64,000 nt of DNA from Prevotella aff. ruminicola Tc2-24 (GTDB lineage Bacteria > Bacteroidota > Bacteroidia > Bacteroidales > Bacteroidaceae): NCBI RefSeq assembly GCF_900110895.1, contig NZ_FOIQ01000001.1, forward strand, positions 836,472 to 900,471, in the 5' to 3' direction. A model generated the notes under the pieces. That model saw only the letters and a list, made by a program, of their open reading frames with translations, had not been told where the DNA came from and made no database searches. Positions within the stretch are counted from its first letter, which is position 1. The number at the start of each line of letters is the position of its first letter. The position numbers and the translations under genes are program-made. Positions 1-64,000 of the stretch are shown one piece after another.

Positions 1-655
1 GACGAGGGAAGTCCTCGTTCGACTCCAACGCTGCGAAGCCATACATATCGCGCCCCTTACTGGAGAACTTATAGAACACGCCGGGCTTGTAATTATTTGA
101 GAAATGAACGAACACATCGTCATCAGTCTCTCCCTCGTTGTACTGCTCGAGGAAGAGAGCATGCAACTTCGGCGCTCCGGTCATCTGACGACGAATAAGA
201 CTGTTGGCGCCATCGGCAGCTACCAGATAACGACAAGATATCTGATCACCCGACTTCAGGGTGACGAGAATACGACCATCGACCTGCTGCTCGAATCGGG
301 CGAAGGAACCCTTGATGAGTTCACCACCATGATTCATATAATACTGCAGCAATGTATAATCAAAGTCCTTACGGCGCGTCATACGGATCTCATACTCAGA
401 ATGGAACTCGCACACGGGATCGTTCTCGAACTGGCAACGCATACGGTAGATAGGACGGTAATCATACTTGATGCCTGGCAACAACTGGTCGAGCAGGCGC
501 CAAGCCTTCACAGTCAGTCCGCCACCACACACCTTGTCGCGTGGAAACGTTGCCTGATCAACGATCACACAATCAACACCCGCCTGCTTCAGCAGACTAC
601 CACATACCGAACCGGCAGGACCGGCTCCAACAATCAAAACGTCTATATTCTTCAT
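1..655 (-). CDS. FAD-dependent oxidoreductase, geranylgeranyl reductase-like (C-terminus beyond window)
   Basis: About 218 N-terminal residues are visible; the rest lies before base 1. The N-terminus carries the dinucleotide-binding motif VGAGPAGSVCG followed by FPRDKVCGGGL, the signature of the geranylgeranyl reductase / digeranylgeranylglycerophospholipid reductase group of flavoproteins, and later a GADG-type motif (AADGANS). It is a clear paralog of the gene just upstream (652-1680); the first 50 residues match almost residue for residue. Its ATG shares four bases (ATGA, 652-655) with the stop of that gene, so translation is probably coupled and it belongs to the mutA-mutB transcript. Substrate unknown: members of the family reduce isoprenoid double bonds, but other flavin-dependent chemistry is possible. 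Confidence 0.85.
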   Translation of the reverse strand, partial: MKNIDVLIVGAGPAGSVCGSLLKQAGVDCVIVDQATFPRDKVCGGGLTVKAWRLLDQLLPGIKYDYRPIYRMRCQFENDPVCEFHSEYEIRMTRRKDFDYTLLQYYMNHGGELIKGSFARFEQQVDGRILVTLKSGDQISCRYLVAADGANSLIRRQMTGAPKLHALFLEQYNEGETDDDVFVHFSNNYKPGVFYKFSSKGRDMYGFAALESNEDFPR

Positions 656-1680
656 TTCTTAAAAAAAGTTTCTCGTTTCATCTTTGCCTCGAAGGCCCAC
701 CTTACCAATCCAGGATGACCGCACAACCACCTGAGTATGGCGAAGCCAAACGAACTGAAGAAGACCCTGCTCAATCGCTCTTCCTTCTTCATTTTCCTAA
801 ATATAGGAGCATTCACCTCACGGAAAGACCGTCCACTGGTAATAGCCTCCGCAGCATTCCGGGCAGTTCTGAAGGCATCAAACAATCCCTCACAGGTACA
901 ACGGTTTGCAAATCCACCGGCATCACCTATCAGGATCACATGATCATGCATGGGATAATCGTTGGAAAGATAGATGAAGGCACCACGCGCTTTTCCATCT
1001 GCGATATTGTTCTGACGCATCACCTTACGGAATTTCTCCGGGGTGGTCGACACATCACCGAAGCCCACCACATCAAACGCCTTATTGGGGAAACGGAAGA
1101 AATAACCACCAGTGTCATACGACTGCGACAAAACCACATCGACACCATTGTCTCCGCTTTTCTCGACATACTGTTCCATCGCGAGGATACCACGCTCAGT
1201 ATCAGGCTTCAGACAGCGGCGCACACGACTGTTCGAGCCATCGGCCCCCACCAGATAACGACAGGCAATCTCCTCTCCCGATTTCAGTCTGGCAACAATC
1301 TGCCCGTTCTGTTCCTCAAAACGCTCGAACGCAGCCTGCTGAAAGGCGCCACCAACCGATATGTACTGCTTCAGCAAATCATGGTCGAAATGCTTACGCT
1401 GAACGATACGGAGGGGCTCCTTGGTATCAAACTCGCAATGCGCCTTGTTGTCAATAGAAAGACGGATATGTCCTACTGTGTTATAATCATAATGGAGACC
1501 CGGCACTAACTGGTCGAGCAGACGACACGTCTTCGAACTGAGTCCACCACCACAGACCTTATCCCGAGGAAAGGTCGCATGATCAACCACCAGACAGTCA
1601 ACCCCCGCCTTCTTAAGGAGGTATCCACAAACGGAGCCGGCTGGACCGGCTCCGACAATCAGTACATCTACATGCTTCAT
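652..1680 (-). CDS. FAD-dependent oxidoreductase, geranylgeranyl reductase-like
   Basis: 342 residues. Motifs in order: VGAGPAGSVCG (about residues 10-20, ADP binding), FPRDKVCGGGL (about 38-48), VGADGSNSRVRR in the middle, and IGDAGGFANRC near residue 250, which corresponds to the second FAD-contacting GD motif of the family. No signal peptide or membrane segment, so probably cytosolic or peripheral at the membrane. The ATG begins directly next to the mutB stop with no spacer, and the 3' end overlaps the next paralog by ATGA. Two tandem paralogs in a methylmalonyl-CoA mutase operon is unusual. The physiological substrate cannot be read from sequence; a lipid or quinone-related reductase is the family-based guess. 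Confidence 0.87.
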   Translation of the reverse strand: MKHVDVLIVGAGPAGSVCGYLLKKAGVDCLVVDHATFPRDKVCGGGLSSKTCRLLDQLVPGLHYDYNTVGHIRLSIDNKAHCEFDTKEPLRIVQRKHFDHDLLKQYISVGGAFQQAAFERFEEQNGQIVARLKSGEEIACRYLVGADGSNSRVRRCLKPDTERGILAMEQYVEKSGDNGVDVVLSQSYDTGGYFFRFPNKAFDVVGFGDVSTTPEKFRKVMRQNNIADGKARGAFIYLSNDYPMHDHVILIGDAGGFANRCTCEGLFDAFRTARNAAEAITSGRSFREVNAPIFRKMKKEERLSRVFFSSFGFAILRWLCGHPGLVRWAFEAKMKRETFFKK

Positions 1681-3849
1681 TTATTCTTTGTCTAACAATA
1701 TCTTCATCATCTCGACGGCAGCCTTCGCCACAGAGGTACCAGGACCGAAGATGGCAGCTACACCAGCCTTATAGAGGAAGTCATAGTCCTGGGCAGGAAT
1801 CACGCCACCGGCGATAACCATAATGTCCTCACGACCCAATTTCTTCAACTCCTCAATCAACTGCGGGATGAGCGTCTTATGACCAGCGGCGAGTGAAGAA
1901 GCACCCACACAGTGCACATCATTCTCCACAGCCTCACGAGCCGCCTCTGCGGGCGTCTGGAACAGCGGTCCCATATCCACGTCAAAACCACAGTCGGCAT
2001 AGCCGGTGGCCACAACCTTAGCACCACGGTCATGTCCATCCTGTCCCATCTTTGCGATGAAGATACGAGGACGACGACCTTCCTTCTCTGCGAACTCATC
2101 GGTCAGCTTACAAGCCAACTCGAAGTCGCTGTCGTTCTTTGATTCTGAACTATACACACCTGAAATTGTTCTGATTACTGCTTTATACCGGCCTACGATC
2201 TCTTCGCAGGCATCACTGATCTCACCTAGCGTACAGCGCAACTGGGCAGCCTTGACGGCGAGGTCGAGCAGGTTGCTCTTACTCTTCTTACCCTCGCTGA
2301 ACTCACGTACGCAGTCGGTGATGGCCTTCAGGGCTGCCTGACAGGCAGCCTCGTCGCGCTTGCTGCGCACCTCCTTCAGACTCTCCTCCTGCTGCTTACG
2401 CACAGCGGTGTTGTCCACCTCAAGGATATCGATTGGATCCTCATGTTCCAGACGGTACTTGTTAGTACCAACGATGGTCTGCACACCAGAGTCGATACGA
2501 GCCTGGGTACGAGCTGCAGCCTCCTCGATACGCATCTTGGGCAGACCGGTCTCAATAGCCTTGGCCATACCGCCCAACTTCTCGATCTCCTGGATATGCT
2601 CCCAAGCCTTATGTACGAGTTCATTGGTCAGGGTCTCAACATAGTAGCTACCAGCCCACGGATCGATCTGCTTACAGACCTTTGTCTCGTTCTGGATGTA
2701 TATCTGAGTATTACGGGCGATACGAGCCGAGAAGTCGGTAGGCAGTGCGATAGCCTCGTCAAGAGCATTGGTATGCAACGACTGGGTATGACCCAGTACG
2801 GCAGCCATGGCCTCGATACAGGTTCGTCCCACATTATTGAAGGGATCCTGTTCGGTGAGCGACCAACCGGATGTCTGCGAGTGGGTACGCAATGCGAGCG
2901 ACTTCGGGTTCTTGGCACCGAAGCTCTTCACGATCTTCGCCCACAGCAGTCGACCTGCACGCATCTTGGCTATCTCCATGAAGTGGTTCATGCCGATGGC
3001 CCAGAAGAAACTCAGTCGCGGTGCAAAAGCATCCACGTCGATGCCAGCATTCACACCCGTACGAAGGTAGTCCATACCATCGGCCAGGGTGTAGGCCAAC
3101 TCGATATCTGCCGTAGCTCCTGCCTCCTGCATGTGATAACCCGAGATCGAGATACTGTTGAACTTCGGCATCTTCTGTGAGGTATACTCGAAGATATCGG
3201 CAATGATCTTCATCGAGAAGGCAGGAGGATAAATATAGGTGTTACGAACCATGAACTCCTTCAGGATATCGTTCTGGATAGTACCAGCCATCTCCTCGAG
3301 CTGTGCGCCCTGCTCCAGACCAGCCACGATGTAGAAGGCCAGGATAGGCAACACGGCACCGTTCATGGTCATCGACACTGACATCTTGTTGAGAGGGATG
3401 CCACCAAAGAGCACCTTCATGTTCTCCTCGTTGCAGATACTCACACCAGCCTTGCCCACATCACCCACTACACGGGCGTTGTCGGGGTCATAGCCACGAT
3501 GGGTCGGCAGGTCGAAGGCAACACTCAGACCCTTCTGGCCAGAAGCCAAGTTACGACGATAGAAAGCATTCGATTCCTCGGCCGTTGAGAATCCGGCATA
3601 CTGTCGGATGGTCCACGGTTTGAAAGGATACATCATCGAGTACGGACCACGCAGATAGGGAGGGATACCGGCTGTGAAGTCGAGGTGTTCCATCCCTTCG
3701 AGGTCTTCTTTCGTATAGACCGGTCTCACCTCAATATGCTCGGGCGTCTTCCAGTTCTCTACGATTCCATTATCTTTAATCCACTTGGCACCATCCTGAG
3801 CCTTGATGCCTGCGTAGATATCTATATCTTTAAATTGTTTGCGCATCAT
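1681..3849 (-). CDS. mutB: Methylmalonyl-CoA mutase large subunit
   Basis: 722 residues, the usual length. The catalytic TIM barrel fills the first ~550 residues, including the conserved segment around [21 protein letters not shown]. The C-terminal adenosylcobalamin domain has the base-off motif DGHDRG, with D604-x-H606 (H606 being the lower cobalt ligand). The enzyme interconverts succinyl-CoA and methylmalonyl-CoA in the cytosol, the entry to the propionate branch of Bacteroidales fermentation. It sits 15 bases downstream of mutA, its obligate partner, and is followed immediately by the two flavoprotein genes. The decarboxylase subunits encoded divergently at 7708-10404 would act on the product after epimerisation. 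Confidence 0.97.
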
Positions 3850-3864
3850 TCAATCTCCTATTCT

Positions 3865-5730
3865 TTAGATACCAAGTTTCTGATTATACTCTTTTAAAGT
3901 CTCGAGGACATTACACTTCACATGAATGTAATTCTCGATGCCGGCAGCCTTCAGGTCCTCCATGCAAGCAGGAGCACCAGCCACGACAAACATCGCACGA
4001 CCGTCCAAATACTTAAAGGCTGGGATAGCATACTCGGCATACTCATCATCCGAAGAGCAGATTACCACGATATCAGCCTTAGCCTCGAGCGCCGCGTCGA
4101 CACCTTCCTCAACGGTCTTGAAACCGAGATTATCGATGACCTTGTAACCAGCACAGGCGAGGAAGTTACACGAGAACTGTGCACGAGCCTGACGCATGGC
4201 CAAATTACCGATCGTCAACATAAAGGCTGTAGGCACCTTCGTCTCCTCGGTATGGATGCGCAGGTCCTCGAAGTCAGCCGCCAGACGAGTACTCTCGATC
4301 GTCTTCAGCGAAACGCTATCCCCGCCATGATGATGAGCGCCACCACAACCGCACACATGATGATAGGCGCGCTTACCCTCACTTTTCTCTGTGAAGTTAG
4401 GGAACTGGTTGGTACCCAACAGGAACTCCTTGCGCTTAGCAGCATCGCCATGACGCTTCACGTTCGTGGCGTTAATATCATCCTGGATGGTACCGGCCTT
4501 CACAGCGGCAAGGAAACCACCCTCATCTTCCACCTTCAGGAAGATCTTCCAGGCCTCGGTGGCCAACGCATCAGTAAGGTGCTCGATATAATAAGAGCCT
4601 GCCGACGGGTCGACGATACGGTCGAAATGACTTTCCTCCTTGATCAGCAACTGCTGGTTGCGGGCAATACGCTCCGAGAAATCCGTGGCCTCTTCGTAGG
4701 GCGCGTCGAACGGAGTAACTACCATCGAGTGCACGCTCCCTAAGGCAGCGCTCATAGCCTCTGTCTGCGAACGCAGCAGGTTCACGTACGAATCAAACAG
4801 CGTCTGATTATATGTCGAGGTTGTCGCATTGATGATCATCTTACAAGCACAGTCGCACTTCGGCTCATACTGCTTCACGATCTGAGCCCAGAGCAGACGG
4901 GCGGCACGGAACTTGGCAATCTCCATGAAGTAGTTCTCGGAAACGCCCATATTGAACTTGATGCTCTTAGCTGCCAGATCCACATCGACTCCGGCATCCG
5001 TGAGCTGTTGCAGATACTCATTACCCCAGGCCAGTGCATAGCCCAACTCCTGAACGATATAGGCACCGGCATTATTGAGTGCATCACTATGAACTACGAT
5101 ACCACGGAAATGAGGATACTCCTTAAGCGACTCAGCCAGCTTAGGACCGAACGCCAGCACTGGGGACACATCTTTTCCTTTCAGCACCATCTTCTTCATG
5201 GGATCCCACTCGATAGAGCCTACTATCTTTTCCTTGTCGTAGCCTTTCCTCTGCCAATAGGTCTTCAGGATCTCAGCGAGTTCGAGCGAGTGACGCTGAC
5301 AGGTCGAGAAGTTCACCTCGACACATTCGCAATAGATACCCTCGAGCAGCGTTGATACCGTCTCCATAGACACGATCTTGCCAGGGATGTGGAATCCTAG
5401 CGAGTCGACTCCCTTGTTCAGGATGTCAAGAGCCTTGGCATTGGCGGCCTTCGGGTCACTAGCCTCGATATTCTGACGGACATACCACTCGTTAGAGTCC
5501 TTCTTGTTACCCCGCACGAACGGGAACTCACCCGGGAGTGCGTCGGGGGTCTTCAGGTTCGCCAGGTCTTCCCGGCGATAGAAGGGCTGCACATTAAAAC
5601 CTTCATTTGTTCTCCATACCAGTCGTTTCTGGAAGTCGGCACCCTTCAGGTCGACTTCAATCTTGTCGAGCCATTCTTGGGTTGTCGGCGCCGTAAACTC
5701 GGTAAAGAGCTTCTCTTTGTTTTCCATCAT
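3865..5730 (-). CDS. mutA: Methylmalonyl-CoA mutase small subunit
   Basis: 621 residues, homologous to MutB but without the DxHxxG cobalamin motif, as expected for the non-catalytic subunit of the heterodimer. The barrel-like domain covers roughly residues 30-440 and the degenerate cobalamin-domain fold residues 480-621. Between them residues 456-470 form a linker very rich in His, Cys and Gly (YHHVCGCGGAHHHGG), and a second Cys cluster (KCDCACK) lies near residue 291. These look capable of binding metal, but no function is established. First gene of the operon mutA-mutB-two flavoproteins, with a TAACTTTG element 70 bases upstream. Start chosen at the first of two adjacent Met codons; the second is equally possible. 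Confidence 0.96.
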   Translation of the reverse strand: MMENKEKLFTEFTAPTTQEWLDKIEVDLKGADFQKRLVWRTNEGFNVQPFYRREDLANLKTPDALPGEFPFVRGNKKDSNEWYVRQNIEASDPKAANAKALDILNKGVDSLGFHIPGKIVSMETVSTLLEGIYCECVEVNFSTCQRHSLELAEILKTYWQRKGYDKEKIVGSIEWDPMKKMVLKGKDVSPVLAFGPKLAESLKEYPHFRGIVVHSDALNNAGAYIVQELGYALAWGNEYLQQLTDAGVDVDLAAKSIKFNMGVSENYFMEIAKFRAARLLWAQIVKQYEPKCDCACKMIINATTSTYNQTLFDSYVNLLRSQTEAMSAALGSVHSMVVTPFDAPYEEATDFSERIARNQQLLIKEESHFDRIVDPSAGSYYIEHLTDALATEAWKIFLKVEDEGGFLAAVKAGTIQDDINATNVKRHGDAAKRKEFLLGTNQFPNFTEKSEGKRAYHHVCGCGGAHHHGGDSVSLKTIESTRLAADFEDLRIHTEETKVPTAFMLTIGNLAMRQARAQFSCNFLACAGYKVIDNLGFKTVEEGVDAALEAKADIVVICSSDDEYAEYAIPAFKYLDGRAMFVVAGAPACMEDLKAAGIENYIHVKCNVLETLKEYNQKLGI

Positions 5731-5799
5731 ACGTATAAATTATATATAAGTTTGTTTTAAGTTTTAAATTGGTTCTTGCTTACTATTACTATTAGGCTA

Positions 5800-5807
5800 C
5801 AAAGTTA
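5800..5807 (-). promoter_or_regulatory. -7 element of the mutA promoter
   Basis: On the minus strand the sequence reads TAACTTTG, matching the Bacteroidetes -7 consensus TAnnTTTG. No TTTG is found at the ideal 19-20 base distance upstream, so only the -7 box is claimed. It would give a leader of roughly 65 bases and is back-to-back with the plus-strand promoter at 5891-5920. Confidence 0.6.
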
Positions 5808-5890
5808 CGAAATATTTAAGCAATTAACTACAATGAATTGTGAAAGAAATAAAAAATCAGTTTTTATTCAATATTTAATATATAAAATAC

Positions 5891-5920
5891 TTGTCATGCG
5901 CATTTTTTTAAGTAACTTTG
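5891..5920 (+). promoter_or_regulatory. Promoter of the transporter-decarboxylase operon
   Basis: TTG (5891-5893), 19 bases, then TAACTTTG (5913-5920): a full match to the Bacteroidetes housekeeping promoter. Predicted start near 5925, about 28 bases before the ATG at 5953. Confidence 0.75.
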
Positions 5921-5952
5921 CAGTCAAATTTGGGATTAGTAAAAGTTAGTAA

Positions 5953-7650
5953 TTGGATATGGATTCTTTTCAATGGTTGAAGGACCTGTTTACGGCCACA
6001 GATTCCGTAGCGCATATTGTTCTGCTCTACGCCATCGTCATCGCCATCGGTGTTTATTTAGGAAAGATTAAGTTGTTCGGTATCTCCCTGGGAGTGACCT
6101 TCGTTCTCTTCGCCGGTATCATCGCCGGACATGTCGGTTTCACAGCCCCGACACCTATTCTCACCTTTGTACAGGACTTCGGTCTGATCCTCTTCGTCTT
6201 CATGATTGGTATGCAGGTAGGCCCGGGCTTCTTCGAGAGTTTCGGCATGGCCGGCATCAAGCTCAACGGACTGGCTGCCATCGCCATTCTGCTGAACATC
6301 GTGGTGATGTTCGCCTGTTACTATCTGTTCTTCGATACCAGCGACGTGACCAACCTGCCTATGATGGTTGGAACGCTCTATGGTGCTGTGACCAACACCC
6401 CCGGACTCGGTGCTGCCAACGAGGCGCTCACCTCTGTGTTCCCGCAAGGAGCACCCCAGATCGCATCGGCCTATGCATGCGCTTACCCCCTTGGTGTGCT
6501 GGGCATCATCGGTGCCACCATATTAATAAGGTACATCTGCAAGGTGAAGCTCGAGAAGGAGGAAGCCCAACTGAAATGCATGGAAGAGACCAATGTCAAC
6601 AGAAAGCCCTATAAGATGCACCTTGAGGTGACCAACAAATACCTGGAGGGCAAGACCCTGTTGCAGGTACACGACTTTCTGAACCGCGACTTCGTTTGCT
6701 CTCGCATCGTACATAATGGTGAGCTCTCGATACCCAACCGCGACACGGTGTTCCACGTGGGCGATCAGATGCTGATCGTCTGTGCTGAGGCCGACTACGA
6801 GGCCATCGTCGCCTTCATCGGTCCTATCATCGATATCGACTTCGAGCAGCAAGACCAGCCGCTCGTATCGAAGCGCATTCTTATTACCAACCCGAAGGTG
6901 AATGGCAAGACCCTGGCATCCATGCACTTCTCAAGTGTGCATGGTGTGAACGTCACCCGTGTGACACGTCATGGCATGGATCTCTTTGCCTCAGCCGCAC
7001 TACCCCTGCAGGTGGGCGACCGCATCATGGTCGTTGGTCCCGAGGATGCCGTCGACCGCGTAGCCGGAAAGATGGGTAACAGCATCCGCCGCCTCGAGGC
7101 ACCAAACATCGCCACCATCTTCGTGGGCATCTTCCTCGGACTGATCTTCGGTTCCCTGCCCTTGGTCATCCCCGGCATGCCTGTGCCCGTGAAGCTCGGA
7201 CTGGCTGGCGGTCCGCTGATCATCGCCATCCTTATCGGCCGCTATGGCTATAAGATCCACCTGGTCACCTATACGACCACCTCGGCCAATATGATGCTGC
7301 GAGAGATCGGACTGGTACTCTTCCTCGCCTCGGTAGGTATCAAGGCTGGTGCTAACTTCTTCGAGACAGTCATCCAAGGCAACGGACTGCTGTTCGTACT
7401 CACAGGTTTCCTGATCACGATCATCCCTATCCTGATCATCGGCCCCATCGCACGCCTCCGTTACCGTTTCAACTACTTCACCATCGCAGGTATGATTGCT
7501 GGTACCTATACCGACCCCCCTGCCCTGGCCTATGCCAACAGCATCTGCTCTAAGGAGGCCCCGGCCGTAGGTTACTCCACGGTCTATCCGCTGGCTATGT
7601 TCCTTCGCATCTTCACCGCCCAGATCATCGTCCTGTTCTTCTGTGGCTAG
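5953..7650 (+). CDS. AspT/YidE-family transporter with two RCK_C (TrkA-C) domains
   Basis: 565 residues with the architecture of the aspartate:alanine exchanger family: a first membrane half (about residues 15-195, six hydrophobic segments), two consecutive TrkA-C/RCK_C domains (about 205-285 and 295-375), and a second homologous membrane half (about 385-565). Family members move amino acids or dicarboxylates; E. coli YidE and YbjL have this layout, and YbjL relatives have been linked to succinate export. It lies directly upstream of sodium-pump decarboxylase subunits and divergent to mutAB, which makes a C4-dicarboxylate or amino acid substrate reasonable, but this is inference. 57 bases separate it from the next gene. 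Confidence 0.88.
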
Positions 7651-7707
7651 GGTGCTGAACAGACTGACACAAAAAACAATAACTTATATAATAATACAAA
7701 AACCAGA

Positions 7708-8727
7708 ATGAAAAAAACATTACTACTGCTCGGCGGTGCGCTGCTCAGTGTCTCGGGGATGTTTGCTCAGGGAGCCAAGAACATCCGGATCAACGAGGTG
7801 CTGACCAATAACACTGCCAGCGTCGTGGACGAATACGGCAGTCGTGAAGCATGGATAGAGCTGGAGAACACCTCGTTCACCACCTATAATATCCGTGGCA
7901 TGTACTTCACCACCGACCGCTCCGTCCTGGACCCGCAGATGAGTGTTCCCGAACGCATCAAACGCATGAGCGTCATCCCCAGTGGTGATCCCCGCACACA
8001 GATTGGCGGTCGGCAGCATCTTGTCTTCTTCTGCAACTCCAACCCTGCACAGGGTAAGCTGCATCTCTCACTCCCGATGCCCATCTCCGAACCCGTATGG
8101 CTGGCGCTATACAACGGTAACGCCACCGAGCTTATCGACTCGGTAAGCATCCCCGCACTGGCCGCCGACCAGAGTTACGCACGCCATGCCAGTGGCTGGA
8201 GCGTGAAGTCGGCCGACAATGTCACCCCAGGCATCGAGAACTTCATCAAGACCGACGAGACCAAGGATGCCAAGCTGAAGCGCGACGATCCCCACGGCTT
8301 CGGCATCACCCTGTTGGCCATGGGCATCGTGTTCTTCTGTCTGGCTGTGCTCTTCGTGTTCTTCTGGCTCTTCGGCCTTATCATGCGACATATCGATACG
8401 GCGCGCAAGGTCGTCAACACCCAGCCCATCAAGGCTGTCACGAAGACCGTCGAGGTGACCCACGACATCGCACATGCCACGGGCAATCTCCTGCAGGATG
8501 GTCTTAAAACCAAGGGTATCGACAAAGAAGTCTATATCGCTGTCATATCCATGGCACTCAAGCAGTACCAGGACGATGTGCACGATGTGGAGAGTGGAAT
8601 CATCACCATCAAGTCGAAAGAAACCGACTGGAGCTATGAGTACACCCAGATGACTCACTTCCACGATCCGCTTCAACCGCAGGATCACACAGCGCCGGTG
8701 ATTCCCACGACCCCGGACATGAGATAG
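7708..8727 (+). CDS. OadG-type decarboxylase gamma subunit with N-terminal lamin-tail domain
   Basis: 339 residues. A signal peptide (to about residue 22, ending SVSGMFAQG) is followed by a lamin-tail (LTD) domain, about 25-175: IRINEVLTNN start, WIELEN strand, and SYARHASGWS near the end. After that a single hydrophobic helix (about 195-225) and a charged cytosolic tail match the small gamma subunit of sodium-translocating decarboxylases, which tethers the biotin carrier and carboxyltransferase to the membrane beta subunit. The LTD would lie outside the inner membrane. Context with a biotin carrier (8772) and beta subunit (9247) supports the assignment. The OadG part is short and weakly conserved, so context weighs heavily. 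Confidence 0.78.
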   Translation: MKKTLLLLGGALLSVSGMFAQGAKNIRINEVLTNNTASVVDEYGSREAWIELENTSFTTYNIRGMYFTTDRSVLDPQMSVPERIKRMSVIPSGDPRTQIGGRQHLVFFCNSNPAQGKLHLSLPMPISEPVWLALYNGNATELIDSVSIPALAADQSYARHASGWSVKSADNVTPGIENFIKTDETKDAKLKRDDPHGFGITLLAMGIVFFCLAVLFVFFWLFGLIMRHIDTARKVVNTQPIKAVTKTVEVTHDIAHATGNLLQDGLKTKGIDKEVYIAVISMALKQYQDDVHDVESGIITIKSKETDWSYEYTQMTHFHDPLQPQDHTAPVIPTTPDMR

Positions 8728-8771
8728 TGTATAGCAGATAGTTTATAGATTTACAGATTATAGTAGAAAAG

Positions 8772-9224
8772 ATGAACAAGTATCAATATAGAGTACAAGG
8801 CGTCGACTACGACGTTGAGATAGAAGAAGTAGAGGGCAACATCGCCAAGGTGAATGTCAACGGCATCCTCTTTGACGTGGAGATGAAACAGCCCATCAAC
8901 CCCGCCAGCACCCTGAAGAAGGTGCATGTCGAGGCTCCCAAGCCCGTGGCCCGTCCGGCCGTGGCTCCCGAGGTGGCTCCTGCCGCCAGTAAGCCGATGG
9001 CAGCAGGTACAGGCTCGGCTGTCAAGGCCCCACTGCCAGGCACCATCACCGACGTGAAGGTAGCCGTGGGCGACAGTGTCAAGCGCGGCGATGTCGTGCT
9101 GGTGCTCGAGGCCATGAAGATGCAGAACAATATCGAGTCTGAGTACGAGGGAACAGTCACATCCATCACCGTCAAGCAGGGCGAGAGTGTCATGGAAGGC
9201 ACCGTCCTCATGACCATCGGATAG
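8772..9224 (+). CDS. Biotin carboxyl carrier subunit of a sodium-pump decarboxylase
   Basis: 150 residues: an N-terminal 45-residue segment, a flexible Pro/Ala-rich linker (about 58-80), and a C-terminal biotinyl domain with EAMKMQN, where K116 is the biotinylated lysine. This is the MmdC/GcdC-type subunit that shuttles the carboxyl group from the alpha subunit to the membrane beta subunit. It lies between the OadG-like gene and the beta subunit. The most likely pathway is methylmalonyl-CoA decarboxylation to propionyl-CoA given the divergent mutAB; oxaloacetate or glutaconyl-CoA decarboxylases use equivalent subunits and cannot be excluded. Confidence 0.92.
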   Translation: MNKYQYRVQGVDYDVEIEEVEGNIAKVNVNGILFDVEMKQPINPASTLKKVHVEAPKPVARPAVAPEVAPAASKPMAAGTGSAVKAPLPGTITDVKVAVGDSVKRGDVVLVLEAMKMQNNIESEYEGTVTSITVKQGESVMEGTVLMTIG

Positions 9225-9246
9225 CATTAATCAATAGTCTACTCAC

Positions 9247-10404
9247 ATGGATCTCGGACAATTTATCATACAGAACTTCCATGAGTTCCTCACCTATACG
9301 GCATTTGCCAATGCCACCGTCGGGAACCTCATCATGATTGTGGTGGGAGCCTTCTTCATCTGGCTCGCCATCAGAAAAGACTTTGAACCACTCCTGCTGG
9401 TACCCATCGGACTGGGTATCATCCTGGGTAACATCCCCTTCCGCGCTGACGCCGGACTGGAGATAGGTCTCTACGAAGACAACTCCGTGCTGAACATCTT
9501 CTACCAAGGCGTACGACAAGGGTGGTATCCGCCCCTTATCTTCCTCGGCATCGGTGCCATGACCGATTTCTCGGCGCTGCTGGCCAATCCCAAGCTCATG
9601 CTCATCGGCGCCTCCGCACAGTTTGGTATCTTCGGTGCCTACATGGTAGCGCTGGCCATGGGCTTCGAGCCCTCACAGGCAGCAGGCATCGCCATCATCG
9701 GTGGTGCCGACGGTCCTACCGCCATCTTCCTGTCGAGCAAGCTCTCACCCAACCTCATGGGTGCCATCGCCGTATGTGCCTACTCGTATATGGCCCTCGT
9801 GCCAGTGATACAGCCGTTCATCATGCGCCTGCTCACCACGAAGAAAGAGCGCGTCATCAAGATGAAGCCCGGTCGTGAGGTGTCACAGACCGAGCGCATC
9901 CTCTTCCCCATCATCGGTCTGCTGCTCACCACGTTCATCGTGCCCTCGGGCCTGCCGCTGCTGGGTATGCTGTTCTTCGGTAACCTGCTCAAGGAGAGTG
10001 GTAAGACCACCCGTCTGGCGAAGACCGCAGGTGCCGCACTGAACGATATCGTCGTGATGCTGCTCGGCCTCACCGTCGGCTGCTCCACACAGGCCAGCGA
10101 GTTCCTCACGATGAACACCATCAAGATCTTTGCCCTCGGTGCCATGGCCTTTATGATTGCCACCGCCTCCGGCGTGTGCTTCGTCAAGATCATGAACCTC
10201 TTCCTGCCCGAAGGTAAGAAGCTCAATCCGCTGATCGGTAATGCCGGTGTGAGTGCTGTGCCGATGGCCGCACGTATCAGTAATAACCTCGGTCTCGAGT
10301 ACGACCGCCACAACTTCCTGCTCATGCACGCCATGGGTCCGAATGTGGCTGGTGTCATCGGCTCGGCCGTAGCTGCCGGCGCTCTGCTCGGCTTCCTCTC
10401 ATAG
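9247..10404 (+). CDS. oadB: Sodium-translocating decarboxylase beta subunit (MmdB/OadB)
   Basis: 385 residues, strongly hydrophobic, with about nine membrane spans. It contains the diagnostic motif GGADGPTAIF (about residues 154-163), whose Asp is essential for Na+ coupling and carboxyl transfer from biotin in the family, and the conserved NNLGLEYDRHNFLLMHAMGPN stretch near the end. It couples decarboxylation to Na+ export across the inner membrane, conserving energy during propionate formation. 22 bases after the biotin carrier, 10 before the regulator gene. The substrate-specific alpha subunit is not in the window. Confidence 0.95.
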   Translation: MDLGQFIIQNFHEFLTYTAFANATVGNLIMIVVGAFFIWLAIRKDFEPLLLVPIGLGIILGNIPFRADAGLEIGLYEDNSVLNIFYQGVRQGWYPPLIFLGIGAMTDFSALLANPKLMLIGASAQFGIFGAYMVALAMGFEPSQAAGIAIIGGADGPTAIFLSSKLSPNLMGAIAVCAYSYMALVPVIQPFIMRLLTTKKERVIKMKPGREVSQTERILFPIIGLLLTTFIVPSGLPLLGMLFFGNLLKESGKTTRLAKTAGAALNDIVVMLLGLTVGCSTQASEFLTMNTIKIFALGAMAFMIATASGVCFVKIMNLFLPEGKKLNPLIGNAGVSAVPMAARISNNLGLEYDRHNFLLMHAMGPNVAGVIGSAVAAGALLGFLS

Positions 10405-10414
10405 ACAACCGCCC

Positions 10415-11011
10415 ATGATGCAAGGTAGACCGAAGATAGCTGTCGTCGACCCCAACACTCTGGCGGCCATGGGACTGAAGCAAATGCTCCAGACCGTCAT
10501 GCCCATCATGACGGTCGACACCTTCGGCTCGTTCTCCGAGCTCGAGGCCAACAGTCCCGACAGCTACTTCCACTACTTTGCCGCGATGAACATCGTGCTC
10601 GAAAACAAGGCGTTCTTCGCCGAGCGCAGACGGAAGACCATTGTGCTCACGCTCTCGCTCGACAGTATGTCACAGCTGTCCGAGTTCCACAGCCTCTGCA
10701 TCAATGTGCCTGAGTCCGACCTGGTGCGTGCGCTGCTCATGCTCGAGCAGCATGCCCACGGCCATGGTGAGAACCTCCCGCCGATGCCCGACATCCTCAC
10801 CCGTAAGATTCTCTCCGACCGTGAGATCGAGGTCATGTCGCTCATCGTACAAGGATATATCAACAAAGAGATTGCCGACCGTCTGCATATCGGTCTGTCC
10901 ACCGTCATCACCCATCGTAAGAACATCATGGAGAAGCTCGGCATGAAGAGTGTCAGCGCCCTTACCATCTATGCCGTCATGCACGGCTACGTCGACATCA
11001 ACAAGATCTAA
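10415..11011 (+). CDS. LuxR-type DNA-binding regulator with degenerate receiver-like domain
   Basis: 198 residues. The C-terminal ~65 residues are a typical LuxR/GerE helix-turn-helix: LSDREIEVMSLIVQGYINKEIADRLHIGLSTVITHRKNI in essence. The first ~110 residues begin like a response-regulator receiver (PKIAVVDPNTLAAMGLKQML) but where the phosphoacceptor Asp is expected (after strand 3, HYFAAMNIV) there is no Asp, so phosphorylation control is doubtful. It follows the beta subunit by 10 bases and is probably cotranscribed, suggesting that it adjusts its own decarboxylase operon or the divergent mutAB. A 13-bp hairpin follows at 11064-11093. Confidence 0.85.
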   Translation: MMQGRPKIAVVDPNTLAAMGLKQMLQTVMPIMTVDTFGSFSELEANSPDSYFHYFAAMNIVLENKAFFAERRRKTIVLTLSLDSMSQLSEFHSLCINVPESDLVRALLMLEQHAHGHGENLPPMPDILTRKILSDREIEVMSLIVQGYINKEIADRLHIGLSTVITHRKNIMEKLGMKSVSALTIYAVMHGYVDINKI

Positions 11012-11063
11012 AACGAAGTCTACCACCATTCTTAGTAGAGTCTATCGTTTTAAATAACACGTA

Positions 11064-11093
11064 GTAGTAGGCAGTTTCCTAACTGCCTACTAC
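11064..11093 (+). terminator. Perfect 13-bp hairpin after the decarboxylase operon
   Basis: GTAGTAGGCAGTT, loop TCCT, then its exact complement, ending at 11093 and followed by TTATATA. The U tract is weak, but the stem and position between convergent units (10415-11011 plus, 11127-11767 minus) make a bidirectional terminator likely. Confidence 0.65.
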
Positions 11094-11126
11094 TTATATA
11101 AAAGCCAAGATTCTTAAGCCAAGCAA

Positions 11127-11231
11127 CTACTTCTGAGGAGCTACAGGAGGTCGCTTCTTTGGCTCAACATTCACCAGCTTTCTTCTAGGAGGCGTTGGGC
11201 GTTTCTCCGAATCAGATGTTCTTGTTCCCAT
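11127..11231 (-). CDS. Tiny basic proline-rich protein next to the SLATT-like gene
   Basis: 34 residues, starting MGTRTSDSEKRPTPPRRK and ending KKRPPVAPQK: about one third Lys/Arg and one quarter Pro, no hydrophobic segment. The ATG lies 8 bases after the stop of the SLATT-like gene (11240), preceded by an A-rich stretch typical of ribosome binding in this phylum. Coding status is not proven by length, but position, spacing and coherent composition (no rare or random residue mix) support a translated partner. Function unknown; a soluble binder or regulator of the membrane protein is one possibility. Confidence 0.5.
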   Translation of the reverse strand: MGTRTSDSEKRPTPPRRKLVNVEPKKRPPVAPQK

Positions 11232-11239
11232 ATTTCTTT

Positions 11240-11767
11240 TTACTGTATGTTATTATCGTAGACATCATTATAAATCCGATCAAAATATCTATCAGTAAGC
11301 TCTTGGATCTTCATTTCCTCTTTTTTTGTTAAGCTACGACACAAACAGTTTAGCTCAGACTCGTTGCTGCCTTCTGTCTTTACAATCTCATCAAATCGAG
11401 CAGTCATTTTCACATCATCTACATCAGTATTGGGATCGTACCGCTCCATGAAGAGTTTCTCGAGTTTCTGCAAATAACCTTTATAAAAGTCATATATATT
11501 ATCCATCTTCTTTAGCTCTTCATCAGACTGCATCAGAAGAGGCAAACATTCTTTTATAATGGCAGAAACAGCAGCTATGACGGCTGAGATGATGGTTGCC
11601 CATTTACATTCAGAGAACGATGCTGTTGAAGCACAAATAACAGAAGCTAACACAATCAATAACGACGCAACTCTGTTAAACCTGCGTTTCTTATCGTTAT
11701 ACAATTCAATCTGCAAGAGGTAGCTCTTTGCCTTATACATCTCGGTCCAAACACGATTTATAATCAT
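11240..11767 (-). CDS. SLATT-like two-TM membrane protein
   Basis: 175 residues: an amphipathic N-terminal helix (1-28), two closely spaced membrane helices (about 33-51 and 56-78), then a long charged helical C-terminal region with coiled-coil character (about 82-170). This is the layout of SLATT domains (SMODS and SLOG-associating 2TM effector), proposed pore-forming effectors in nucleotide-signalled bacterial conflict systems. I recognise the architecture rather than a specific motif, so another 2TM family is possible. It has its own promoter (11861-11892), is followed by a 34-residue basic protein, and is AT-rich compared with the neighbouring metabolic genes, which fits an acquired gene. 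No nucleotidyltransferase (SMODS) gene is adjacent. Confidence 0.65.
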   Translation of the reverse strand: MIINRVWTEMYKAKSYLLQIELYNDKKRRFNRVASLLIVLASVICASTASFSECKWATIISAVIAAVSAIIKECLPLLMQSDEELKKMDNIYDFYKGYLQKLEKLFMERYDPNTDVDDVKMTARFDEIVKTEGSNESELNCLCRSLTKKEEMKIQELTDRYFDRIYNDVYDNNIQ

Positions 11768-11860
11768 CGTTATTCATTTTTTGTCTCATTGTATAAAACA
11801 ACAAGGGATTGGTTATATAGTTATTATCGATGTCAGACTATTGTTTTAAGTTCTACTCCG

Positions 11861-11892
11861 CAAAGATAACAAATTCCTCGTATCGAACCAAA
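11861..11892 (-). promoter_or_regulatory. Promoter of the SLATT-like gene pair
   Basis: Minus strand: TTTG (11889-11892), 20 bases, TATCTTTG (11861-11868). Full consensus match; predicted leader about 90 bases before the ATG at 11767. Confidence 0.75.
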
Positions 11893-12153
11893 TCTTTGAT
11901 GATAAAAGTTATATATCACCCTATGTGATAGGACTTTAGATACAAGAAAGGTGTACCGTTGCGGCTCTAAAAGTCTTCATATTTCCGTCAAGGTCTGTTG
12001 AATTATAGTAGCTCCAGCCTTCGTTTTGTCCTGAAAAAGTGCCGAAAAAAGTGTTCGTCTGAAGTTGCAAACTAGAAAAAACAAGGGGCTTCTTTAGTCC
12101 CTTTTTGCCCTGTTCGGTGTAGAGAGAGGGGGTATTCTGGGTAGCCCCGGCTT

Positions 12154-12188
12154 CTTACAGTCAAGGAGATTATCTCCACGACTGTAAG
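12154..12188. repeat. Inverted repeat 1 (nested)
   Basis: CTTACAGTC (12154-12162) and its exact complement GACTGTAAG (12180-12188) enclose a smaller palindrome GGAGA-TTA-TCTCC (12165-12177). No T run follows, so a simple terminator is unlikely. Confidence 0.75.
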
Positions 12189-12197
12189 GAATGGCAC

Positions 12198-12255
12198 TTA
12201 CGAGAGAAAGGGATCATCTCTATACCCTATAAGGGATTATCTCTTTCACTCGTAA
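12198..12255. repeat. Inverted repeat 2 with internal direct repeat
   Basis: Arms TTACGAG (12198-12204) and CTCGTAA (12249-12255), extended by GAAAG/CTTTC (12206-12210 with 12243-12247), with an A-A mismatch between. The loop holds CCCT-ATA-AGGG and a direct repeat of the type AAGGGAT(C/T)ATCTCT. The word ATCTC also occurs in repeat 1 and again at 12282-12287. Confidence 0.7.
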
Positions 12256-12292
12256 ACCCTATCTGAATGACTCATGGGGCCTATCTCTTTGA

Positions 12293-12315
12293 ACGAAAGA
12301 TGCCACCCCTTTCGT
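12293..12315. repeat. Inverted repeat 3
   Basis: ACGAAAG (12293-12299) and CTTTCGT (12309-12315) form a 7-bp stem around a 9-base loop. Confidence 0.65.
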
Positions 12316-12489
12316 GAATAAACTTAACTCGCTTATTATCAGTCAAATACACAAACAACTCAAAAATCGCGTGTACAGGGCTCATGATGATGTTTGTGAC
12401 TGCCACACGAGTTATGAGAGGGCGTTTGTAAAGATATATCATGTTTGTCCTTTCTTCGCCCCTTCAATGCTTTTGACAGGTCCTTTCGG

Positions 12490-12545
12490 CCCTTCGACAG
12501 GCTCAGGGACCGCGGAGGGAGGGGGCTCAGGGAGCGTGGAGGGCA
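12490..12545. repeat. GC-rich repeat CCCTTCGACAGGCTCAGGG and 24-base direct repeat
   Basis: CCCTTCGACAGGCTCAGGG at 12490-12508 resembles a short dispersed motif seen intergenically in many unrelated bacteria (from memory, not searched). Overlapping it, a 22-base unit starting GGCTCAGGGA occurs at 12500-12521 and 12524-12545 with four differences. Base composition differs sharply from the AT-rich flank. Confidence 0.6.
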
Positions 12546-12584
12546 TTGGGGCTGTGGCGGGGAGAGAGGAAAAGCACAGAAGTC

Positions 12585-12616
12585 TTTGGTTTTTCGAACG
12601 ATTTGATGTACCTTTG
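12585..12616 (+). promoter_or_regulatory. Promoter of tcdA
   Basis: TTTG (12585-12588), 20 bases, TACCTTTG (12609-12616). Start near 12621 leaves about 15 bases before the ATG at 12636, which fixes the gene start and rules out the longer in-frame ATG at 12546. Confidence 0.75.
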
Positions 12617-12635
12617 CAGCCAAAATACAAGAACG

Positions 12636-13436
12636 ATGGCAATAGAGAGTGCGATATTCAGAAGAAGTGAGCTGCTGCTCGGCGACGACACCATGGAGAA
12701 GATCGCCCGGCAACGGGTCATCATCTTCGGCGTGGGGGGCGTCGGATCGTGGTGCGCAGAGTGTCTGGTGCGAAGCGGCATCCGACAGATGACGATCGTG
12801 GACAGTGACCGCGTGTGCATCACCAATATCAACCGACAACTGATGGCGACGACCAAGACCATCGGACAGGTGAAGGTGGAAGCCCTGAAAGAACGACTGC
12901 TCTCCATCAACCCGTCGGCAGAGATCAACGCACTGCAGAAGATCTTCACCCAAGAGACGGCCGACGCGTTCGACCTCGACAGCTACGACTATATCATCGA
13001 TGCCATCGACTCGCTGAAGGATAAGGCACTGCTCATCCGTCTGGCCTGTCAGACACAAGCGAAGTTCTTCTCGTCGATGGGGGCTGCCCTGAAGATGGAC
13101 CCCACACGCATCAAGGTAACGGAGTTCTGGAAGGTGAAGGGCGACCCACTGGCGCGAGCCCTCCGTAAGAAGTTCAAGAGTCAGGGGCTGTATCCCAAGC
13201 GTAAGTTCCAGTGTGTGTACAGCGATGAACTGCTGACCAACCGCGGTCACAACGGCACCTGCGGCACAGAGCAGTGTATGTGTCCGAAGACGAAAGCGGG
13301 GCCTGGCGACCCCACCCTACTCAACCACGAGTGGTGCTCGGCGAAGGCACAGATCAACGGTACGATGGCTCACATCACCGCCATCTTCGGCTTCATGCTG
13401 GGCGGACTGGTGCTGAAGGATATCAGTCATCAATAG
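12636..13436 (+). CDS. tcdA: tRNA threonylcarbamoyladenosine dehydratase
   Basis: 266 residues, E1/ThiF-HesA fold. The nucleotide-binding motif GVGGVGSWCAE lies at about residues 32-42, followed by VDSDRVCITNINRQ, the Asp/Arg/Gln set that contacts ATP in ThiF-like proteins. A Cys-rich stretch (CGTEQCMC) lies near residue 210, as in other Bacteroidetes TcdA. The enzyme uses ATP to cyclise t6A at tRNA position 37 to ct6A. Usual length for the family (~240-270). Convergent with the glycogen operon, with only 21 bases between. Confidence 0.92.
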   Translation: MAIESAIFRRSELLLGDDTMEKIARQRVIIFGVGGVGSWCAECLVRSGIRQMTIVDSDRVCITNINRQLMATTKTIGQVKVEALKERLLSINPSAEINALQKIFTQETADAFDLDSYDYIIDAIDSLKDKALLIRLACQTQAKFFSSMGAALKMDPTRIKVTEFWKVKGDPLARALRKKFKSQGLYPKRKFQCVYSDELLTNRGHNGTCGTEQCMCPKTKAGPGDPTLLNHEWCSAKAQINGTMAHITAIFGFMLGGLVLKDISHQ

Positions 13437-13457
13437 GAACGCCTGAGCGTCGCCGCA

Positions 13458-14840
13458 TCAATCTTTCTTGGCGGCTGACTTCTTGGCTACGGCCTTCTTG
13501 GGAGCGGCGGCTTTCTTAGCGGCAGGCTTCTTGGCGGCAGAGGACTGGAGCTTTTCGAGACGAGCCTTGAGGCGCGTGATCTCCTTGTCTTTCATCTCTA
13601 TCTCATCGCCCTGATTTTTAATGGTCGTGAGCAGACTCTCCAGCTCGTCGTTGTCGATATCGAGCGGATAGAGAGCGTTCACCCTGTTGATGAAGTCGCC
13701 AAGGATATTCATATAGTTGGTGAAGGCATCGAACGGTCCACTGTAGATACCACGGTCGAGTCCGACGTTAGAGGGCTTGGTGGTCATGAAGCGGAAATTG
13801 TTGGAAGCCTGCAGATAATCCCAGTCTTGATTGATACGCGGATCGTCGGCGATGCGCAGACGGTCGGCCACGGAGTAGAGCTTCTCGAAGGCTTCGCGCT
13901 GCATGGCATTGCCGAGCCAGCAACTGGCGTCGCGCTCCTCGTCGACCCACGACAGGGTGTCGGGAACGTCGAGCTCACTGATGCTCTTGCAGGCCTTGCA
14001 GATCTCGGTGGGCGTGGAGAACGTGATGCCCTTGGCCTTGGCACAGGCCGGCAACGCCTTGATGAAGTCGAGGATGTTGCTTGACAAGGGCTGGGCGATA
14101 CCCAGGGCGGAGAGTTCCATGAAGATATTGATGATCTGCTCTTCCTCGGGCATGCGAGCGATACGGTCGATATAGTCGTCGGCGAAGAGCGGATAACCGT
14201 CCCACTCGGAGTTATTGAAGCGCAGGGAGATATCATCGGACAGTTCGATATCACGGAGCAACAGCTTCAGACTGGGAGCATTCTGACAGTGGTACACATA
14301 ATGGGGCGACTTCCAGCCGAGCACATGCTTGGCACCCTCGGTGAGCATACCCTTGAAGCCCATGGCGGCAATCTGTGCACCGATATCGTTGCTGTAGATG
14401 AGTGACGAGTTACGGGCGACGGTGGGCTTCTTACCGAACATTTCCTCGATCTTCGCAGCCTGTTTCTTCACGTCGCGGGCGAAGGTCTCCTCGTTGGCGA
14501 GCGACGACAGTCCGTGACTGTAGGGCTCGGCCAGGAACTCCACGCAACCAGTCTCGTTCATCTGCTGCAACTTCTCGAGTACCTGTGGGGCATGCATCTC
14601 CAACTGCTCGATACCTGTGCCCGAGAGGGAGAAGGCCACCTTGAAGTACTTACCGTTCTCGAGGATCATCTCGTGAAGGGCATTCAGGGCGGGCATATAA
14701 CTGCGCTCTACGATGTCGGTGATGCTACGCTCGTTCTCATAGTCATCGTAGTAGTAATGATCGGTACCGATATCGAAGAAACGGTAACGCTTCAGATGAA
14801 TAATCTGATGTATCTCGAAATATAAACAAATCGTTTTCAT
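13458..14840 (-). CDS. GH57 alpha-glucan hydrolase with histone-H1-like tail
   Basis: 460 residues. The N-terminus (YFEIHQIIHLKRYRF) and the region EFLAEPYSHGLSSL are characteristic of glycoside hydrolase family 57, retaining enzymes on alpha-1,4-glucans. No signal peptide, so cytosolic, consistent with glycogen turnover. Last gene of a three-gene operon with a debranching enzyme and GT4 glycosyltransferase, the standard Bacteroidales arrangement. After a short coiled coil (about 385-430) the last ~30 residues are almost only Lys, Ala and Pro (repeats of AAKK / PKKA), resembling H1-type nucleic-acid or polyanion binding tails. The catalytic role of the tail is unknown. Confidence 0.9.
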   Translation of the reverse strand: MKTICLYFEIHQIIHLKRYRFFDIGTDHYYYDDYENERSITDIVERSYMPALNALHEMILENGKYFKVAFSLSGTGIEQLEMHAPQVLEKLQQMNETGCVEFLAEPYSHGLSSLANEETFARDVKKQAAKIEEMFGKKPTVARNSSLIYSNDIGAQIAAMGFKGMLTEGAKHVLGWKSPHYVYHCQNAPSLKLLLRDIELSDDISLRFNNSEWDGYPLFADDYIDRIARMPEEEQIINIFMELSALGIAQPLSSNILDFIKALPACAKAKGITFSTPTEICKACKSISELDVPDTLSWVDEERDASCWLGNAMQREAFEKLYSVADRLRIADDPRINQDWDYLQASNNFRFMTTKPSNVGLDRGIYSGPFDAFTNYMNILGDFINRVNALYPLDIDNDELESLLTTIKNQGDEIEMKDKEITRLKARLEKLQSSAAKKPAAKKAAAPKKAVAKKSAAKKD

Positions 14841-14868
14841 AACTCTTAATTCTTAATTCTTTATTTAA

Positions 14869-16137
14869 TTATTCCCACCCCAGGGTTCTGAGATAGAGGG
14901 TACGTATCCAGCGGCCAACCTTCTCCCAGGTGATCTGGTCGACCTCACGCTGCCCTTCCTCCTTGAGGTATTGGAAGAGCGAGTCGTTGTGGCAGATCGA
15001 GTAGATGGCATCGGCCAGGGCGTGGATGTCCCAGTAGTCGACCTTGATACAGTTGTTGAGAATCTCGGCACAGCCCGACTGCTTGGAGATGATCGAGGGA
15101 GTGCCGCACTGCATGGCCTCCAAGGGAGAGATGCCGAAAGGCTCACTCACGGAGGGCATCACATATACATCGGAGGCTTTCAGGCACTCATATACCTGTC
15201 GACCTCGCATAAAGCCGGGGAAATGGAAACGGTCGGCGATGCCACGCTCGGCAGCCAGATGGATCATCGCGTCCATCATATCGCCTGAGCCCGCCATACA
15301 GAAACGAACGTTACGGGTACGGTGGAGCACCATCGTGGCAGCCTCGACGAAGTATTCGGGACCTTTCTGCATGGTGATGCGCCCGAGGAAGGTCACCACC
15401 TTCTCCTTGCCCGTATGATCGGGGCGCGGAATATCCTGATACTCCTGCGGCAGGGGGTAGACGGCATTGTGGACCGTGAAGCACTTACGCGGGTCCTGAT
15501 GGTATTGTTGGATGACCGTCTGACGGGTCAGCTCCGACACACACATGATACAGTCGGCCCAGTCCATACCGTTCTTCTCAATCGAGTAGACCGTGGGGTT
15601 CACCTTACCGCGTGAGCGGTCGAAGTCGGTGGCATGGACATGGATGCAGAGAGGCTTGCCGCTCACCTGCTTGGCATGGATGCCGGCAGGGAAGGTAAGC
15701 CAGTCGTGGGCATGGATGATATCGAATTGCTCCGTTCGTGCCACCTGTCCAGCAATGATCGAATAGTTGTTGATCTCTTCGTGCAGGTTGCCCGGATAAC
15801 CTCCGGCAAACTCCATGGCACCAAGATCGTTGACGTTCATATAGCTGAAGTCGGCATAGATATGCTCGCGGAGCCTAAAATAGTAATCGGGGTCCATGAT
15901 GCTGCCCACGCGCTGCTTCACGTAGTCGTAGTCGACATCACGGTATACGATAGGAACGGCGTTCATGGCAACAATACGACAGGCATGCTGACTCTCGTCG
16001 CCAAAGGGATGAGGCAGACAGAGCACGGTCTCGATATCGCCTTGGGCCTTCAGACCCTCAGAGATACCGTAGTTCGCGGTAGCCAGTCCACCAAACACAT
16101 GAGGAGGATACTCCCAACCAAACATCAATACTTTCAT
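14869..16137 (-). CDS. GT4-family glycosyltransferase, probable glycogen synthase
   Basis: 422 residues, GT-B fold. The N-terminal Rossmann half begins MKVLMFGWEYPPHVFGGLA, the GG loop that binds the nucleotide sugar. The C-terminal half holds the retaining GT4 signature: FLGRITMQKGPEYFVEA followed by MPSVSEPFGISPLEAMQCGTP, with Glu residues of the EX7E motif. Cytosolic. In Bacteroidales the gene occurs between GDE and GH57 genes and is annotated as a glycogen synthase; the operon here is identical. 12 bases after the debranching enzyme stop. Acceptor and donor (UDP- or ADP-glucose) cannot be told from sequence. Confidence 0.9.
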   Translation of the reverse strand: MKVLMFGWEYPPHVFGGLATANYGISEGLKAQGDIETVLCLPHPFGDESQHACRIVAMNAVPIVYRDVDYDYVKQRVGSIMDPDYYFRLREHIYADFSYMNVNDLGAMEFAGGYPGNLHEEINNYSIIAGQVARTEQFDIIHAHDWLTFPAGIHAKQVSGKPLCIHVHATDFDRSRGKVNPTVYSIEKNGMDWADCIMCVSELTRQTVIQQYHQDPRKCFTVHNAVYPLPQEYQDIPRPDHTGKEKVVTFLGRITMQKGPEYFVEAATMVLHRTRNVRFCMAGSGDMMDAMIHLAAERGIADRFHFPGFMRGRQVYECLKASDVYVMPSVSEPFGISPLEAMQCGTPSIISKQSGCAEILNNCIKVDYWDIHALADAIYSICHNDSLFQYLKEEGQREVDQITWEKVGRWIRTLYLRTLGWE

Positions 16138-16149
16138 CGTCGTTCCTCC

Positions 16150-18099
16150 TTACTTTTGATATGAATACTTATCCATGAGCTTCAGCGTGCGCAGGATCTC
16201 GGCCACGTTCATTGCAAAGGACATGGCGCCGCGCCCGTTGAACGGCGGGTTACCATCGAACAGTTCGCTGATGGTTCCGATGGCATGATAGTCCATCTCG
16301 TCCTCATAGCCCACGAGCTGACGCTCGATGAAACTCAGACGACTGCGTTTGTAGAGCTTCAGACAGGCCTCCATATAGAAACCACCGAGCCAAGGCCAAG
16401 CCGTACCCTGATGGTAGGCATAGTCGCGCTGGGTCTGCGGACCCACATAGATGGGATTATAGCCGCCGCTCTTAGGCGACAAGGAGCGCAGTCCTTTCGG
16501 TGTGAGCAGCTCACGGGTACAGATATCGACCACACTCTTCATCTGCTCCTGTGAGAGCGGTGAGTAGTCGAGCGCCACAGCGAAGATCATGTTGGGTCGC
16601 ACGCTCCAGTCCATCATGTTACCATCGACATAGTCGAGCAGGTAGCCATATTCGTTGACGAAGGTATCGACAAACGAGCGCTTGGCCAGGTCGGCACGCT
16701 GCTCCAAGCCGGCAGCACCTTCGGCATCGCCCCTCTCGGCTGCCATCGAGGCACAGAACTTCAGGGCGTTATACCAGAGGGCGTTGAACTCGACGATATA
16801 GCCTGAGCGCGGCACCACAGGACGACCGTTGGCTGTGGAGTTCATCCAGGTGACGGCACGGTCGCGACCATTCGAGTAGAGCAGGCCGTTCTCGTCGAGG
16901 CGGAGGTTCGGATGACCGCCGTCGATGATGTAACGGATGATATCCTGCAGGAGCTTGCCATAGCGCTTGAAACACTCGTCGCGCCCTGCCTCCTTGGCAT
17001 ATTGTTGGATAGCCCACACGGCCCACAGGGGCACATCAGGCTGTTCAATCTCGTAGATCTTCACCGTCAGGGGCTTACCTTTCATGAACTCACGGAGCCC
17101 CTTCTCGGCGGTCTTCATCACCAACTCGAAGTAGTCACGCTCGCCAATCGACAGGGTGAGTCCTGGCAAGGCGATGAACGTGTCGCGGGCTCGCGACTTG
17201 AACCAGGGATAGCCCGCCAACAGGTAACGGTCGTTGTTGGGCTGACGGTTATGGAACTGATGGGCGGCAGTGACCAGACAGTGGTAGAAGTTATCTCTCG
17301 GCACGCGCTGAGCCACCTCTTTGTCGAAGAGCGCCATGAGCGTCGAGGTCTTGATCTGCGAGGTAGAGGCCGAGAAGACGATGCTCTCGCCTTTCTTGAT
17401 AGGCATCTCGAAATAGCCAGGCACATACAGGTCCTCGTTGGAGGCATAGCCGCGCTCCTGCTCCTTCGGATACTCGATGCCGCGATACCAGTCGGGACGG
17501 AAGATAAACTCGTTCTTCTTGGAGAACTGCATAAAGAGGTCGGGATAGCCGGCATACATACAGGTCTTGATGCCGTTGTCCACCTGACTGTACTCACGAC
17601 TGGCTGTCGCATTCTCGTGGGTGAACTGACGCACGGAACGGAAGGCCAGGAACGGACGGAAGCGCAGGGTGGTGGCCGAATGGGCCTCGACCAGGGTATA
17701 GCGGATAAGGATGCAGTCCTCGTAGTGCTGGAAGATCACCTCTTTCTTCAGCACGACACCTCCGACACGATAGGTCGTCGTAGGCACGATGGTGGCATCG
17801 AATTCGCGGATGTATTTATGGCCGTTAGGACTGAAGATGTTGCCCTGATACTTGTGTAGTCCGAGGTTGAATTCTGCTCCGTGCTGAATGACCGTACAGT
17901 CGAGCGAGGAGAGCAACACGTGGTTCTCGTCGTCAAGCTCGGGTACGGGAACTACCAGCAGACCATGGTATTTGCGCGTATTGCAGTCAACAAGCGTTGA
18001 ACTGCTATAGGCGCCGGAACGGTTAGTCCGGAGGAATTCACGACGCAGACTTTCCTGCAGGTTGGTCATCACGGCCTTTTCTAATCGTAAATAGCTCAT
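16150..18099 (-). CDS. Glycogen debranching enzyme (amylo-alpha-1,6-glucosidase, GH133-like)
   Basis: 649 residues. The N-terminal beta domain (about 1-260; FLRTNRSGAYSSSTLVDCNTRKYHGLLV) and C-terminal (alpha/alpha)6 barrel with AGYPWFKSRARDTFIALPGL and YHQGTAWPWLGGFYMEA correspond to archaeal/bacterial type debranching enzymes that remove alpha-1,6 branches. No signal peptide. First gene of the operon with GT4 and GH57 enzymes, behind the promoter at 18150-18180. Confidence 0.93.
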   Translation of the reverse strand: MSYLRLEKAVMTNLQESLRREFLRTNRSGAYSSSTLVDCNTRKYHGLLVVPVPELDDENHVLLSSLDCTVIQHGAEFNLGLHKYQGNIFSPNGHKYIREFDATIVPTTTYRVGGVVLKKEVIFQHYEDCILIRYTLVEAHSATTLRFRPFLAFRSVRQFTHENATASREYSQVDNGIKTCMYAGYPDLFMQFSKKNEFIFRPDWYRGIEYPKEQERGYASNEDLYVPGYFEMPIKKGESIVFSASTSQIKTSTLMALFDKEVAQRVPRDNFYHCLVTAAHQFHNRQPNNDRYLLAGYPWFKSRARDTFIALPGLTLSIGERDYFELVMKTAEKGLREFMKGKPLTVKIYEIEQPDVPLWAVWAIQQYAKEAGRDECFKRYGKLLQDIIRYIIDGGHPNLRLDENGLLYSNGRDRAVTWMNSTANGRPVVPRSGYIVEFNALWYNALKFCASMAAERGDAEGAAGLEQRADLAKRSFVDTFVNEYGYLLDYVDGNMMDWSVRPNMIFAVALDYSPLSQEQMKSVVDICTRELLTPKGLRSLSPKSGGYNPIYVGPQTQRDYAYHQGTAWPWLGGFYMEACLKLYKRSRLSFIERQLVGYEDEMDYHAIGTISELFDGNPPFNGRGAMSFAMNVAEILRTLKLMDKYSYQK

Positions 18100-18149
18100 A
18101 GCTCCTGTCTAAAGGTATTTAATTATTGTTGTATTAGTCATTAATTTTC

Positions 18150-18180
18150 CAAAGGTAGGTATTTTTACGCAGTCGGCAAA
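18150..18180 (-). promoter_or_regulatory. Promoter of the glycogen operon
   Basis: Minus strand: TTTG (18177-18180), 19 bases, TACCTTTG (18150-18157). Exact consensus and spacing; leader about 45 bases. Confidence 0.78.
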
Positions 18181-18231
18181 GCGTTCGATATGATTTAACA
18201 CTTATTTTAAGAAACCAAAGGGTATCTATGA

Positions 18232-18270
18232 AGAAAAACCAGAAGGCAGACTGTGCCCTCTGGTTTTTCT
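18232..18270 (-). terminator. Terminator of the kinase gene
   Basis: Twelve perfectly paired bases (AGAAAAACCAGA with TCTGGTTTTTCT) around a loop that can itself form GGCA/TGCC. Starts right at the stop codon of the minus-strand gene ending at 18269; A and T runs on both sides would let it work in both directions. Confidence 0.85.
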
Positions 18271-19204
18271 ACTCTGGTATAAGGAAGTTGATAACCTCTT
18301 GTTCGATATCGATGCGATAAGAGCCCTTCGGTGTCTTCATCAAACGACCGTCGATACCCACCATCGCCCGCTTCGCATAGTCGACAAACACCTCCCTGGT
18401 GCGATAGGGATGCACACTGCGGTGGTTGAGGAAGCGGCCAGTGACCAACAGCCATAGTCCCTCGAGCAGTTGGACCACCTCGGGGTGGTAGACCACCGAC
18501 ACGTCGAGCATGCCGTTATAGGGCACGGCGTTGGGGGTCTGTCCATAGCCTGGACCACTGCCCACGCACATGGTCATCACCTTGCGTTCAATCACATCGT
18601 TGTTGATCTTCAGTTTCATCTTGTACTCCATCCTATGGAACAGCATGACAAACAGCGACGAGATGAACGACAGCGTGCGTGAGCCGAACAAGCGACGGGT
18701 CTGGCGACGCAGGTTCATGATGTCGGCCGTCATACCGATATTGATACAGTTCAGGAAATAACGGTGACAGCGCTCGCCCTTCGCGTTCTGATAACGGATA
18801 CAGCCCAGGTCGATCGTCCGTATCCTACGCTTCTGAAGCCATTCGACGGTCTGCTCGATCTTGTCTTCCTCGAAGCCCCAGAAACGGGCGAAGTCGTTCA
18901 TGATGCCATTGGGTATCACGCCCAGTGCGATACTGTCGCGCACAGCCTTCTCCTCTGCCATCAGACAGTTGACGGCATCGTTGAGCGCAGAGTCGCCACC
19001 AACGATAATGATGGTCTTATAGCCGTTGCTGATCAGCATCCGCATGAGACGTTCCACACTATTAGCCGTCTCGCTCTGCACAAAGTCATACTCCACCTTG
19101 TGCTCATCAAGCACCTTCTGGATCTTCTCCCAACGCTTACGTTTGTTGGAGATGCCTGCTTTCGGGCAATACAGGATAGCCCATCTTGTTGGTTCTACTG
19201 CCAT
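18269..19204 (-). CDS. Diacylglycerol/lipid kinase family protein (YegS/DgkB-like)
   Basis: 311 residues with the DAGK catalytic fold: YCPKAGISNKR at the start (phosphate-loop equivalent) and IIVGGDSALNDAVN at about residues 77-90, corresponding to the ATP-binding GGDGT-x-NE motif but with Ser in place of the last Gly-Thr. The C-terminal beta domain contains VGIDGRLMKTPKGSYRID. Members phosphorylate diacylglycerol or related lipids at the inner leaflet. Downstream of miaA with a 44-base gap and no promoter, so probably cotranscribed. Substrate not determinable. Confidence 0.85.
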   Translation of the reverse strand: MAVEPTRWAILYCPKAGISNKRKRWEKIQKVLDEHKVEYDFVQSETANSVERLMRMLISNGYKTIIIVGGDSALNDAVNCLMAEEKAVRDSIALGVIPNGIMNDFARFWGFEEDKIEQTVEWLQKRRIRTIDLGCIRYQNAKGERCHRYFLNCINIGMTADIMNLRRQTRRLFGSRTLSFISSLFVMLFHRMEYKMKLKINNDVIERKVMTMCVGSGPGYGQTPNAVPYNGMLDVSVVYHPEVVQLLEGLWLLVTGRFLNHRSVHPYRTREVFVDYAKRAMVGIDGRLMKTPKGSYRIDIEQEVINFLIPE

Positions 19205-19214
19205 GTTATACTAT

Positions 19215-19242
19215 TGAACATTGATGATTGAACATTGATGAT
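19215..19242. repeat. Short tandem repeat (14 bases x 2)
   Basis: TGAACATTGATGAT occurs twice head to tail, followed by a degenerate third copy (TGTCGATTAAACATTGA). A related string is found in the groS-groL spacer (about 42938-42967). Confidence 0.6.
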
Positions 19243-19248
19243 TGTCGA

Positions 19249-20199
19249 TTAAACATTGAGTTTTAGAATCTGCGCCATCTTTTCCTCCATGGGAAGAGAC
19301 GCCTCGATCCAGTTGATCTTGAAACCTCGCCGCTCCATCCCTCGGAACCAAGTCATCTGCCGTTTGGCAAACTGATGGATGGCGATCTCCAGTTGGGTGA
19401 ACATCTCATCGTAGGTGGTCTTACCCGTCAGATACTCCGTCACGAACTTATACTCCAATCCGTAATAGACCAAATCCTCCGGCGGGATACCTTCGTTGAG
19501 CAGTGCACGCACCTCATCGATCATGCCTTCCTCCAAACGGGCCTTCAGTCGACGGGTGATCTTCTCGCGGCGCGCATCACGATCGATGCTGATACCGATG
19601 ATGAGCGACTCAACAGGTGGCAACTCGCGTCGCGGTGTCGGATGCTGCAGGTTGTATGTCTCGATCTCGATGGCGCGGATGGCTCGCTGACAGGAGTCCA
19701 CATCCGTCGTGTTATGCATGTTCGAGCCCGTCTTCGACTTCAGTTCCACAAGCATCTTCGTGAGCTCTGCGAGTGGTTTCCCATCCAGGCGTTCTCGCAG
19801 TTCGGGATTCTGAGGCACAGGCGAGAGGTGGTAGCCTTTCAGCACAGCCTCGATATAGAGTCCTGTTCCACCACAGAGGATAGGCAGTTTCTGTCTGTTA
19901 CGGATATCCTGATAGGCATCGAAGAAATCCTGCTGATACTCGAACAGGTTGTATTTCGTACCAGGCTCCCGTATGTCAATCAGGTGATAGGGAATGACGA
20001 CTGGCTCCTGTCCTTCGGCGGCAGGCAGGCGATAGTCGACCAGATCCTTTCCCGTGCCGATATCCATCCGCCGATACACCTGTCGTGAGTCGGCCGAGAT
20101 AATCTCTCCATCGACAAGGGCCGCCAGATGAGCCGCCACCGTGGTCTTCCCCGATGCCGTCGGACCTAATATCGTTATCATTTTCTTCTCGTTCATCAT
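19249..20199 (-). CDS. miaA: tRNA dimethylallyltransferase
   Basis: 316 residues, normal length. P-loop GPTASGKT at about residues 12-19, then EIISADSRQVYRRMDIGTGKD, the DSRQ(V/I)Y motif contacting the tRNA A37, and later GGTGLYIEAVLKGY. It transfers a dimethylallyl group to N6 of A37 in tRNAs reading UNN codons. Start: Met codons at 20199, 20196 and 20181 are all possible; the promoter at 20231-20262 is compatible with each. The next gene downstream is the lipid kinase. Confidence 0.95.
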   Translation of the reverse strand: MMNEKKMITILGPTASGKTTVAAHLAALVDGEIISADSRQVYRRMDIGTGKDLVDYRLPAAEGQEPVVIPYHLIDIREPGTKYNLFEYQQDFFDAYQDIRNRQKLPILCGGTGLYIEAVLKGYHLSPVPQNPELRERLDGKPLAELTKMLVELKSKTGSNMHNTTDVDSCQRAIRAIEIETYNLQHPTPRRELPPVESLIIGISIDRDARREKITRRLKARLEEGMIDEVRALLNEGIPPEDLVYYGLEYKFVTEYLTGKTTYDEMFTQLEIAIHQFAKRQMTWFRGMERRGFKINWIEASLPMEEKMAQILKLNV

Positions 20200-20230
20200 T
20201 TACGACACTACAGGCACTGCCTATCGGATG

Positions 20231-20262
20231 CAAAGATAGCAGAAATCAAGGAAAGAACCAAA
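20231..20262 (-). promoter_or_regulatory. Promoter of miaA
   Basis: Minus strand: TTTG (20259-20262), 20 bases, TATCTTTG (20231-20238). Leader about 27 bases. Confidence 0.72.
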
Positions 20263-20270
20263 TAAAAAGA

Positions 20271-20306
20271 ACAAAAAAGCCGCCCGACGGAATCGGACGG
20301 CTTAAG
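20271..20306 (-). terminator. Terminator of the lipoprotein pair; direct repeat copy A
   Basis: Hairpin AAGCCGCCCGA / TCGGACGGCTT with one wobble, and on the minus strand a T6 run. The 36-base segment is repeated at 22858-22892 in the same orientation with one substitution and one A-run length difference. Confidence 0.85.
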
Positions 20307-20332
20307 TTAATGATTATCTGAAAGCATTGCCA

Positions 20333-20905
20333 TCAGCGAAAGCCAAACTTTACATGATCGATTACAATACTGTCAGTAGGGTTCTCTCTGTTATAAAGAA
20401 CGCCGTTCATATAACCTTCCACAATTGACAGGTCATCCATATCCCTCGGATCATATCTCACATCAGTGACATACACGAGAAAAGGGTTCTCCCTTTTGGG
20501 ACCATAGAGCACGCTCTCATTTTCGGTCTTTCTCTCGAACTCAACAGCACTACTGATATATTGATATTCCAATGGATCCAAGGCAACTTCGTTCAATGTC
20601 TTTTTCATTTTATAAATTCCTCTATGTAAAGAACAAAGACGTATATGCAAACGTGACAAAGTCGATGGAGACGAATTATAACGTACTCCCCAAACAGCGA
20701 CTTCGAGTTCATTGTGATACTCACGAAGTGCCCCATGTATTCTGTCCCTATGGTCTTCTGTATTACAAATATTCACATAAGAATCCCCAATATTTCCTTC
20801 AAAATAGCCAAAACGGACTTTGTTAAATCCATCCTCTTCGCCATCACTATGGCACGACGACATGACCGCCACAGCAATCAACAATAATATAGCTTTTATC
20901 TTCAT
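20333..20905 (-). CDS. Hypothetical lipoprotein
   Basis: 190 residues. N-terminal Lys-rich start, hydrophobic core, and lipobox VMSSC at residues 14-18 predict SPII cleavage and anchoring in the outer or inner membrane. Remaining sequence is acidic/basic mixed with no motif I recognise. 17 bases after the preceding lipoprotein gene and so cotranscribed with it. Clearly AT-richer than the genes on either side. Confidence 0.75.
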   Translation of the reverse strand: MKIKAILLLIAVAVMSSCHSDGEEDGFNKVRFGYFEGNIGDSYVNICNTEDHRDRIHGALREYHNELEVAVWGVRYNSSPSTLSRLHIRLCSLHRGIYKMKKTLNEVALDPLEYQYISSAVEFERKTENESVLYGPKRENPFLVYVTDVRYDPRDMDDLSIVEGYMNGVLYNRENPTDSIVIDHVKFGFR

Positions 20906-20922
20906 CGCTAGAAATATTTATA

Positions 20923-22590
20923 TCACCTAACAGTTACAGGAACTATCATAATTTCTATCAATCCTGTATGAAGCGTATGTATTTTGTATCCCTTTGTCGA
21001 TAGTTCAGAATCTGACACAATAACAGGAGCTACATAATTCAATGATACGCTTCCCAATTCATCAGATTCTTCAACCCATTTTTCCGAGTGAGTTCGCTTA
21101 GTTGTAAATGAACCTGAAACGCCTAACGAAACCTTTGCTGTTGCACTGGCGTCCTTACCTCCGATTCCTAAATCGAAATTTGCGCTTCCAGCAAAAGTAT
21201 TGCTGAATTCAACTGATTTTGTGAATTCAATTGTAGGATCAGACTCTTCTATCCTGATATTAATATTGGTTGACAAGCTAGTCAAATCCCAAGGTTCATC
21301 CATTAAAAGAAGATCATTTCCATCTAGCATCTCGTTAACATTAACCCAAAGGGGTTTAATATCAGACAAATCCACCGTATAATAATATTTTGACTTTCTG
21401 AAAGCAGTACTATGTTGATACGCACATTTGATTTTCGAAAACTGGAAAAGCTTATATGGTGGAACATTGACTATTCTTACCGTACTTTTATCTTGGGTAT
21501 TATTTCTACCATATTCAATCCAGAATTTAAATACATAATCTCCGTTCGTCCATATTTTCTCAATAAGTTCTTCATTTGAGAATGGAGCTTTGCGGCTATG
21601 GCATTCGGTATCAATTACGGGATCACCAAGCTCTTTCTGCGCAATTTCAGAATAAGCACTATGAACAACTCTGAATTTCCATAACTTCTCACGCCACTTT
21701 GTATTTAGTTTTCCTTTTTCAGAATTCGACTTATCCATATTATAATAAATCAAATCTCTGTCACAGGCGAAAGGATCGTTTTTGTATTTTGCATAGGCCT
21801 CCTTAACTCTTTGATCAAGATATTCTGCTTTCATATATGGTCCTTCCTCATTCACATTATAATTTATATAACTGGTTGTTTTGGATCTTGTTGTTGGCTT
21901 ATTCAATCTTTTATTGAATATATCATCAACAAAGTCATATTGCAAATCATCCATATTTGATGAGCGAGTAAAACCACGATTAACCACTTTCATTCGCTCG
22001 CTGTTCTTCACAACCATATACGGAAAAGCAGGAAGAGATCCCTTAGGGAGTGAAAAAACAGAATCACCATTTGAATAGAACACAGAATTATTATTGCCTT
22101 CTATATAACTAACAGCAATCTCATCATTATAAGCATCCCACTCATTCACGCTGAACGCATCAAACATCGACAAATCCGGAATTACAATATTCAGCAAGGG
22201 AAGACTTCTCTCGATGCCAGCAAGTTCTTTCTCCGTCGTGTAATTCAACAATATCTCTCTAAACGTGCTATTCCCACCAACTTTTGAGTTTCTCACATAA
22301 GGATAAAAAACATCATATGTATTGTCAAATTGCTTCTGAGCCTCATCTCTTAAGAACATTCGTAAATCAGCATTATCCTCTACAGCCTTTGAGAGAATTA
22401 TCGCAAAATCTCGTTGTGCGTTTTGATTTATCCCAATATTCTCACTTTTAACGTTTTCTTGTTCACATAAAGAAATCTCATCTTTAGCACTACAAGAGAT
22501 TAAAGCGAATAACACAAATAACACTAAAACTTTTTTCACAACTTTAAAAGTCGATACAGCAAAAGCCATTCTAAAAAAATGTTTTTTCAT
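20923..22590 (-). CDS. Large hypothetical lipoprotein
   Basis: 555 residues. A long N-region, hydrophobic segment about residues 18-32 and lipobox FALISC (Cys about 33) indicate a lipoprotein. The segment after it (RDFAIILSKAVEDNADLRMFLRDEAQKQFD) resembles the N-terminus of a group of uncharacterised Bacteroidales surface lipoproteins. The last third (Gly/Ala/Ser rich, about 470-500: FAGSANFDLGIGGKDASAT) has alternating beta-strand character. No catalytic motif seen. Markedly AT-rich codon use against neighbouring genes. Promoter at 22761-22791. Confidence 0.75.
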   Translation of the reverse strand: MKKHFFRMAFAVSTFKVVKKVLVLFVLFALISCSAKDEISLCEQENVKSENIGINQNAQRDFAIILSKAVEDNADLRMFLRDEAQKQFDNTYDVFYPYVRNSKVGGNSTFREILLNYTTEKELAGIERSLPLLNIVIPDLSMFDAFSVNEWDAYNDEIAVSYIEGNNNSVFYSNGDSVFSLPKGSLPAFPYMVVKNSERMKVVNRGFTRSSNMDDLQYDFVDDIFNKRLNKPTTRSKTTSYINYNVNEEGPYMKAEYLDQRVKEAYAKYKNDPFACDRDLIYYNMDKSNSEKGKLNTKWREKLWKFRVVHSAYSEIAQKELGDPVIDTECHSRKAPFSNEELIEKIWTNGDYVFKFWIEYGRNNTQDKSTVRIVNVPPYKLFQFSKIKCAYQHSTAFRKSKYYYTVDLSDIKPLWVNVNEMLDGNDLLLMDEPWDLTSLSTNINIRIEESDPTIEFTKSVEFSNTFAGSANFDLGIGGKDASATAKVSLGVSGSFTTKRTHSEKWVEESDELGSVSLNYVAPVIVSDSELSTKGYKIHTLHTGLIEIMIVPVTVR

Positions 22591-22760
22591 TTTTGATTGA
22601 TAATTATTTGTTAATAATACGATATGCCTACTCTATTTTTCCGGATTTTCAGCATAACCTCCGTTTATACTTCATCATTGATGTATGTGACCACCATAAA
22701 AAGCGTCATCAGTTTACCCGCCATTTCATGAAAAAGGTTTATCCTCTTTATTTTGTTATG

Positions 22761-22791
22761 CAAAATTAAATAACTATTCGCAAATTACAAA
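22761..22791 (-). promoter_or_regulatory. Promoter of the lipoprotein pair
   Basis: Minus strand: TTTG (22788-22791), 19 bases, TAATTTTG (22761-22768). Leader about 165 bases, unusually long here. Confidence 0.7.
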
Positions 22792-22857
22792 ACAAAGTAA
22801 AGCAAATTAACATTACCACGCCCTGTAATTTGTACTATTTAACAGACGGGTAATCAA

Positions 22858-22892
22858 ACAAAAAGCCGCCCGAAGGAATCGGACGGCTTAAG
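22858..22892 (-). terminator. Terminator of gap; direct repeat copy B
   Basis: Same hairpin as at 20271-20306 (AAGCCGCCCGA / TCGGACGGCTT) with T5 on the minus strand, about 95 bases after the gap stop. Confidence 0.8.
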
Positions 22893-22987
22893 GATTTGAT
22901 ATCTCTATGAGATTATTTCAGTTGACTTCATCGACTCAAATACGCGACTCGGCAAACTGAAAACAAACTTTCGTTTGCTCTCGCTGC

Positions 22988-24013
22988 TTATTTGAGTTCA
23001 GCGAGGTACTTAATGGTGCGAACCATCTGAGAAGTGTAAGAGTTCTCATTGTCGTACCAAGAAACAACCTGTACGAGTGAGTTACCATCCTCCATCTTGC
23101 TTACCATGGTCTGGTTAGCGTCGAACAGAGAACCGAACTTCATACCGATGATGTCGCTAGAAACGAGCTTCTCCTCAGTGTAACCGAAGCTCTCGTTCTG
23201 AGCAGCCTTCATGGCAGCGTTGATGCTCTCAACAGTTACATCACCCTTAACAACAGCGTGCAGGATGGTGGTAGAACCTGTAGGAGTCGGAACGCGCTGT
23301 GCAGCACCGATCAGCTTACCGTTCAGCTCGGGGATAACGAGACCGATAGCCTTAGCAGCACCAGTTGAGTTAGGAACGATGTTCTGAGCACCAGCACGAG
23401 CACGCTGTACATCACCCTTGCGCTGAGGACCGTCGAGAATCATCTGGTCGCCAGTGTAAGCGTGAACGGTTGTCATGATACCGCTCTGGATCGGAGCAAG
23501 GTCGTTCAGAGCCTTGGTCATAGGAGCCAGACAGTTCGTTGTGCAAGAAGCAGCTGAGATAACAGTGTCAGCAGGAGTCAGAGTCTTGTGGTTTACATTG
23601 TAAACGATAGTAGGCAGATCGTTACCAGCAGGAGCAGAGATAACAACCTTCTTAGCACCAGCAGTCAGGTGAGCAGAAGCCTTCTCCTTAGATGTGTAGA
23701 AACCTGTGCACTCCAGAACAACGTCTACATCCAGCTTACCCCAAGGCAGCTCAGCAGCGTTAGGAATAGCATAGATAGTGATCTTCTTACCATCAACTAC
23801 GATGAAATCCTCACCAGCCTCAACAGTGTGCTTGTTCTCACCGAACTTGCCGCAGAAACCACCCTGAGCGGTATCATACTTCAGCAGGTGAGCGAGCATC
23901 TTAGGACTTGTCAAGTCGTTGATAGCTACTACTTCATAACCTTCAGCCTCGAACATCTGACGGAATGCGAGACGACCAATACGGCCAAAACCGTTAATTG
24001 CTACTTTTGTCAT
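22988..24013 (-). CDS. gap: Glyceraldehyde-3-phosphate dehydrogenase, type I
   Basis: 341 residues. NAD-binding start [11 protein letters not shown] (4-14) with INDL at 31-34 (NAD preference), the catalytic motif [12 protein letters not shown] with nucleophile C157, and the C-terminal WYDNENSYT. Glycolytic oxidation and phosphorylation of glyceraldehyde-3-phosphate in the cytosol. Monocistronic: own terminator at 22858-22892 and a TAACTTTG element upstream. Codon use is that of a highly expressed gene. Confidence 0.97.
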
Positions 24014-24094
24014 TTTACATTAAATATTTAAAGGGTTTATACCTAATCCTTACTAATTTTAGTGCATTTTTGCACTTTTTCTCGTTTTCGGGCA

Positions 24095-24102
24095 CAAAGT
24101 TA
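24095..24102 (-). promoter_or_regulatory. -7 element of gap
   Basis: Minus strand TAACTTTG; no good -33 TTTG at the right spacing (TGTG at about 20 bases). Leader about 75 bases. A TATATTTG on the plus strand (24115-24122) could serve mscL. Confidence 0.5.
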
Positions 24103-24292
24103 CGAAATATTTTCTATATTTGCACATGAAATCTAACTAAAAAGAAGCAAAAAGTGAAAACCTAAAAGTAAAAAGCTCCCAAATCGGTGCTTTTACACGG
24201 ACGATTGCAAAACGAAGATTACAATTCAATCATTATTGGCCGAGCCAACTGGCAAAGCCAAGCGATACGTTAAACATTAAAACTATTAAATT

Positions 24293-24676
24293 ATGGGATT
24301 TATTAAAGAATTCAAGGAGTTTGCCGTTAAAGGCAATGTGATGGACATGGCAGTCGGTGTCATCATCGGCGGCGCGTTTGGTAAAATTGTTACAAGTCTG
24401 GTAAACGACATTCTGATGCCTATCCTTGGTATCGTGACTGGCGGTATTGACTTTACTGGTTTGAAGGCTACCATCGGTGATGCCAACATCACCTACGGTC
24501 AGTTTGTTCAGAGTGTCATCGATTTCGTCATCATCGCATTCTGTATCTTCTTGATGATTAAAGGCATGAACAAGTTGAACCGCAAGCAGGAAGAGCCCGC
24601 AGCTCCCGAGGCACCGAAGGGTCCCTCTCAGGAGGAACTGCTCGCTGAAATCCGTGACCTGTTGAAGAACAAGTAA
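24293..24676 (+). CDS. mscL: Large-conductance mechanosensitive channel
   Basis: 127 residues. MscL signature at the N-terminus: [35 protein letters not shown] (TM1 about 16-45), second span about 75-98, and a charged cytoplasmic helix ending [14 protein letters not shown] homopentameric inner-membrane emergency valve against hypo-osmotic shock. Followed by a strong terminator, hence monocistronic. Confidence 0.97.
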
Positions 24677-24698
24677 TCTGTCGGACAGCAATAAGCAC

Positions 24699-24738
24699 AA
24701 GGACTGCATCATGGCGATGATGCAGTCCTTCTTTTTTT
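24699..24738 (+). terminator. Terminator of mscL
   Basis: Perfect 14-bp stem (AAGGACTGCATCAT), loop GGCG, followed by CTTTTTTT. Confidence 0.95.
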
Positions 24739-24908
24739 AGCCACATCCACCCTTGTTTGAATTATACAAAAACTCTACAAGCACATTTTTACGGCACTCA
24801 AAACACAATACATGCAAAATTTATAAAACATTAAGTCTTAATAATTTAGCATATATCCACAACTCTCCATTTCCTTAACACAGCTATTTTTCGAACTCTA
24901 TATCAGAT

Positions 24909-24939
24909 TTTGTAGTTTCAAAACTATTCACTACCTTTG
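24909..24939 (+). promoter_or_regulatory. Promoter of the candidate phosphate operon
   Basis: TTTG (24909-24912), 19 bases, TACCTTTG (24932-24939): exact consensus. Leader about 45 bases to the ATG at 24988. Confidence 0.78.
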
Positions 24940-24987
24940 TACCCAGTAATTAGAAACCGTTTTTCAAACTCATCAACTTAGCAGCAT

Positions 24988-25635
24988 ATGCTTGGACGAA
25001 ACAAAGTAAAACAGATTGTAGCAGACCTCGACCAGTTCATTGATAAGATGGACGAGTGCGTACTGATTTATAAGAACGGCATCAGGAACTACCTGGAAGG
25101 AAACAAGGATGCTTTCAATGGTAATATCCAGGCGATCACCGCTATTCGCGACAACACTACAGACATGCGTCGCGGTATAGAGAACAGTCTCTACACCTAT
25201 GCCCTCATCACCGAGAACCGTATCGACATTCTGCAGTTGTTGGAGCACATGGACATGATTGTAGGACAGCTCTATAAGAACCTAGTGCAATATGAGATTG
25301 AGATTCCTTTCTTCCCCTCTGAGTTGAACATCGAGTTCCTGAAACTGGTGGAGTTGGTGTCGCTCTCTGTGGAAATCGTGGCACAGGCTATCCGCGATCA
25401 TTTCCGTTCGCCGCAGCAATTGACGGAAAAGATTCACACCATTTATTTCTATGAAAAAGAGGTGGAGAAACTGGCTCAGGCCATCAAGCGTAAGGTGTTC
25501 CACGAGATGGAAAACTTTAAACTCAGTCAGAAAATACACTTGCGTTATTTCACGCTCCATGTAGAACAAATAGCCGAGGAGGCCGTCAAGGCCGCCGACC
25601 TGTTGTCGGTACTGGCAGTTAAACAGCGTTACTAA
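24988..25635 (+). CDS. DUF47 / PhoU-like protein
   Basis: 215 residues, all helical, matching the DUF47 (TIGR00153) branch of the PhoU superfamily: repeated four-helix patterns with conserved acidic residues (for example HMDMIVGQLYKNLVQYEIE and YFYEKEVEKLAQAIKRKVF). DUF47 proteins are normally encoded next to PiT phosphate transporters and are thought to modulate them. Here the following gene, 15 bases on, is a PiT-like protein with a DNA-binding domain, which strongly supports a role in phosphate handling. Cytosolic, no signal peptide. Confidence 0.9.
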   Translation: MLGRNKVKQIVADLDQFIDKMDECVLIYKNGIRNYLEGNKDAFNGNIQAITAIRDNTTDMRRGIENSLYTYALITENRIDILQLLEHMDMIVGQLYKNLVQYEIEIPFFPSELNIEFLKLVELVSLSVEIVAQAIRDHFRSPQQLTEKIHTIYFYEKEVEKLAQAIKRKVFHEMENFKLSQKIHLRYFTLHVEQIAEEAVKAADLLSVLAVKQRY

Positions 25636-25650
25636 AAATCCTTTTCGCTC

Positions 25651-27213
25651 ATGCTGATCGTTGCCATCATCCTCATATTATCGATATGCTTCTGTCTCGG
25701 ATGGAAGGAGCTTGCCAACAGCTTCTCCGACATCCACGTGGCAGATATCTTGAGGGTATGGCCGTTCCTGATCTGTCTGCTCGTGGCGATGTCGACAGGT
25801 ACAGGACTGATTATCCTGCATGAGAACAGCTATTTTATGGCAGGCATGGGCGAGGTGATCACCGTTCTAGTATCTATGGTGCTCACTCTCGTGCTCATGT
25901 CGACAATCAACAGACCCTATTCCACTGTCACCATCTTCTGGGGTGTACTGCTGGCCATGAAATACACACAAGAAGGGCATGCCGACAGCATTATCTGGGC
26001 TACCGTCATGGTATCCATCATCGTCGCCCCCCTACTAAGCATGGCAGCCTCTGTGCTTTTCCATTCGATGATACGCAGCTATATCGAGGAGAGCAACATG
26101 CATCTTCTGATGAAACAGCTCTACACCAAATGGATTGCTTATGTGGGTCTGATACTTGGAGGCATCGCCCTGGCCTGTAACTACGGCCTGTTTATCGACT
26201 CACTGTTCACGCCCCTATATCGAGGACACGCCGGCAACTGGTGTCTATGGCTGTTTGTAGTGGCCGCCAGTGTGGTATGCCTGAGTCCCATCGTCAGATG
26301 TGTCTACCAGCGCTCACATAGCAACGGAATGTCCAGACACGTATCGTCGCTCTATGCACAGGCCCTGGTAATGACCATTATGAACACCCTGCTGCCGCTC
26401 ATCACAGGATTGTTCCCCCCCGTGCTTGTGTCGGCTAACCTACTGAAAGAGAGCAACACCCTCATCTTGGAACGGGGGAAGGAGAGCCGGAGTGTGATGA
26501 ACATTGTGTCGATAGCCGTCACCTCACCATTGCTGGCCTTCCTGATCGGAGCTGGCATGAGATGGTTCTATGCCCGTCCCTACTTCTTCTGGGCAGTCGC
26601 TCTGTTCACCGTGCTCGTATGCTCGATGATCAGGCTCTACTACATACAATATAAAAAGAACAAGTATGTCAGTCGGATGCTCAGTGACGAGCTGAGACAC
26701 CGCGATGAAGTGAGTCACGAGATGAACCGTCTGGATGTGATGGCTGTCACCTCACAGTTTGACAGCATGACGCGTGAGATCGATTTCAAACACAGAGAAC
26801 TCATCGACCTATCGCTCTTCGTGCAACAGCAACGCGAATATATGACCGAGGTGGGTGCCCGCCTCAGGCGCCTCATCCAAGAGAACAACATAGAGAGCAT
26901 CAAGAAGTCGCTGACAGATATCGATCGCGATCTGAAGGACACGCTGTGCTATCCACCTGAGATGGAGAAGATCTATCAGGATGTGGAGAAGATGCACCAC
27001 GACTTCGTATGCCGCCTGCAGATGCGCTGTCCGAACCTCTCGGAGCGTGAGCGGCGGCTCGCCATCCTTCTACGATTAGGATTCTCAAGCAAGGAGATTG
27101 CCAGCATCGTGAACCTGGAGACAAAAAGTATCGAGATTAATCGCTACCGACTGCGAAAGAAGCTGCAACTCGACCGTGGTGAGAATCTGGTAGGTTATCT
27201 GCAGATGCTGTAA
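25651..27213 (+). CDS. PiT-like membrane protein fused to a LuxR-type helix-turn-helix
   Basis: 520 residues. Residues 1-345 carry about nine membrane helices whose arrangement follows the PiT (PHO4) phosphate transporter family: GWKELANSFSDI corresponds to the GxNDxxN motif near the first helix and INRPYSTVTIFWGV to the GLPxSTT motif, but key residues are altered. Residues about 350-445 are a charged coiled coil. Residues about 460-520 are a LuxR-type DNA-binding domain (LSERERRLAILLRLGFSSKEIASIVN). I infer a membrane-bound phosphate sensor and transcription factor derived from a transporter. Immediately downstream of DUF47 (15 bases). The PiT relationship is by pattern, so moderately sure; the HTH is clear. 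Confidence 0.72.
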   Translation: MLIVAIILILSICFCLGWKELANSFSDIHVADILRVWPFLICLLVAMSTGTGLIILHENSYFMAGMGEVITVLVSMVLTLVLMSTINRPYSTVTIFWGVLLAMKYTQEGHADSIIWATVMVSIIVAPLLSMAASVLFHSMIRSYIEESNMHLLMKQLYTKWIAYVGLILGGIALACNYGLFIDSLFTPLYRGHAGNWCLWLFVVAASVVCLSPIVRCVYQRSHSNGMSRHVSSLYAQALVMTIMNTLLPLITGLFPPVLVSANLLKESNTLILERGKESRSVMNIVSIAVTSPLLAFLIGAGMRWFYARPYFFWAVALFTVLVCSMIRLYYIQYKKNKYVSRMLSDELRHRDEVSHEMNRLDVMAVTSQFDSMTREIDFKHRELIDLSLFVQQQREYMTEVGARLRRLIQENNIESIKKSLTDIDRDLKDTLCYPPEMEKIYQDVEKMHHDFVCRLQMRCPNLSERERRLAILLRLGFSSKEIASIVNLETKSIEINRYRLRKKLQLDRGENLVGYLQML

Positions 27214-27280
27214 GTATTCATTTGACGTCTAACTTTTCTAACGACCAAATTTATATTAATTCACTAATCCAACAACAATT

Positions 27281-28642
27281 ATGAGAAAAACTGCATTTCT
27301 GACTTTAGGAGCCTTGCTACTGATAAGCGGCAGCATGTCGGCTCAGGAGAACGAGGAAGTACGCTACAACCAGTATGGCGTAGCGGTCGACAGGAAGGAG
27401 TTGCATACTGAAGCACGCAACAACATTCTTGTCATGGAGTCTAAAGACCAAAGCTACAAACTGTGGATGGATAACCGCGTACAGGTTGACGGTGCCTCTT
27501 TCTGGGGCGCCAAGTCCGATTTCGACAGAATCGGTAACGGTGTGAGCACCCGTCGTGTACGTTTCGCCATCAAGGCACAGATTACCAAAGACTGGTACGG
27601 TGAGGTCGACATGGATATGGCCGACGGTGTCTTTGAACTCAAGGATGCTATCATCGAGTACGACGGCCTAAAGAACGTAGAGTTGAAGATGGGTAACTTC
27701 AAAGAAGACTTCTCCATGGAGCGCACCACCACCTCTCGCTATCTGCAGTTCATCGAGCGCCCGATGGTCACCCAGGCCCTCGCGCCTTCACGCCATCTGG
27801 GATTCCAGGCAGCCTATCTGCGCGACCACTTCCGCGCCTCTATCGGAACCTTCTTTCAGGCTATCGAAGGAGCAGAGGCAGCTGAGAATGTCCAGAACAA
27901 CAACAAGGACTTCGGACGCAGTCAAGGCTACTCGATCACCTCAAAGATCGGATGGATGCCTTACAACCAAGAGCGCACCATGGGAGTCTACCTTGCAGGA
28001 AAAGGTTCCTACCGTACACCTAAGACCGACGAGGCTGCTTCCGACTACGGTGGCATGCGTTTCAGCACCCGTAACTCTACAAGCATCAACCGTAAGAAGT
28101 ATATCGACACGGATGTCATCCCTAACGTGCACCACCAGTGGCTCTATGGTATTGAGTCGGCCGGCTACTACAAAGGTATGAAATACCAGACTGAGTGGAT
28201 CAACACCCACGTAGCCGTACCTGGCGAGGGTTATGATTTCGGCGGTTACTACGCACAAGTAGGTTTTCTGCTCCTCGGCGGTCAGCAGCACTTCAACGTG
28301 GCAGAGGGTGAGTTCACATCAATCGCTCCAGGTAAGAAATGGGGTGACATCGAACTCGGTCTGCGCTACGACTATCTCGACCTGAACGATCGGAACATCT
28401 ACGGAGGCTCTGGCCAGAACTATACAGCAGGTCTGACCTTCTACTTCGGAAACTCTGTCAAGATGGTACTGAACTACATGCGCTCAATTAATGACCGCTA
28501 TGCCAACGGAAAGGGTAAGCTGATTGTCGGTCATGATGCCGCCGGCAAACCGACCGCCGACTTCACCAAGGTCACAGAGCCCAAGGGCAAGGGAGGTATC
28601 AAATACAACACCCTGGCAGTACGTTTCGAGATCAATTTCTAA
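27281..28642 (+). CDS. OprP/OprO-like outer-membrane porin
   Basis: 453 residues. Signal peptide of about 21 residues (ending SMSAQ), then alternating beta-strands typical of the phosphate-selective porin O/P family (PF07396): IKAQITKDWYGEVDMDMADGVFELKDAIIEY and RYLQFIERPMVTQALAPSRHLGFQAAY are family landmarks, and the protein ends with an aromatic (INF) as outer-membrane barrels do. Its place behind DUF47 and the PiT-like regulator supports phosphate or polyphosphate passage across the outer membrane. Confidence 0.9.
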   Translation: MRKTAFLTLGALLLISGSMSAQENEEVRYNQYGVAVDRKELHTEARNNILVMESKDQSYKLWMDNRVQVDGASFWGAKSDFDRIGNGVSTRRVRFAIKAQITKDWYGEVDMDMADGVFELKDAIIEYDGLKNVELKMGNFKEDFSMERTTTSRYLQFIERPMVTQALAPSRHLGFQAAYLRDHFRASIGTFFQAIEGAEAAENVQNNNKDFGRSQGYSITSKIGWMPYNQERTMGVYLAGKGSYRTPKTDEAASDYGGMRFSTRNSTSINRKKYIDTDVIPNVHHQWLYGIESAGYYKGMKYQTEWINTHVAVPGEGYDFGGYYAQVGFLLLGGQQHFNVAEGEFTSIAPGKKWGDIELGLRYDYLDLNDRNIYGGSGQNYTAGLTFYFGNSVKMVLNYMRSINDRYANGKGKLIVGHDAAGKPTADFTKVTEPKGKGGIKYNTLAVRFEINF

Positions 28643-28679
28643 GTCATGACATCAATAATAACATTAAAAAGAGAAAATC

Positions 28680-29519
28680 ATGAAGACAATAAAATATATG
28701 CTCGTGCTCGCCACCATGTCTCTGATGGCCGCATGCGTAGAAGATGAGGTCTACGAAGGACCTTCAAACATTGACTCGGTAACTGCCGACGTGGCAGCGC
28801 CCACTTCCAACGACGCCGTAACCGTGACAGCCACCATCTCCGGGCTCCAGGCAGCGAAGACAGTGACGTTAGCCTATACCCTCAATGGCGGCAGTGCCAA
28901 TGAAGTTGCCATGACAGGTAGCGGTAGCACCTACACTGGCGTAATCCCTGCTCAGGCTGATGGCACCACCGTGAAGTACACGGTGACTGTTGTGAACGAG
29001 GCTGGTTTCTCCAGCACCTCTCCCGAACGTGAGTATGTTGTAGGCGATCCCCCAACAGACTTTACGAAGCTGCGTCTGAACGAACTCTACGGAGCCGCCG
29101 ATACTGACGAGGGTAAGTTCATCGAGTTGTATAACATGAGCGAGTTCCCCATCAAACTGAAGGGCATCACCATCAACAAGGATGAGAAACTGGCATGGAC
29201 AGGCATCGAGGGCGAGGTAATTCCTGCACATGGTGTGTTCGCCATCATCGGCGCCAAGGGAACCACTGAGCGTGGTATCAGCAGCGGTTTCTCCAACAAG
29301 AAGTCTGTACTGATTGAGCTCTTCGATCCCAGCGGACAACTGATTGACAAGTTCCAGCGTGGAGAGAAAGACGCAGAATGGGGCAGTCAGTCACTCGACA
29401 AGGTGAAAGGCTCGTGGAGCCGCATCCCTGATGGCGAGGGTAAGTGGAAGATTACCGATCCCACCTGCGGTGAGAAGAACGCCAGCGAAGGAAAGGATGA
29501 TGAGACTGTAGTACAATAA
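28680..29519 (+). CDS. Lipoprotein with Ig/FN3-like and lamin-tail domains
   Basis: 279 residues. Lipobox SLMAAC (Cys about 19); an Ig- or FN3-like domain at about 35-120 (VTVTATISGLQ ... VKYTVTVVNEAGFSS); a lamin-tail domain at about 130-265 (KLRLNELYGAADTDEGKFIELYNMSEFPIKL ... GSWSRIPDGEGKW). LTDs in bacteria occur in secreted and surface proteins, often with hydrolases; no enzyme is seen here. 37 bases after the porin gene; probably a surface or periplasmic accessory of the operon. Confidence 0.82.
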   Translation: MKTIKYMLVLATMSLMAACVEDEVYEGPSNIDSVTADVAAPTSNDAVTVTATISGLQAAKTVTLAYTLNGGSANEVAMTGSGSTYTGVIPAQADGTTVKYTVTVVNEAGFSSTSPEREYVVGDPPTDFTKLRLNELYGAADTDEGKFIELYNMSEFPIKLKGITINKDEKLAWTGIEGEVIPAHGVFAIIGAKGTTERGISSGFSNKKSVLIELFDPSGQLIDKFQRGEKDAEWGSQSLDKVKGSWSRIPDGEGKWKITDPTCGEKNASEGKDDETVVQ

Positions 29520-29561
29520 TATCATTAATACCAAAATCACATTTAATTATTAAAAAACATT

Positions 29562-30206
29562 ATGGAAAAAGACAAACTGAAGATCGGCGAGATCTCTAAA
29601 CCGCGTTTTGAATTCCGCAGCTTCGGCCGTTGCTTCTGCGACGCTGCCAAGCGTATGGCACGCCTCAGCGTACCCGTTCCTGAGAAAGTATGGGAACGTC
29701 ACAGCACAGAAACTTATATCGTGAGCCGCACCAACGACGTGAATAATACTAAGATCCGTGACGGAAAGATGGACATCAAGACTTTCGTACAGAGCGTAGA
29801 CGGTCTGGAGCAGTGGAACCCGCTGATGAAGGGTGAGTTCCCGATCGCCAAGGAGGTACTGGAGAACGATGTGTTCCCCGCCTTCAAGGTGAACGGTCTG
29901 CCGAAGCTCGACAAGCCTACATACACTCTCGAGGAGTTCCTCAGCATCATCGATGCTCACCCCGACCTCGAGGCCGTGAAGGTAGAGAAGGTACGTTTTG
30001 GCTATATGGTGAACGACACCATCTGCGAGACTGGCGACGTCTATATCAACGGTGCTTTGGTGAAGACCATCAACTCAGAGTCTACTGAGATCGAGGATAT
30101 CAAGAAGACCATTGCCGACGTAGGACTGGAGGGTGTCGAGAACATCAACTACCTGCAGGCTATCAAGCGTGTGATTGGAATGATTAAGAAACCTTTAGCA
30201 AACTAA
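29562..30206 (+). CDS. CYTH-like (triphosphate tunnel) protein, first of two
   Basis: 214 residues. The pattern fits a divergent CYTH fold: FEFRSFG near the start, TYIVSRTNDVNNTKIRDGKMDIK (basic strand Arg/Lys residues facing a tunnel), VEKVRFGYMVNDTICETGDVYING, and a C-terminal VNY segment. CYTH proteins bind or hydrolyse triphosphates and polyphosphate in a beta-tunnel. No signal peptide. Four bases before the classical CYTH gene and after the lamin-tail lipoprotein. Assigned by pattern; enzyme activity uncertain because the standard ExExK motif is not present. Confidence 0.6.
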   Translation: MEKDKLKIGEISKPRFEFRSFGRCFCDAAKRMARLSVPVPEKVWERHSTETYIVSRTNDVNNTKIRDGKMDIKTFVQSVDGLEQWNPLMKGEFPIAKEVLENDVFPAFKVNGLPKLDKPTYTLEEFLSIIDAHPDLEAVKVEKVRFGYMVNDTICETGDVYINGALVKTINSESTEIEDIKKTIADVGLEGVENINYLQAIKRVIGMIKKPLAN

Positions 30207-30210
30207 AATT

Positions 30211-30681
30211 ATGGCACAGGAAATAGAACGTAAATTCCTTGTAAAAGGTGATTTCAAAAGCGAAGTTTTCAAAAGTACTCGTATCACTCAGGGCTATCTC
30301 AGTTCAGTACCCGAGCGCACTGTCCGCGTGAGAGTGAAGGGCGAAAAGGGCTTTATCACTATCAAAGGTATTGGCAACGAGAGCGGAGCCAGTCGCTACG
30401 AGTGGGAGAAGGAGATTCCCGTCGAGGAGGTTCGCGAGTTGCTGAAGATCTGTGAGCCTGGTGTCATTGACAAGACACGCTATCTGGTGAAGAATGGCGA
30501 GTTCACCTTCGAGGTGGATGAGTTCTACGGCGACAACGAAGGACTGACAGTAGCAGAGATCGAGTTGCCCGACGAGCAGGCCGAGTTCAACCGTCCAGCA
30601 TGGCTGGGTGAGGAGGTGACAGGCGATGTGCGCTTCTACAACTCCATGCTCATGAAGAACCCGTATAAGAACTGGAAGTAA
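30211..30681 (+). CDS. CYTH domain protein (triphosphate tunnel metalloenzyme)
   Basis: 156 residues, a complete single CYTH domain. The metal-binding EIERKFLV (ExExK) at residues 4-11 and alternating basic strands (RTVRVRVKG, KGFITIKG, KTRYLV, FEVDEFYG, VAEIELP) are all present. Bacterial relatives hydrolyse inorganic triphosphate or bind adenylate-type substrates. The position, 4 bases after another CYTH-like gene and in an operon with DUF47 and an OprP-like porin, suggests polyphosphate or triphosphate metabolism. Ends the first transcript: terminator at 30707-30747. Confidence 0.92.
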   Translation: MAQEIERKFLVKGDFKSEVFKSTRITQGYLSSVPERTVRVRVKGEKGFITIKGIGNESGASRYEWEKEIPVEEVRELLKICEPGVIDKTRYLVKNGEFTFEVDEFYGDNEGLTVAEIELPDEQAEFNRPAWLGEEVTGDVRFYNSMLMKNPYKNWK

Positions 30682-30706
30682 CAACCAGATTCTTCTAACG
30701 ACTTGA

Positions 30707-30747
30707 GAGGGGTGGGCTCTCTCATGTAGAGCCCACACCTCTTCTTT
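30707..30747 (+). terminator. Terminator after the CYTH gene
   Basis: 14-bp stem with one mismatch (GAGGGGTGGGCTCT with AGAGCCCACACCTC), 7-base loop, then TTCTTTCTTTTC. Confidence 0.8.
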
Positions 30748-30764
30748 CTTTTCAACTGACAATT

Positions 30765-32471
30765 ATGAACAACAACAATATCCAAACCAAAACAGCGTTC
30801 GATCCGCTGGACATGAACAACTACCGCATCGAGAAACTGCCCAAGATGCAGAAGTCGGGCTTCGAGCGTGTGCTGCAACGCATCGGCGCACCACTCGCCC
30901 TTCTGGCATTCGTTCTCATCTACTGGGTAATAGACATCCCGTTTGTGGATAGGATCGACACCAATAAAACTACTACGACCCTGACGGAATCGGCAGTGAG
31001 CCGTTACGACCAGTTGGCTAACGCCACCATGAAAAAGCTCACCACTGGTGAGGCCGCCCAAGAAGTCTCTCCGCAACTGGAAGAACAGGTACAAGAGACA
31101 GCCCACCAGAAATTCATACGTATCAACTATGCCATGCTGGCTGTCTTTGTGGCCGCCATCATCTTATGGATCACAGAGGCCATTCCCAATTACCTCACCT
31201 CACTGATGGTGATACTGGGTATCGTGCTCACGGGCATCACCACAGACAAGACGGCCTATGCCCAGTTGGGACACCCAGTCATGTGGCTGAACATCCTCTC
31301 GTTCATTCTGGCGAGCATGCTTGTCAAGACACAGGTGGCCAAACGCTTTGCCCTGTGGTTTGTACTGAAGTTCGGACGGAATGCAGGAGGCATCATGATC
31401 AGCTTTATCATCATCAACCTAGTGCTCTCGGCCTTCATCTCCGCCACCACAGCAAAGGCTGCAATCTTGTTACCTATCTTCATGGTAGTGGCAGCCATAT
31501 ATGGTGCCACAGGCGGAGACCACAGGAATAACTTCGGCCGTAACCTCATCCTGCAGAATCTGTTCCAGATCAACCTCGGCGCCAACGCCTTCCTGACGGG
31601 TTCTGGCGCTACTCTCCTAGCTGGATCACTCATCGCCGGCGCCATGGGCATCGGCTCGTTCAGCTATCAGGATTGGTTCAAGGCCGCCTTCCCCATGAGC
31701 GTGTTTCTCATCCTCGTCGCCTGGTTCGTGGGCACGAAAATCTTCTTCCCTTTGAGAAAGGAGGAGCGTGTGCCTCAGATTGCAGGAGGCATGGAGCGTC
31801 TGCGCGAGGAACTGCAGAAGTTGGGTAAGATGCGCGCCGACGAGTGGAAAGCCGTCGCCATCTTCGTTGTCGTACTCATCCTCTGGGCCACTGACAAACA
31901 GCACGGCATCAACCAGACGGCCGTTGCCTTCATGGGTGCTGTCGTAGCACTGCTACCAGGCATCGGTGTGGTGAAATGGAACGACGTGGATATCCCTTGG
32001 CACCTGCTACTCTTCTCCGCTGGAGCATATACTCTGGGAGCCGGACTCGACGCCACAGGACTTCCCGGCACTCTGATCGACGCACTGTTTAATAGTCTCG
32101 GAATCACTGCCGAGACACCGTTCTGGGTACTCTACCTGATATTGACCGCTGGTATGCTGCTCTTCTCATTGATATTCCAGTCAAAGACGATGCTCACGCT
32201 TATTTTCGTGCCGATAGCCATCGGCGTGGCACAGAAGAACGGTTATCCGATTATGAGTCTCGCCTTCCCCGTAGCCATGCTCGTAGGCCATGTCTATGTG
32301 CTCCCGTTCAACAGTAAGCCTGCCGCCCTGCTCTACACCACGAATCAGTATAGTTGGAGCGACACCTTCAAGTTCGGCATCACCATGATGTTCATCAGCT
32401 GGCTCACCATTATCCTATGGGGTGAGACCGTTCTGAAGTGGTTCGGCTACACCAGCGGCGTATTTTTCTAA
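30765..32471 (+). CDS. SLC13/DASS-family anion symporter
   Basis: 568 residues with a soluble N-terminal ~110 residues including one span, then about 11 membrane helices. The first substrate/sodium loop (FLTGSGATLLAGSLIAGA) and the second repeat loop (YVLPFNSKPAALLYTTNQYSW) match the two SNT-type hairpins of divalent anion:Na+ symporters. Substrates in the family include dicarboxylates, sulfate and phosphate; the neighbourhood suggests phosphate but does not prove it. It begins 18 bases after the terminator; no convincing promoter is seen, so readthrough is possible. Confidence 0.88.
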   Translation: MNNNNIQTKTAFDPLDMNNYRIEKLPKMQKSGFERVLQRIGAPLALLAFVLIYWVIDIPFVDRIDTNKTTTTLTESAVSRYDQLANATMKKLTTGEAAQEVSPQLEEQVQETAHQKFIRINYAMLAVFVAAIILWITEAIPNYLTSLMVILGIVLTGITTDKTAYAQLGHPVMWLNILSFILASMLVKTQVAKRFALWFVLKFGRNAGGIMISFIIINLVLSAFISATTAKAAILLPIFMVVAAIYGATGGDHRNNFGRNLILQNLFQINLGANAFLTGSGATLLAGSLIAGAMGIGSFSYQDWFKAAFPMSVFLILVAWFVGTKIFFPLRKEERVPQIAGGMERLREELQKLGKMRADEWKAVAIFVVVLILWATDKQHGINQTAVAFMGAVVALLPGIGVVKWNDVDIPWHLLLFSAGAYTLGAGLDATGLPGTLIDALFNSLGITAETPFWVLYLILTAGMLLFSLIFQSKTMLTLIFVPIAIGVAQKNGYPIMSLAFPVAMLVGHVYVLPFNSKPAALLYTTNQYSWSDTFKFGITMMFISWLTIILWGETVLKWFGYTSGVFF

Positions 32472-32489
32472 CCATCCAACAGTTTTGCC

Positions 32490-33947
32490 ATGATAGATAT
32501 TCAACCAAAGATACACGACAGGAATACCCTCGAGTTCAAGGTGGGCTATAAGGCCTCTAACGGAGCCACATATAATGACTTCGAGATGAACACATGGATC
32601 TATATCCCAGAGACTCTGGGTGTAAACCGTCACACCTATCTGAAGGAGAATTTCTATCGTGACATACTGTCATATATACGACTGATTACCCCTTTCTACC
32701 ATCTTGACGAGTTGGCTTCGACCACGTGCCTGCCCTACCGTCGCCTGAGCGATGTGTGCATGGCGCTCCATCGGCAGCCCGACGAGAAAGAGCAGAAGAA
32801 CTACGAACGCGAGATTAAGATGTATGCCTCGATCTTCAAAAGCAGCATCCGCGACACGTTCCGAAACGCGCTCAACGAGAAAGGGACGCTCCGCGAGGCC
32901 CACTGCAAGGATGCTCTGGAGAGCATATCGAAGATCTTCGATATCTATCGCACACTCGGCAAGGAGATGGAGCAACGACCAGTACCCAGTCAGCAGATGC
33001 TCTACTTCCACTACGGCGACGAGTTCATGTCTAACGTTGTGGAACAGCATGTGTCGCGCCTTATCGAGCGACTGCGTTCCGAGGCCCCAGAGAGCTACAC
33101 GACACTAGAGCCTTCAATCCGTCAGGTGCTCGACAACGAGCACAGCTATCGTCAGCGCGTCGGCTATCTTTGCGTCGAAGAGAAAGACGACGAGAGCAAT
33201 ACCCAGTTCGTATATCACGCTGGTCAGCTTAAGAAGTATATCGAAAGTAACCTCTACCTGCCCACCCACAAACGTCGCAATGCCGTCTTCCTCGAGCAGA
33301 TGGTGTTCAGTCTGGCGGCTGGTTTGTCGATGGTCTTTGCCACAGTCATCTCGTTTGCATTCCAGCAGACCTATGGCAACTTCACCCTTCCCTTCTTCAT
33401 CGCCCTCGTCATCAGCTATATGTTTAAGGATCGTATTAAGGAACTGGTGCGTATCTACTTCGCCACCCGTCTGAGCAGTCGTCTGTTCGACTATAAGATT
33501 GGCATCCGCGTGGGCGATATCAAGGTGGGCTGGTGTAAGGAAGGGTTCGACTTCCTGACACCCGAGAAGATCTCCTCGCCTGTGAGGAAGATGCGTAACA
33601 GGCACTCACCGTTGGTCATCGGCCGAGGAACAGAAGAACAGGTCATCCAGTATCGTAAGCGTATCCACCTGAACCAGAAGGCCGTCAACCGTCTGTCACC
33701 CTATCCGCTCAGTGGCATCAACGATATCGTACGCTACAACCTCTCTGAGTTCATGCGTAAGATGGATAACCCCAAGGTCTCATTGTGTGCCAACAAGGGC
33801 GACGGCCAGTACGTGCCGGCCGAAGGACGCAAAGTGTATTACCTGAACCTCATCATCCAGTTCAAGTACGAGAACACCACCCGATTCTATCGTTATCGTG
33901 TGTGCATGAGCAGGAAGGGCATACACAAAATCAAAGAGATAAGATGA
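32490..33947 (+). CDS. Uncharacterised two-TM protein
   Basis: 485 residues, family not recognised. A predicted soluble N-terminal region (1-265) with alpha/beta and helical parts, two hydrophobic helices at about 270-290 and 295-312 (FSLAAGLSMVFATVISFAF and FTLPFFIALVISYMF), and a basic C-terminal region (about 320-485) rich in Arg/Lys and beta-strands. No signal peptide. 18 bases downstream of the SLC13 gene and overlapping the following lipoprotein gene by ATGA, so it acts in the same unit. No catalytic motif visible. Confidence 0.75.
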   Translation: MIDIQPKIHDRNTLEFKVGYKASNGATYNDFEMNTWIYIPETLGVNRHTYLKENFYRDILSYIRLITPFYHLDELASTTCLPYRRLSDVCMALHRQPDEKEQKNYEREIKMYASIFKSSIRDTFRNALNEKGTLREAHCKDALESISKIFDIYRTLGKEMEQRPVPSQQMLYFHYGDEFMSNVVEQHVSRLIERLRSEAPESYTTLEPSIRQVLDNEHSYRQRVGYLCVEEKDDESNTQFVYHAGQLKKYIESNLYLPTHKRRNAVFLEQMVFSLAAGLSMVFATVISFAFQQTYGNFTLPFFIALVISYMFKDRIKELVRIYFATRLSSRLFDYKIGIRVGDIKVGWCKEGFDFLTPEKISSPVRKMRNRHSPLVIGRGTEEQVIQYRKRIHLNQKAVNRLSPYPLSGINDIVRYNLSEFMRKMDNPKVSLCANKGDGQYVPAEGRKVYYLNLIIQFKYENTTRFYRYRVCMSRKGIHKIKEIR

Positions 33948-34312
33948 GAAAGAAGATACTCCTATTCATACTGTCCGCCGTCATGCTGGCGGCATGCGAC
34001 AACCAAAACTCTGTCAATATTCTGATCTCCAACAGCAGCGACCAGCCCCTGGAGAACAGAGAGGTCACCATCGCCCTTGACACCATCCGTCAATGGCTCG
34101 ATATCAGCATCAGCGACACACTAATCCTACTCAACGAGAAAAACCAGCCTCTGCCATATACTTACAGCAAAGACCGGTCTTCTATCTCATTCCGTGTTCC
34201 GAGCATCCAGCAACGGTCACAGAAGAATTTCTCCATTAATAAGTCCGATACCCAACTCCGTCAGAATCTCTTTGCCTTCAGGCGACGGAACATCGAGGTC
34301 AGACTGAAATAG
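33944..34312 (+). CDS. Small lipoprotein
   Basis: 122 residues; start chosen at the ATG that overlaps the stop of the previous gene (ATGA, 33944-33947). Lipobox MLAAC at about residues 14-18, then a short beta-rich domain (VNILISNSSDQPLENREVTI) with no recognised function. Longer in-frame extension upstream is inside the preceding gene and has no signal sequence, so is rejected. Converges on guaA with an 8-base gap and no visible terminator. Confidence 0.75.
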   Translation: MRKKILLFILSAVMLAACDNQNSVNILISNSSDQPLENREVTIALDTIRQWLDISISDTLILLNEKNQPLPYTYSKDRSSISFRVPSIQQRSQKNFSINKSDTQLRQNLFAFRRRNIEVRLK

Positions 34313-34320
34313 CCAGTTGA

Positions 34321-35931
34321 CTATTCCCACTCGATGGTTGCGGGTGGCTTCGACGAGATATCATAGCAAACACGATTCACACCACGCACCTTGTTGATAA
34401 TCTCGTTCGACACCTTAGCCATGAAGTCGTAAGGCAGATGAGCCCAGTCGGCCGTCATGGCATCAGTCGAGGTCACAGCGCGCAAGGCCACGGGATGCTC
34501 GTAGGTACGCTCATCACCCATCACACCCACACTGCGTACAGTAGAGAGCAGAATTGCTCCTGCCTGCCAGATCTGGTCGTAGAGCGACACCTCGATCTCA
34601 CCATCAGTCATCTGAGCAGGTACACCTGCAGCCAGGACCTTACGGGCCTCCTCACCAGAGAGTTTTACCTTATAATCGCGCAGACCGCGGATATAGATAT
34701 CGTCGGCATCCTGGAGCACACGTACCTTCTCGGGTGTGATATCACCGAGGATACGGACAGCCAGGCCCGGGCCTGGGAACGGATGACGGGTGATCAGATG
34801 CTCTGGCATACCGAGCTGACGCCCCACACGGCGCACCTCGTCCTTGAACAACCACTTCAGCGGTTCACAGAGCTGCAGATGCATCTCCTTCGGCAGTCCG
34901 CCCACGTTATGGTGACTCTTGATCACTTTTCCTGTGATGTTCAGCGACTCGATACGGTCGGGATAGATCGTACCCTGTGCCAACCACTTGGCGTCGGTAA
35001 TCTTCTTCGCCTCTGCGTTGAACACCTCCACAAAGTCGCGACCGATAATCTTACGTTTCTGCTCAGGGTCCGTCACACCAGCCAGATCACCGAAGAACTT
35101 CGCCGAAGCGTCGACACCAATCACGTTCAGACCGAGCACCTTGTAGTCGTCCATCACCTGTGTAAACTCGTTCTTACGGAGCATACCATGATCGACGAAA
35201 ATACAAGTCAGGTTCTTACCAATGGCACGGTTCAGCAGCACGGCTGCCACAGAGGAGTCGACACCACCCGACAAGCCGAGGATCACACGATCGTTACCCA
35301 ACTGAGCCTTCAGCTCTGCCACCGTCGAGTCGACGAACGAGGCTGCACTCCACTCCTGACGACTACCGCAGATGTCGACCACAAAGTTCTTCAGCAGCTG
35401 TGTGCCCTGCAGGGTGTGGAACACCTCGGGATGGAACTGCACAGCCCAGACTGGCTGCTGCTTACTGGCAAAAGCCGCATTCTTGACGTCAGCCGTAGAG
35501 CCGATTACCTCGAAGTTCTCGGGAATGGCGGTGATGGTGTCACCATGACTCATCCATACCTGTGAGTGCTGGTCGAAGCCCTTGAAGAGAGGGTTCGTCG
35601 TGTCCACCGTCTGGAGGTTCGCACGACCATACTCACGAGAGTCGGCCTTCTCCACTTTCCCGCCAAGCGTATGGGAGATGAACTGCGCGCCATAACAGAT
35701 ACCCAGTACAGGCAGCTTGCCGATAAACTGACTCAGGTCCACCTTGAATGCCTCCGGGTCGTGCACCGAGTACGGTGAACCACTCAGGATCACACCGATC
35801 ACCGACGGATCGTCCTTCGGGAACTTGTTGTAAGGCATAATCTCGCAGAAGGTGTCCAGCTCACGCACACGACGACCGATCAATTGGGTCGTCTGTGAGC
35901 CGAAATCCAAAATAATAATCTTCTGTGTCAT
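34321..35931 (-). CDS. guaA: GMP synthase (glutamine-hydrolysing)
   Basis: 536 residues. Class I glutamine amidotransferase domain first ([18 protein letters not shown] at the start, nucleophile Cys in LGICYGAQ, His/Glu in [10 protein letters not shown]), then the ATP-pyrophosphatase domain with [11 protein letters not shown], and the dimerisation domain ending KPPATIEWE. Converts XMP to GMP. Start set at [10 protein letters not shown] (35931); 20 further in-frame residues upstream lie inside the preceding gene. One base separates it from the MurU-like gene. Confidence 0.97.
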
Positions 35932-35932
35932 A

Positions 35933-36670
35933 TTATAAGTTGTTAATGAAAATTTCTGCTTCATGCAGAGAGTCGAGCTTGCCGACATCAAGAAGACGCA
36001 GGTCGCTTTTCTCCCAGCCGAGGAAGGCGCGCTGGTGACAATACTTCAGATAGAAATCAATGATGCCGAAGCGATCAGGCATCTCACTGAAGAGAGAGAA
36101 AACCTTCGGCGAAATCACATGGATACCCGAGAAAGCCAACTGCTTGAGTGCGGTCGTGTCGAGAGTCGGATACGGGCTCCGCACCTCACCAGTCTCGATG
36201 TTCGTCCACCCATCCAGCAGATACTCGTCGTCGAAGAGCAGGTAGCGTTTGGTCTTCCTGCGACTCACCAGCAACAGCGCATCGGGCTCATGCTCTTTGG
36301 CAAACGCATAAAGCGCGGCCAGATCGACATTGCTGAAGATATCGACATTATGGATAAGAACAGGTTCTAACGGGTCGAACAGCGGCAGAGCCTTCTTGAT
36401 ACCCCCGCCCGTCTCTAGCAGACCGTCGCTCTCATCACTGATCCGGATATCTATCCCAAAGAGATTCTGCTCTTCCAGATAATCGATGATCTGCTGAGCG
36501 AAATGGTGCACGTTGACCACGATCCGCTCAAAGCCGGCGGCTTTCAGTTTCATAACGACATGCCAGAGCAGGGGCTGTCCGTCCACCCTTACCAACGCCT
36601 TTGGCATCGCATCGGTAAGGGGCTTGAGACGAGTGCCCAACCCAGCCGCAAAAATCATCGCTTGCTTCAT
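35933..36670 (-). CDS. Sugar-1-phosphate nucleotidyltransferase, MurU-like
   Basis: 245 residues. Starts [26 protein letters not shown], the GxGTRxxPLT signature and PKAL lysine of NTP-transferases; [13 protein letters not shown] supplies the metal-binding Asp. Length and sequence resemble MurU (N-acetylmuramate-1-phosphate uridylyltransferase) and small mannose-1-phosphate guanylyltransferases. An AmgK-like sugar kinase at 39152-40696, the natural partner of MurU in cell-wall sugar salvage, is 2.5 kb away. Start fixed by the promoter at 36688-36718; the longer ORF would start inside it. Confidence 0.85.
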
Positions 36671-36687
36671 CTTCCGCAATTTGCCTG

Positions 36688-36718
36688 CAAAATTACGAAA
36701 AGTCGAGCGCAAAACAAA
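36688..36718 (-). promoter_or_regulatory. Promoter of the MurU-like gene and guaA
   Basis: Minus strand: TTTG (36715-36718), 19 bases, TAATTTTG (36688-36695). Leader about 13 bases. Confidence 0.72.
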
Positions 36719-36792
36719 GAAACTCGTTTTCTTTTTTTCTGAAACAAAGTAATTTCGCCATCTTTGATGGTAGAGGTACGAATGTACCCCGT

Positions 36793-37596
36793 TCAGAACA
36801 CAGGGAGAGACAGAAGTTGCTGCATGATGGTGAGGGCCATGCGACGGTGCCCCTCATCATTAGGATGCAGACGGTCGTTCTCAGCATTCTTGAAGAACAG
36901 AGTCTGCTCATCCATCAACGGATAAAGTCCGCAAAGGGCATTGAGATCAATCACAGGCACAGCCCAGATATTCCCCGCCTCCTTCACCGACTGCACATAA
37001 GCATCGATATACTCCCCACACTTGTTGGTGTAGTCCTCACGGGGCTGCCAGTTGTACGTGTTCGCATAGAACTCGGCACGATGAATGGGTGTCAACAACA
37101 CGATCTGTTTCGACGGATAGCTCCGTTTCACATAGTCAAGTGCCTTATTGATTCGGCCACGATAGGTCGAGTCGGCCATCACGGGGTAACGGTGCCTGCG
37201 GTTCACGAGACGCTTTGCCTCATGGATGCCAGCCATCACCTGTTCATCCTTCTCCACGAACCACTCACCTATGGGGATGCCCGTATTGTAGTCGTTGGTA
37301 CCTATAAAAATCAGGATGGCATCAACCTCGTCGGCATGCTCTGCCTTCAGTCTATCGGTCTGGGCAGGGATATCATTCCACTCACGTCCGCTGATGCCAT
37401 AGACATAAGGCTCTATCTGGAGCCAGTCATTCAAGAAGCCCCAGTATTTCTTCTTTGAACCGCTGTTGGACGGATCGGTGATTGAATCGCCGAAATAGGC
37501 AACACGCTTACCCTGCCAGGGGTGACTGATCATATGCTGCGCCATGGCCGGCATGGTGAGCACGAGAACGAACAAGACTGTCAATAATCGTTTCAT
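36793..37596 (-). CDS. Exported SGNH/GDSL hydrolase
   Basis: 267 residues. Signal peptide of 19-20 residues (ending PAMAQ). Catalytic blocks of SGNH esterases: block I FGDSITD (nucleophilic Ser about residue 38), block III IFIGTNDYN, and block V RLHPNDEGH with the catalytic Asp/His. Likely a periplasmic carbohydrate esterase or lipase; substrate unknown. A TACCTTTG element lies 23 bases upstream of the start. Confidence 0.9.
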   Translation of the reverse strand: MKRLLTVLFVLVLTMPAMAQHMISHPWQGKRVAYFGDSITDPSNSGSKKKYWGFLNDWLQIEPYVYGISGREWNDIPAQTDRLKAEHADEVDAILIFIGTNDYNTGIPIGEWFVEKDEQVMAGIHEAKRLVNRRHRYPVMADSTYRGRINKALDYVKRSYPSKQIVLLTPIHRAEFYANTYNWQPREDYTNKCGEYIDAYVQSVKEAGNIWAVPVIDLNALCGLYPLMDEQTLFFKNAENDRLHPNDEGHRRMALTIMQQLLSLPVF

Positions 37597-37618
37597 TTTG
37601 TATCTTTATATTTTTATG

Positions 37619-37626
37619 CAAAGGTA
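37619..37626 (-). promoter_or_regulatory. -7 element of the SGNH hydrolase gene
   Basis: Minus strand TACCTTTG; no clear -33 box. Confidence 0.5.
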
Positions 37627-37795
37627 CGATTTTTTCTCGGGGAAACAGGTTTTCATCTGCCGCTTTTCACCAATAAGACACATTTTAAGAAACATATAAC
37701 ACATTCGTTACATCATCCACGAAGATCACGAAGGAGTATCACAGGAACAAAGTATGCACCTATCCGTGTAAACAGAAAATCATCCGATTTGGGTA

Positions 37796-37826
37796 TTGCA
37801 CGGATTAGTCGTTTATCGTACCTTTG
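37796..37826 (+). promoter_or_regulatory. Promoter of the MptD-like gene
   Basis: TTG (37796-37798), 20 bases, TACCTTTG (37819-37826); leader about 20 bases. Confidence 0.7.
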
Positions 37827-37851
37827 CCGACGATTTAATTATTAAAAGAAA

Positions 37852-38409
37852 ATGGACAAATCAATCAACTACGGGAGAATCTGCGGATTCACCATTCTCT
37901 ATGTCGTGACAACCTTCGCGACTGCTTTTCTCGGTTTTACAGCACCTCTCTGCTGGGTCGGTTTCCCTGTGATAGCCGCCCTGTTCGGAGCATTCTCTTA
38001 CTACATGATTGCTTCTAAGTGGAAGAGCTTCGGCGTGAGCACCTTACTGGCTGTCGTGCTTGCCGCCCTCCTGCTCATCCTCGACGAATGTACCCCCCCG
38101 AGATGCCTCTTGATCGTTATCGCTGGTGTACTGGGAGACATCGTTCGCATGGTGGCAGGTAACAAATCGCAAGAAGCCATGACCTTTGGCTACCCGATTC
38201 AGAGTATAGGCGTCATTGCATGGATCCTGCCCTTGTGGACCCATACCACATGGTATTACGAAGGAGCCACCAGAGAGATGAGTGCCGACTACGCGAAAGG
38301 ACTCATGGCATTTGCCAGTCCTTGGGCATTGATACTTCTGGTGCTTCTGACGGCGCTAGCAGGTTATATCGGCATCCGCTGTGCGGCAAAGATCAAACCA
38401 CAACCCTGA
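37852..38409 (+). CDS. MptD-family putative ECF transporter S component
   Basis: 185 residues, about five membrane helices, with the Trep_Strep/MptD layout (ICGFTILYVVTTFATAFLGFT; a middle cytosolic loop near residues 85-100; WYYEGATREMSADYAKG near 135-150). S components give substrate specificity to energy-coupling factor importers; no ECF ATPase or T component is encoded nearby, so it would rely on shared subunits elsewhere. Substrate unknown. Monocistronic, with a terminator right after. Confidence 0.8.
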   Translation: MDKSINYGRICGFTILYVVTTFATAFLGFTAPLCWVGFPVIAALFGAFSYYMIASKWKSFGVSTLLAVVLAALLLILDECTPPRCLLIVIAGVLGDIVRMVAGNKSQEAMTFGYPIQSIGVIAWILPLWTHTTWYYEGATREMSADYAKGLMAFASPWALILLVLLTALAGYIGIRCAAKIKPQP

Positions 38410-38425
38410 ATACAAGCCTTTTCAC

Positions 38426-38454
38426 AAAAAGGGGTGCCCTTCGGCACCCTTTTT
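38426..38454. terminator. Bidirectional terminator
   Basis: AAAAAGGGGTGCC, loop CTTC, GGCACCCTTTTT: strong stem with A and T runs on both sides, serving the MptD-like gene (plus) and the TIGR04076 gene (minus) that converge on it. Confidence 0.92.
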
Positions 38455-38466
38455 CTTATCAGCCCC

Positions 38467-38748
38467 CTAAGGAACTATTTCTATGATGAACTTAACGGTC
38501 TCACCGCAATCCGTGCATTGGTACGGACCGTTTCTTAAGTTGCCGCCTCTTCTGAATGCGTAGACAAACGGATAAATCGCGTTCATTGCTACCATACAGA
38601 CATTATCACTGTGTTCCTTATCGAGCATGCTTCCTTCGAAACAAACGACATCGCCCACCTTATACTTGGGACAATGACTCTCGATAACTGTTGCCTTTAC
38701 TTTATAATCAGCATACTTCGGGCTCACTTTCTCTTTGTTTTCTTCCAT
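38467..38748 (-). CDS. TIGR04076-family small protein
   Basis: 93 residues. The pattern KVKATVIESHCPKYKVGDVVCFEG, a central NAIYPFVYAFRRGG and a C-terminal CTDCGETVKFIIEI matches the TIGR04076 family of small Cys-containing proteins of unknown function. Five Cys in total, two as CTDC, suggest metal or redox chemistry. Cytosolic. It follows a small lipoprotein gene by 11 bases. Confidence 0.75.
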   Translation of the reverse strand: MEENKEKVSPKYADYKVKATVIESHCPKYKVGDVVCFEGSMLDKEHSDNVCMVAMNAIYPFVYAFRRGGNLRNGPYQCTDCGETVKFIIEIVP

Positions 38749-38759
38749 TTTTATAACAT

Positions 38760-39119
38760 CTATTTAAAGACGTCAGTGACACCATCAAGGATCCCCCGGA
38801 TCTCATTAAAGATGCCACGCAGACGATCGCTGACATTATCCTTGGCACCACGGGCCATATAGCCAGCACACTCTCCCTCCAAACGGCCGATCTTGGCCTT
38901 CTCCTGAGGGGTATAATCAAACTCGTGTTTCTTCACCCGTTTGGTGATCTTCACAAACTTCTTACCAGCATGCTCCCAATCGTTCAGATCGTAATAGCGA
39001 CTGTTGTCACGTAACTCATAGGAGAAATTCTCCAACTGGTTGATTGCTGCCTGCTTCGTGTAGCAGGAGGTCAATGTCAGTGCCAAAGCACCACAAATCA
39101 AAAGATGTCTTCCTTTCAT
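38760..39119 (-). CDS. Small hypothetical lipoprotein
   Basis: 119 residues; lipobox LTLTSC at about residues 14-19. The rest is a basic helical domain (NFSYELRDNSRYYDLNDWEHAGKKFVKI...) of the type common in uncharacterised Bacteroidales lipoproteins; no motif recognised. Lies 32 bases after the AmgK-RapZ gene and 11 before the TIGR04076 gene, so likely one transcript from 40705-40736. Confidence 0.75.
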   Translation of the reverse strand: MKGRHLLICGALALTLTSCYTKQAAINQLENFSYELRDNSRYYDLNDWEHAGKKFVKITKRVKKHEFDYTPQEKAKIGRLEGECAGYMARGAKDNVSDRLRGIFNEIRGILDGVTDVFK

Positions 39120-39151
39120 AATCTGTCAGTTTTATATAATTGGTAATATAC

Positions 39152-40696
39152 TTATCTTGCCTCAAGAACCTGAGTGACGGCCTGCTCCCGATGACAGATG
39201 CGGACCTCTACACCGAACTTCTCATGGATATGCTCCGCCAGATGCTGGGCGGAATAGACACTGCGATGCTGACCACCCGTACAGCCGAAAGAGAACATCA
39301 GCGAGGTGAAACCACGCTGGATATAACGGCGCACATGGGCATCAGCCAGTTTATAGACCGAATCGAGGAAGGTGAGGATCTCACCATCGTCTTCCAAAAA
39401 TCGGATGACAGGCTCGTCGAGCCCTGTTAACTGCTTATACGGCTCATAGCGGCCAGGGTTATGCGTACTTCGGCAGTCGAACACATAACCGCCACCATTA
39501 CCACTCTCATCCTCTGGGATGCCCTTACGATAGGAGAAGCTGAAGACCTTCACGACCAGAGGTCCCTGGGCATCATACTTCGAGAAGGTGGCAGGTCCGT
39601 CCTGCGGATGAGTCTTATAGGGGTTGAGCGACGTCGTCTTATAACCATCGGCCCGACTGGCAGTTGCCTCTATCTGGGCAAACTGTGGCAACTCTGTCAG
39701 ATGTTTCAGTATCTCCACCAGATAAGGATAGTGGAACTGCGAAGAGCTGTTCAGGAGCTCACGCAGGTTCTGTATAGCAGGCGGAATGCTGTCGATGAAG
39801 TGTTTCTTCTGCTCGAAATAGCCACGGAAGCCATAGGCACCCAGCACCTGAAGTGTGCGGAAGAGCACAAAGAGCGACAGACGATTGGCAAAATGGCGCA
39901 CAGGCGGCACCTCAGTATAGTTCTTCAGCGAGTTGTAGTACTCATACACCAAGTCGCGGCGCAGCTTGTGAGGATAGCGTGCACTGGCCTGCCAGAGAAA
40001 CGAGGCGAGGTCATAGTAGAACGGTCCTTTACGACCACCCTGATAGTCGATGAACCATGGATTACCATCGCGGTCGAGCATCACATTACGTGCCTGGAAG
40101 TCACGATAGAGAAAACAGTCGCCCACAGCAGAATCGTCGTTGGTCAGATCCTTGGCCAGCAATCGGAAGTCAGCCTCGAGCTTCAACTCATGGAAGTCTA
40201 TCTCCGTAGCTTTCAGAAAACAATACTTGAAGTAATTCAAGTCGAACAGCACACTGTCCACGTCAAACTCTGCCTGCGGATAGCAGTTCGAGAAGTCGAG
40301 GCCACGTGCTCCGCGGATCTGAACGTTTGGCAACTCACGGATGGTGCGCTTCAACAATTCCTGTTCCCTGAGCGTATACCGCCCACCAGCCTCACGACCG
40401 CCTTTGACAGCATCGAAGAGAGATACAGAGCCAAGATCGGTCTGCAGATAGCGCAAGCAATCGTCGCTGGTAGCAAGGATCTTTGGTACTGGGAGTTTCC
40501 GCTTATTGAAATGCTCCGTCAGGTATACAAAAGCATGATTCTCGTCACGACTGGTGCCAATAACACCGATGACAGTCTGTCCTTCCTCATCTGTCATACG
40601 GAAATACGAGCGATTGCTTCCTGCACCTGGCAACTGACGGACATCGGCTGGTTCTGTCCCTTTCCACTGTTTATATAGTTCTATCAGTTTCTCCAT
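39152..40696 (-). CDS. AmgK-like sugar kinase fused to RapZ C-terminal domain
   Basis: 514 residues. The N-terminal ~330 residues have the aminoglycoside-phosphotransferase fold, close to the anomeric MurNAc/GlcNAc kinase AmgK: ATP-binding GSNRSYFRM, catalytic loop YRDFQARNVM and metal-binding FIDYQGG. Residues ~369-514 match the C-terminal domain of RapZ, including SFSYRKGIP near the start and FSFGCTGGQHRSV, the phosphosugar-binding site of RapZ. The P-loop ATPase half of RapZ is absent. The fusion suggests a salvage kinase sensing glucosamine-6-phosphate or a related sugar phosphate. Start at 40696 agrees with the promoter at 40705-40736; the longer start at 40735 falls inside it. Confidence 0.85.
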   Translation of the reverse strand: MEKLIELYKQWKGTEPADVRQLPGAGSNRSYFRMTDEEGQTVIGVIGTSRDENHAFVYLTEHFNKRKLPVPKILATSDDCLRYLQTDLGSVSLFDAVKGGREAGGRYTLREQELLKRTIRELPNVQIRGARGLDFSNCYPQAEFDVDSVLFDLNYFKYCFLKATEIDFHELKLEADFRLLAKDLTNDDSAVGDCFLYRDFQARNVMLDRDGNPWFIDYQGGRKGPFYYDLASFLWQASARYPHKLRRDLVYEYYNSLKNYTEVPPVRHFANRLSLFVLFRTLQVLGAYGFRGYFEQKKHFIDSIPPAIQNLRELLNSSSQFHYPYLVEILKHLTELPQFAQIEATASRADGYKTTSLNPYKTHPQDGPATFSKYDAQGPLVVKVFSFSYRKGIPEDESGNGGGYVFDCRSTHNPGRYEPYKQLTGLDEPVIRFLEDDGEILTFLDSVYKLADAHVRRYIQRGFTSLMFSFGCTGGQHRSVYSAQHLAEHIHEKFGVEVRICHREQAVTQVLEAR

Positions 40697-40704
40697 ATCA
40701 AGTG

Positions 40705-40736
40705 CAAAATTAGGATTTTTACACGAGACCTCCAAA
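40705..40736 (-). promoter_or_regulatory. Promoter of the AmgK-RapZ operon, nearly leaderless
   Basis: Minus strand: TTTG (40733-40736), 20 bases, TAATTTTG (40705-40712). Predicted start about 40700, only a few bases before the ATG at 40696. Confidence 0.7.
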
Positions 40737-40890
40737 CTTATTGCAAAGTAATCGCCATCAACCCGTCAATTTATTTCTCCCGACCTGCATCTTTGCAACT
40801 ATGATGCCGCGACACATCGACAACCACCCAATTAGTATTCTCTATCTTTGCACGAAAAATGAAAATGCAAATGTTATGTTGTTATGTCTT

Positions 40891-40978
40891 GGAGTTTCCC
40901 CGGAGGAAAGTCGGGGTTTCCCCGGAGGAAAGTCGGAGTTTGCTCGGAGGAAAGTCGGAGTTTGCTCGGATGGTCTTC
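40891..40978. repeat. 22-base tandem repeat array, about 4 copies
   Basis: Units at 40891-40912, 40913-40934, 40935-40956 and a degraded fourth at 40957-40978. Core TTTNCTCGGAGGAAAGTC; the segment TTTCCTC-G-GAGGAAA is a near-perfect 7-bp palindrome, so each unit can form a short hairpin. No spacers, so not CRISPR. A second array is at 59881-59946. Confidence 0.9.
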
Positions 40979-40991
40979 ACATCAGAGCATT

Positions 40992-41129
40992 AAAAAACCA
41001 GGTATCTCACGACACCCGGTTCCAAAAAACAAACTACTTAAAAACTAATCTACTAAAACAAATCAAAAAAATATCTTTTACTCAAATGTCTCTAATACTA
41101 TCTTGCAGAACCCAAACATAAGATCCCAC
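40992..41129 (-). ncRNA. Candidate small RNA, about 135 bases
   Basis: A complete minus-strand transcription unit without a gene: promoter TTTG-N20-TACCTTTG at 41134-41165 and an 11-bp terminator hairpin (AACCGGGTGTC / GATACCTGGTT, two G-U pairs, loop GTGA) followed by T6 at 40992-41021. Between them is AU-rich sequence; the only ORF is 13 codons. Could be a trans-acting regulator or a leader of a lost gene. Confidence 0.6.
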
Positions 41130-41133
41130 GCTG

Positions 41134-41165
41134 CAAAGGTACAGCGATTTAAGATTACGCACAAA
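41134..41165 (-). promoter_or_regulatory. Promoter of the candidate small RNA
   Basis: Minus strand: TTTG (41162-41165), 20 bases, TACCTTTG (41134-41141). No gene follows for 430 bases. Confidence 0.7.
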
Positions 41166-41207
41166 TTTTTATGCAAGAAAAAAGAAAAAAGCAAATAAAA
41201 ATACTAC

Positions 41208-41240
41208 AAAAAGGGGACAGACAATCATGTCCATCCCCTG
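41208..41240 (-). terminator. Terminator of groSL
   Basis: Minus strand GGGGATGGACA / TGTCCCC stem with a 2-base bulge, then TTTTTG, 57 bases after the groL stop. Confidence 0.75.
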
Positions 41241-41296
41241 ATTTGTTATGTTAGGTTTGCAAAAATGTATCAATCGAACATCACGCTCTAACACTT

Positions 41297-42967
<1,671 letters not shown>

Positions 42968-43240
42968 TTACTTCTCAATCACTGCGAGAACGTCGCTCTG
43001 ACGCATCATCAGATACTTGGTTCCTTCGAACTCGAGTTCAGTGCCGCTATACTTGCCATAGAGCACCTCATCGCCCTCTTTCAGGATCATGGCCTCGTCC
43101 TTTGTACCCTGACCTACGGCTTTGATGGTTCCGTGGAGCGGTTTCTCCTTAGCGGTGTCAGGAATGATAATACCGCCAATCTTCTCTTCTGCAGGTGCTG
43201 GCAATACCAACACACGGTCTGCTAATGGTTTGATGTTCAT
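42968..43240 (-). CDS. groS: 10-kDa co-chaperonin GroES
   Basis: 90 residues. Start [33 protein letters not shown] includes the mobile loop (GGIIIP) that docks onto GroEL; ends DVLAVIEK. First gene of groSL. The upstream 80 bases carry a sigma-54-type promoter and no TAnnTTTG element. Confidence 0.98.
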
Positions 43241-43280
43241 AATTCTATATTATTTTTTAAATAATTTCCGCCAACCCATC

Positions 43281-43296
43281 TGCCAAAAGCGTGCCA
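43281..43296 (-). promoter_or_regulatory. Sigma-54-type promoter of groSL
   Basis: Minus strand TGGCACGCTTTTGGCA; consensus TGGCACGNNNNTTGCA with one mismatch and the invariant GG-N10-GC spacing. Predicted start about 43270, 30 bases before the groS ATG. No housekeeping promoter element is found between 43241 and 43320. Confidence 0.7.
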
Positions 43297-43319
43297 AACG
43301 ACCCGCTTATGCCAACTTG

Positions 43320-44723
43320 TCAGCGTTCCACTCCGTTTATGACAACGTTTCTGACCACAGCGCCCTCAATCAAGGACTTGTCGAAAGCATCTGTCTCGTC
43401 GGTAACTGAGATATTCTCAAAGGAGAAGTCCGCCAGATGATATTTATCAGACGTGCCGACATCAAAGAAATTGCCACAGGTCATACGTATGTTTCTGACT
43501 GTGATATGATGGCACTGCGAGAGAGGCATATCCTCACGATCTTCAGGCTTGAAAAACTGGGTCCAAGGACGTACGACAAGGAATGAGCGGCACCATCCTT
43601 CGACATCACTGACCGTCACATACTCATAATGCTGAGGGGTATCAGGACGCATCTTCAGCCAAAGGACGCGAGAGGCCCGCTTCACATGGATACGGCGCAA
43701 GATCACATTACGGTCATGAAGCGACTCGGAGCCGAGGGTCAGACAGGCATGTACTTTCCCATAGGTGCAGTCCTCAACAATGATGTTCGAACACGGACCA
43801 TTATCAGGGTTCTGATCAGCCCAAGTGCCCTTACCCCCTTTCAGCACGACAGCATCATCGCTCACATGCATATAACAGCCATGTATAAGCACATTCTTGC
43901 ACACATCTAAGTCTATGGCATCAGACGAAGGTGCACCACGACTAGGATCCACAGGTGTAACATTCTCCGTAGGAGCAAAGATATAACATCCCAGGTAGCG
44001 CACATTCTCACAACGGTAGAGGTGGTTCGTCCAGAAAGGAGAATTGATAATCCTCACATCCTGCACTGTCACGTTCTTGCAATTTGAAATGTAAACATTT
44101 CTCGGGCGCATCGCCTCAAGGTTCGTGCACTGCGGATTATATTTACGACGGATCCAAAACTCCTCCCAGTATTTCTGTCCGTTACCATTGATTGTGCCTG
44201 GTCCTGTAATCGTAAAGCCATCCACACCATCGGCATTCACAAGGGCTGCGAAGTAGTCGAGAGTCTGTCCTTCCATCCGCGTCTTCACAATTTGAAAATC
44301 ACGAATTCTGTCAGATCCTTTCAATTCGCCTCCCTCCTCGATCAAGAGATGTGTCTTCGGCTTGAAGAACAGCGATCCGCTCAGGAAGGTACCTCTGGGA
44401 ATCACGACCACACCACCTCCCTCTGCCGCACAACGGTCGATAACGGCCTGAAGAGCCTTCGTCTGTACACCATCGCCATAACGATCGACCCCATAATCTG
44501 TTACCACATAGCGTCTCAGTCCCGTGAGATCGACCCGTGTCGTATCTCGGAACCAAGCAGGGATCTCCGTTCCGTCGGGCCAAAGTTCTTGCTTCAAGAT
44601 ATTCTTTTTCATGGCCTTTCCGACAGGCGTCGTCTTATCCTTCAATGGGGAGTCCCCCGTATTCCCCGTTGCTGTCGTACAAGTCACCAGCAACGCGAAA
44701 GCCATCATTAACCTTACTCTCAT
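43320..44723 (-). CDS. GH28 family glycoside hydrolase (polygalacturonase-like)
   Basis: 467 residues with a signal peptide (about 1-20). Right-handed beta-helix enzyme: YGVDRYGDGVQTKALQAVIDRCAAEGGGVVVIPRGTFLSGSL in outline at the N-terminus, catalytic Asp motifs SSDAIDLD and SDDAVVLKGG, and NNP-type turns. Acts on galacturonan or related pectic chains outside the cytoplasm. Not in an obvious SusCD locus; stands alone between groSL and sppA. The third expected motif (G-H-G) is altered (VHACLTLGSES), common in exo-acting or rhamnogalacturonan-type members. Confidence 0.88.
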   Translation of the reverse strand: MRVRLMMAFALLVTCTTATGNTGDSPLKDKTTPVGKAMKKNILKQELWPDGTEIPAWFRDTTRVDLTGLRRYVVTDYGVDRYGDGVQTKALQAVIDRCAAEGGGVVVIPRGTFLSGSLFFKPKTHLLIEEGGELKGSDRIRDFQIVKTRMEGQTLDYFAALVNADGVDGFTITGPGTINGNGQKYWEEFWIRRKYNPQCTNLEAMRPRNVYISNCKNVTVQDVRIINSPFWTNHLYRCENVRYLGCYIFAPTENVTPVDPSRGAPSSDAIDLDVCKNVLIHGCYMHVSDDAVVLKGGKGTWADQNPDNGPCSNIIVEDCTYGKVHACLTLGSESLHDRNVILRRIHVKRASRVLWLKMRPDTPQHYEYVTVSDVEGWCRSFLVVRPWTQFFKPEDREDMPLSQCHHITVRNIRMTCGNFFDVGTSDKYHLADFSFENISVTDETDAFDKSLIEGAVVRNVVINGVER

Positions 44724-44858
44724 GTTCTTGTCTGTTTTTTTAGATTAGTCTCTTTTTCCGGATGCAAAGATATGTTATTTTTTCGAAATAGCTATACAAA
44801 ATCATACCTTTTTATTCAGAAATTAGAGGATTTTTATGCAAGATTCAAAAAAAAATAC

Positions 44859-44866
44859 TATCTTTG
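44859..44866 (+). promoter_or_regulatory. -7 element of sppA
   Basis: TATCTTTG, 31 bases before the ATG at 44898; no clear -33 box. Shows that the longer ORF starting at 44772 is not used. Confidence 0.6.
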
Positions 44867-44897
44867 CCCTCTGAAACAATTATTACTTAAAAGAGTT

Positions 44898-46694
44898 ATG
44901 AAACAGTTCTTCAAAATGACGCTTGCCACCATCTGTGGTATTGTAATCTTCCTGTTCATCGCAGGTATCTTCTTCATCGTCTCACTTGTGGGCATGCTGG
45001 CCAGTGAGTCCACGCCAACCAAGGTCAAGGACAACTCTGTGTTTGTAATCAAGCTCAACGGCACAGTTGAAGAACGTGCGCAAGAAGGAACGGTGCTCGA
45101 CGATCTGCTTGGTTTAGGGGACATGAGTACGATGGGTCTTGACGATCTGGTGAACAGCATCCGTAAGGCCAAAGACGAGGAGAACATCAAAGGCATCTAC
45201 CTGGAAGGGGGTACTGCCGGATTCGATGCACCTGCCACAGCACAGCAGTTACGCGATGCCCTGAAGGATTTCAAGAAAAGCGGCAAATGGATTGTGGCAT
45301 ACGCCGACCAATATACGCAAGGCTCTTACTACGTTGCCTCAGTGGCTGACAATATCTACCTGAATGCAGAAGGCATGATTGACTTCAAGGGTCTTGGCGG
45401 CAAGAGAGAGTATTGGAAAGGACTGTACGACAAGCTAGGTATCAAATACCTGATGGCCAAGGTCGGCAAATACAAGAGCTATGTAGAAACGGAAACACAG
45501 ACGGGTATGAGCGAGTACGACCGTGAACAACGCACCGCCTACCTAACTGGCATCTGGAACTACTGGCTGAAGGAAATGGGCGAGGGTCGAAAGGTACGAC
45601 CTGAGCAGCTGGACAAAATGGCTAGCGACAGCATCATTGCGCTGGCTAATTCCGATGACTATGTGAAAGGTAGACTGATCGACAAGATCATGTTCCCTGA
45701 AGAAGTCAAGGCAGAGATCAAGAAACGACTGCAGATTGACAAGGATGACGATATCGCTCAGCTGTTCGTGTCTGATATGCTCAACGTGAAGTCAAAGAAG
45801 AAGAGCAGAGGCGACGAGGTTGCCATCTATTACGCCTATGGAAGTATCGTCGACAATGAAGCCATGAACATGATTCAAGGTGGCGGACATTGCATCGTGG
45901 GTAAGACCACTGCAGAAGACTTGCGCAAACTCGCTGACGATGACGACGTCAAGGCGGTGGTGTTCCGTGTGAACTCTGGCGGTGGTAGTGCCGTCGCCTC
46001 TGAACAGATACGCCATGCTATCAAACTGCTGAAGAGCAAGAAGCCGGTGGTGGTGTCGATGGGTGGTATGGCTGCCTCAGGCGGCTATTGGATCAGTTCC
46101 GCAGCTAACTACATCTTCGCAGAGCCTACCACCATCACGGGCAGCATTGGCGTCTTCGGACTATTCCCCAACGTAAGCGGTCTGGTGACGGACAAATTGG
46201 GTGTTACCTTCGACGGTGTGACCACAAACAAATACTCAGACTATGAGACGGACCTTGTGTTCGGCAAGAATAGTGACGAGGTGATGAAGCATATGCAGAC
46301 ATACATTGAACACGGCTATCAGAGTTTCCTGAACATCGTATCGGAAGGACGAGGCATGAAACCCGAAGAGGTGGATGAGATCGGACAGGGGCGCGTATGG
46401 CTGGCCACCGATGCCCTCAAGATTAAGCTGGTCGACAAGCTGGGAAGTCTGGACGATGCTGTGAAGAAGGCTGCCGAATTGGCCAAGCTCGACGACTATC
46501 ACTCTGTCTCCTACCCTGTCGAGTCTAACTGGTTAGACAAACTATTGTCTAAGGAGACTCCGGGTTCGTACCTCGACGCTGAGTTGCGTGAACTCCTGGG
46601 CGACTTGTATCAGCCGCTGATGGAAGTACGATACACACTCAAAAGCAGCAGTCATATGCAGGCCCGCCTGCTCGACGATGTCAGAGTCAAATAA
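44898..46694 (+). CDS. sppA: Signal peptide peptidase SppA, 67-kDa type
   Basis: 598 residues. N-terminal membrane anchor (about 5-35), then two ClpP-like domains as in E. coli SppA. The first domain supplies the catalytic Lys (GLGGKREYWKGLYDKLGI), the second the nucleophilic Ser (SMGGMAASGGYWIS). Degrades cleaved signal peptides in the membrane. Start at 44898 is after the -7 element and gives the usual N-terminus. Begins a plus-strand run sppA-lpxK-punA-thiL. Confidence 0.94.
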   Translation: MKQFFKMTLATICGIVIFLFIAGIFFIVSLVGMLASESTPTKVKDNSVFVIKLNGTVEERAQEGTVLDDLLGLGDMSTMGLDDLVNSIRKAKDEENIKGIYLEGGTAGFDAPATAQQLRDALKDFKKSGKWIVAYADQYTQGSYYVASVADNIYLNAEGMIDFKGLGGKREYWKGLYDKLGIKYLMAKVGKYKSYVETETQTGMSEYDREQRTAYLTGIWNYWLKEMGEGRKVRPEQLDKMASDSIIALANSDDYVKGRLIDKIMFPEEVKAEIKKRLQIDKDDDIAQLFVSDMLNVKSKKKSRGDEVAIYYAYGSIVDNEAMNMIQGGGHCIVGKTTAEDLRKLADDDDVKAVVFRVNSGGGSAVASEQIRHAIKLLKSKKPVVVSMGGMAASGGYWISSAANYIFAEPTTITGSIGVFGLFPNVSGLVTDKLGVTFDGVTTNKYSDYETDLVFGKNSDEVMKHMQTYIEHGYQSFLNIVSEGRGMKPEEVDEIGQGRVWLATDALKIKLVDKLGSLDDAVKKAAELAKLDDYHSVSYPVESNWLDKLLSKETPGSYLDAELRELLGDLYQPLMEVRYTLKSSSHMQARLLDDVRVK

Positions 46695-46720
46695 AAGCAA
46701 TAACAGCATAAAACAAGGAA

Positions 46721-47908
46721 ATGGAAGGAGACTTCATTAAGATCAACAGTCAACTACGACCACTGAGCTGGCTCTACGGAATGGGAGTAGGCTTCAGGAA
46801 CATGCTGTTTGAAACAGGCTTCCTGAAAAGTCAGTCGTATAGCATCCCTGTGATCTCCGTGGGCAACATCACTGTGGGCGGCACAGGAAAGACTCCTCAT
46901 GTGGAATACCTAGTCCGATTGCTCAAGGACAAGATGAAGGTGGCAGTGCTCAGTCGCGGTTATAAGCGCAAGAGTCACGGCTTCGTTCTAGCAGACAAGC
47001 AGACGCCGATGGAGGCCATAGGCGACGAGCCCTATCAGATAAAACAGAAGTTCCCTGAGGTGACCGTTGCAGTAGACAAGAAGAGAACCAGAGGCATACA
47101 TCATCTGACGGATGATCAGGATACGCCAAACATCGATGTCATTCTCCTCGATGATGCCTTCCAGCACCGATACGTGAAGCCTGGCATTAATATTCTACTC
47201 GTCGACTATCATCGTTTGATTATCTACGATCAACTGCTCCCTGCAGGACGGCTCCGTGAGCCTGTCAAGAGCAAGAACAGGGCCGATATCGTTATCATCA
47301 CGAAGTGCCCCAAGGATCTGAAGCCAATGGAATTTCGTGTAATCACGAAGGCGATGAGCCTCTACCCTTACCAGCAGCTATATTTCTCCACCTACGAATA
47401 TGACACACCACGCCTCGTATTCCCTGACTGTCAGGAGCCAACGGAGGTTCCATCTGGCATCGAGTCCTTACAAGGGAGGAATATCCTATTGCTGACAGGC
47501 ATCGCCTCGCCAGAGCAGATGAGACTGGATCTGGAGCCGTATGCAGAAAGCATTCAGCCGCTAGTTTTCGGCGACCATCACAACTTCAAGCGGAATGACA
47601 TCGAACGTATCAACCAGGCATTTGACGAACTCCCTAAGCCGGGGTTGATTGTCACGACGGAGAAAGACGCAACACGTCTGAAGCAAGCAGAGGGACTGAG
47701 CGATGAGGTGAAGCAACATCTGATCGTACTACCGATACGCGTCAGTCTTTTGCTCGATCAAGAAGAAGCATTTAATCAAAACATTATAGGATATGTACGA
47801 AAAAATTCAAGAAACAGCATCCTGGTTAAAGGCAAGGATGAAAACAAGCCCAAAGACAGCGATCGTGCTGGGGACAGGCCTCGGACAATTAGCTTCCGAA
47901 ATAACTGA
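46721..47908 (+). CDS. lpxK: Tetraacyldisaccharide 4'-kinase
   Basis: 395 residues. N-terminal membrane-associated segment (LSWLYGMGVGFRNMLFETGF), P-loop VGGTGKTPHVEYL at about residues 50-62, and LDDAFQHRYV (catalytic Asp/His region) near 145. Phosphorylates the lipid A precursor at the inner membrane. 26 bases after sppA. The last 39 codons overlap the next gene by 116 bases in another frame; the overlapped tail is polar and probably disordered. Confidence 0.95.
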   Translation: MEGDFIKINSQLRPLSWLYGMGVGFRNMLFETGFLKSQSYSIPVISVGNITVGGTGKTPHVEYLVRLLKDKMKVAVLSRGYKRKSHGFVLADKQTPMEAIGDEPYQIKQKFPEVTVAVDKKRTRGIHHLTDDQDTPNIDVILLDDAFQHRYVKPGINILLVDYHRLIIYDQLLPAGRLREPVKSKNRADIVIITKCPKDLKPMEFRVITKAMSLYPYQQLYFSTYEYDTPRLVFPDCQEPTEVPSGIESLQGRNILLLTGIASPEQMRLDLEPYAESIQPLVFGDHHNFKRNDIERINQAFDELPKPGLIVTTEKDATRLKQAEGLSDEVKQHLIVLPIRVSLLLDQEEAFNQNIIGYVRKNSRNSILVKGKDENKPKDSDRAGDRPRTISFRNN

Positions 47909-48602
47909 CACCTATGAGTTTCCATATCAGGACATCCCTAATTTCCCCATATCAACGGTAGAAGGCCACTCAGGCAAACTGATCTTCGGTAAACTGGGAG
48001 GCAAGGACATCATGGCCATGCAGGGACGATTCCACTTCTACGAGGGTTACTCGATGAAGGAGGTGACCTTCCCTGTGCGCGTGATGTACGAGTTGGGCAT
48101 CAAGACCCTCTTCGTTTCCAATGCCGCTGGCGGTATGAACCCACAGTTCAGCATCGGCGACCTGATGATTATCACCGACCACATCAACTTCTTCCCTGAG
48201 CATCCGCTTCGTGGAAAGAACTTCCCTACAGGTCCGCGCTTCCCGGATATGCACGAGACCTACGATCTGTCGTTGGTGGCGCTGGCCGACAAGATTGCCA
48301 AGGAGAAAGACATCAAGGTGCAGCACGGCGTCTATGTCGGCGTACAGGGTCCCACCTTCGAGACACCTGCAGAATATAAGATGTACCACCTGCTTGGCGG
48401 CGATGCTGTCGGCATGTCAACCGTGCCAGAGGTAATCGTGGCTCATCATTGCGGCATCCGCACCTTCGGTATCTCTGTCATCACTGATCTTGGTGGCTTC
48501 GACGACCCTGTGGAGGTGAGCCACGAGGAGGTACAGGAGGCTGCCAATAAGGCTCAGCCGCTGATGACTGAGATTATGAGAGAGATGATAAAGAGGAGTT
48601 AA
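47793..48602 (+). CDS. punA: Purine nucleoside phosphorylase
   Basis: 269 residues, trimeric-type PNP (class I). Phosphate-binding GTGLGQLASEI near residue 28, RFHFYEGYSMKEVTFPVRVM, SNAAGGMNP, and GVYVGVQGPTFETPAEYKM with the Glu that binds the base; later GMSTVPEVIVAHH. Cleaves inosine/guanosine to base and ribose-1-phosphate. The start at 47793 gives the family's N-terminus (MYEKIQETASWLK) although it lies 116 bases inside lpxK. Confidence 0.95.
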   Translation: MYEKIQETASWLKARMKTSPKTAIVLGTGLGQLASEITDTYEFPYQDIPNFPISTVEGHSGKLIFGKLGGKDIMAMQGRFHFYEGYSMKEVTFPVRVMYELGIKTLFVSNAAGGMNPQFSIGDLMIITDHINFFPEHPLRGKNFPTGPRFPDMHETYDLSLVALADKIAKEKDIKVQHGVYVGVQGPTFETPAEYKMYHLLGGDAVGMSTVPEVIVAHHCGIRTFGISVITDLGGFDDPVEVSHEEVQEAANKAQPLMTEIMREMIKRS

Positions 48603-48603
48603 C

Positions 48604-49671
48604 ATGGATATAGCGAAACTAGGAGAATTCGGTCTGATAGACCATCTCACAAAAGATATCAAGACCAAGAACGAGAGTACGAAGTACGGCGTGGGTGACG
48701 ACTGCGCCGTACTCTGCTACCCTGACAAGGAAGTGCTCATCACTACCGACCTGCTGATGGAGGGCGTACACTTCGACCTTACCTATATCGACCTGCAGCA
48801 CCTCGGCTACAAGTCAGCGATGGTTAACATCAGCGATATCTTCGCCATGAATGGCACACCTCGCCAGATGACAGTTTCATTGGCCATCAGCAAGCGCTTC
48901 AGCGTGGAAGATATCGAACAGTTCTATCAGGGTCTTCGCCTGGCCTGCGAGAAATGGAATGTCGACATCATCGGTGGCGACACTACCTCTTCTTATACTG
49001 GACTGGCCATCAGCATCACCTGTATCGGTGAAGCCCGTAAAGAGGACATCGTCTACCGTAACGGAGCGAAGGATACGGACCTCATCTGTGTCTCTGGCGA
49101 TCTTGGAGCCGCCTACATGGGACTGCAACTACTGGAGCGTGAGAAAAGCGTCTACTATCAGCAAGTGGAAGAAGCCAGGAAGAAGAACGACAAGCGTGCC
49201 CTAGAGGAACTGTCGCACTTCCAGCCCGACTTTGCTGGAAAAGAGTACCTGTTGCAACGGCAGTTGCAGACAGAGGCACGCGGCGACATTATCGAGAAGC
49301 TCCGTGAGGCTGGCATCCGTCCTACCGCAATGATGGACATCAGCGACGGACTCTCGTCCGAGCTCATGCACATCTGCAAACAGTCGGGAGTAGGCTGTCG
49401 CATCTATGAGAAAAACATTCCCATCGACTACCAGACTGCCGTCATGGCCGAGGAAATGAACATGAATGTCACCACCTGTGCCCTGAATGGCGGCGAAGAT
49501 TACGAACTGCTATTCACTGTTCCTATCGGTGATCACGAGAAAATCGAGAATATCGAAGACATCAAGCTAATCGGGCATATCACGGATGAGAAATTCGGAA
49601 AAGTACTTGTAACCCGTGACAATCAGGAGTTTGAGTTGAAAGCACAAGGATGGAACCCGCTGGAGAAGTGA
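48604..49671 (+). CDS. thiL: Thiamine-monophosphate kinase
   Basis: 355 residues. GEFGLIDHLT at the start, GDDCAVL (metal-binding Asp) near 29-35, TDLLMEGVHFDL, GGDTTSS near 123-129 and MMDISDGLSSEL near 245. Phosphorylates thiamine monophosphate to thiamine pyrophosphate. One base after the punA stop, so cotranscribed. Slightly longer than E. coli ThiL (325). Confidence 0.95.
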   Translation: MDIAKLGEFGLIDHLTKDIKTKNESTKYGVGDDCAVLCYPDKEVLITTDLLMEGVHFDLTYIDLQHLGYKSAMVNISDIFAMNGTPRQMTVSLAISKRFSVEDIEQFYQGLRLACEKWNVDIIGGDTTSSYTGLAISITCIGEARKEDIVYRNGAKDTDLICVSGDLGAAYMGLQLLEREKSVYYQQVEEARKKNDKRALEELSHFQPDFAGKEYLLQRQLQTEARGDIIEKLREAGIRPTAMMDISDGLSSELMHICKQSGVGCRIYEKNIPIDYQTAVMAEEMNMNVTTCALNGGEDYELLFTVPIGDHEKIENIEDIKLIGHITDEKFGKVLVTRDNQEFELKAQGWNPLEK

Positions 49672-49721
49672 ATCGAGAATTAAGATTAGTGAATAGTTTT
49701 TCGAAAAAAGTTCATTAAAAA

Positions 49722-49753
49722 TTTGGTGGGTTCAAAAAATGTTCGTACCTTTG
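49722..49753 (+). promoter_or_regulatory. Promoter of the tRNA-Phe gene
   Basis: TTTG (49722-49725), 20 bases, TACCTTTG (49746-49753). Confidence 0.75.
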
Positions 49754-49794
49754 CACCCGCAAAACGATGAAAGGCGATTGCAAATTGACAAATT

Positions 49795-49867
49795 GGTGCC
49801 TTAGCTCAGTTGGTAGAGCATCGGACTGAAAATCCGTGTGTCCCCGGTTCGATTCCTGGAGGTACCA
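49795..49867 (+). tRNA. tRNA-Phe (GAA)
   Basis: Complete cloverleaf: acceptor GGTGCCT/AGGTACC (one G-T pair), D arm GCTC..GAGC with TTGGTAGA, anticodon loop CTGAAAA giving GAA, variable loop, TPsiC arm with GGTTCGATTCC, discriminator A at 49867. The CCA end is not encoded. Preceded by its own promoter and followed 72 bases later by a pantothenate kinase gene. Confidence 0.97.
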
Positions 49868-49939
49868 CTCCTCCTTTCATTAGCCCGGTTTCGCGTTATG
49901 GCGGCCGGGTTTTCTTTTATAACCCTAAACAGTCGACTT

Positions 49940-50770
49940 ATGGGAATAGTCATTGGCATTGACGTGGGCATATCAACCACAAAGATCGTCGGCATCACAG
50001 ACGGTCATGTATCGGCACCTATTCACATTACTGCCGCAGATCCTATTACATCTCTCTATGGTGCTTTCGGAAAATACCTGCACGACAACGATATCGACCT
50101 GAAGGATGTGGAGCAGGTGATGCTTACTGGTGTGGGTGCCGCCTATATCGACCAGCCCATCTACGGACTACCAACAGCTAAGTCGGAAGAGTTCGTGGCT
50201 GATGGTCTTGGTGCCCGCTTTGAATCCAAACTCGACCACACAATCGTCGTCTCCATGGGAACTGGAACGTCATTCGTCAAATGCGATGGTAAGGAAATGA
50301 AGCATATCGGTGGTATCGGCGTTGGAGGTGGAACCCTGGCGGGCTTGTCACGCCTGCTGCTCAATACGAGCGACATCAGTCAGGTAGCTAAGATGGCTAA
50401 GCAGGGAAATGTCAGCAACATTGACCTGACGATTGGCGATATCAGCGCCATTCCTGTTCCGGGCTTAACGATGGACACCACTGCTTCCAACTTTGCCCGA
50501 GCCCAAAGCGACGCTGCTAAGGAGGACATCGCAGCAGGACTGATCCATATGGTTCTTCAAAGCATCGGCTCCGCTGCATGGCTGGCTTCGCTTGGCAGTG
50601 ACATCCGCAATTTCGTACTGATTGGCAACCTATCGCTGCTGCCTCAGTGCAAGGAAGTGTTCCCAGCCTTAGAGAAACTCTATAACATTAAATTCCATAT
50701 TCCTCAATACTCGCAGTACTGCACCGCCATCGGAGCCGCACTCGATTACACCATCAATGGAAAGAAATAA
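49940..50770 (+). CDS. Type II pantothenate kinase
   Basis: 276 residues, ASKHA fold: phosphate-1 motif IGIDVGISTTKIVGI at the start, phosphate-2 VSMGTGTSFVKCDG near 97-110, and GGIGVGGGTLAGLSRLLL, typical of PanK-II (CoaW). First step of coenzyme A synthesis. Start at 49940; a longer ORF would overlap the tRNA. Type II enzymes are characteristic of eukaryotes and staphylococci and are sporadic in other bacteria. Confidence 0.9.
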   Translation: MGIVIGIDVGISTTKIVGITDGHVSAPIHITAADPITSLYGAFGKYLHDNDIDLKDVEQVMLTGVGAAYIDQPIYGLPTAKSEEFVADGLGARFESKLDHTIVVSMGTGTSFVKCDGKEMKHIGGIGVGGGTLAGLSRLLLNTSDISQVAKMAKQGNVSNIDLTIGDISAIPVPGLTMDTTASNFARAQSDAAKEDIAAGLIHMVLQSIGSAAWLASLGSDIRNFVLIGNLSLLPQCKEVFPALEKLYNIKFHIPQYSQYCTAIGAALDYTINGKK

Positions 50771-50806
50771 CAATCATCCCCAGCCAAACGGTTGGGGATG
50801 ATTGTT
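50769..50806 (+). terminator. Terminator of the pantothenate kinase gene
   Basis: 14-bp perfect stem (AACAATCATCCCCA / TGGGGATGATTGTT) with inner CC/GG, starting within the stop codon; only a short T content follows, so partly inferred. Confidence 0.75.
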
Positions 50807-50882
50807 AACATATAGGCATCATCACAGATATAAGAAATCACTGTAACCTTAAGGAACGTCTGTTCCTTGGAGATGTATTGCC

Positions 50883-52151
50883 TTATCTCACTGTTGGAGT
50901 AAGGTTCCTCCTGAGGAAGAAAGTCTTCGTAGCGAGGAAGAAACAGGCGACTCCTGATGCATTAACCAACACAACTGTCCAGAAGGCAGCACCATAGCCC
51001 AAAAGCTCTGACACGATGCCTCCCACCAATATACCCAGTCCCATACCGATATCCCACGAGATGAGAATGGTCGAATTGGCCGTTCCGCGTTGGTTGTTAT
51101 GAGCCACATTGATGGTCATATTCTGGAAGGCAGGCCACATATGTCCATTGCCCAGTCCTATCAGCAGAGCCGAACCGTAATAGCCCATCATGATGGCTGA
51201 ATGGTTCTCGGTGAAGAAAGTTGGCATGAGGATAAACAAGGTATATCCCACGAGCGAGATCACCATGCCCTCTCCTGCATTATGCGTTACCCTACCAGCT
51301 CTCAAGGCCCTTCCGCCTTGCAATCGCGAGAGAATAAGACCTATGGAGCAAAGCATGAAATAGGTGCCTGTGCCCCCCGTGATACCCATGACATCCTTAC
51401 CGTAGATTGCGAGATAGTTACTCAGTACGCCGAAACTGAAGCCAAAAGCCACCATGTTCACCCCCAACAGCCAGCCACGCACTAGAAAGAAGCGGTCCAG
51501 TCCTACCCTGCCACCCCAGAGAGGACGAGCGCCCCGCTGCACTTCTTGCGACGGGGTTTCTGACACAGGGACACATTTCTTGGGATGTGATTGAGGGACC
51601 TTGATCGTGGCATCGACTAGCCATCCGAGACAGGCGACGATCAGAGCCAACCAAAAGAGGAAATCGAAGCTGTTGGTCAGTTGGTAGATAAAGATACCAA
51701 CGGTAGGTGCCAAGGCCATCGCCAGATTATTGCTCAGTCCATAGTAGCCTATACCCTCCGTACGCCTACTGGAAGGTAGTACGTCGATGGCTACCGTCGA
51801 GTTCGACACGGTAAGCGCTCCGAAAGGTCCACCATGCAGTGTGCGAATGATTGTGAACAGCAATAAGGTCGAGGCAGCCAAGTAGCCTGCGAAGAAGATT
51901 GCGAAACCACCGAAGGCAACCATCAGCACTGTTTTCCTTGGGAACGAATCGACCACATAGCCACTAAAGGGTCGGAACAGCAGTGCTGTGATGGTATAGC
52001 CCGAGAGCACCAGACCTATCACGTCCTTCGTCGCTCCGAAATGCTCACTCAGATAGAGCGGCAGCAGCGGCGTCAGCACATAAAAGGCAAAGAACAACGC
52101 GAAATTCGCCGCCATCACCTTACAGTAGTTCCTGTTCCACAATCTCTCCAT
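50883..52151 (-). CDS. MFS transporter
   Basis: 422 residues, 12 membrane helices in two halves with a central cytosolic loop (about 190-225). Family A-motif-like segment SGYVVDSFPRKTVLM between helices 2 and 3. Similar to drug/sugar efflux-type MFS carriers; substrate unknown. Start at 52151 is preferred over 52181 because a TACTTTTG -7 element lies at 52169-52176 and an AAGGAAG ribosome binding site sits just upstream of 52151. Confidence 0.85.
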   Translation of the reverse strand: MERLWNRNYCKVMAANFALFFAFYVLTPLLPLYLSEHFGATKDVIGLVLSGYTITALLFRPFSGYVVDSFPRKTVLMVAFGGFAIFFAGYLAASTLLLFTIIRTLHGGPFGALTVSNSTVAIDVLPSSRRTEGIGYYGLSNNLAMALAPTVGIFIYQLTNSFDFLFWLALIVACLGWLVDATIKVPQSHPKKCVPVSETPSQEVQRGARPLWGGRVGLDRFFLVRGWLLGVNMVAFGFSFGVLSNYLAIYGKDVMGITGGTGTYFMLCSIGLILSRLQGGRALRAGRVTHNAGEGMVISLVGYTLFILMPTFFTENHSAIMMGYYGSALLIGLGNGHMWPAFQNMTINVAHNNQRGTANSTILISWDIGMGLGILVGGIVSELLGYGAAFWTVVLVNASGVACFFLATKTFFLRRNLTPTVR

Positions 52152-52168
52152 AACTTCCTTATGATGTG

Positions 52169-52176
52169 CAAAAGTA
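52169..52176 (-). promoter_or_regulatory. -7 element of the MFS gene
   Basis: Minus strand TACTTTTG; no good -33 box. Decides the start of the MFS gene. Confidence 0.5.
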
Positions 52177-52301
52177 CGCATAATAAACAGAAATAGAGAA
52201 TTTTTTCATGACAGATTCGTTAATGTTTTATAATTATCTGACATACGACTTAACTTTACGCGGTATGATTACGTCAAAAGAAAAATAATTATCAACTATT
52301 T

Positions 52302-54659
52302 ATGAGAAAAGCTGTTTTATTATCTATGATGGTCATGCTGTCCATGATGACAAGCATGGCGCAGGTCAAGGGTTCAATGGTGGTCAAGACAGAATCCGGA
52401 CAGGTAAAAGGTTTTGACCACGAAGGAACGATGGGATTCCTTGGCATTCCCTATGCAAAGATTGAGCGCTTCATGCCACCATTGCCAGTAGACAAATGGG
52501 ACACGATCCGCGTCTGCGACCACTGGGGCCCACAAGCCATGCAGAATACTGGAGGTCGCGAGCTCAGCGAGACAGAGATGTCAGAGAAGAACTCCTGTGT
52601 TCTGAATGTGTGGACCACCAACAAAAAGGGCTCTAAGCCCGTGATGGTATGGTTGCACGGAGGCGGCTTCGACTCAGGCACCTCGGCCTGGGATCCAGGC
52701 ATGCAGTTGGCCAAAAAAGACGTGGTGGTTGTCAGTGTCAACCACCGTCTGAACATCCTCGGTTTCCTCGACCTATCAGCATGTTCCGAGCAATACAAGT
52801 ATTCTGGCAATGTGGGTATGCTCGACATCGTTCAGGCCCTGCAGTGGATTCAGAAGAACATTCGCCAGTTTGGTGGCGACCCTTCCAACGTGACTATCTT
52901 CGGCGAGTCTGGTGGTGGTGGAAAGGTGGGAACCCTACTCTCCATGCCGTCGGCCAAGGGACTGTTTCACAAGGCCATCATCATGAGTGGTACCATCCTC
53001 AATATCAACACGAAGGCCATGACTGAGGAACTGGGCAAGGCTGTACTGAAGGAGCTGAACATCGATAACACCCATATTGACCGCATCAAGGACGTACCCT
53101 ACCAGGAACTTTATGCAGCTGGTCAAAGAGCGATGGCAGCCAGCATCGGCACACGCAAGCCTGGCACTCCCATGATGTGGGGATTCGGGCCCACCCCCGA
53201 TGGTGAAACCCTTCTGCAGCAACCTTTCCAGAATGGTTTCTCAGACATCTCCACAGACATACCTATCCTCATTGGTACGACCTTTAACGAACTACAGCCC
53301 CTACGCTATGACCAACCGATTACAATGGACGATGCCCGCAAGGAACTGATGAGAACCTTCGGCTTCGATACGAACAACTATATCAAGGCTTTTGCCGAGG
53401 CCTATCCCGACTATACGCCACAAGACCTACTGAGCATCGACTGGCTGTTCCGCGCCAAGACCATCATCACGGCCGACGAAATTGCCGAGAGTCGGAATGC
53501 CAAGACTTGGATGTATCTGTTCACATGGCGTTCACCAGTGAACAAAGGCAGTGTCCACGGCCATGAGCTGAAGTTCTGTTTCAACACCCTCCATCGCGCT
53601 GGACACGACCTGCCAGAGCCCTCCGAGGCCGACCTCAAGTTGGCCGACACCATGAGCAACGTGTGGGCACAGTTTGCCAAGACAGGTGATCCCAATATCG
53701 CTTCATTGCCATCATGGCAGCCCTATACCAAGGCTAACGGTGAGCTGATGGTATTCGATCACCAGTGCACCATCCGCAACAACCCCGATCGCAAGCTGCA
53801 ACAGATTATCGACAAGCACTGTTTCCAGCAGCTCGACGAGTTCCGGCAGGATCAGAAGCGCCTAAAGCTAAGTATCGGAAATGTGACGATGAAGATCGAT
53901 GCCGAGAACGGTGGTAAGATCATGTCACTGAAATGTGGCGGTCAAGAAGTAATCTCACAGTCGCGCTGGCCAGAGTCGTTTGGTAGCACCTTCTGGACCA
54001 GTCCTCAGAAAGAGTGGAACTGGCCTCCCGTGCCCGAGTATGATAAGCAGTCCTACAGCGTGGAGCAGAAAGACGGTCAACTGATCATGACCAGTCAGGT
54101 AAATAATAAACTAGGCTTCCGCGTCCGAAAGACATTCAGCACCGATCCGAAAGACGGTGCCATCATCGTCACCTATTCCCTCACCAACGAGAGTAGCGAG
54201 ACCCGTCAGGTAGCACCTTGGGAGATTACCCGTGTGCCCAACGAAAGGAGCCTCATCTTTTTCGAGGCGCCCTCCGACAGCATCTGGCCTAAGGGACTGA
54301 TGGACTTCAAAGATGCACATAACATCGCCTGGTATCAGCCCGACGAGACCAACGAGAACCGCAAGGTGAATGCCGACGGAAAGGGTTGGCTGGCATACTA
54401 CAACAACGAGAGTAGTCTGCTTCTCATCAAGCGCTTCGACGATCTGAACACCTCACAGCCAGCCCCTGGTGAGGCCGAGATACAGGTCTATGTGAACCGT
54501 GGCAAGAGTTATATCGAGTTGGAGAGTCAGGGCGCCTATACCAGTCTGAAGCCCCAGGAGCAACTCTGCTGGACTGTACGCTGGTATCTCCAGCCCTTCC
54601 AGTCTTCATCCACCGAAGAACTTGCCAAGAAGGTGAGAGAGATTATCTACACGAAATAA
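52302..54659 (+). CDS. Exported type-B carboxylesterase fused to a DUF4380-like domain
   Basis: 785 residues. Signal peptide about 1-22 (MTSMAQ). Residues ~25-510 form a type-B carboxylesterase: nucleophile S203 in TIFGESGGGGKV, WLHGGGFDSGTSAWD oxyanion loop, and HGHELKFCF late with the catalytic His. Residues ~525-785 form a DUF4380-type beta-sandwich (IDAENGGKIMSLKCGGQE; GSTFWTSPQKEWNWPP; WEITRVP). Such domains resemble aldose-epimerase folds and bind sugars. The two parts point to a polysaccharide-deacylating or acyl-sugar esterase. Operon with the GH9 gene 30 bases downstream. Confidence 0.85.
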   Translation: MRKAVLLSMMVMLSMMTSMAQVKGSMVVKTESGQVKGFDHEGTMGFLGIPYAKIERFMPPLPVDKWDTIRVCDHWGPQAMQNTGGRELSETEMSEKNSCVLNVWTTNKKGSKPVMVWLHGGGFDSGTSAWDPGMQLAKKDVVVVSVNHRLNILGFLDLSACSEQYKYSGNVGMLDIVQALQWIQKNIRQFGGDPSNVTIFGESGGGGKVGTLLSMPSAKGLFHKAIIMSGTILNINTKAMTEELGKAVLKELNIDNTHIDRIKDVPYQELYAAGQRAMAASIGTRKPGTPMMWGFGPTPDGETLLQQPFQNGFSDISTDIPILIGTTFNELQPLRYDQPITMDDARKELMRTFGFDTNNYIKAFAEAYPDYTPQDLLSIDWLFRAKTIITADEIAESRNAKTWMYLFTWRSPVNKGSVHGHELKFCFNTLHRAGHDLPEPSEADLKLADTMSNVWAQFAKTGDPNIASLPSWQPYTKANGELMVFDHQCTIRNNPDRKLQQIIDKHCFQQLDEFRQDQKRLKLSIGNVTMKIDAENGGKIMSLKCGGQEVISQSRWPESFGSTFWTSPQKEWNWPPVPEYDKQSYSVEQKDGQLIMTSQVNNKLGFRVRKTFSTDPKDGAIIVTYSLTNESSETRQVAPWEITRVPNERSLIFFEAPSDSIWPKGLMDFKDAHNIAWYQPDETNENRKVNADGKGWLAYYNNESSLLLIKRFDDLNTSQPAPGEAEIQVYVNRGKSYIELESQGAYTSLKPQEQLCWTVRWYLQPFQSSSTEELAKKVREIIYTK

Positions 54660-54689
54660 ACCGCATAATAACTAAACCAACAATACTAT

Positions 54690-57305
54690 ATGAAGAGAAT
54701 CTTCCTATCACTAACCGTATTTGCCACGACCGTTGGCTGGGCGCAAGACCTGAAACTGAACGAGCTGGAATATTTCGAGCGTCAGGGGGTGAACGTCCTT
54801 GTATTCAATAACAGTTTCAACGGGGCCTTCAATGACGAGAAGAACTCAGGCATTGAGATTATCCATCACGGCGTACGCACTATCCAAGGCGGAGCCGTCC
54901 GTCTGAACAACACGCCCGAGCAATGGGATCTGGTGCCAAAGATGACGAGTCGTAAGGTGGACAAGGACAACCAGAGCATCGAAGTTGGCATGTGCTATGA
55001 CGACTACGACTTCGACAGTCGCGTGGTGGTCACCGCCAAAGGCAAGGCCGTGGAGATTGCCATCTGGCTCGACAAGCCCGTGCCCGAGGAGCTGGCTGGT
55101 AAGGCTGGTCTCAATATGGAGTTTCTGCCCTCACAATACTGGCTAAAGACCTTCACGATGGACGGACGCCTGAACCGTTTTCCGCGCTACGCCACCAGTC
55201 AGACTGTGACTCATCCAAACAGTGAGAAACCTCGTCAGTTCAAGGGTTTCAAGACCTACGACGATCGCGGTACTAACCGCTTTGTGGACCCATGTCCGCT
55301 GGAGACTGGTCACAGCATCGTCATGGCCTCTGATGCCCCCGAACGAATGATCCGCATCAGCAGCGACGACGCTGAGTTGCAGCTCTTCGATGGCCGTATG
55401 CTGGCACAGAACGGTTGGTTCGTGCTTCGTAGTGTCCTTCCAGAGGGTAAGACAGGTAAGGTCGTCACCTGGACCGTCGAACCTCATGCCATTCCAGGCT
55501 GGATCCGTGAGCCGAACATCGGATTCTCACAGGTGGGATACGTGCCAGACCAGCCGAAGGTAGCCGTCATCGAGCTCGACAAGCAAGACAAGGCTAAGGC
55601 CACGGCCTCACTTATCCGTATCAAAGACGACGGCACCACAGAAGAGATCTACAAGGGTGCTATCATTCCTTGGGGACCCTACTTCAAATACAACTACGTG
55701 AAGTTCGACTTCTCCAGTGTCCAGGAACCAGGTGTCTATTATATCCAGTATGGCGACACGAAGACGAACAACTTCCTCATCGATGAGCACGTCTATGATA
55801 AGATCACCGATGCCACCACCGATGTGTGGGTGCCCATCCACATGAACCATATGTATGTGAACGAAGGCTATCGCACCTGGCATGGTGAGCCTTTCAAGGA
55901 GGGTTATCTCCAAGCACCGCCCACCGATCATTTCGACAATCATTTCCAGAAATCACCCATCGACACGAAGTACAAGGCCTATGAGCTCATCCCAGGGCTG
56001 AACATCGGCGGTTTCTTCGATGCTGGCGATTTCGACATCGAGACAGGTGCCAATATCAGTGTGGTACAGAACTTCATCCGCGCCTGGGAGCTCTTCAAGC
56101 CCGAACGCGACGAGACCTTCGTCAGTCAGAAGCAGCGCTATGTCGACCTGCACCGTCCCGATGGCGTGCCTGATATCCTGCAGTTCATCGAACATGGCAC
56201 CCTGAACCTCGTGGCACAGGCCGAACAGATCGGACACATGGCCACAACCCTTTCGAACTCCGTGCTCGACAACTACCACCACCTGGGCGATGCCGCCTCG
56301 ATCACCGATGGCCTGCACTACGACCCCAGCCTGAAACCCTATGAGGTGTCGGCCGATGGCAAGCGCAGTGGTACCCCCGACGACATGTGGGCCTTCACCA
56401 CCCGTAATGCCCACCTCGACGTCCTCGCCGCCACCATGTTTGCCGCCGCCAGCCGTGCCCTCAAGGGCTACAACGACGAGTTGGCCGAGCGTGCTCTCAC
56501 CCAGTCGAAGCGACTATTGAAAGAGGGTACCGAACTCATGAGTCAGCAGAGCAGAGCAGGCGTGATGGAGATGGACTTCAGCTGGATTGACGGTTTCATG
56601 GGACGAAACATGAACATCAAACCAGACAAGCAACGCCAAAAACTGATGGAACGCAGTCGGAGAAAAAGAGAGCAACTCGGCGACATGGCCACCAACCTGC
56701 AACTCTATGGTGCCACGCACGAGAAACAATACCTCGACAACTTCGAGACGCAGATATGGGATGCCCTTGAACTGAACGTGTCCATGAACATGCAGACAGC
56801 CCTAGATGCCATGCCCTACATGGACGAGGCCTACAAGCAGAAGTTGCGCCCATACGTGGAGAAATACAACGACTACATCAAGAGCTTCGACAAGAACAAC
56901 CCTTACGGCGTACCCATCGGACTGGGCAACTGGGCTGGTGTGAACATGATTCTCAACTTTGGTGTCACCGTGAACTATGCCCGTCAGTACTTCCCCGACA
57001 TCATCAAGAAAGAAGAGATCTATCGCGCGGCCAACTGGCTTTACGGCTGTCACCCCTATCACAACTACTCGTTCGTGGCCGTAGTGGGTGCCGCCCGCCC
57101 GAAGCAGGTGTTCTATGGCAACAACCGTGCCGACTTCTCTGCCATCCCAGGCAATGTGGCCCCAGGTCTGTTGTTCCGTCAGCCCGACCATTTCGAGAAC
57201 TTCGACGACTGGCCCTTCCTCTGGGGACAGAACGAGGGAACGATTGCTGGCAACACCCAGTATATCATCTTCGGCACAGCACTCAAGGACCTCGTGACAA
57301 AATAG
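54690..57305 (+). CDS. GH9 family glycoside hydrolase with extra N-terminal domain
   Basis: 871 residues. Signal peptide to about residue 19; an unfamiliar beta-rich domain (about 20-270); the CelD_N Ig-like domain (about 275-370: IGFSQVGYVPDQPKVAVIEL); and the GH9 (alpha/alpha)6 barrel (about 380-871). Catalytic base pair in FFDAGD (D444, D447) and general acid E849 in WGQNEGTI. GH9 enzymes are inverting beta-1,4-glucanases or exo-glucosidases. The first domain has no match I know of. Cotranscribed with the esterase; terminator follows at 57348-57377. Substrate (beta-glucan, xyloglucan, other) not determinable. Confidence 0.9.
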   Translation: MKRIFLSLTVFATTVGWAQDLKLNELEYFERQGVNVLVFNNSFNGAFNDEKNSGIEIIHHGVRTIQGGAVRLNNTPEQWDLVPKMTSRKVDKDNQSIEVGMCYDDYDFDSRVVVTAKGKAVEIAIWLDKPVPEELAGKAGLNMEFLPSQYWLKTFTMDGRLNRFPRYATSQTVTHPNSEKPRQFKGFKTYDDRGTNRFVDPCPLETGHSIVMASDAPERMIRISSDDAELQLFDGRMLAQNGWFVLRSVLPEGKTGKVVTWTVEPHAIPGWIREPNIGFSQVGYVPDQPKVAVIELDKQDKAKATASLIRIKDDGTTEEIYKGAIIPWGPYFKYNYVKFDFSSVQEPGVYYIQYGDTKTNNFLIDEHVYDKITDATTDVWVPIHMNHMYVNEGYRTWHGEPFKEGYLQAPPTDHFDNHFQKSPIDTKYKAYELIPGLNIGGFFDAGDFDIETGANISVVQNFIRAWELFKPERDETFVSQKQRYVDLHRPDGVPDILQFIEHGTLNLVAQAEQIGHMATTLSNSVLDNYHHLGDAASITDGLHYDPSLKPYEVSADGKRSGTPDDMWAFTTRNAHLDVLAATMFAAASRALKGYNDELAERALTQSKRLLKEGTELMSQQSRAGVMEMDFSWIDGFMGRNMNIKPDKQRQKLMERSRRKREQLGDMATNLQLYGATHEKQYLDNFETQIWDALELNVSMNMQTALDAMPYMDEAYKQKLRPYVEKYNDYIKSFDKNNPYGVPIGLGNWAGVNMILNFGVTVNYARQYFPDIIKKEEIYRAANWLYGCHPYHNYSFVAVVGAARPKQVFYGNNRADFSAIPGNVAPGLLFRQPDHFENFDDWPFLWGQNEGTIAGNTQYIIFGTALKDLVTK

Positions 57306-57347
57306 AAAAACTCATACGCAATCAGCCTGCATAAAAGATAGGCAAAG

Positions 57348-57377
57348 AGGCAGAACGGTCAACCAACCGCTCTGCCT
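57348..57377 (+). terminator. Terminator of the esterase-GH9 operon
   Basis: AGGCAGAACGGT with ACCGCTCTGCCT (one mismatch), 6-base loop, followed by TCTTGCTTT. Confidence 0.75.
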
Positions 57378-57474
57378 TCTTGCTTTAAAAAAAGTTAATC
57401 TCCCCCCGTGGTCTGCAAGATTTCCGCTTTTTCAGGTTATATTGACAGAAACAAAGCTTTAAAACCATACAACA

Positions 57475-58026
57475 ATGCACAAAAGACTTATCAACACGAT
57501 TATAGTCATCGCAGTAGGCGTGCTCGTGGTCACCTCATGTAATAATGATGAACACCACAAGGAGTTCACCAAAGACTGGGATCCCTCCTACCTCTGGGCT
57601 GTCATCCAGACTACAGGAGCCCCTCAGCCCGACGGTCATTTTGCTCCGAGCGACAGCGTAATCACCATCGGCAACATCGAGTCGTTCGATCCTACCGACT
57701 CTACGTTCTATTTCCGCGATACAGAATACCTCGATTCGGTGGCCTTTCCCACACCGCCACACGAGATATATTTCTTCAACCAGAACCAACTGCTGTTCAA
57801 GGCTAATCTTTCTGCCATCCACTCGAGCCATTTCGTGCCAGCCCCAGTTCTCATGAAGGAAATGATTTATGACGGCCCACAGGGTTTATCTGTCTATAAA
57901 CTGCATCTCCCCCAGCACTACACGGGAAGCCTCACGGATGATGCGAACAACGAGCAGCAGTCCAAAGGCTTTACCCAGATGCTCAACATCCTCGGCAGAA
58001 GTGGCCGTCTCGTCATCAAGAATTAA
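57475..58026 (+). CDS. Hypothetical lipoprotein
   Basis: 183 residues. Lipobox VVTSC at about residues 18-22, then a domain without known motifs: acidic, with FTKDWDPSYLWAVIQTTGAPQPDG near the start and a beta-rich middle. Stands alone between terminators; in the carbohydrate cluster but no carbohydrate-binding signature is evident. Confidence 0.72.
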   Translation: MHKRLINTIIVIAVGVLVVTSCNNDEHHKEFTKDWDPSYLWAVIQTTGAPQPDGHFAPSDSVITIGNIESFDPTDSTFYFRDTEYLDSVAFPTPPHEIYFFNQNQLLFKANLSAIHSSHFVPAPVLMKEMIYDGPQGLSVYKLHLPQHYTGSLTDDANNEQQSKGFTQMLNILGRSGRLVIKN

Positions 58027-58082
58027 TAAGCCATAGTATAGATTTAGGTTGATTTATTATTGTTGTTAGTACAGGGCATGCC

Positions 58083-59090
58083 CTACGGCCGTACCACCAG
58101 TCTATCACCCGTGAGATCCACCTCGAAGAAGTGCGGGATCCTCACTGTACGGCCGTAGGCATCCTGGCTATGACTGTGCACAGACATCATCCACTGACCG
58201 TCGAACCGTTGGAAGAGCATGCTGTGCCCATAGTTCGGGGGTGTCACAGGCTCTGGCTCCTGTATCCACGGGCCGTCGAGCGTACCACTCTGCGAGTAGG
58301 CCACCCCCTGCGTATAGTCGCCGAACACCCACGATGTCCAGAGCATACCCAGTCGTCCTGAACCTGTACGGAACAGCCACGGTCCGTCAGTCACCTTGTT
58401 CCAGGTCACCTGTCCATTTTCGTCTTTCTCTCTGCTCCAAGGTGAGTCGCTGGCGCGAAACAGCACCTTCGGTTCTCCTACCGTCCCACTCAAATCAGGC
58501 TTCAGCTCTATTTTCTCGATTGTCCCGTTCCAGTTCTGCAGCCACTCGCCACAGAACACCATGTACGGTTTTCCGTCCGTATCGCGCCAGAAAGTACCGT
58601 CGAGCGTTGGTCTGCCGGCAGACAGGTATGTCGCATCGCCAAAGGCACGATACGGTCCCATAGGCTCATCAGCCCGCAGCACCTGACATGCGCGTCGCTC
58701 GATCACGTTTCCCCGTACCGTGTCGATCTTCACCTCACGGTTAGTGAACGTCGCGAAGTAATAGTATTTCCCATCACCCGTCTGGTGCAGTTCTGCCGCC
58801 CAGATCATCGGATGCGGTCCCATCCATGAGTCAGCCTCGAAGGTCGTCACCACGAACGGGCCCTCCCATCGTTTCAGGTCGCTGCTGCGCCACATCATGC
58901 CGCCCGTGCCCGTCATATAGTACAGGCCCGTCTTCTGGTCTGCCAGCACAGCAGGATCACTCAGTCGTATCGAGTCGAGCGGGATGTCATGTTCCACCTT
59001 CGGCATCCATCCCTGAGCTGCAGTCCCCTGTACGCAGCCCATGAGGCATACCACGGAAAACGTCTTATAAAATCGCGCTATAAATCCCAT
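58083..59090 (-). CDS. Exported GH43-type glycoside hydrolase
   Basis: 335 residues with signal peptide (about 1-26). Five-bladed beta-propeller features of clan GH-F: IRLSDPAVLADQ with the catalytic base Asp, LDGTFWRDTDGKPYMVF with the pKa-modulating Asp/Glu region, YGHSMLF late in the sequence. Usual activities are arabinofuranosidase, xylosidase or galactosidase. Five bases behind an exported nitroreductase gene, so cotranscribed from 59777-59807. Confidence 0.85.
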   Translation of the reverse strand: MGFIARFYKTFSVVCLMGCVQGTAAQGWMPKVEHDIPLDSIRLSDPAVLADQKTGLYYMTGTGGMMWRSSDLKRWEGPFVVTTFEADSWMGPHPMIWAAELHQTGDGKYYYFATFTNREVKIDTVRGNVIERRACQVLRADEPMGPYRAFGDATYLSAGRPTLDGTFWRDTDGKPYMVFCGEWLQNWNGTIEKIELKPDLSGTVGEPKVLFRASDSPWSREKDENGQVTWNKVTDGPWLFRTGSGRLGMLWTSWVFGDYTQGVAYSQSGTLDGPWIQEPEPVTPPNYGHSMLFQRFDGQWMMSVHSHSQDAYGRTVRIPHFFEVDLTGDRLVVRP

Positions 59091-59095
59091 CCCAT

Positions 59096-59728
59096 TTACT
59101 TTTGTCCACCGTAGACATTGTACGACACATTCTCAGGACGCCACTTGTCCTTCGGCTGCGGCTGCTCGGCAGGATAGCCTATCACCAGTGTGTTCAGCGG
59201 CACGATGCTCTCTGGGAGTCCCAATACGCGGCGCACACCTTCTTCTCGTGATTGATTAGGGTACGTACCCGTCCAGACGGCTCCCAGTCCCATGGCATGC
59301 GCAGCCAACAGGATATTCTCCGTGGCTGCCGAACAGTCCTGTATCCAGTATGCCTGCAACGGCCCTTCAAGAGCCTTGCTCATATCACCGCACACGACGA
59401 TGGCCAGCGGAGCCCTGCGCACCATACCCGCGTTCGGGTTCGCCTCAGCCAGCCCTGCCAGTTTCTCCTTGTCTGTCACCACGATGAAGTGCCACGGCTG
59501 TCTGTTCACGGCCGTAGGAGCAGCCATACCGGCCCTGAGCAGCGTCTCAATGATCTCGGCGCTCACCGTCTGGTCAGTATACCTGCGCACGCTAGTACGC
59601 GTCATGATGTTCTCCACAATGCAGGCCCCTTTGCAATTCTCTGGGGTTACAGTCTTCACCTCCTGACTGTTGGCGGCTGTCATCGACAGCACCCCAGTCA
59701 ATGCCATAAGAAATCTCTTCATATTCAT
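59096..59728 (-). CDS. Nitroreductase-family protein with signal peptide
   Basis: 210 residues. Hydrophobic N-terminus (MKRFLMALTGVLSMTAANSQ) looks like a Sec signal peptide, unusual for FMN nitroreductases, which are cytosolic. FMN-binding pattern of the family: RTSVRRYTDQTVS, AAPTAVNRQPWHFIVV, AMGLGAVWTGTYP. Met codons at 59728 and 59722 are both possible; both are downstream of the promoter. Function unknown. Confidence 0.85.
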   Translation of the reverse strand: MNMKRFLMALTGVLSMTAANSQEVKTVTPENCKGACIVENIMTRTSVRRYTDQTVSAEIIETLLRAGMAAPTAVNRQPWHFIVVTDKEKLAGLAEANPNAGMVRRAPLAIVVCGDMSKALEGPLQAYWIQDCSAATENILLAAHAMGLGAVWTGTYPNQSREEGVRRVLGLPESIVPLNTLVIGYPAEQPQPKDKWRPENVSYNVYGGQK

Positions 59729-59776
59729 AATCTTCGGTTTTCTTTTTATTTTATTTTTCACACAACTTTTACCCTG

Positions 59777-59807
59777 CAAAGATACAAAAAAAACGAAGAA
59801 ACACAAA
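59777..59807 (-). promoter_or_regulatory. Promoter of nitroreductase-GH43
   Basis: Minus strand: TTTG (59804-59807), 19 bases, TATCTTTG (59777-59784). Exact consensus. Excludes the upstream in-frame ORF extension. Confidence 0.8.
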
Positions 59808-59880
59808 TGTCTGGGGAGAAAACATGGAATCATGTCAGGGCATTTCCGGATGCAAGGCTATAGGTACACCCTGCAATGTT

Positions 59881-59946
59881 TCAGTTTGCTCGGAGGAAAA
59901 TGGGAGTTTCATCGGAGGAAAGTCGGACTTTCCTCGGAGAAAACCT
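59881..59946. repeat. 22-base tandem repeat array, about 3 copies
   Basis: Units at 59881-59902, 59903-59924, 59925-59946, same family as at 40891-40978 (core TTTNCTCGGAGGAAAGTC). Here the third unit has the exact palindrome arms TTTCCTC. Again intergenic and without spacers. Confidence 0.85.
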
Positions 59947-60124
59947 CGAAGGCGACAGAACGTTCTGAGAACGGAGCCCTCAGAATTGCCCGAACACCTG
60001 ACAAATCTTGTTTACTTTCGTAGGAAGGAACGACTTACGGCGAGAAGTAACGACATGCTACACGAGCGTTTATTGCTCTAAATCAAGACGTTAGACAATA
60101 CCATAACTAAAGAGGCACATGCGC

Positions 60125-60155
60125 TTGCGTGAAAAGGGATTTTTTTGTACCTTTG
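60125..60155 (+). promoter_or_regulatory. Promoter of the MATE gene
   Basis: TTG (60125-60127), 20 bases, TACCTTTG (60148-60155); leader about 29 bases to the ATG at 60189. Confidence 0.72.
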
Positions 60156-60188
60156 CACGCTCAAACACAAACGCAGGATAATCAAAGC

Positions 60189-61529
60189 ATGCCAAACAAC
60201 TCACTGAAAAAACAACTGAGGGTACTGACAGTACCTGTGTTCATCGAGATCGCACTGGTAATGATGCTAGGTGCGGTGGACACCGTGATGCTCAGTCGAT
60301 ACAGCGACAACAGCGTGGCGGCGGTGGGATTGGACAACCAGCTCATCTCACTAGTGTTCCTCGTGTATCAGTTCTTCTCGATGGGTGCGGCCATCCTCTG
60401 TGCACAGTATTTCGGAGCCGGACTGCGGCAGCGACTGGTGCAGGTGGTGGGCATGGCATTGGTGGTGAACCTGCTCATAGGACTATCGGTGAGTGCCATG
60501 CTGTTCTTCTTCGCAGAGAGTCTGCTTCATCTGATGGGCCTGCGCCCAGAACTGATGGGCGACGGTTTGGTGTACCTGCGACTAGTGGGAGCATTCTCGT
60601 TCTTCCAAGCCCTATCGCTGACCTTCTCGGCCTCACTTAGAAGTGCCGACAAGGTGGTATACCCGATGATCGTAACGGGCATCGTGAATGTGACGAACAT
60701 GTTGGGCAACTATGCCCTGATATTCGGCCACTGGGGTTTCCCGCGCATGGGTGTCGAGGGGGCGGCCATGGCCACGGTGGTGAGCCGAGGTATCTCGATG
60801 ATTCTGTTGGGCACAATCCATTTCCGTGTACATATCAGACGCTTCCCGTTACGATACTTCAGGCCGATGCCCTGGCAGGAACTGCGCAACCTGTTGCATA
60901 TCGGCATACCAGCGATGAGCGAGAACATATCGTACAGTCTGTCGCAGGTGGTGATCACATATTTCATCAACCAGATCAGCAACGAGGCATTGGCAGCGCG
61001 GACATACTGTGTGAACATGATCATGTTCGTGTATCTGTTCTGCGTGAGTTCGACGCAGGGAGGTGAGATCCTCGTGGGCCATCTTGTGGGTCAGCGACGG
61101 CATCAGGCGGCCTACGTGCTGGGCAACTATTTCTTCCGACTGTCGCTGATCATCACACTAGCAGGATCGGCTCTGCTCGCTCTGACGGGAAAAGGCATCC
61201 TGACAATGTTCACGGACAATGAGGAGATCATACGGATGGGATGCTGGGTGCTGGTGATCGACCTGTTCCTGGAAGTGGGGCGCACATCGAACATCTTCGC
61301 CGTAGGCACGCTCAGGGCGACGGGCGACGCGATATATCCTGTGGTGATCGGAATCATATATCAGTGGAGCATCGCCGTGGGACTGGGGTATGTGCTGGGT
61401 ATCCCGCTAGGCTATGGTCTGTTGGGCATGTGGGTAGCCTTCGCGCTGGACGAGAATGTCCGTGGGGTGATCCTCATGCGACGCTGGCGCTCGAAGAAAT
61501 GGACTGACAAGGGTTTCGTGAAGGCTTAG
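60189..61529 (+). CDS. MATE-family efflux transporter
   Basis: 446 residues, 12 membrane helices in two homologous bundles; the start (LRVLTVPVFIEIALVMMLGAVDTVMLSRYSDNSVAAVGLDNQL) has the conserved MATE pattern with the cation-site Asp, and the second half repeats it weakly. Exports cationic compounds by Na+ or H+ antiport. Start at 60189 follows from the promoter; 20 additional codons lie upstream in the promoter itself. Confidence 0.9.
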   Translation: MPNNSLKKQLRVLTVPVFIEIALVMMLGAVDTVMLSRYSDNSVAAVGLDNQLISLVFLVYQFFSMGAAILCAQYFGAGLRQRLVQVVGMALVVNLLIGLSVSAMLFFFAESLLHLMGLRPELMGDGLVYLRLVGAFSFFQALSLTFSASLRSADKVVYPMIVTGIVNVTNMLGNYALIFGHWGFPRMGVEGAAMATVVSRGISMILLGTIHFRVHIRRFPLRYFRPMPWQELRNLLHIGIPAMSENISYSLSQVVITYFINQISNEALAARTYCVNMIMFVYLFCVSSTQGGEILVGHLVGQRRHQAAYVLGNYFFRLSLIITLAGSALLALTGKGILTMFTDNEEIIRMGCWVLVIDLFLEVGRTSNIFAVGTLRATGDAIYPVVIGIIYQWSIAVGLGYVLGIPLGYGLLGMWVAFALDENVRGVILMRRWRSKKWTDKGFVKA

Positions 61530-61558
61530 CAATCGCCTCCGTCGTAGTCTGACTGCTA

Positions 61559-61780
61559 TTAGTCGTCTTGGTTGTAATCCTGTTGATTGAGGTATTCCTG
61601 GTCAATGTCTGCCTGTTCATAGCTTCTCTCGTTCTCTCGTTCCGACGCCTTGATGGCATCACCGTAGCCAGTCAGGGCTGAGAACGGTGCAAACTGCGCC
61701 GCTCGATTCCACATCGACATCTGCGGATGACGCTTCGAGACATGATGCGGCAGGTTGATAATATCGTCATATTTCCCCAT
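61559..61780 (-). CDS. YolD-like small protein
   Basis: 73 residues. Contains HHVSKRHPQMSMWNRAAQFAPFSALTGYGDAI, the core of small YolD-like proteins encoded beside Y-family polymerases in Firmicutes and some Bacteroidetes; acidic C-terminus (EYLNQQDYNQDD). YolD-like proteins are proposed UmuD-like regulators or binding partners. Nine bases downstream of the polymerase gene, hence cotranscribed. Confidence 0.78.
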   Translation of the reverse strand: MGKYDDIINLPHHVSKRHPQMSMWNRAAQFAPFSALTGYGDAIKASERENERSYEQADIDQEYLNQQDYNQDD

Positions 61781-61789
61781 TGTACTTTA

Positions 61790-63304
61790 TTATGCTTGAT
61801 GTCCCCCTATCTGTTGATTGCGCTCCTTGGCAGTAGCCCCCTCCTCGAAGTTCAGTCCCCTGAGGATGGCGTTCTTTCCGAAACGCTGTTTAATCTTCAA
61901 CTGCGCCTCCTGCACACGACGTTCCTTCTCGAGCCAAGCCTGTTCCTTCTGGCGCTGTTCGTCTCTGGCCTCATAATCCGCAAACAAGTCGAGTTGCTCT
62001 GGTTCTTTCTGCCTGACGGCAAGAGAGTCCTCCGTCATCACATGATTAGTCGTCAGGTTCAGCCGTCGAATGAGCAGGTCAGGATTGACGATGCGATCGA
62101 AGAGCTCTGCCGCCCCCTCCATGATGAGCCTTGACGACGAGGTAGGCATACCGATGCTGAACGTTCCATGAGCATGTTTCGGTACCTGCTTACCATAGTA
62201 GTTCGTGGTTATCAAACCGCGATATCGAGCCCGAATCTCCAGGCGTGTCAGGCACTCCGCATCATAGCCAACAGTCAGCACCAACTGATCCGTCACCAAT
62301 CGCTTCGATACCAGTTCTAGAGCCATAGCCTCGGCCATCTCCTGCACGACTACACGGGCTTTTCTGAAGGTATACGGTTCCTTTAACACCTGCCCACTAC
62401 TGAAGGAGTTGGTCTCTGGACGATAGGCCTTCACAGCCTCCATCGTACATGGTTCCCAGCCCCATGCATGATCAATCAGCAGTTCCGCATTCACGCCAAA
62501 GAGTCGATAGAGCTGATCCTCGTTCCGCACAGACATACGCGCCAACTCACCCATCGTATCAATGCCATAGAAAGCCAGCGTCTTTGCAATACCATGCCCT
62601 ACCCGCCAGAACCTCGTAATCGGCCGGTAGTCCCATAGTTTCTGGCGATACGTCATCTCGTCGAGCTCGGCGATGCGCACCCCGTCCTTGTCGGCAGGCA
62701 TCGTCTTGGCCACGATGTCCATTGCCACCTTACAGAGATACATATTCGTGCCGATGCCTGCCGTAGCCGTGATACCCGTCTGCGAGAGTACATCGCAGAT
62801 CATCTTCATCGTCAACTGATGAGCCGTCATCTTATAACTGCCCAGATAGGCCGTTACGTCCATGATCACCTCGTCAATCGAATATACATGGATATCTTCT
62901 GGCGCAACATATTTCAAATAAATGCTATATATCTTTGAACTCACTTCAATATAGTGTGCCATCTGCGGCTTAGCTGCAATATAGTCCACGGCCCAATCAG
63001 GATGAGTCTGCAGTTCCGTGTCCGATACCGATTTCCCCATCAAACGATGAGAGGCTGTCCGACACTGTCGCTGATAGTTCACCTCACGTATCCGCTGTAC
63101 TACCTCAAAGAGACGAGCCCTACCGCTGATACCATACTGTTTCAGCGATGGAGAGACAGCCAGACAGATTGTCTTCTCCGTACGGCTCACATCAGCCACC
63201 ACCAGATTCGTGGTCAGGGGATTAAGCCCTCTGTCCACACACTCCACTGAAGCGTAGAACGACTTCAGGTCGATAGCAATATAGGTGCGCTGTTTGTCTG
63301 ACAT
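61790..63304 (-). CDS. Y-family DNA polymerase (UmuC/UvrX-like)
   Basis: 504 residues. Catalytic carboxylates in AIDLKSFYASVECV (motif I) and YSIDEVIMDV (motif III); helix-hairpin-helix near ATAGIGTNMYLCKVAMD / GHGIAKTLAFYGIDTMGELA; little-finger domain to ~390; then a Glu/Lys-rich C-terminal extension with a clamp-binding-like EQLDLF. Error-prone translesion synthesis. Start at 63304; the earlier ORF start at 63394 lies upstream of the TAACTTTG at 63331-63338. Operon with the YolD-like gene is the arrangement of Bacillus/Clostridium UvrX loci. Confidence 0.9.
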   Translation of the reverse strand: MSDKQRTYIAIDLKSFYASVECVDRGLNPLTTNLVVADVSRTEKTICLAVSPSLKQYGISGRARLFEVVQRIREVNYQRQCRTASHRLMGKSVSDTELQTHPDWAVDYIAAKPQMAHYIEVSSKIYSIYLKYVAPEDIHVYSIDEVIMDVTAYLGSYKMTAHQLTMKMICDVLSQTGITATAGIGTNMYLCKVAMDIVAKTMPADKDGVRIAELDEMTYRQKLWDYRPITRFWRVGHGIAKTLAFYGIDTMGELARMSVRNEDQLYRLFGVNAELLIDHAWGWEPCTMEAVKAYRPETNSFSSGQVLKEPYTFRKARVVVQEMAEAMALELVSKRLVTDQLVLTVGYDAECLTRLEIRARYRGLITTNYYGKQVPKHAHGTFSIGMPTSSSRLIMEGAAELFDRIVNPDLLIRRLNLTTNHVMTEDSLAVRQKEPEQLDLFADYEARDEQRQKEQAWLEKERRVQEAQLKIKQRFGKNAILRGLNFEEGATAKERNQQIGGHQA

Positions 63305-63330
63305 CTGTTTGTCATTCTCAAGATTCCTCG

Positions 63331-63338
63331 CAAAGTTA
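63331..63338 (-). promoter_or_regulatory. -7 element of the Y-family polymerase gene
   Basis: Minus strand TAACTTTG, 26 bases before the ATG; -33 box unclear. No obvious LexA-type palindrome noticed. Confidence 0.55.
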
Positions 63339-63424
63339 TGAAAAATCTCCGTATTCTGTATGGAATAGCACCCTTTTTGCACGATTTCCCACAAATCATA
63401 GCTATAATTATGGTATTTATATTA

Positions 63425-63432
63425 TCTTTGTC
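63425..63432 (+). promoter_or_regulatory. -7 element upstream of the retropepsin-like gene
   Basis: TATCTTTG; predicted start about 63437, giving a 60-base leader to the ATG at 63500. Back-to-back with the polymerase promoter. Confidence 0.55.
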
Positions 63433-63499
63433 CCTTGCAAATGGCAAGATTACGCCACCTCTGGAATATCAGAGACAAAACGACCAAAAACCAACCGAT

Positions 63500-64000
63500 A
63501 TGTACACCAGAAGCATTCTTATCACATCGGCCATATTGATGGCAACGATTTCCGTGACAGCTAAAAGTCAGATTGAATCCGTTTCGGACTTGGTTACCTT
63601 CTCAAAGAAGGACTTTGCCGACACCATCAAGATTAAGATGATGCACGGACAAGTTGTTGTGCCCGTTGAGATTGAAGGAAGCACAAAGTATCTGTTGTTC
63701 GACACAGGCAGTCCGATTGGCCTGTGGTTCGGTGAGGAGGAAGAATGGATGAAGCCAATAGATACAGACAGCATAACATTTTATGACGTAAACAATCAAC
63801 AGAATACGCACGTGATGTATCAATGCAAGTCGATGAAGCTTGGCAGTCTTGTGATTGAGCATTACCCTCTGACGGTCGAGGCTACGATGCGAAATGTGTT
63901 GTGCAACGAGTTTGACGGTATATTGGGCTTCAACCTCGTAGGGCAAGGGCTGTCGTTCAAACTCGACACAAAAGACAGTCTGCTGATTGTCACTGACAGA
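63500..64000 (+). CDS. Exported retropepsin-like aspartic protease (incomplete)
   Basis: 167 codons visible, open to the window end. Signal peptide (ILITSAILMATISVTAKS) after MYTRS. One catalytic motif LLFDTGSPIGLWF (about residues 66-78) and later FDGILGFNLVGQ, the hydrophobic-GxxG pattern near the second half of clan AA single-domain proteases. Bacteroidales encode several such exported proteins of unknown role. An in-frame ATG at 63443 exists but would break the signal peptide. Confidence 0.72.
   Translation, partial: MYTRSILITSAILMATISVTAKSQIESVSDLVTFSKKDFADTIKIKMMHGQVVVPVEIEGSTKYLLFDTGSPIGLWFGEEEEWMKPIDTDSITFYDVNNQQNTHVMYQCKSMKLGSLVIEHYPLTVEATMRNVLCNEFDGILGFNLVGQGLSFKLDTKDSLLIVTDR

Follow-up and report, generated by a model that had tools for sequence, protein, structure and literature searches.

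The DNA analyzed here, called the window, is a 64,000-nt stretch of the genome of Prevotella aff. ruminicola Tc2-24 (GCF_900110895.1, NZ_FOIQ01000001.1, positions 836,472 to 900,471, forward strand); the home assembly of 2.9 Mb has a completeness of 99.97%. The features considered are centered on an open reading frame for a 520-aa protein, PiT-LuxR:

24761..24779, + strand: operator-like repeat ATTATACAAAAACTCTACA, about 215 bp before the DUF47 gene (motif conservation, no binding data)
24893..24904, + strand: second repeat GAACTCTATATC, 123 bp downstream of the first repeat
24932..24939, + strand: Bacteroidota-type -7 box TACCTTTG, matching TANNTTTG; probable operon promoter, similarly placed in most relatives
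24988..25635, + strand: DUF47 / PhoU_div (PitR-type) gene (Pfam 3.7e-10), with a 15-bp gap to PiT-LuxR
25651..27213, + strand: putative PiT-LuxR membrane regulator, 520 aa (ORF; full-length homologues in other rumen Bacteroidales; wider fusion family)
25651..26571, + strand: predicted PiT-fold membrane domain, residues 1-307, two repeats (AlphaFold2, Foldseek, residue mapping)
26578..27030, + strand: added TM helix (residues 310-335) and coiled coil (similarity to C-termini of other Bacteroidales regulators)
27034..27171, + strand: LuxR/GerE helix-turn-helix, residues 462-507 (Pfam GerE)
27281..28642, + strand: Porin_O_P outer-membrane porin, OprP-like (Pfam 7.3e-35), conserved next gene, 67 bp after PiT-LuxR
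28680..29519, + strand: lamin-tail-domain (LTD) lipoprotein (Pfam LTD)
29562..30206, + strand: conserved 214-aa protein, 72-95% identity across Bacteroidales operons
30211..30681, + strand: CYTH-domain (triphosphatase-type) protein (Pfam 6.4e-17)
30765..32471, + strand: DASS-family sodium-coupled anion symporter (TIGR00785, 215.3 bits over a cut-off of 198.6)
32490..33947, + strand: membrane protein of unknown function, last conserved gene (conservation across loci)

The 520-aa protein begins with a multi-helix membrane domain, which is followed by one additional membrane helix, a coiled coil, and a LuxR/GerE domain. GerE exceeds the Pfam cut-off in the window protein (26.0 versus 23.5 bits) and was matched in 11 of 11 family members; no receiver domain is among the Pfam matches of the window protein. 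The PHO4 match, at 3.4e-7 and 30.0 bits, lies below the curated Pfam cut-off of 33.7 bits and was found in 4 of the 11 members, and nowhere in the home assembly is there a PHO4 match above the cut-off. In the AlphaFold2 model described below, about nine long helices and additional short half-helices precede the last membrane helix at residues 310-335. A previous sequence-only reading had described a nine-helix N-terminus with degenerate PiT-like motif positions, followed by a coiled coil and a LuxR-type DNA-binding domain, in a gene directly after DUF47. All of this held, the number of helices approximately; the four signatures could be located at the residue level.

Ten more full-length proteins align end to end with the window protein; the close relatives in the named genome collection come mostly from MAGs of rumen and other ruminant Prevotella/Bacteroidales. 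The group is called the rumen branch, or window branch, in the following. Searching 398 genomes of the genus with the N-terminus yielded nine carriers, that is, the window genome, seven with full-length genes, and one in which the gene is split over two contig ends. A split PiT-LuxR gene is seen at L074 1-200 and L075 1-140 (genome G255), where the frame stops at the break in unrelated sequence, perhaps an inserted element. A genome-collection search with the N-terminal alignment returned ten loci, seven matching genomes found before and three additional, whereas scanning genome contigs with the whole protein revealed no relative. The viral collection contained no relatives.

The fold of the membrane domain was predicted with AlphaFold2 for residues 1-336, using 11 family members, without templates and with no PiT transporter in the alignment. 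When the resulting model (pLDDT 82.9, pTM 0.83) was compared with the PDB by Foldseek, the top match was TmPiT (6l85_A), with a probability of 1.00 and a TM of 0.61; for the remaining listed matches, the probability was at most 0.33 and the TM at most 0.25. The membrane domain is predicted by this model, without a solved structure, to have the PiT fold, with TmPiT as the sole convincing match in the PDB. A structure prediction with a non-PiT fold had been named in advance as the result that would refute the sequence-only reading; it was not obtained. In a full-length model (pTM 0.55), the membrane part was too poor to be used. The E-value of the TmPiT match is modest (7e-3), and therefore PHO4-bearing intermediates are needed as support. 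Searches of PDB sequences with the protein or with family profiles gave no PiT match, HMMs built for this analysis from local PiTs, both short and long, performed no better than shuffles on the rumen branch, and hhalign of the rumen branch against local PiTs, with DASS as a control, was not significant. Given the sub-cut-off PHO4 match and the failure of profiles to exceed shuffles, PiT descent of the window branch cannot be proven by sequence comparison alone; these null results are resolved by the fold match in combination with the intermediates.

The intermediates were found with the N-terminal profile in 393 genomes of the order, which gave weak matches in 16 further genomes. Eight of the proteins read from this search are 578-615 aa long and have PHO4 at 8e-40 to 3e-64 as well as a LuxR end. 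The PHO4 scores of the wider fusion members, 137-218 bits, are over the cut-off, and GerE is above the cut-off in most of the eight. As these intermediates have an unmistakable PHO4 domain and the same operon, a PiT protein must have been joined to a TM-coiled-coil-LuxR module. The fusion is shown, and the window gene most likely belongs to a rumen branch that has diverged within a wider Bacteroidales PiT-LuxR fusion family. Thus, the claim of a transporter fold turned into a membrane transcription factor is supported by the predicted fold and the PHO4-bearing intermediates, and what had been seen as a single gene is now found spread through the order Bacteroidales. Outside the order, the strongest PiT matches in 396 genomes of the phylum cover the PiT part only, and the nine that were read have other C-termini; therefore, among the sampled genomes, the fusion is seen only in Bacteroidales.

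As direct parents, canonical 340-aa PiTs and 750-aa PiTs seem less likely than a third lineage of PiTs, which occurs in other Bacteroidota and has GANNI as its second signature. In PiTs from other Bacteroidota (L150, L153-L157), the first signature is GANHA or GANDG and the second is GANNI, and the C-terminus is extended by some 130-150 aa. PiT-like proteins of ~350 aa (L128, L129, L130, L136) with GASGTAP or GGSGIGP as the first and GANNVAN as the second signature form another diverged group of PiTs. L125/L146 were considered as a PiT-PAS kinase and rejected, with no kinase or HTH within the next 1.2 kb. At L146 (5039-6274), DUF47 is accompanied by a PiT with an added TM helix, the ORF of which ends without an HTH; the output domain may have been lost there. 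At L142, the regulator pair is present and a u32490 relative is close by, and L147 is located at a contig end.

The degenerate signatures of the window protein are at residues 17-24 (GWKELANS for GANDVANS), 91-94 (STVT for STTH), 175-178 (ACNY for GAND), and 260-263 (VSAN for ISTT). GANDVANA-type signatures with the conserved D are absent; in their place are GWKELANS and ACNYGLFI, with D replaced by E and by Y or F, respectively, in 11 of 11 members. In PiT2, the transport-critical residues are D28, E55, S113, H502, D506, E575, and S593 (PMC3126765), and the rumen-branch residues were mapped to them by alignment through TmPiT. D28 is replaced by E20, which is invariant in the rumen branch. The S113 position corresponds to the invariant S91 and is the only critical position that stays invariant. 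At the H502 position there is L174 or M (the histidine is replaced in 11 of 11 members), at D506 Y178 or F, at E575 a hydrophobic or small residue, and at S593 S or A. The E55 position is without an acid, as it is in local Bacteroidales short PiTs. These residue replacements are shown; that the rumen branch no longer transports is inferred from the loss of most PiT2-critical residues, without uptake data. E20, H151, and E267 are family-specific invariants of the rumen branch and may point to a site that is altered yet maintained.

Alternatively, the protein could be a true transceptor, in which phosphate transport is retained and the DNA-binding tail is a second function. In favor of this, most of the wider fusions retain GANDAAN or a near form, STSQ, and GANNIAN/GANNIGN, and CbrA provides a precedent for the combination of a transporter and signaling domains (PMC13022988). 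However, none of the 11 window-branch members retains the histidine or either signature aspartate, and the wider fusions have N in place of the second signature D, which makes a transceptor unlikely. Another alternative, a degenerating transporter that was fused by chance and has no regulatory role, could invoke the fast divergence of the membrane domain, with 26-54% identity within the family versus 76-97% for the CYTH, DASS, and 214-aa neighbors. This explanation is very unlikely in view of the intact frames in 11 loci, the strongly conserved HTH, the 23 invariant residues in the membrane domain of the rumen branch, and the synteny across the order.

Residues 303-520 match the C-termini of many Bacteroidales regulators with TPR arrays or Reg_prop/Y_Y_Y propellers (E-values down to 1e-21), and in the best cases the match starts at the extra TM helix. 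The C-termini of PiT1 and PiT2 are predicted to be extracellular (PMC3126765), and therefore the added helix at 310-335 would place the HTH in the cytoplasm. The segment that follows residue 335, YKKNKYVSR, is basic. In a tree of the C-terminal module, the rumen branch forms one group (support 98/99), and the tree leaves unresolved whether the rumen branch and the wider fusions go back to one or to several fusion events. The shared synteny favors a single event, which remains a possibility that the module tree does not settle.

The conservation of the operon is shown. Where the stretch suffices, the gene order in the rumen branch is DUF47, PiT-LuxR, OprP-like porin, LTD, 214-aa protein, CYTH, DASS, and membrane protein, and DUF47 is immediately upstream of PiT-LuxR in every relative with a readable upstream side. 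Among ten wider-flank loci that were fetched, DUF47 is directly upstream in all ten, the OprP and LTD genes continue in seven, and six of these seven continue with the 214-aa and CYTH genes, within the fetched stretch. Close relatives of the LTD gene occur only alongside the PiT-LuxR operon (201 family genomes). The 214-aa protein (29562-30206) has no Pfam or NCBIfam match and is an unusually conserved unknown beside the CYTH protein. The DASS symporter, which is present wherever the stretch reaches, could serve the locus as an importer of phosphate or of another anion.

DUF47 proteins (PF01865) are PitR, and in S. aureus PitR and Pit together regulate phosphate homeostasis (PMC13170248). A one-component phosphate sensor, as proposed by the sequence-only reading, is supported, yet it is an inference from the architecture and the gene neighbors, and the role of DUF47 is likewise inferred. 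It is conceivable that the same regulator has a ligand other than orthophosphate, for example sulfate, pyrophosphate/polyphosphate, or another anion handled by DASS. The operon contains the DASS anion transporter, and therefore the ligand may be another anion; moreover, binding-site positions in the second repeat are lost, and the family-specific invariant E267 is located there. PiT-type sulfate permeases exist, which also favors this alternative. On the other hand, DUF47, the OprP-type porin, and the CYTH protein indicate that the ligand is phosphate or polyphosphate, and the first GAND signature is kept by the intermediates.

Upstream of DUF47, the motif [AT]A[ACT]CWCTAYA is present in 19 copies on the + strand and in none on the other strand across ten rumen-branch regions, compared with a mean of 0.43 and a maximum of 3 in shuffled regions. 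The spacings of the repeats favor multiples of about 11 bp (22, 32-33, 55, and 122-123), with the caveat for this statistic that the loci, having a common ancestry, do not count as independent. Several of the more distant operons, not all, also have the motif. This motif conservation is shown, whereas the DNA target and the direction of control are inferred. A motif-based search for a genome-wide regulon in the home genome gave 7 near matches versus 8 in a reversed control, and only the window site was exact; with near matches at chance, a local target is therefore likelier than a large regulon. The operators that the sequence-only reading had proposed at 24909-24939 and 27214-27280 both failed: the palindrome TAGTTTCAAAACTA at 24913-24926, within the first region, is not conserved in relatives, and the second region has no copy of the shared CWCTAYA repeat.

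The CWCTAYA repeats resemble the 11-bp direct-repeat Pho box, and therefore a different regulator could bind. Possibly, they are Pho boxes for a PhoB-type response regulator, and PiT-LuxR controls other genes; the spacings at multiples of about 11 bp and the resemblance of one repeat unit to the Pho box speak for this. However, neither PhoB (TIGR02154) nor PstB (TIGR00972) was above the cut-off in any of seven carriers. The PhoB cut-off is strict (only 2 of 14 controls pass), so that the absence of PhoB in carriers is likely, not proven. Two further points argue against the Pho-box reading: the home genome has one OmpR-family match, of about 157 bits, at the level of the other carriers, and the window site is its only exact motif match. 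Na/Pi cotransporters are present in all seven carriers tested, and therefore phosphate uptake need not depend on the PiT-LuxR locus.

The reading that we prefer is that PiT-LuxR is likely a membrane-embedded one-component regulator, probably a phosphate sensor that acts with DUF47 on its own operon; the ligand, DNA binding, and the loss of transport are inferred. An ancestral PiT transporter, paired with DUF47/PitR, would have gained the TM-coiled-coil-LuxR module at its outward-facing C-terminus. In the rumen branch, the PiT fold would act as a sensor only, without transport, and the sensed ligand would most likely be inorganic phosphate on the outside (or a related anion), and DUF47 would be the partner. 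A ligand-driven change would pass via the added helix and the coiled coil to paired DNA-binding domains, which would act on the CWCTAYA repeats upstream of DUF47. The controlled operon would comprise DUF47, PiT-LuxR itself, the OprP-like porin, the LTD lipoprotein, the CYTH protein, and the DASS transporter.

PiT-LuxR shares features with several known systems and differs from each of them. With PiT/PHO4 (SLC20) transporters such as TmPiT (6L85), it has in common the membrane fold, the two repeats, both signature positions, and the DUF47 neighbor; these transporters lack the extra TM helix, the coiled coil, and the LuxR domain, and the window branch has lost nearly all transport-critical residues. 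The C-terminal module is common to the Bacteroidales TM-coiled-coil-LuxR regulators, which have a TPR or Reg_prop/Y_Y_Y sensor rather than a membrane transporter fold. As in the PitR/Pit system of S. aureus, the DUF47 protein has a Pit-family partner in phosphate regulation; however, PitR acts on the PhoPR two-component system (PMC13170248), whereas here the Pit partner itself bears the DNA-binding domain. ToxR and CadC are likewise one-component, membrane-bound regulators that bind DNA from the membrane, but they have a single TM helix, another DNA-binding domain, and a periplasmic sensor. In Ks-Amt5, an ammonium transporter fold joined to a histidine kinase binds without translocating (PMC5764959), and a transporter fold is reused as a sensor there as well; it differs in having an Amt fold and a kinase output, while PiT-LuxR has a PiT fold, a DNA-binding output, and no kinase. 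CbrA, an SLC5 transporter joined to a kinase (PMC13022988), also unites a transporter and a signaling output in one polypeptide; unlike PiT-LuxR, it has an SLC5 fold with STAC and kinase domains and acts through CbrB.

In PiT-LuxR, a transporter fold is covalently joined to a signaling output, as indicated by the predicted fold and the wider fusions. In the mainly open-access literature searched, we found neither a PiT-LuxR fusion nor a direct fusion of a PiT fold to a DNA-binding domain. Few sensors derive from transporter folds, and both described examples that we found, Ks-Amt5 and CbrA, signal through kinases; PiT-LuxR would connect nutrient recognition to a promoter by the shortest route. 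Plain PiTs, fusions that keep most signatures, and the rumen branch without them form a graded series, and therefore the step from transporter to sensor is directly testable. A bolder reading, which we regard as tentative and would not put ahead of its negation, is that PiT-LuxR and DUF47/PitR constitute an order-wide phosphate-sensing system of Bacteroidales, in which the receptor is linked directly to promoter DNA and which replaces classical Pho control in lineages without recognizable Pst and PhoB. For gut and rumen Bacteroidales, in whose tested carriers no PhoB or PstB exceeded the curated cut-offs, PiT-LuxR is a candidate phosphate regulator.
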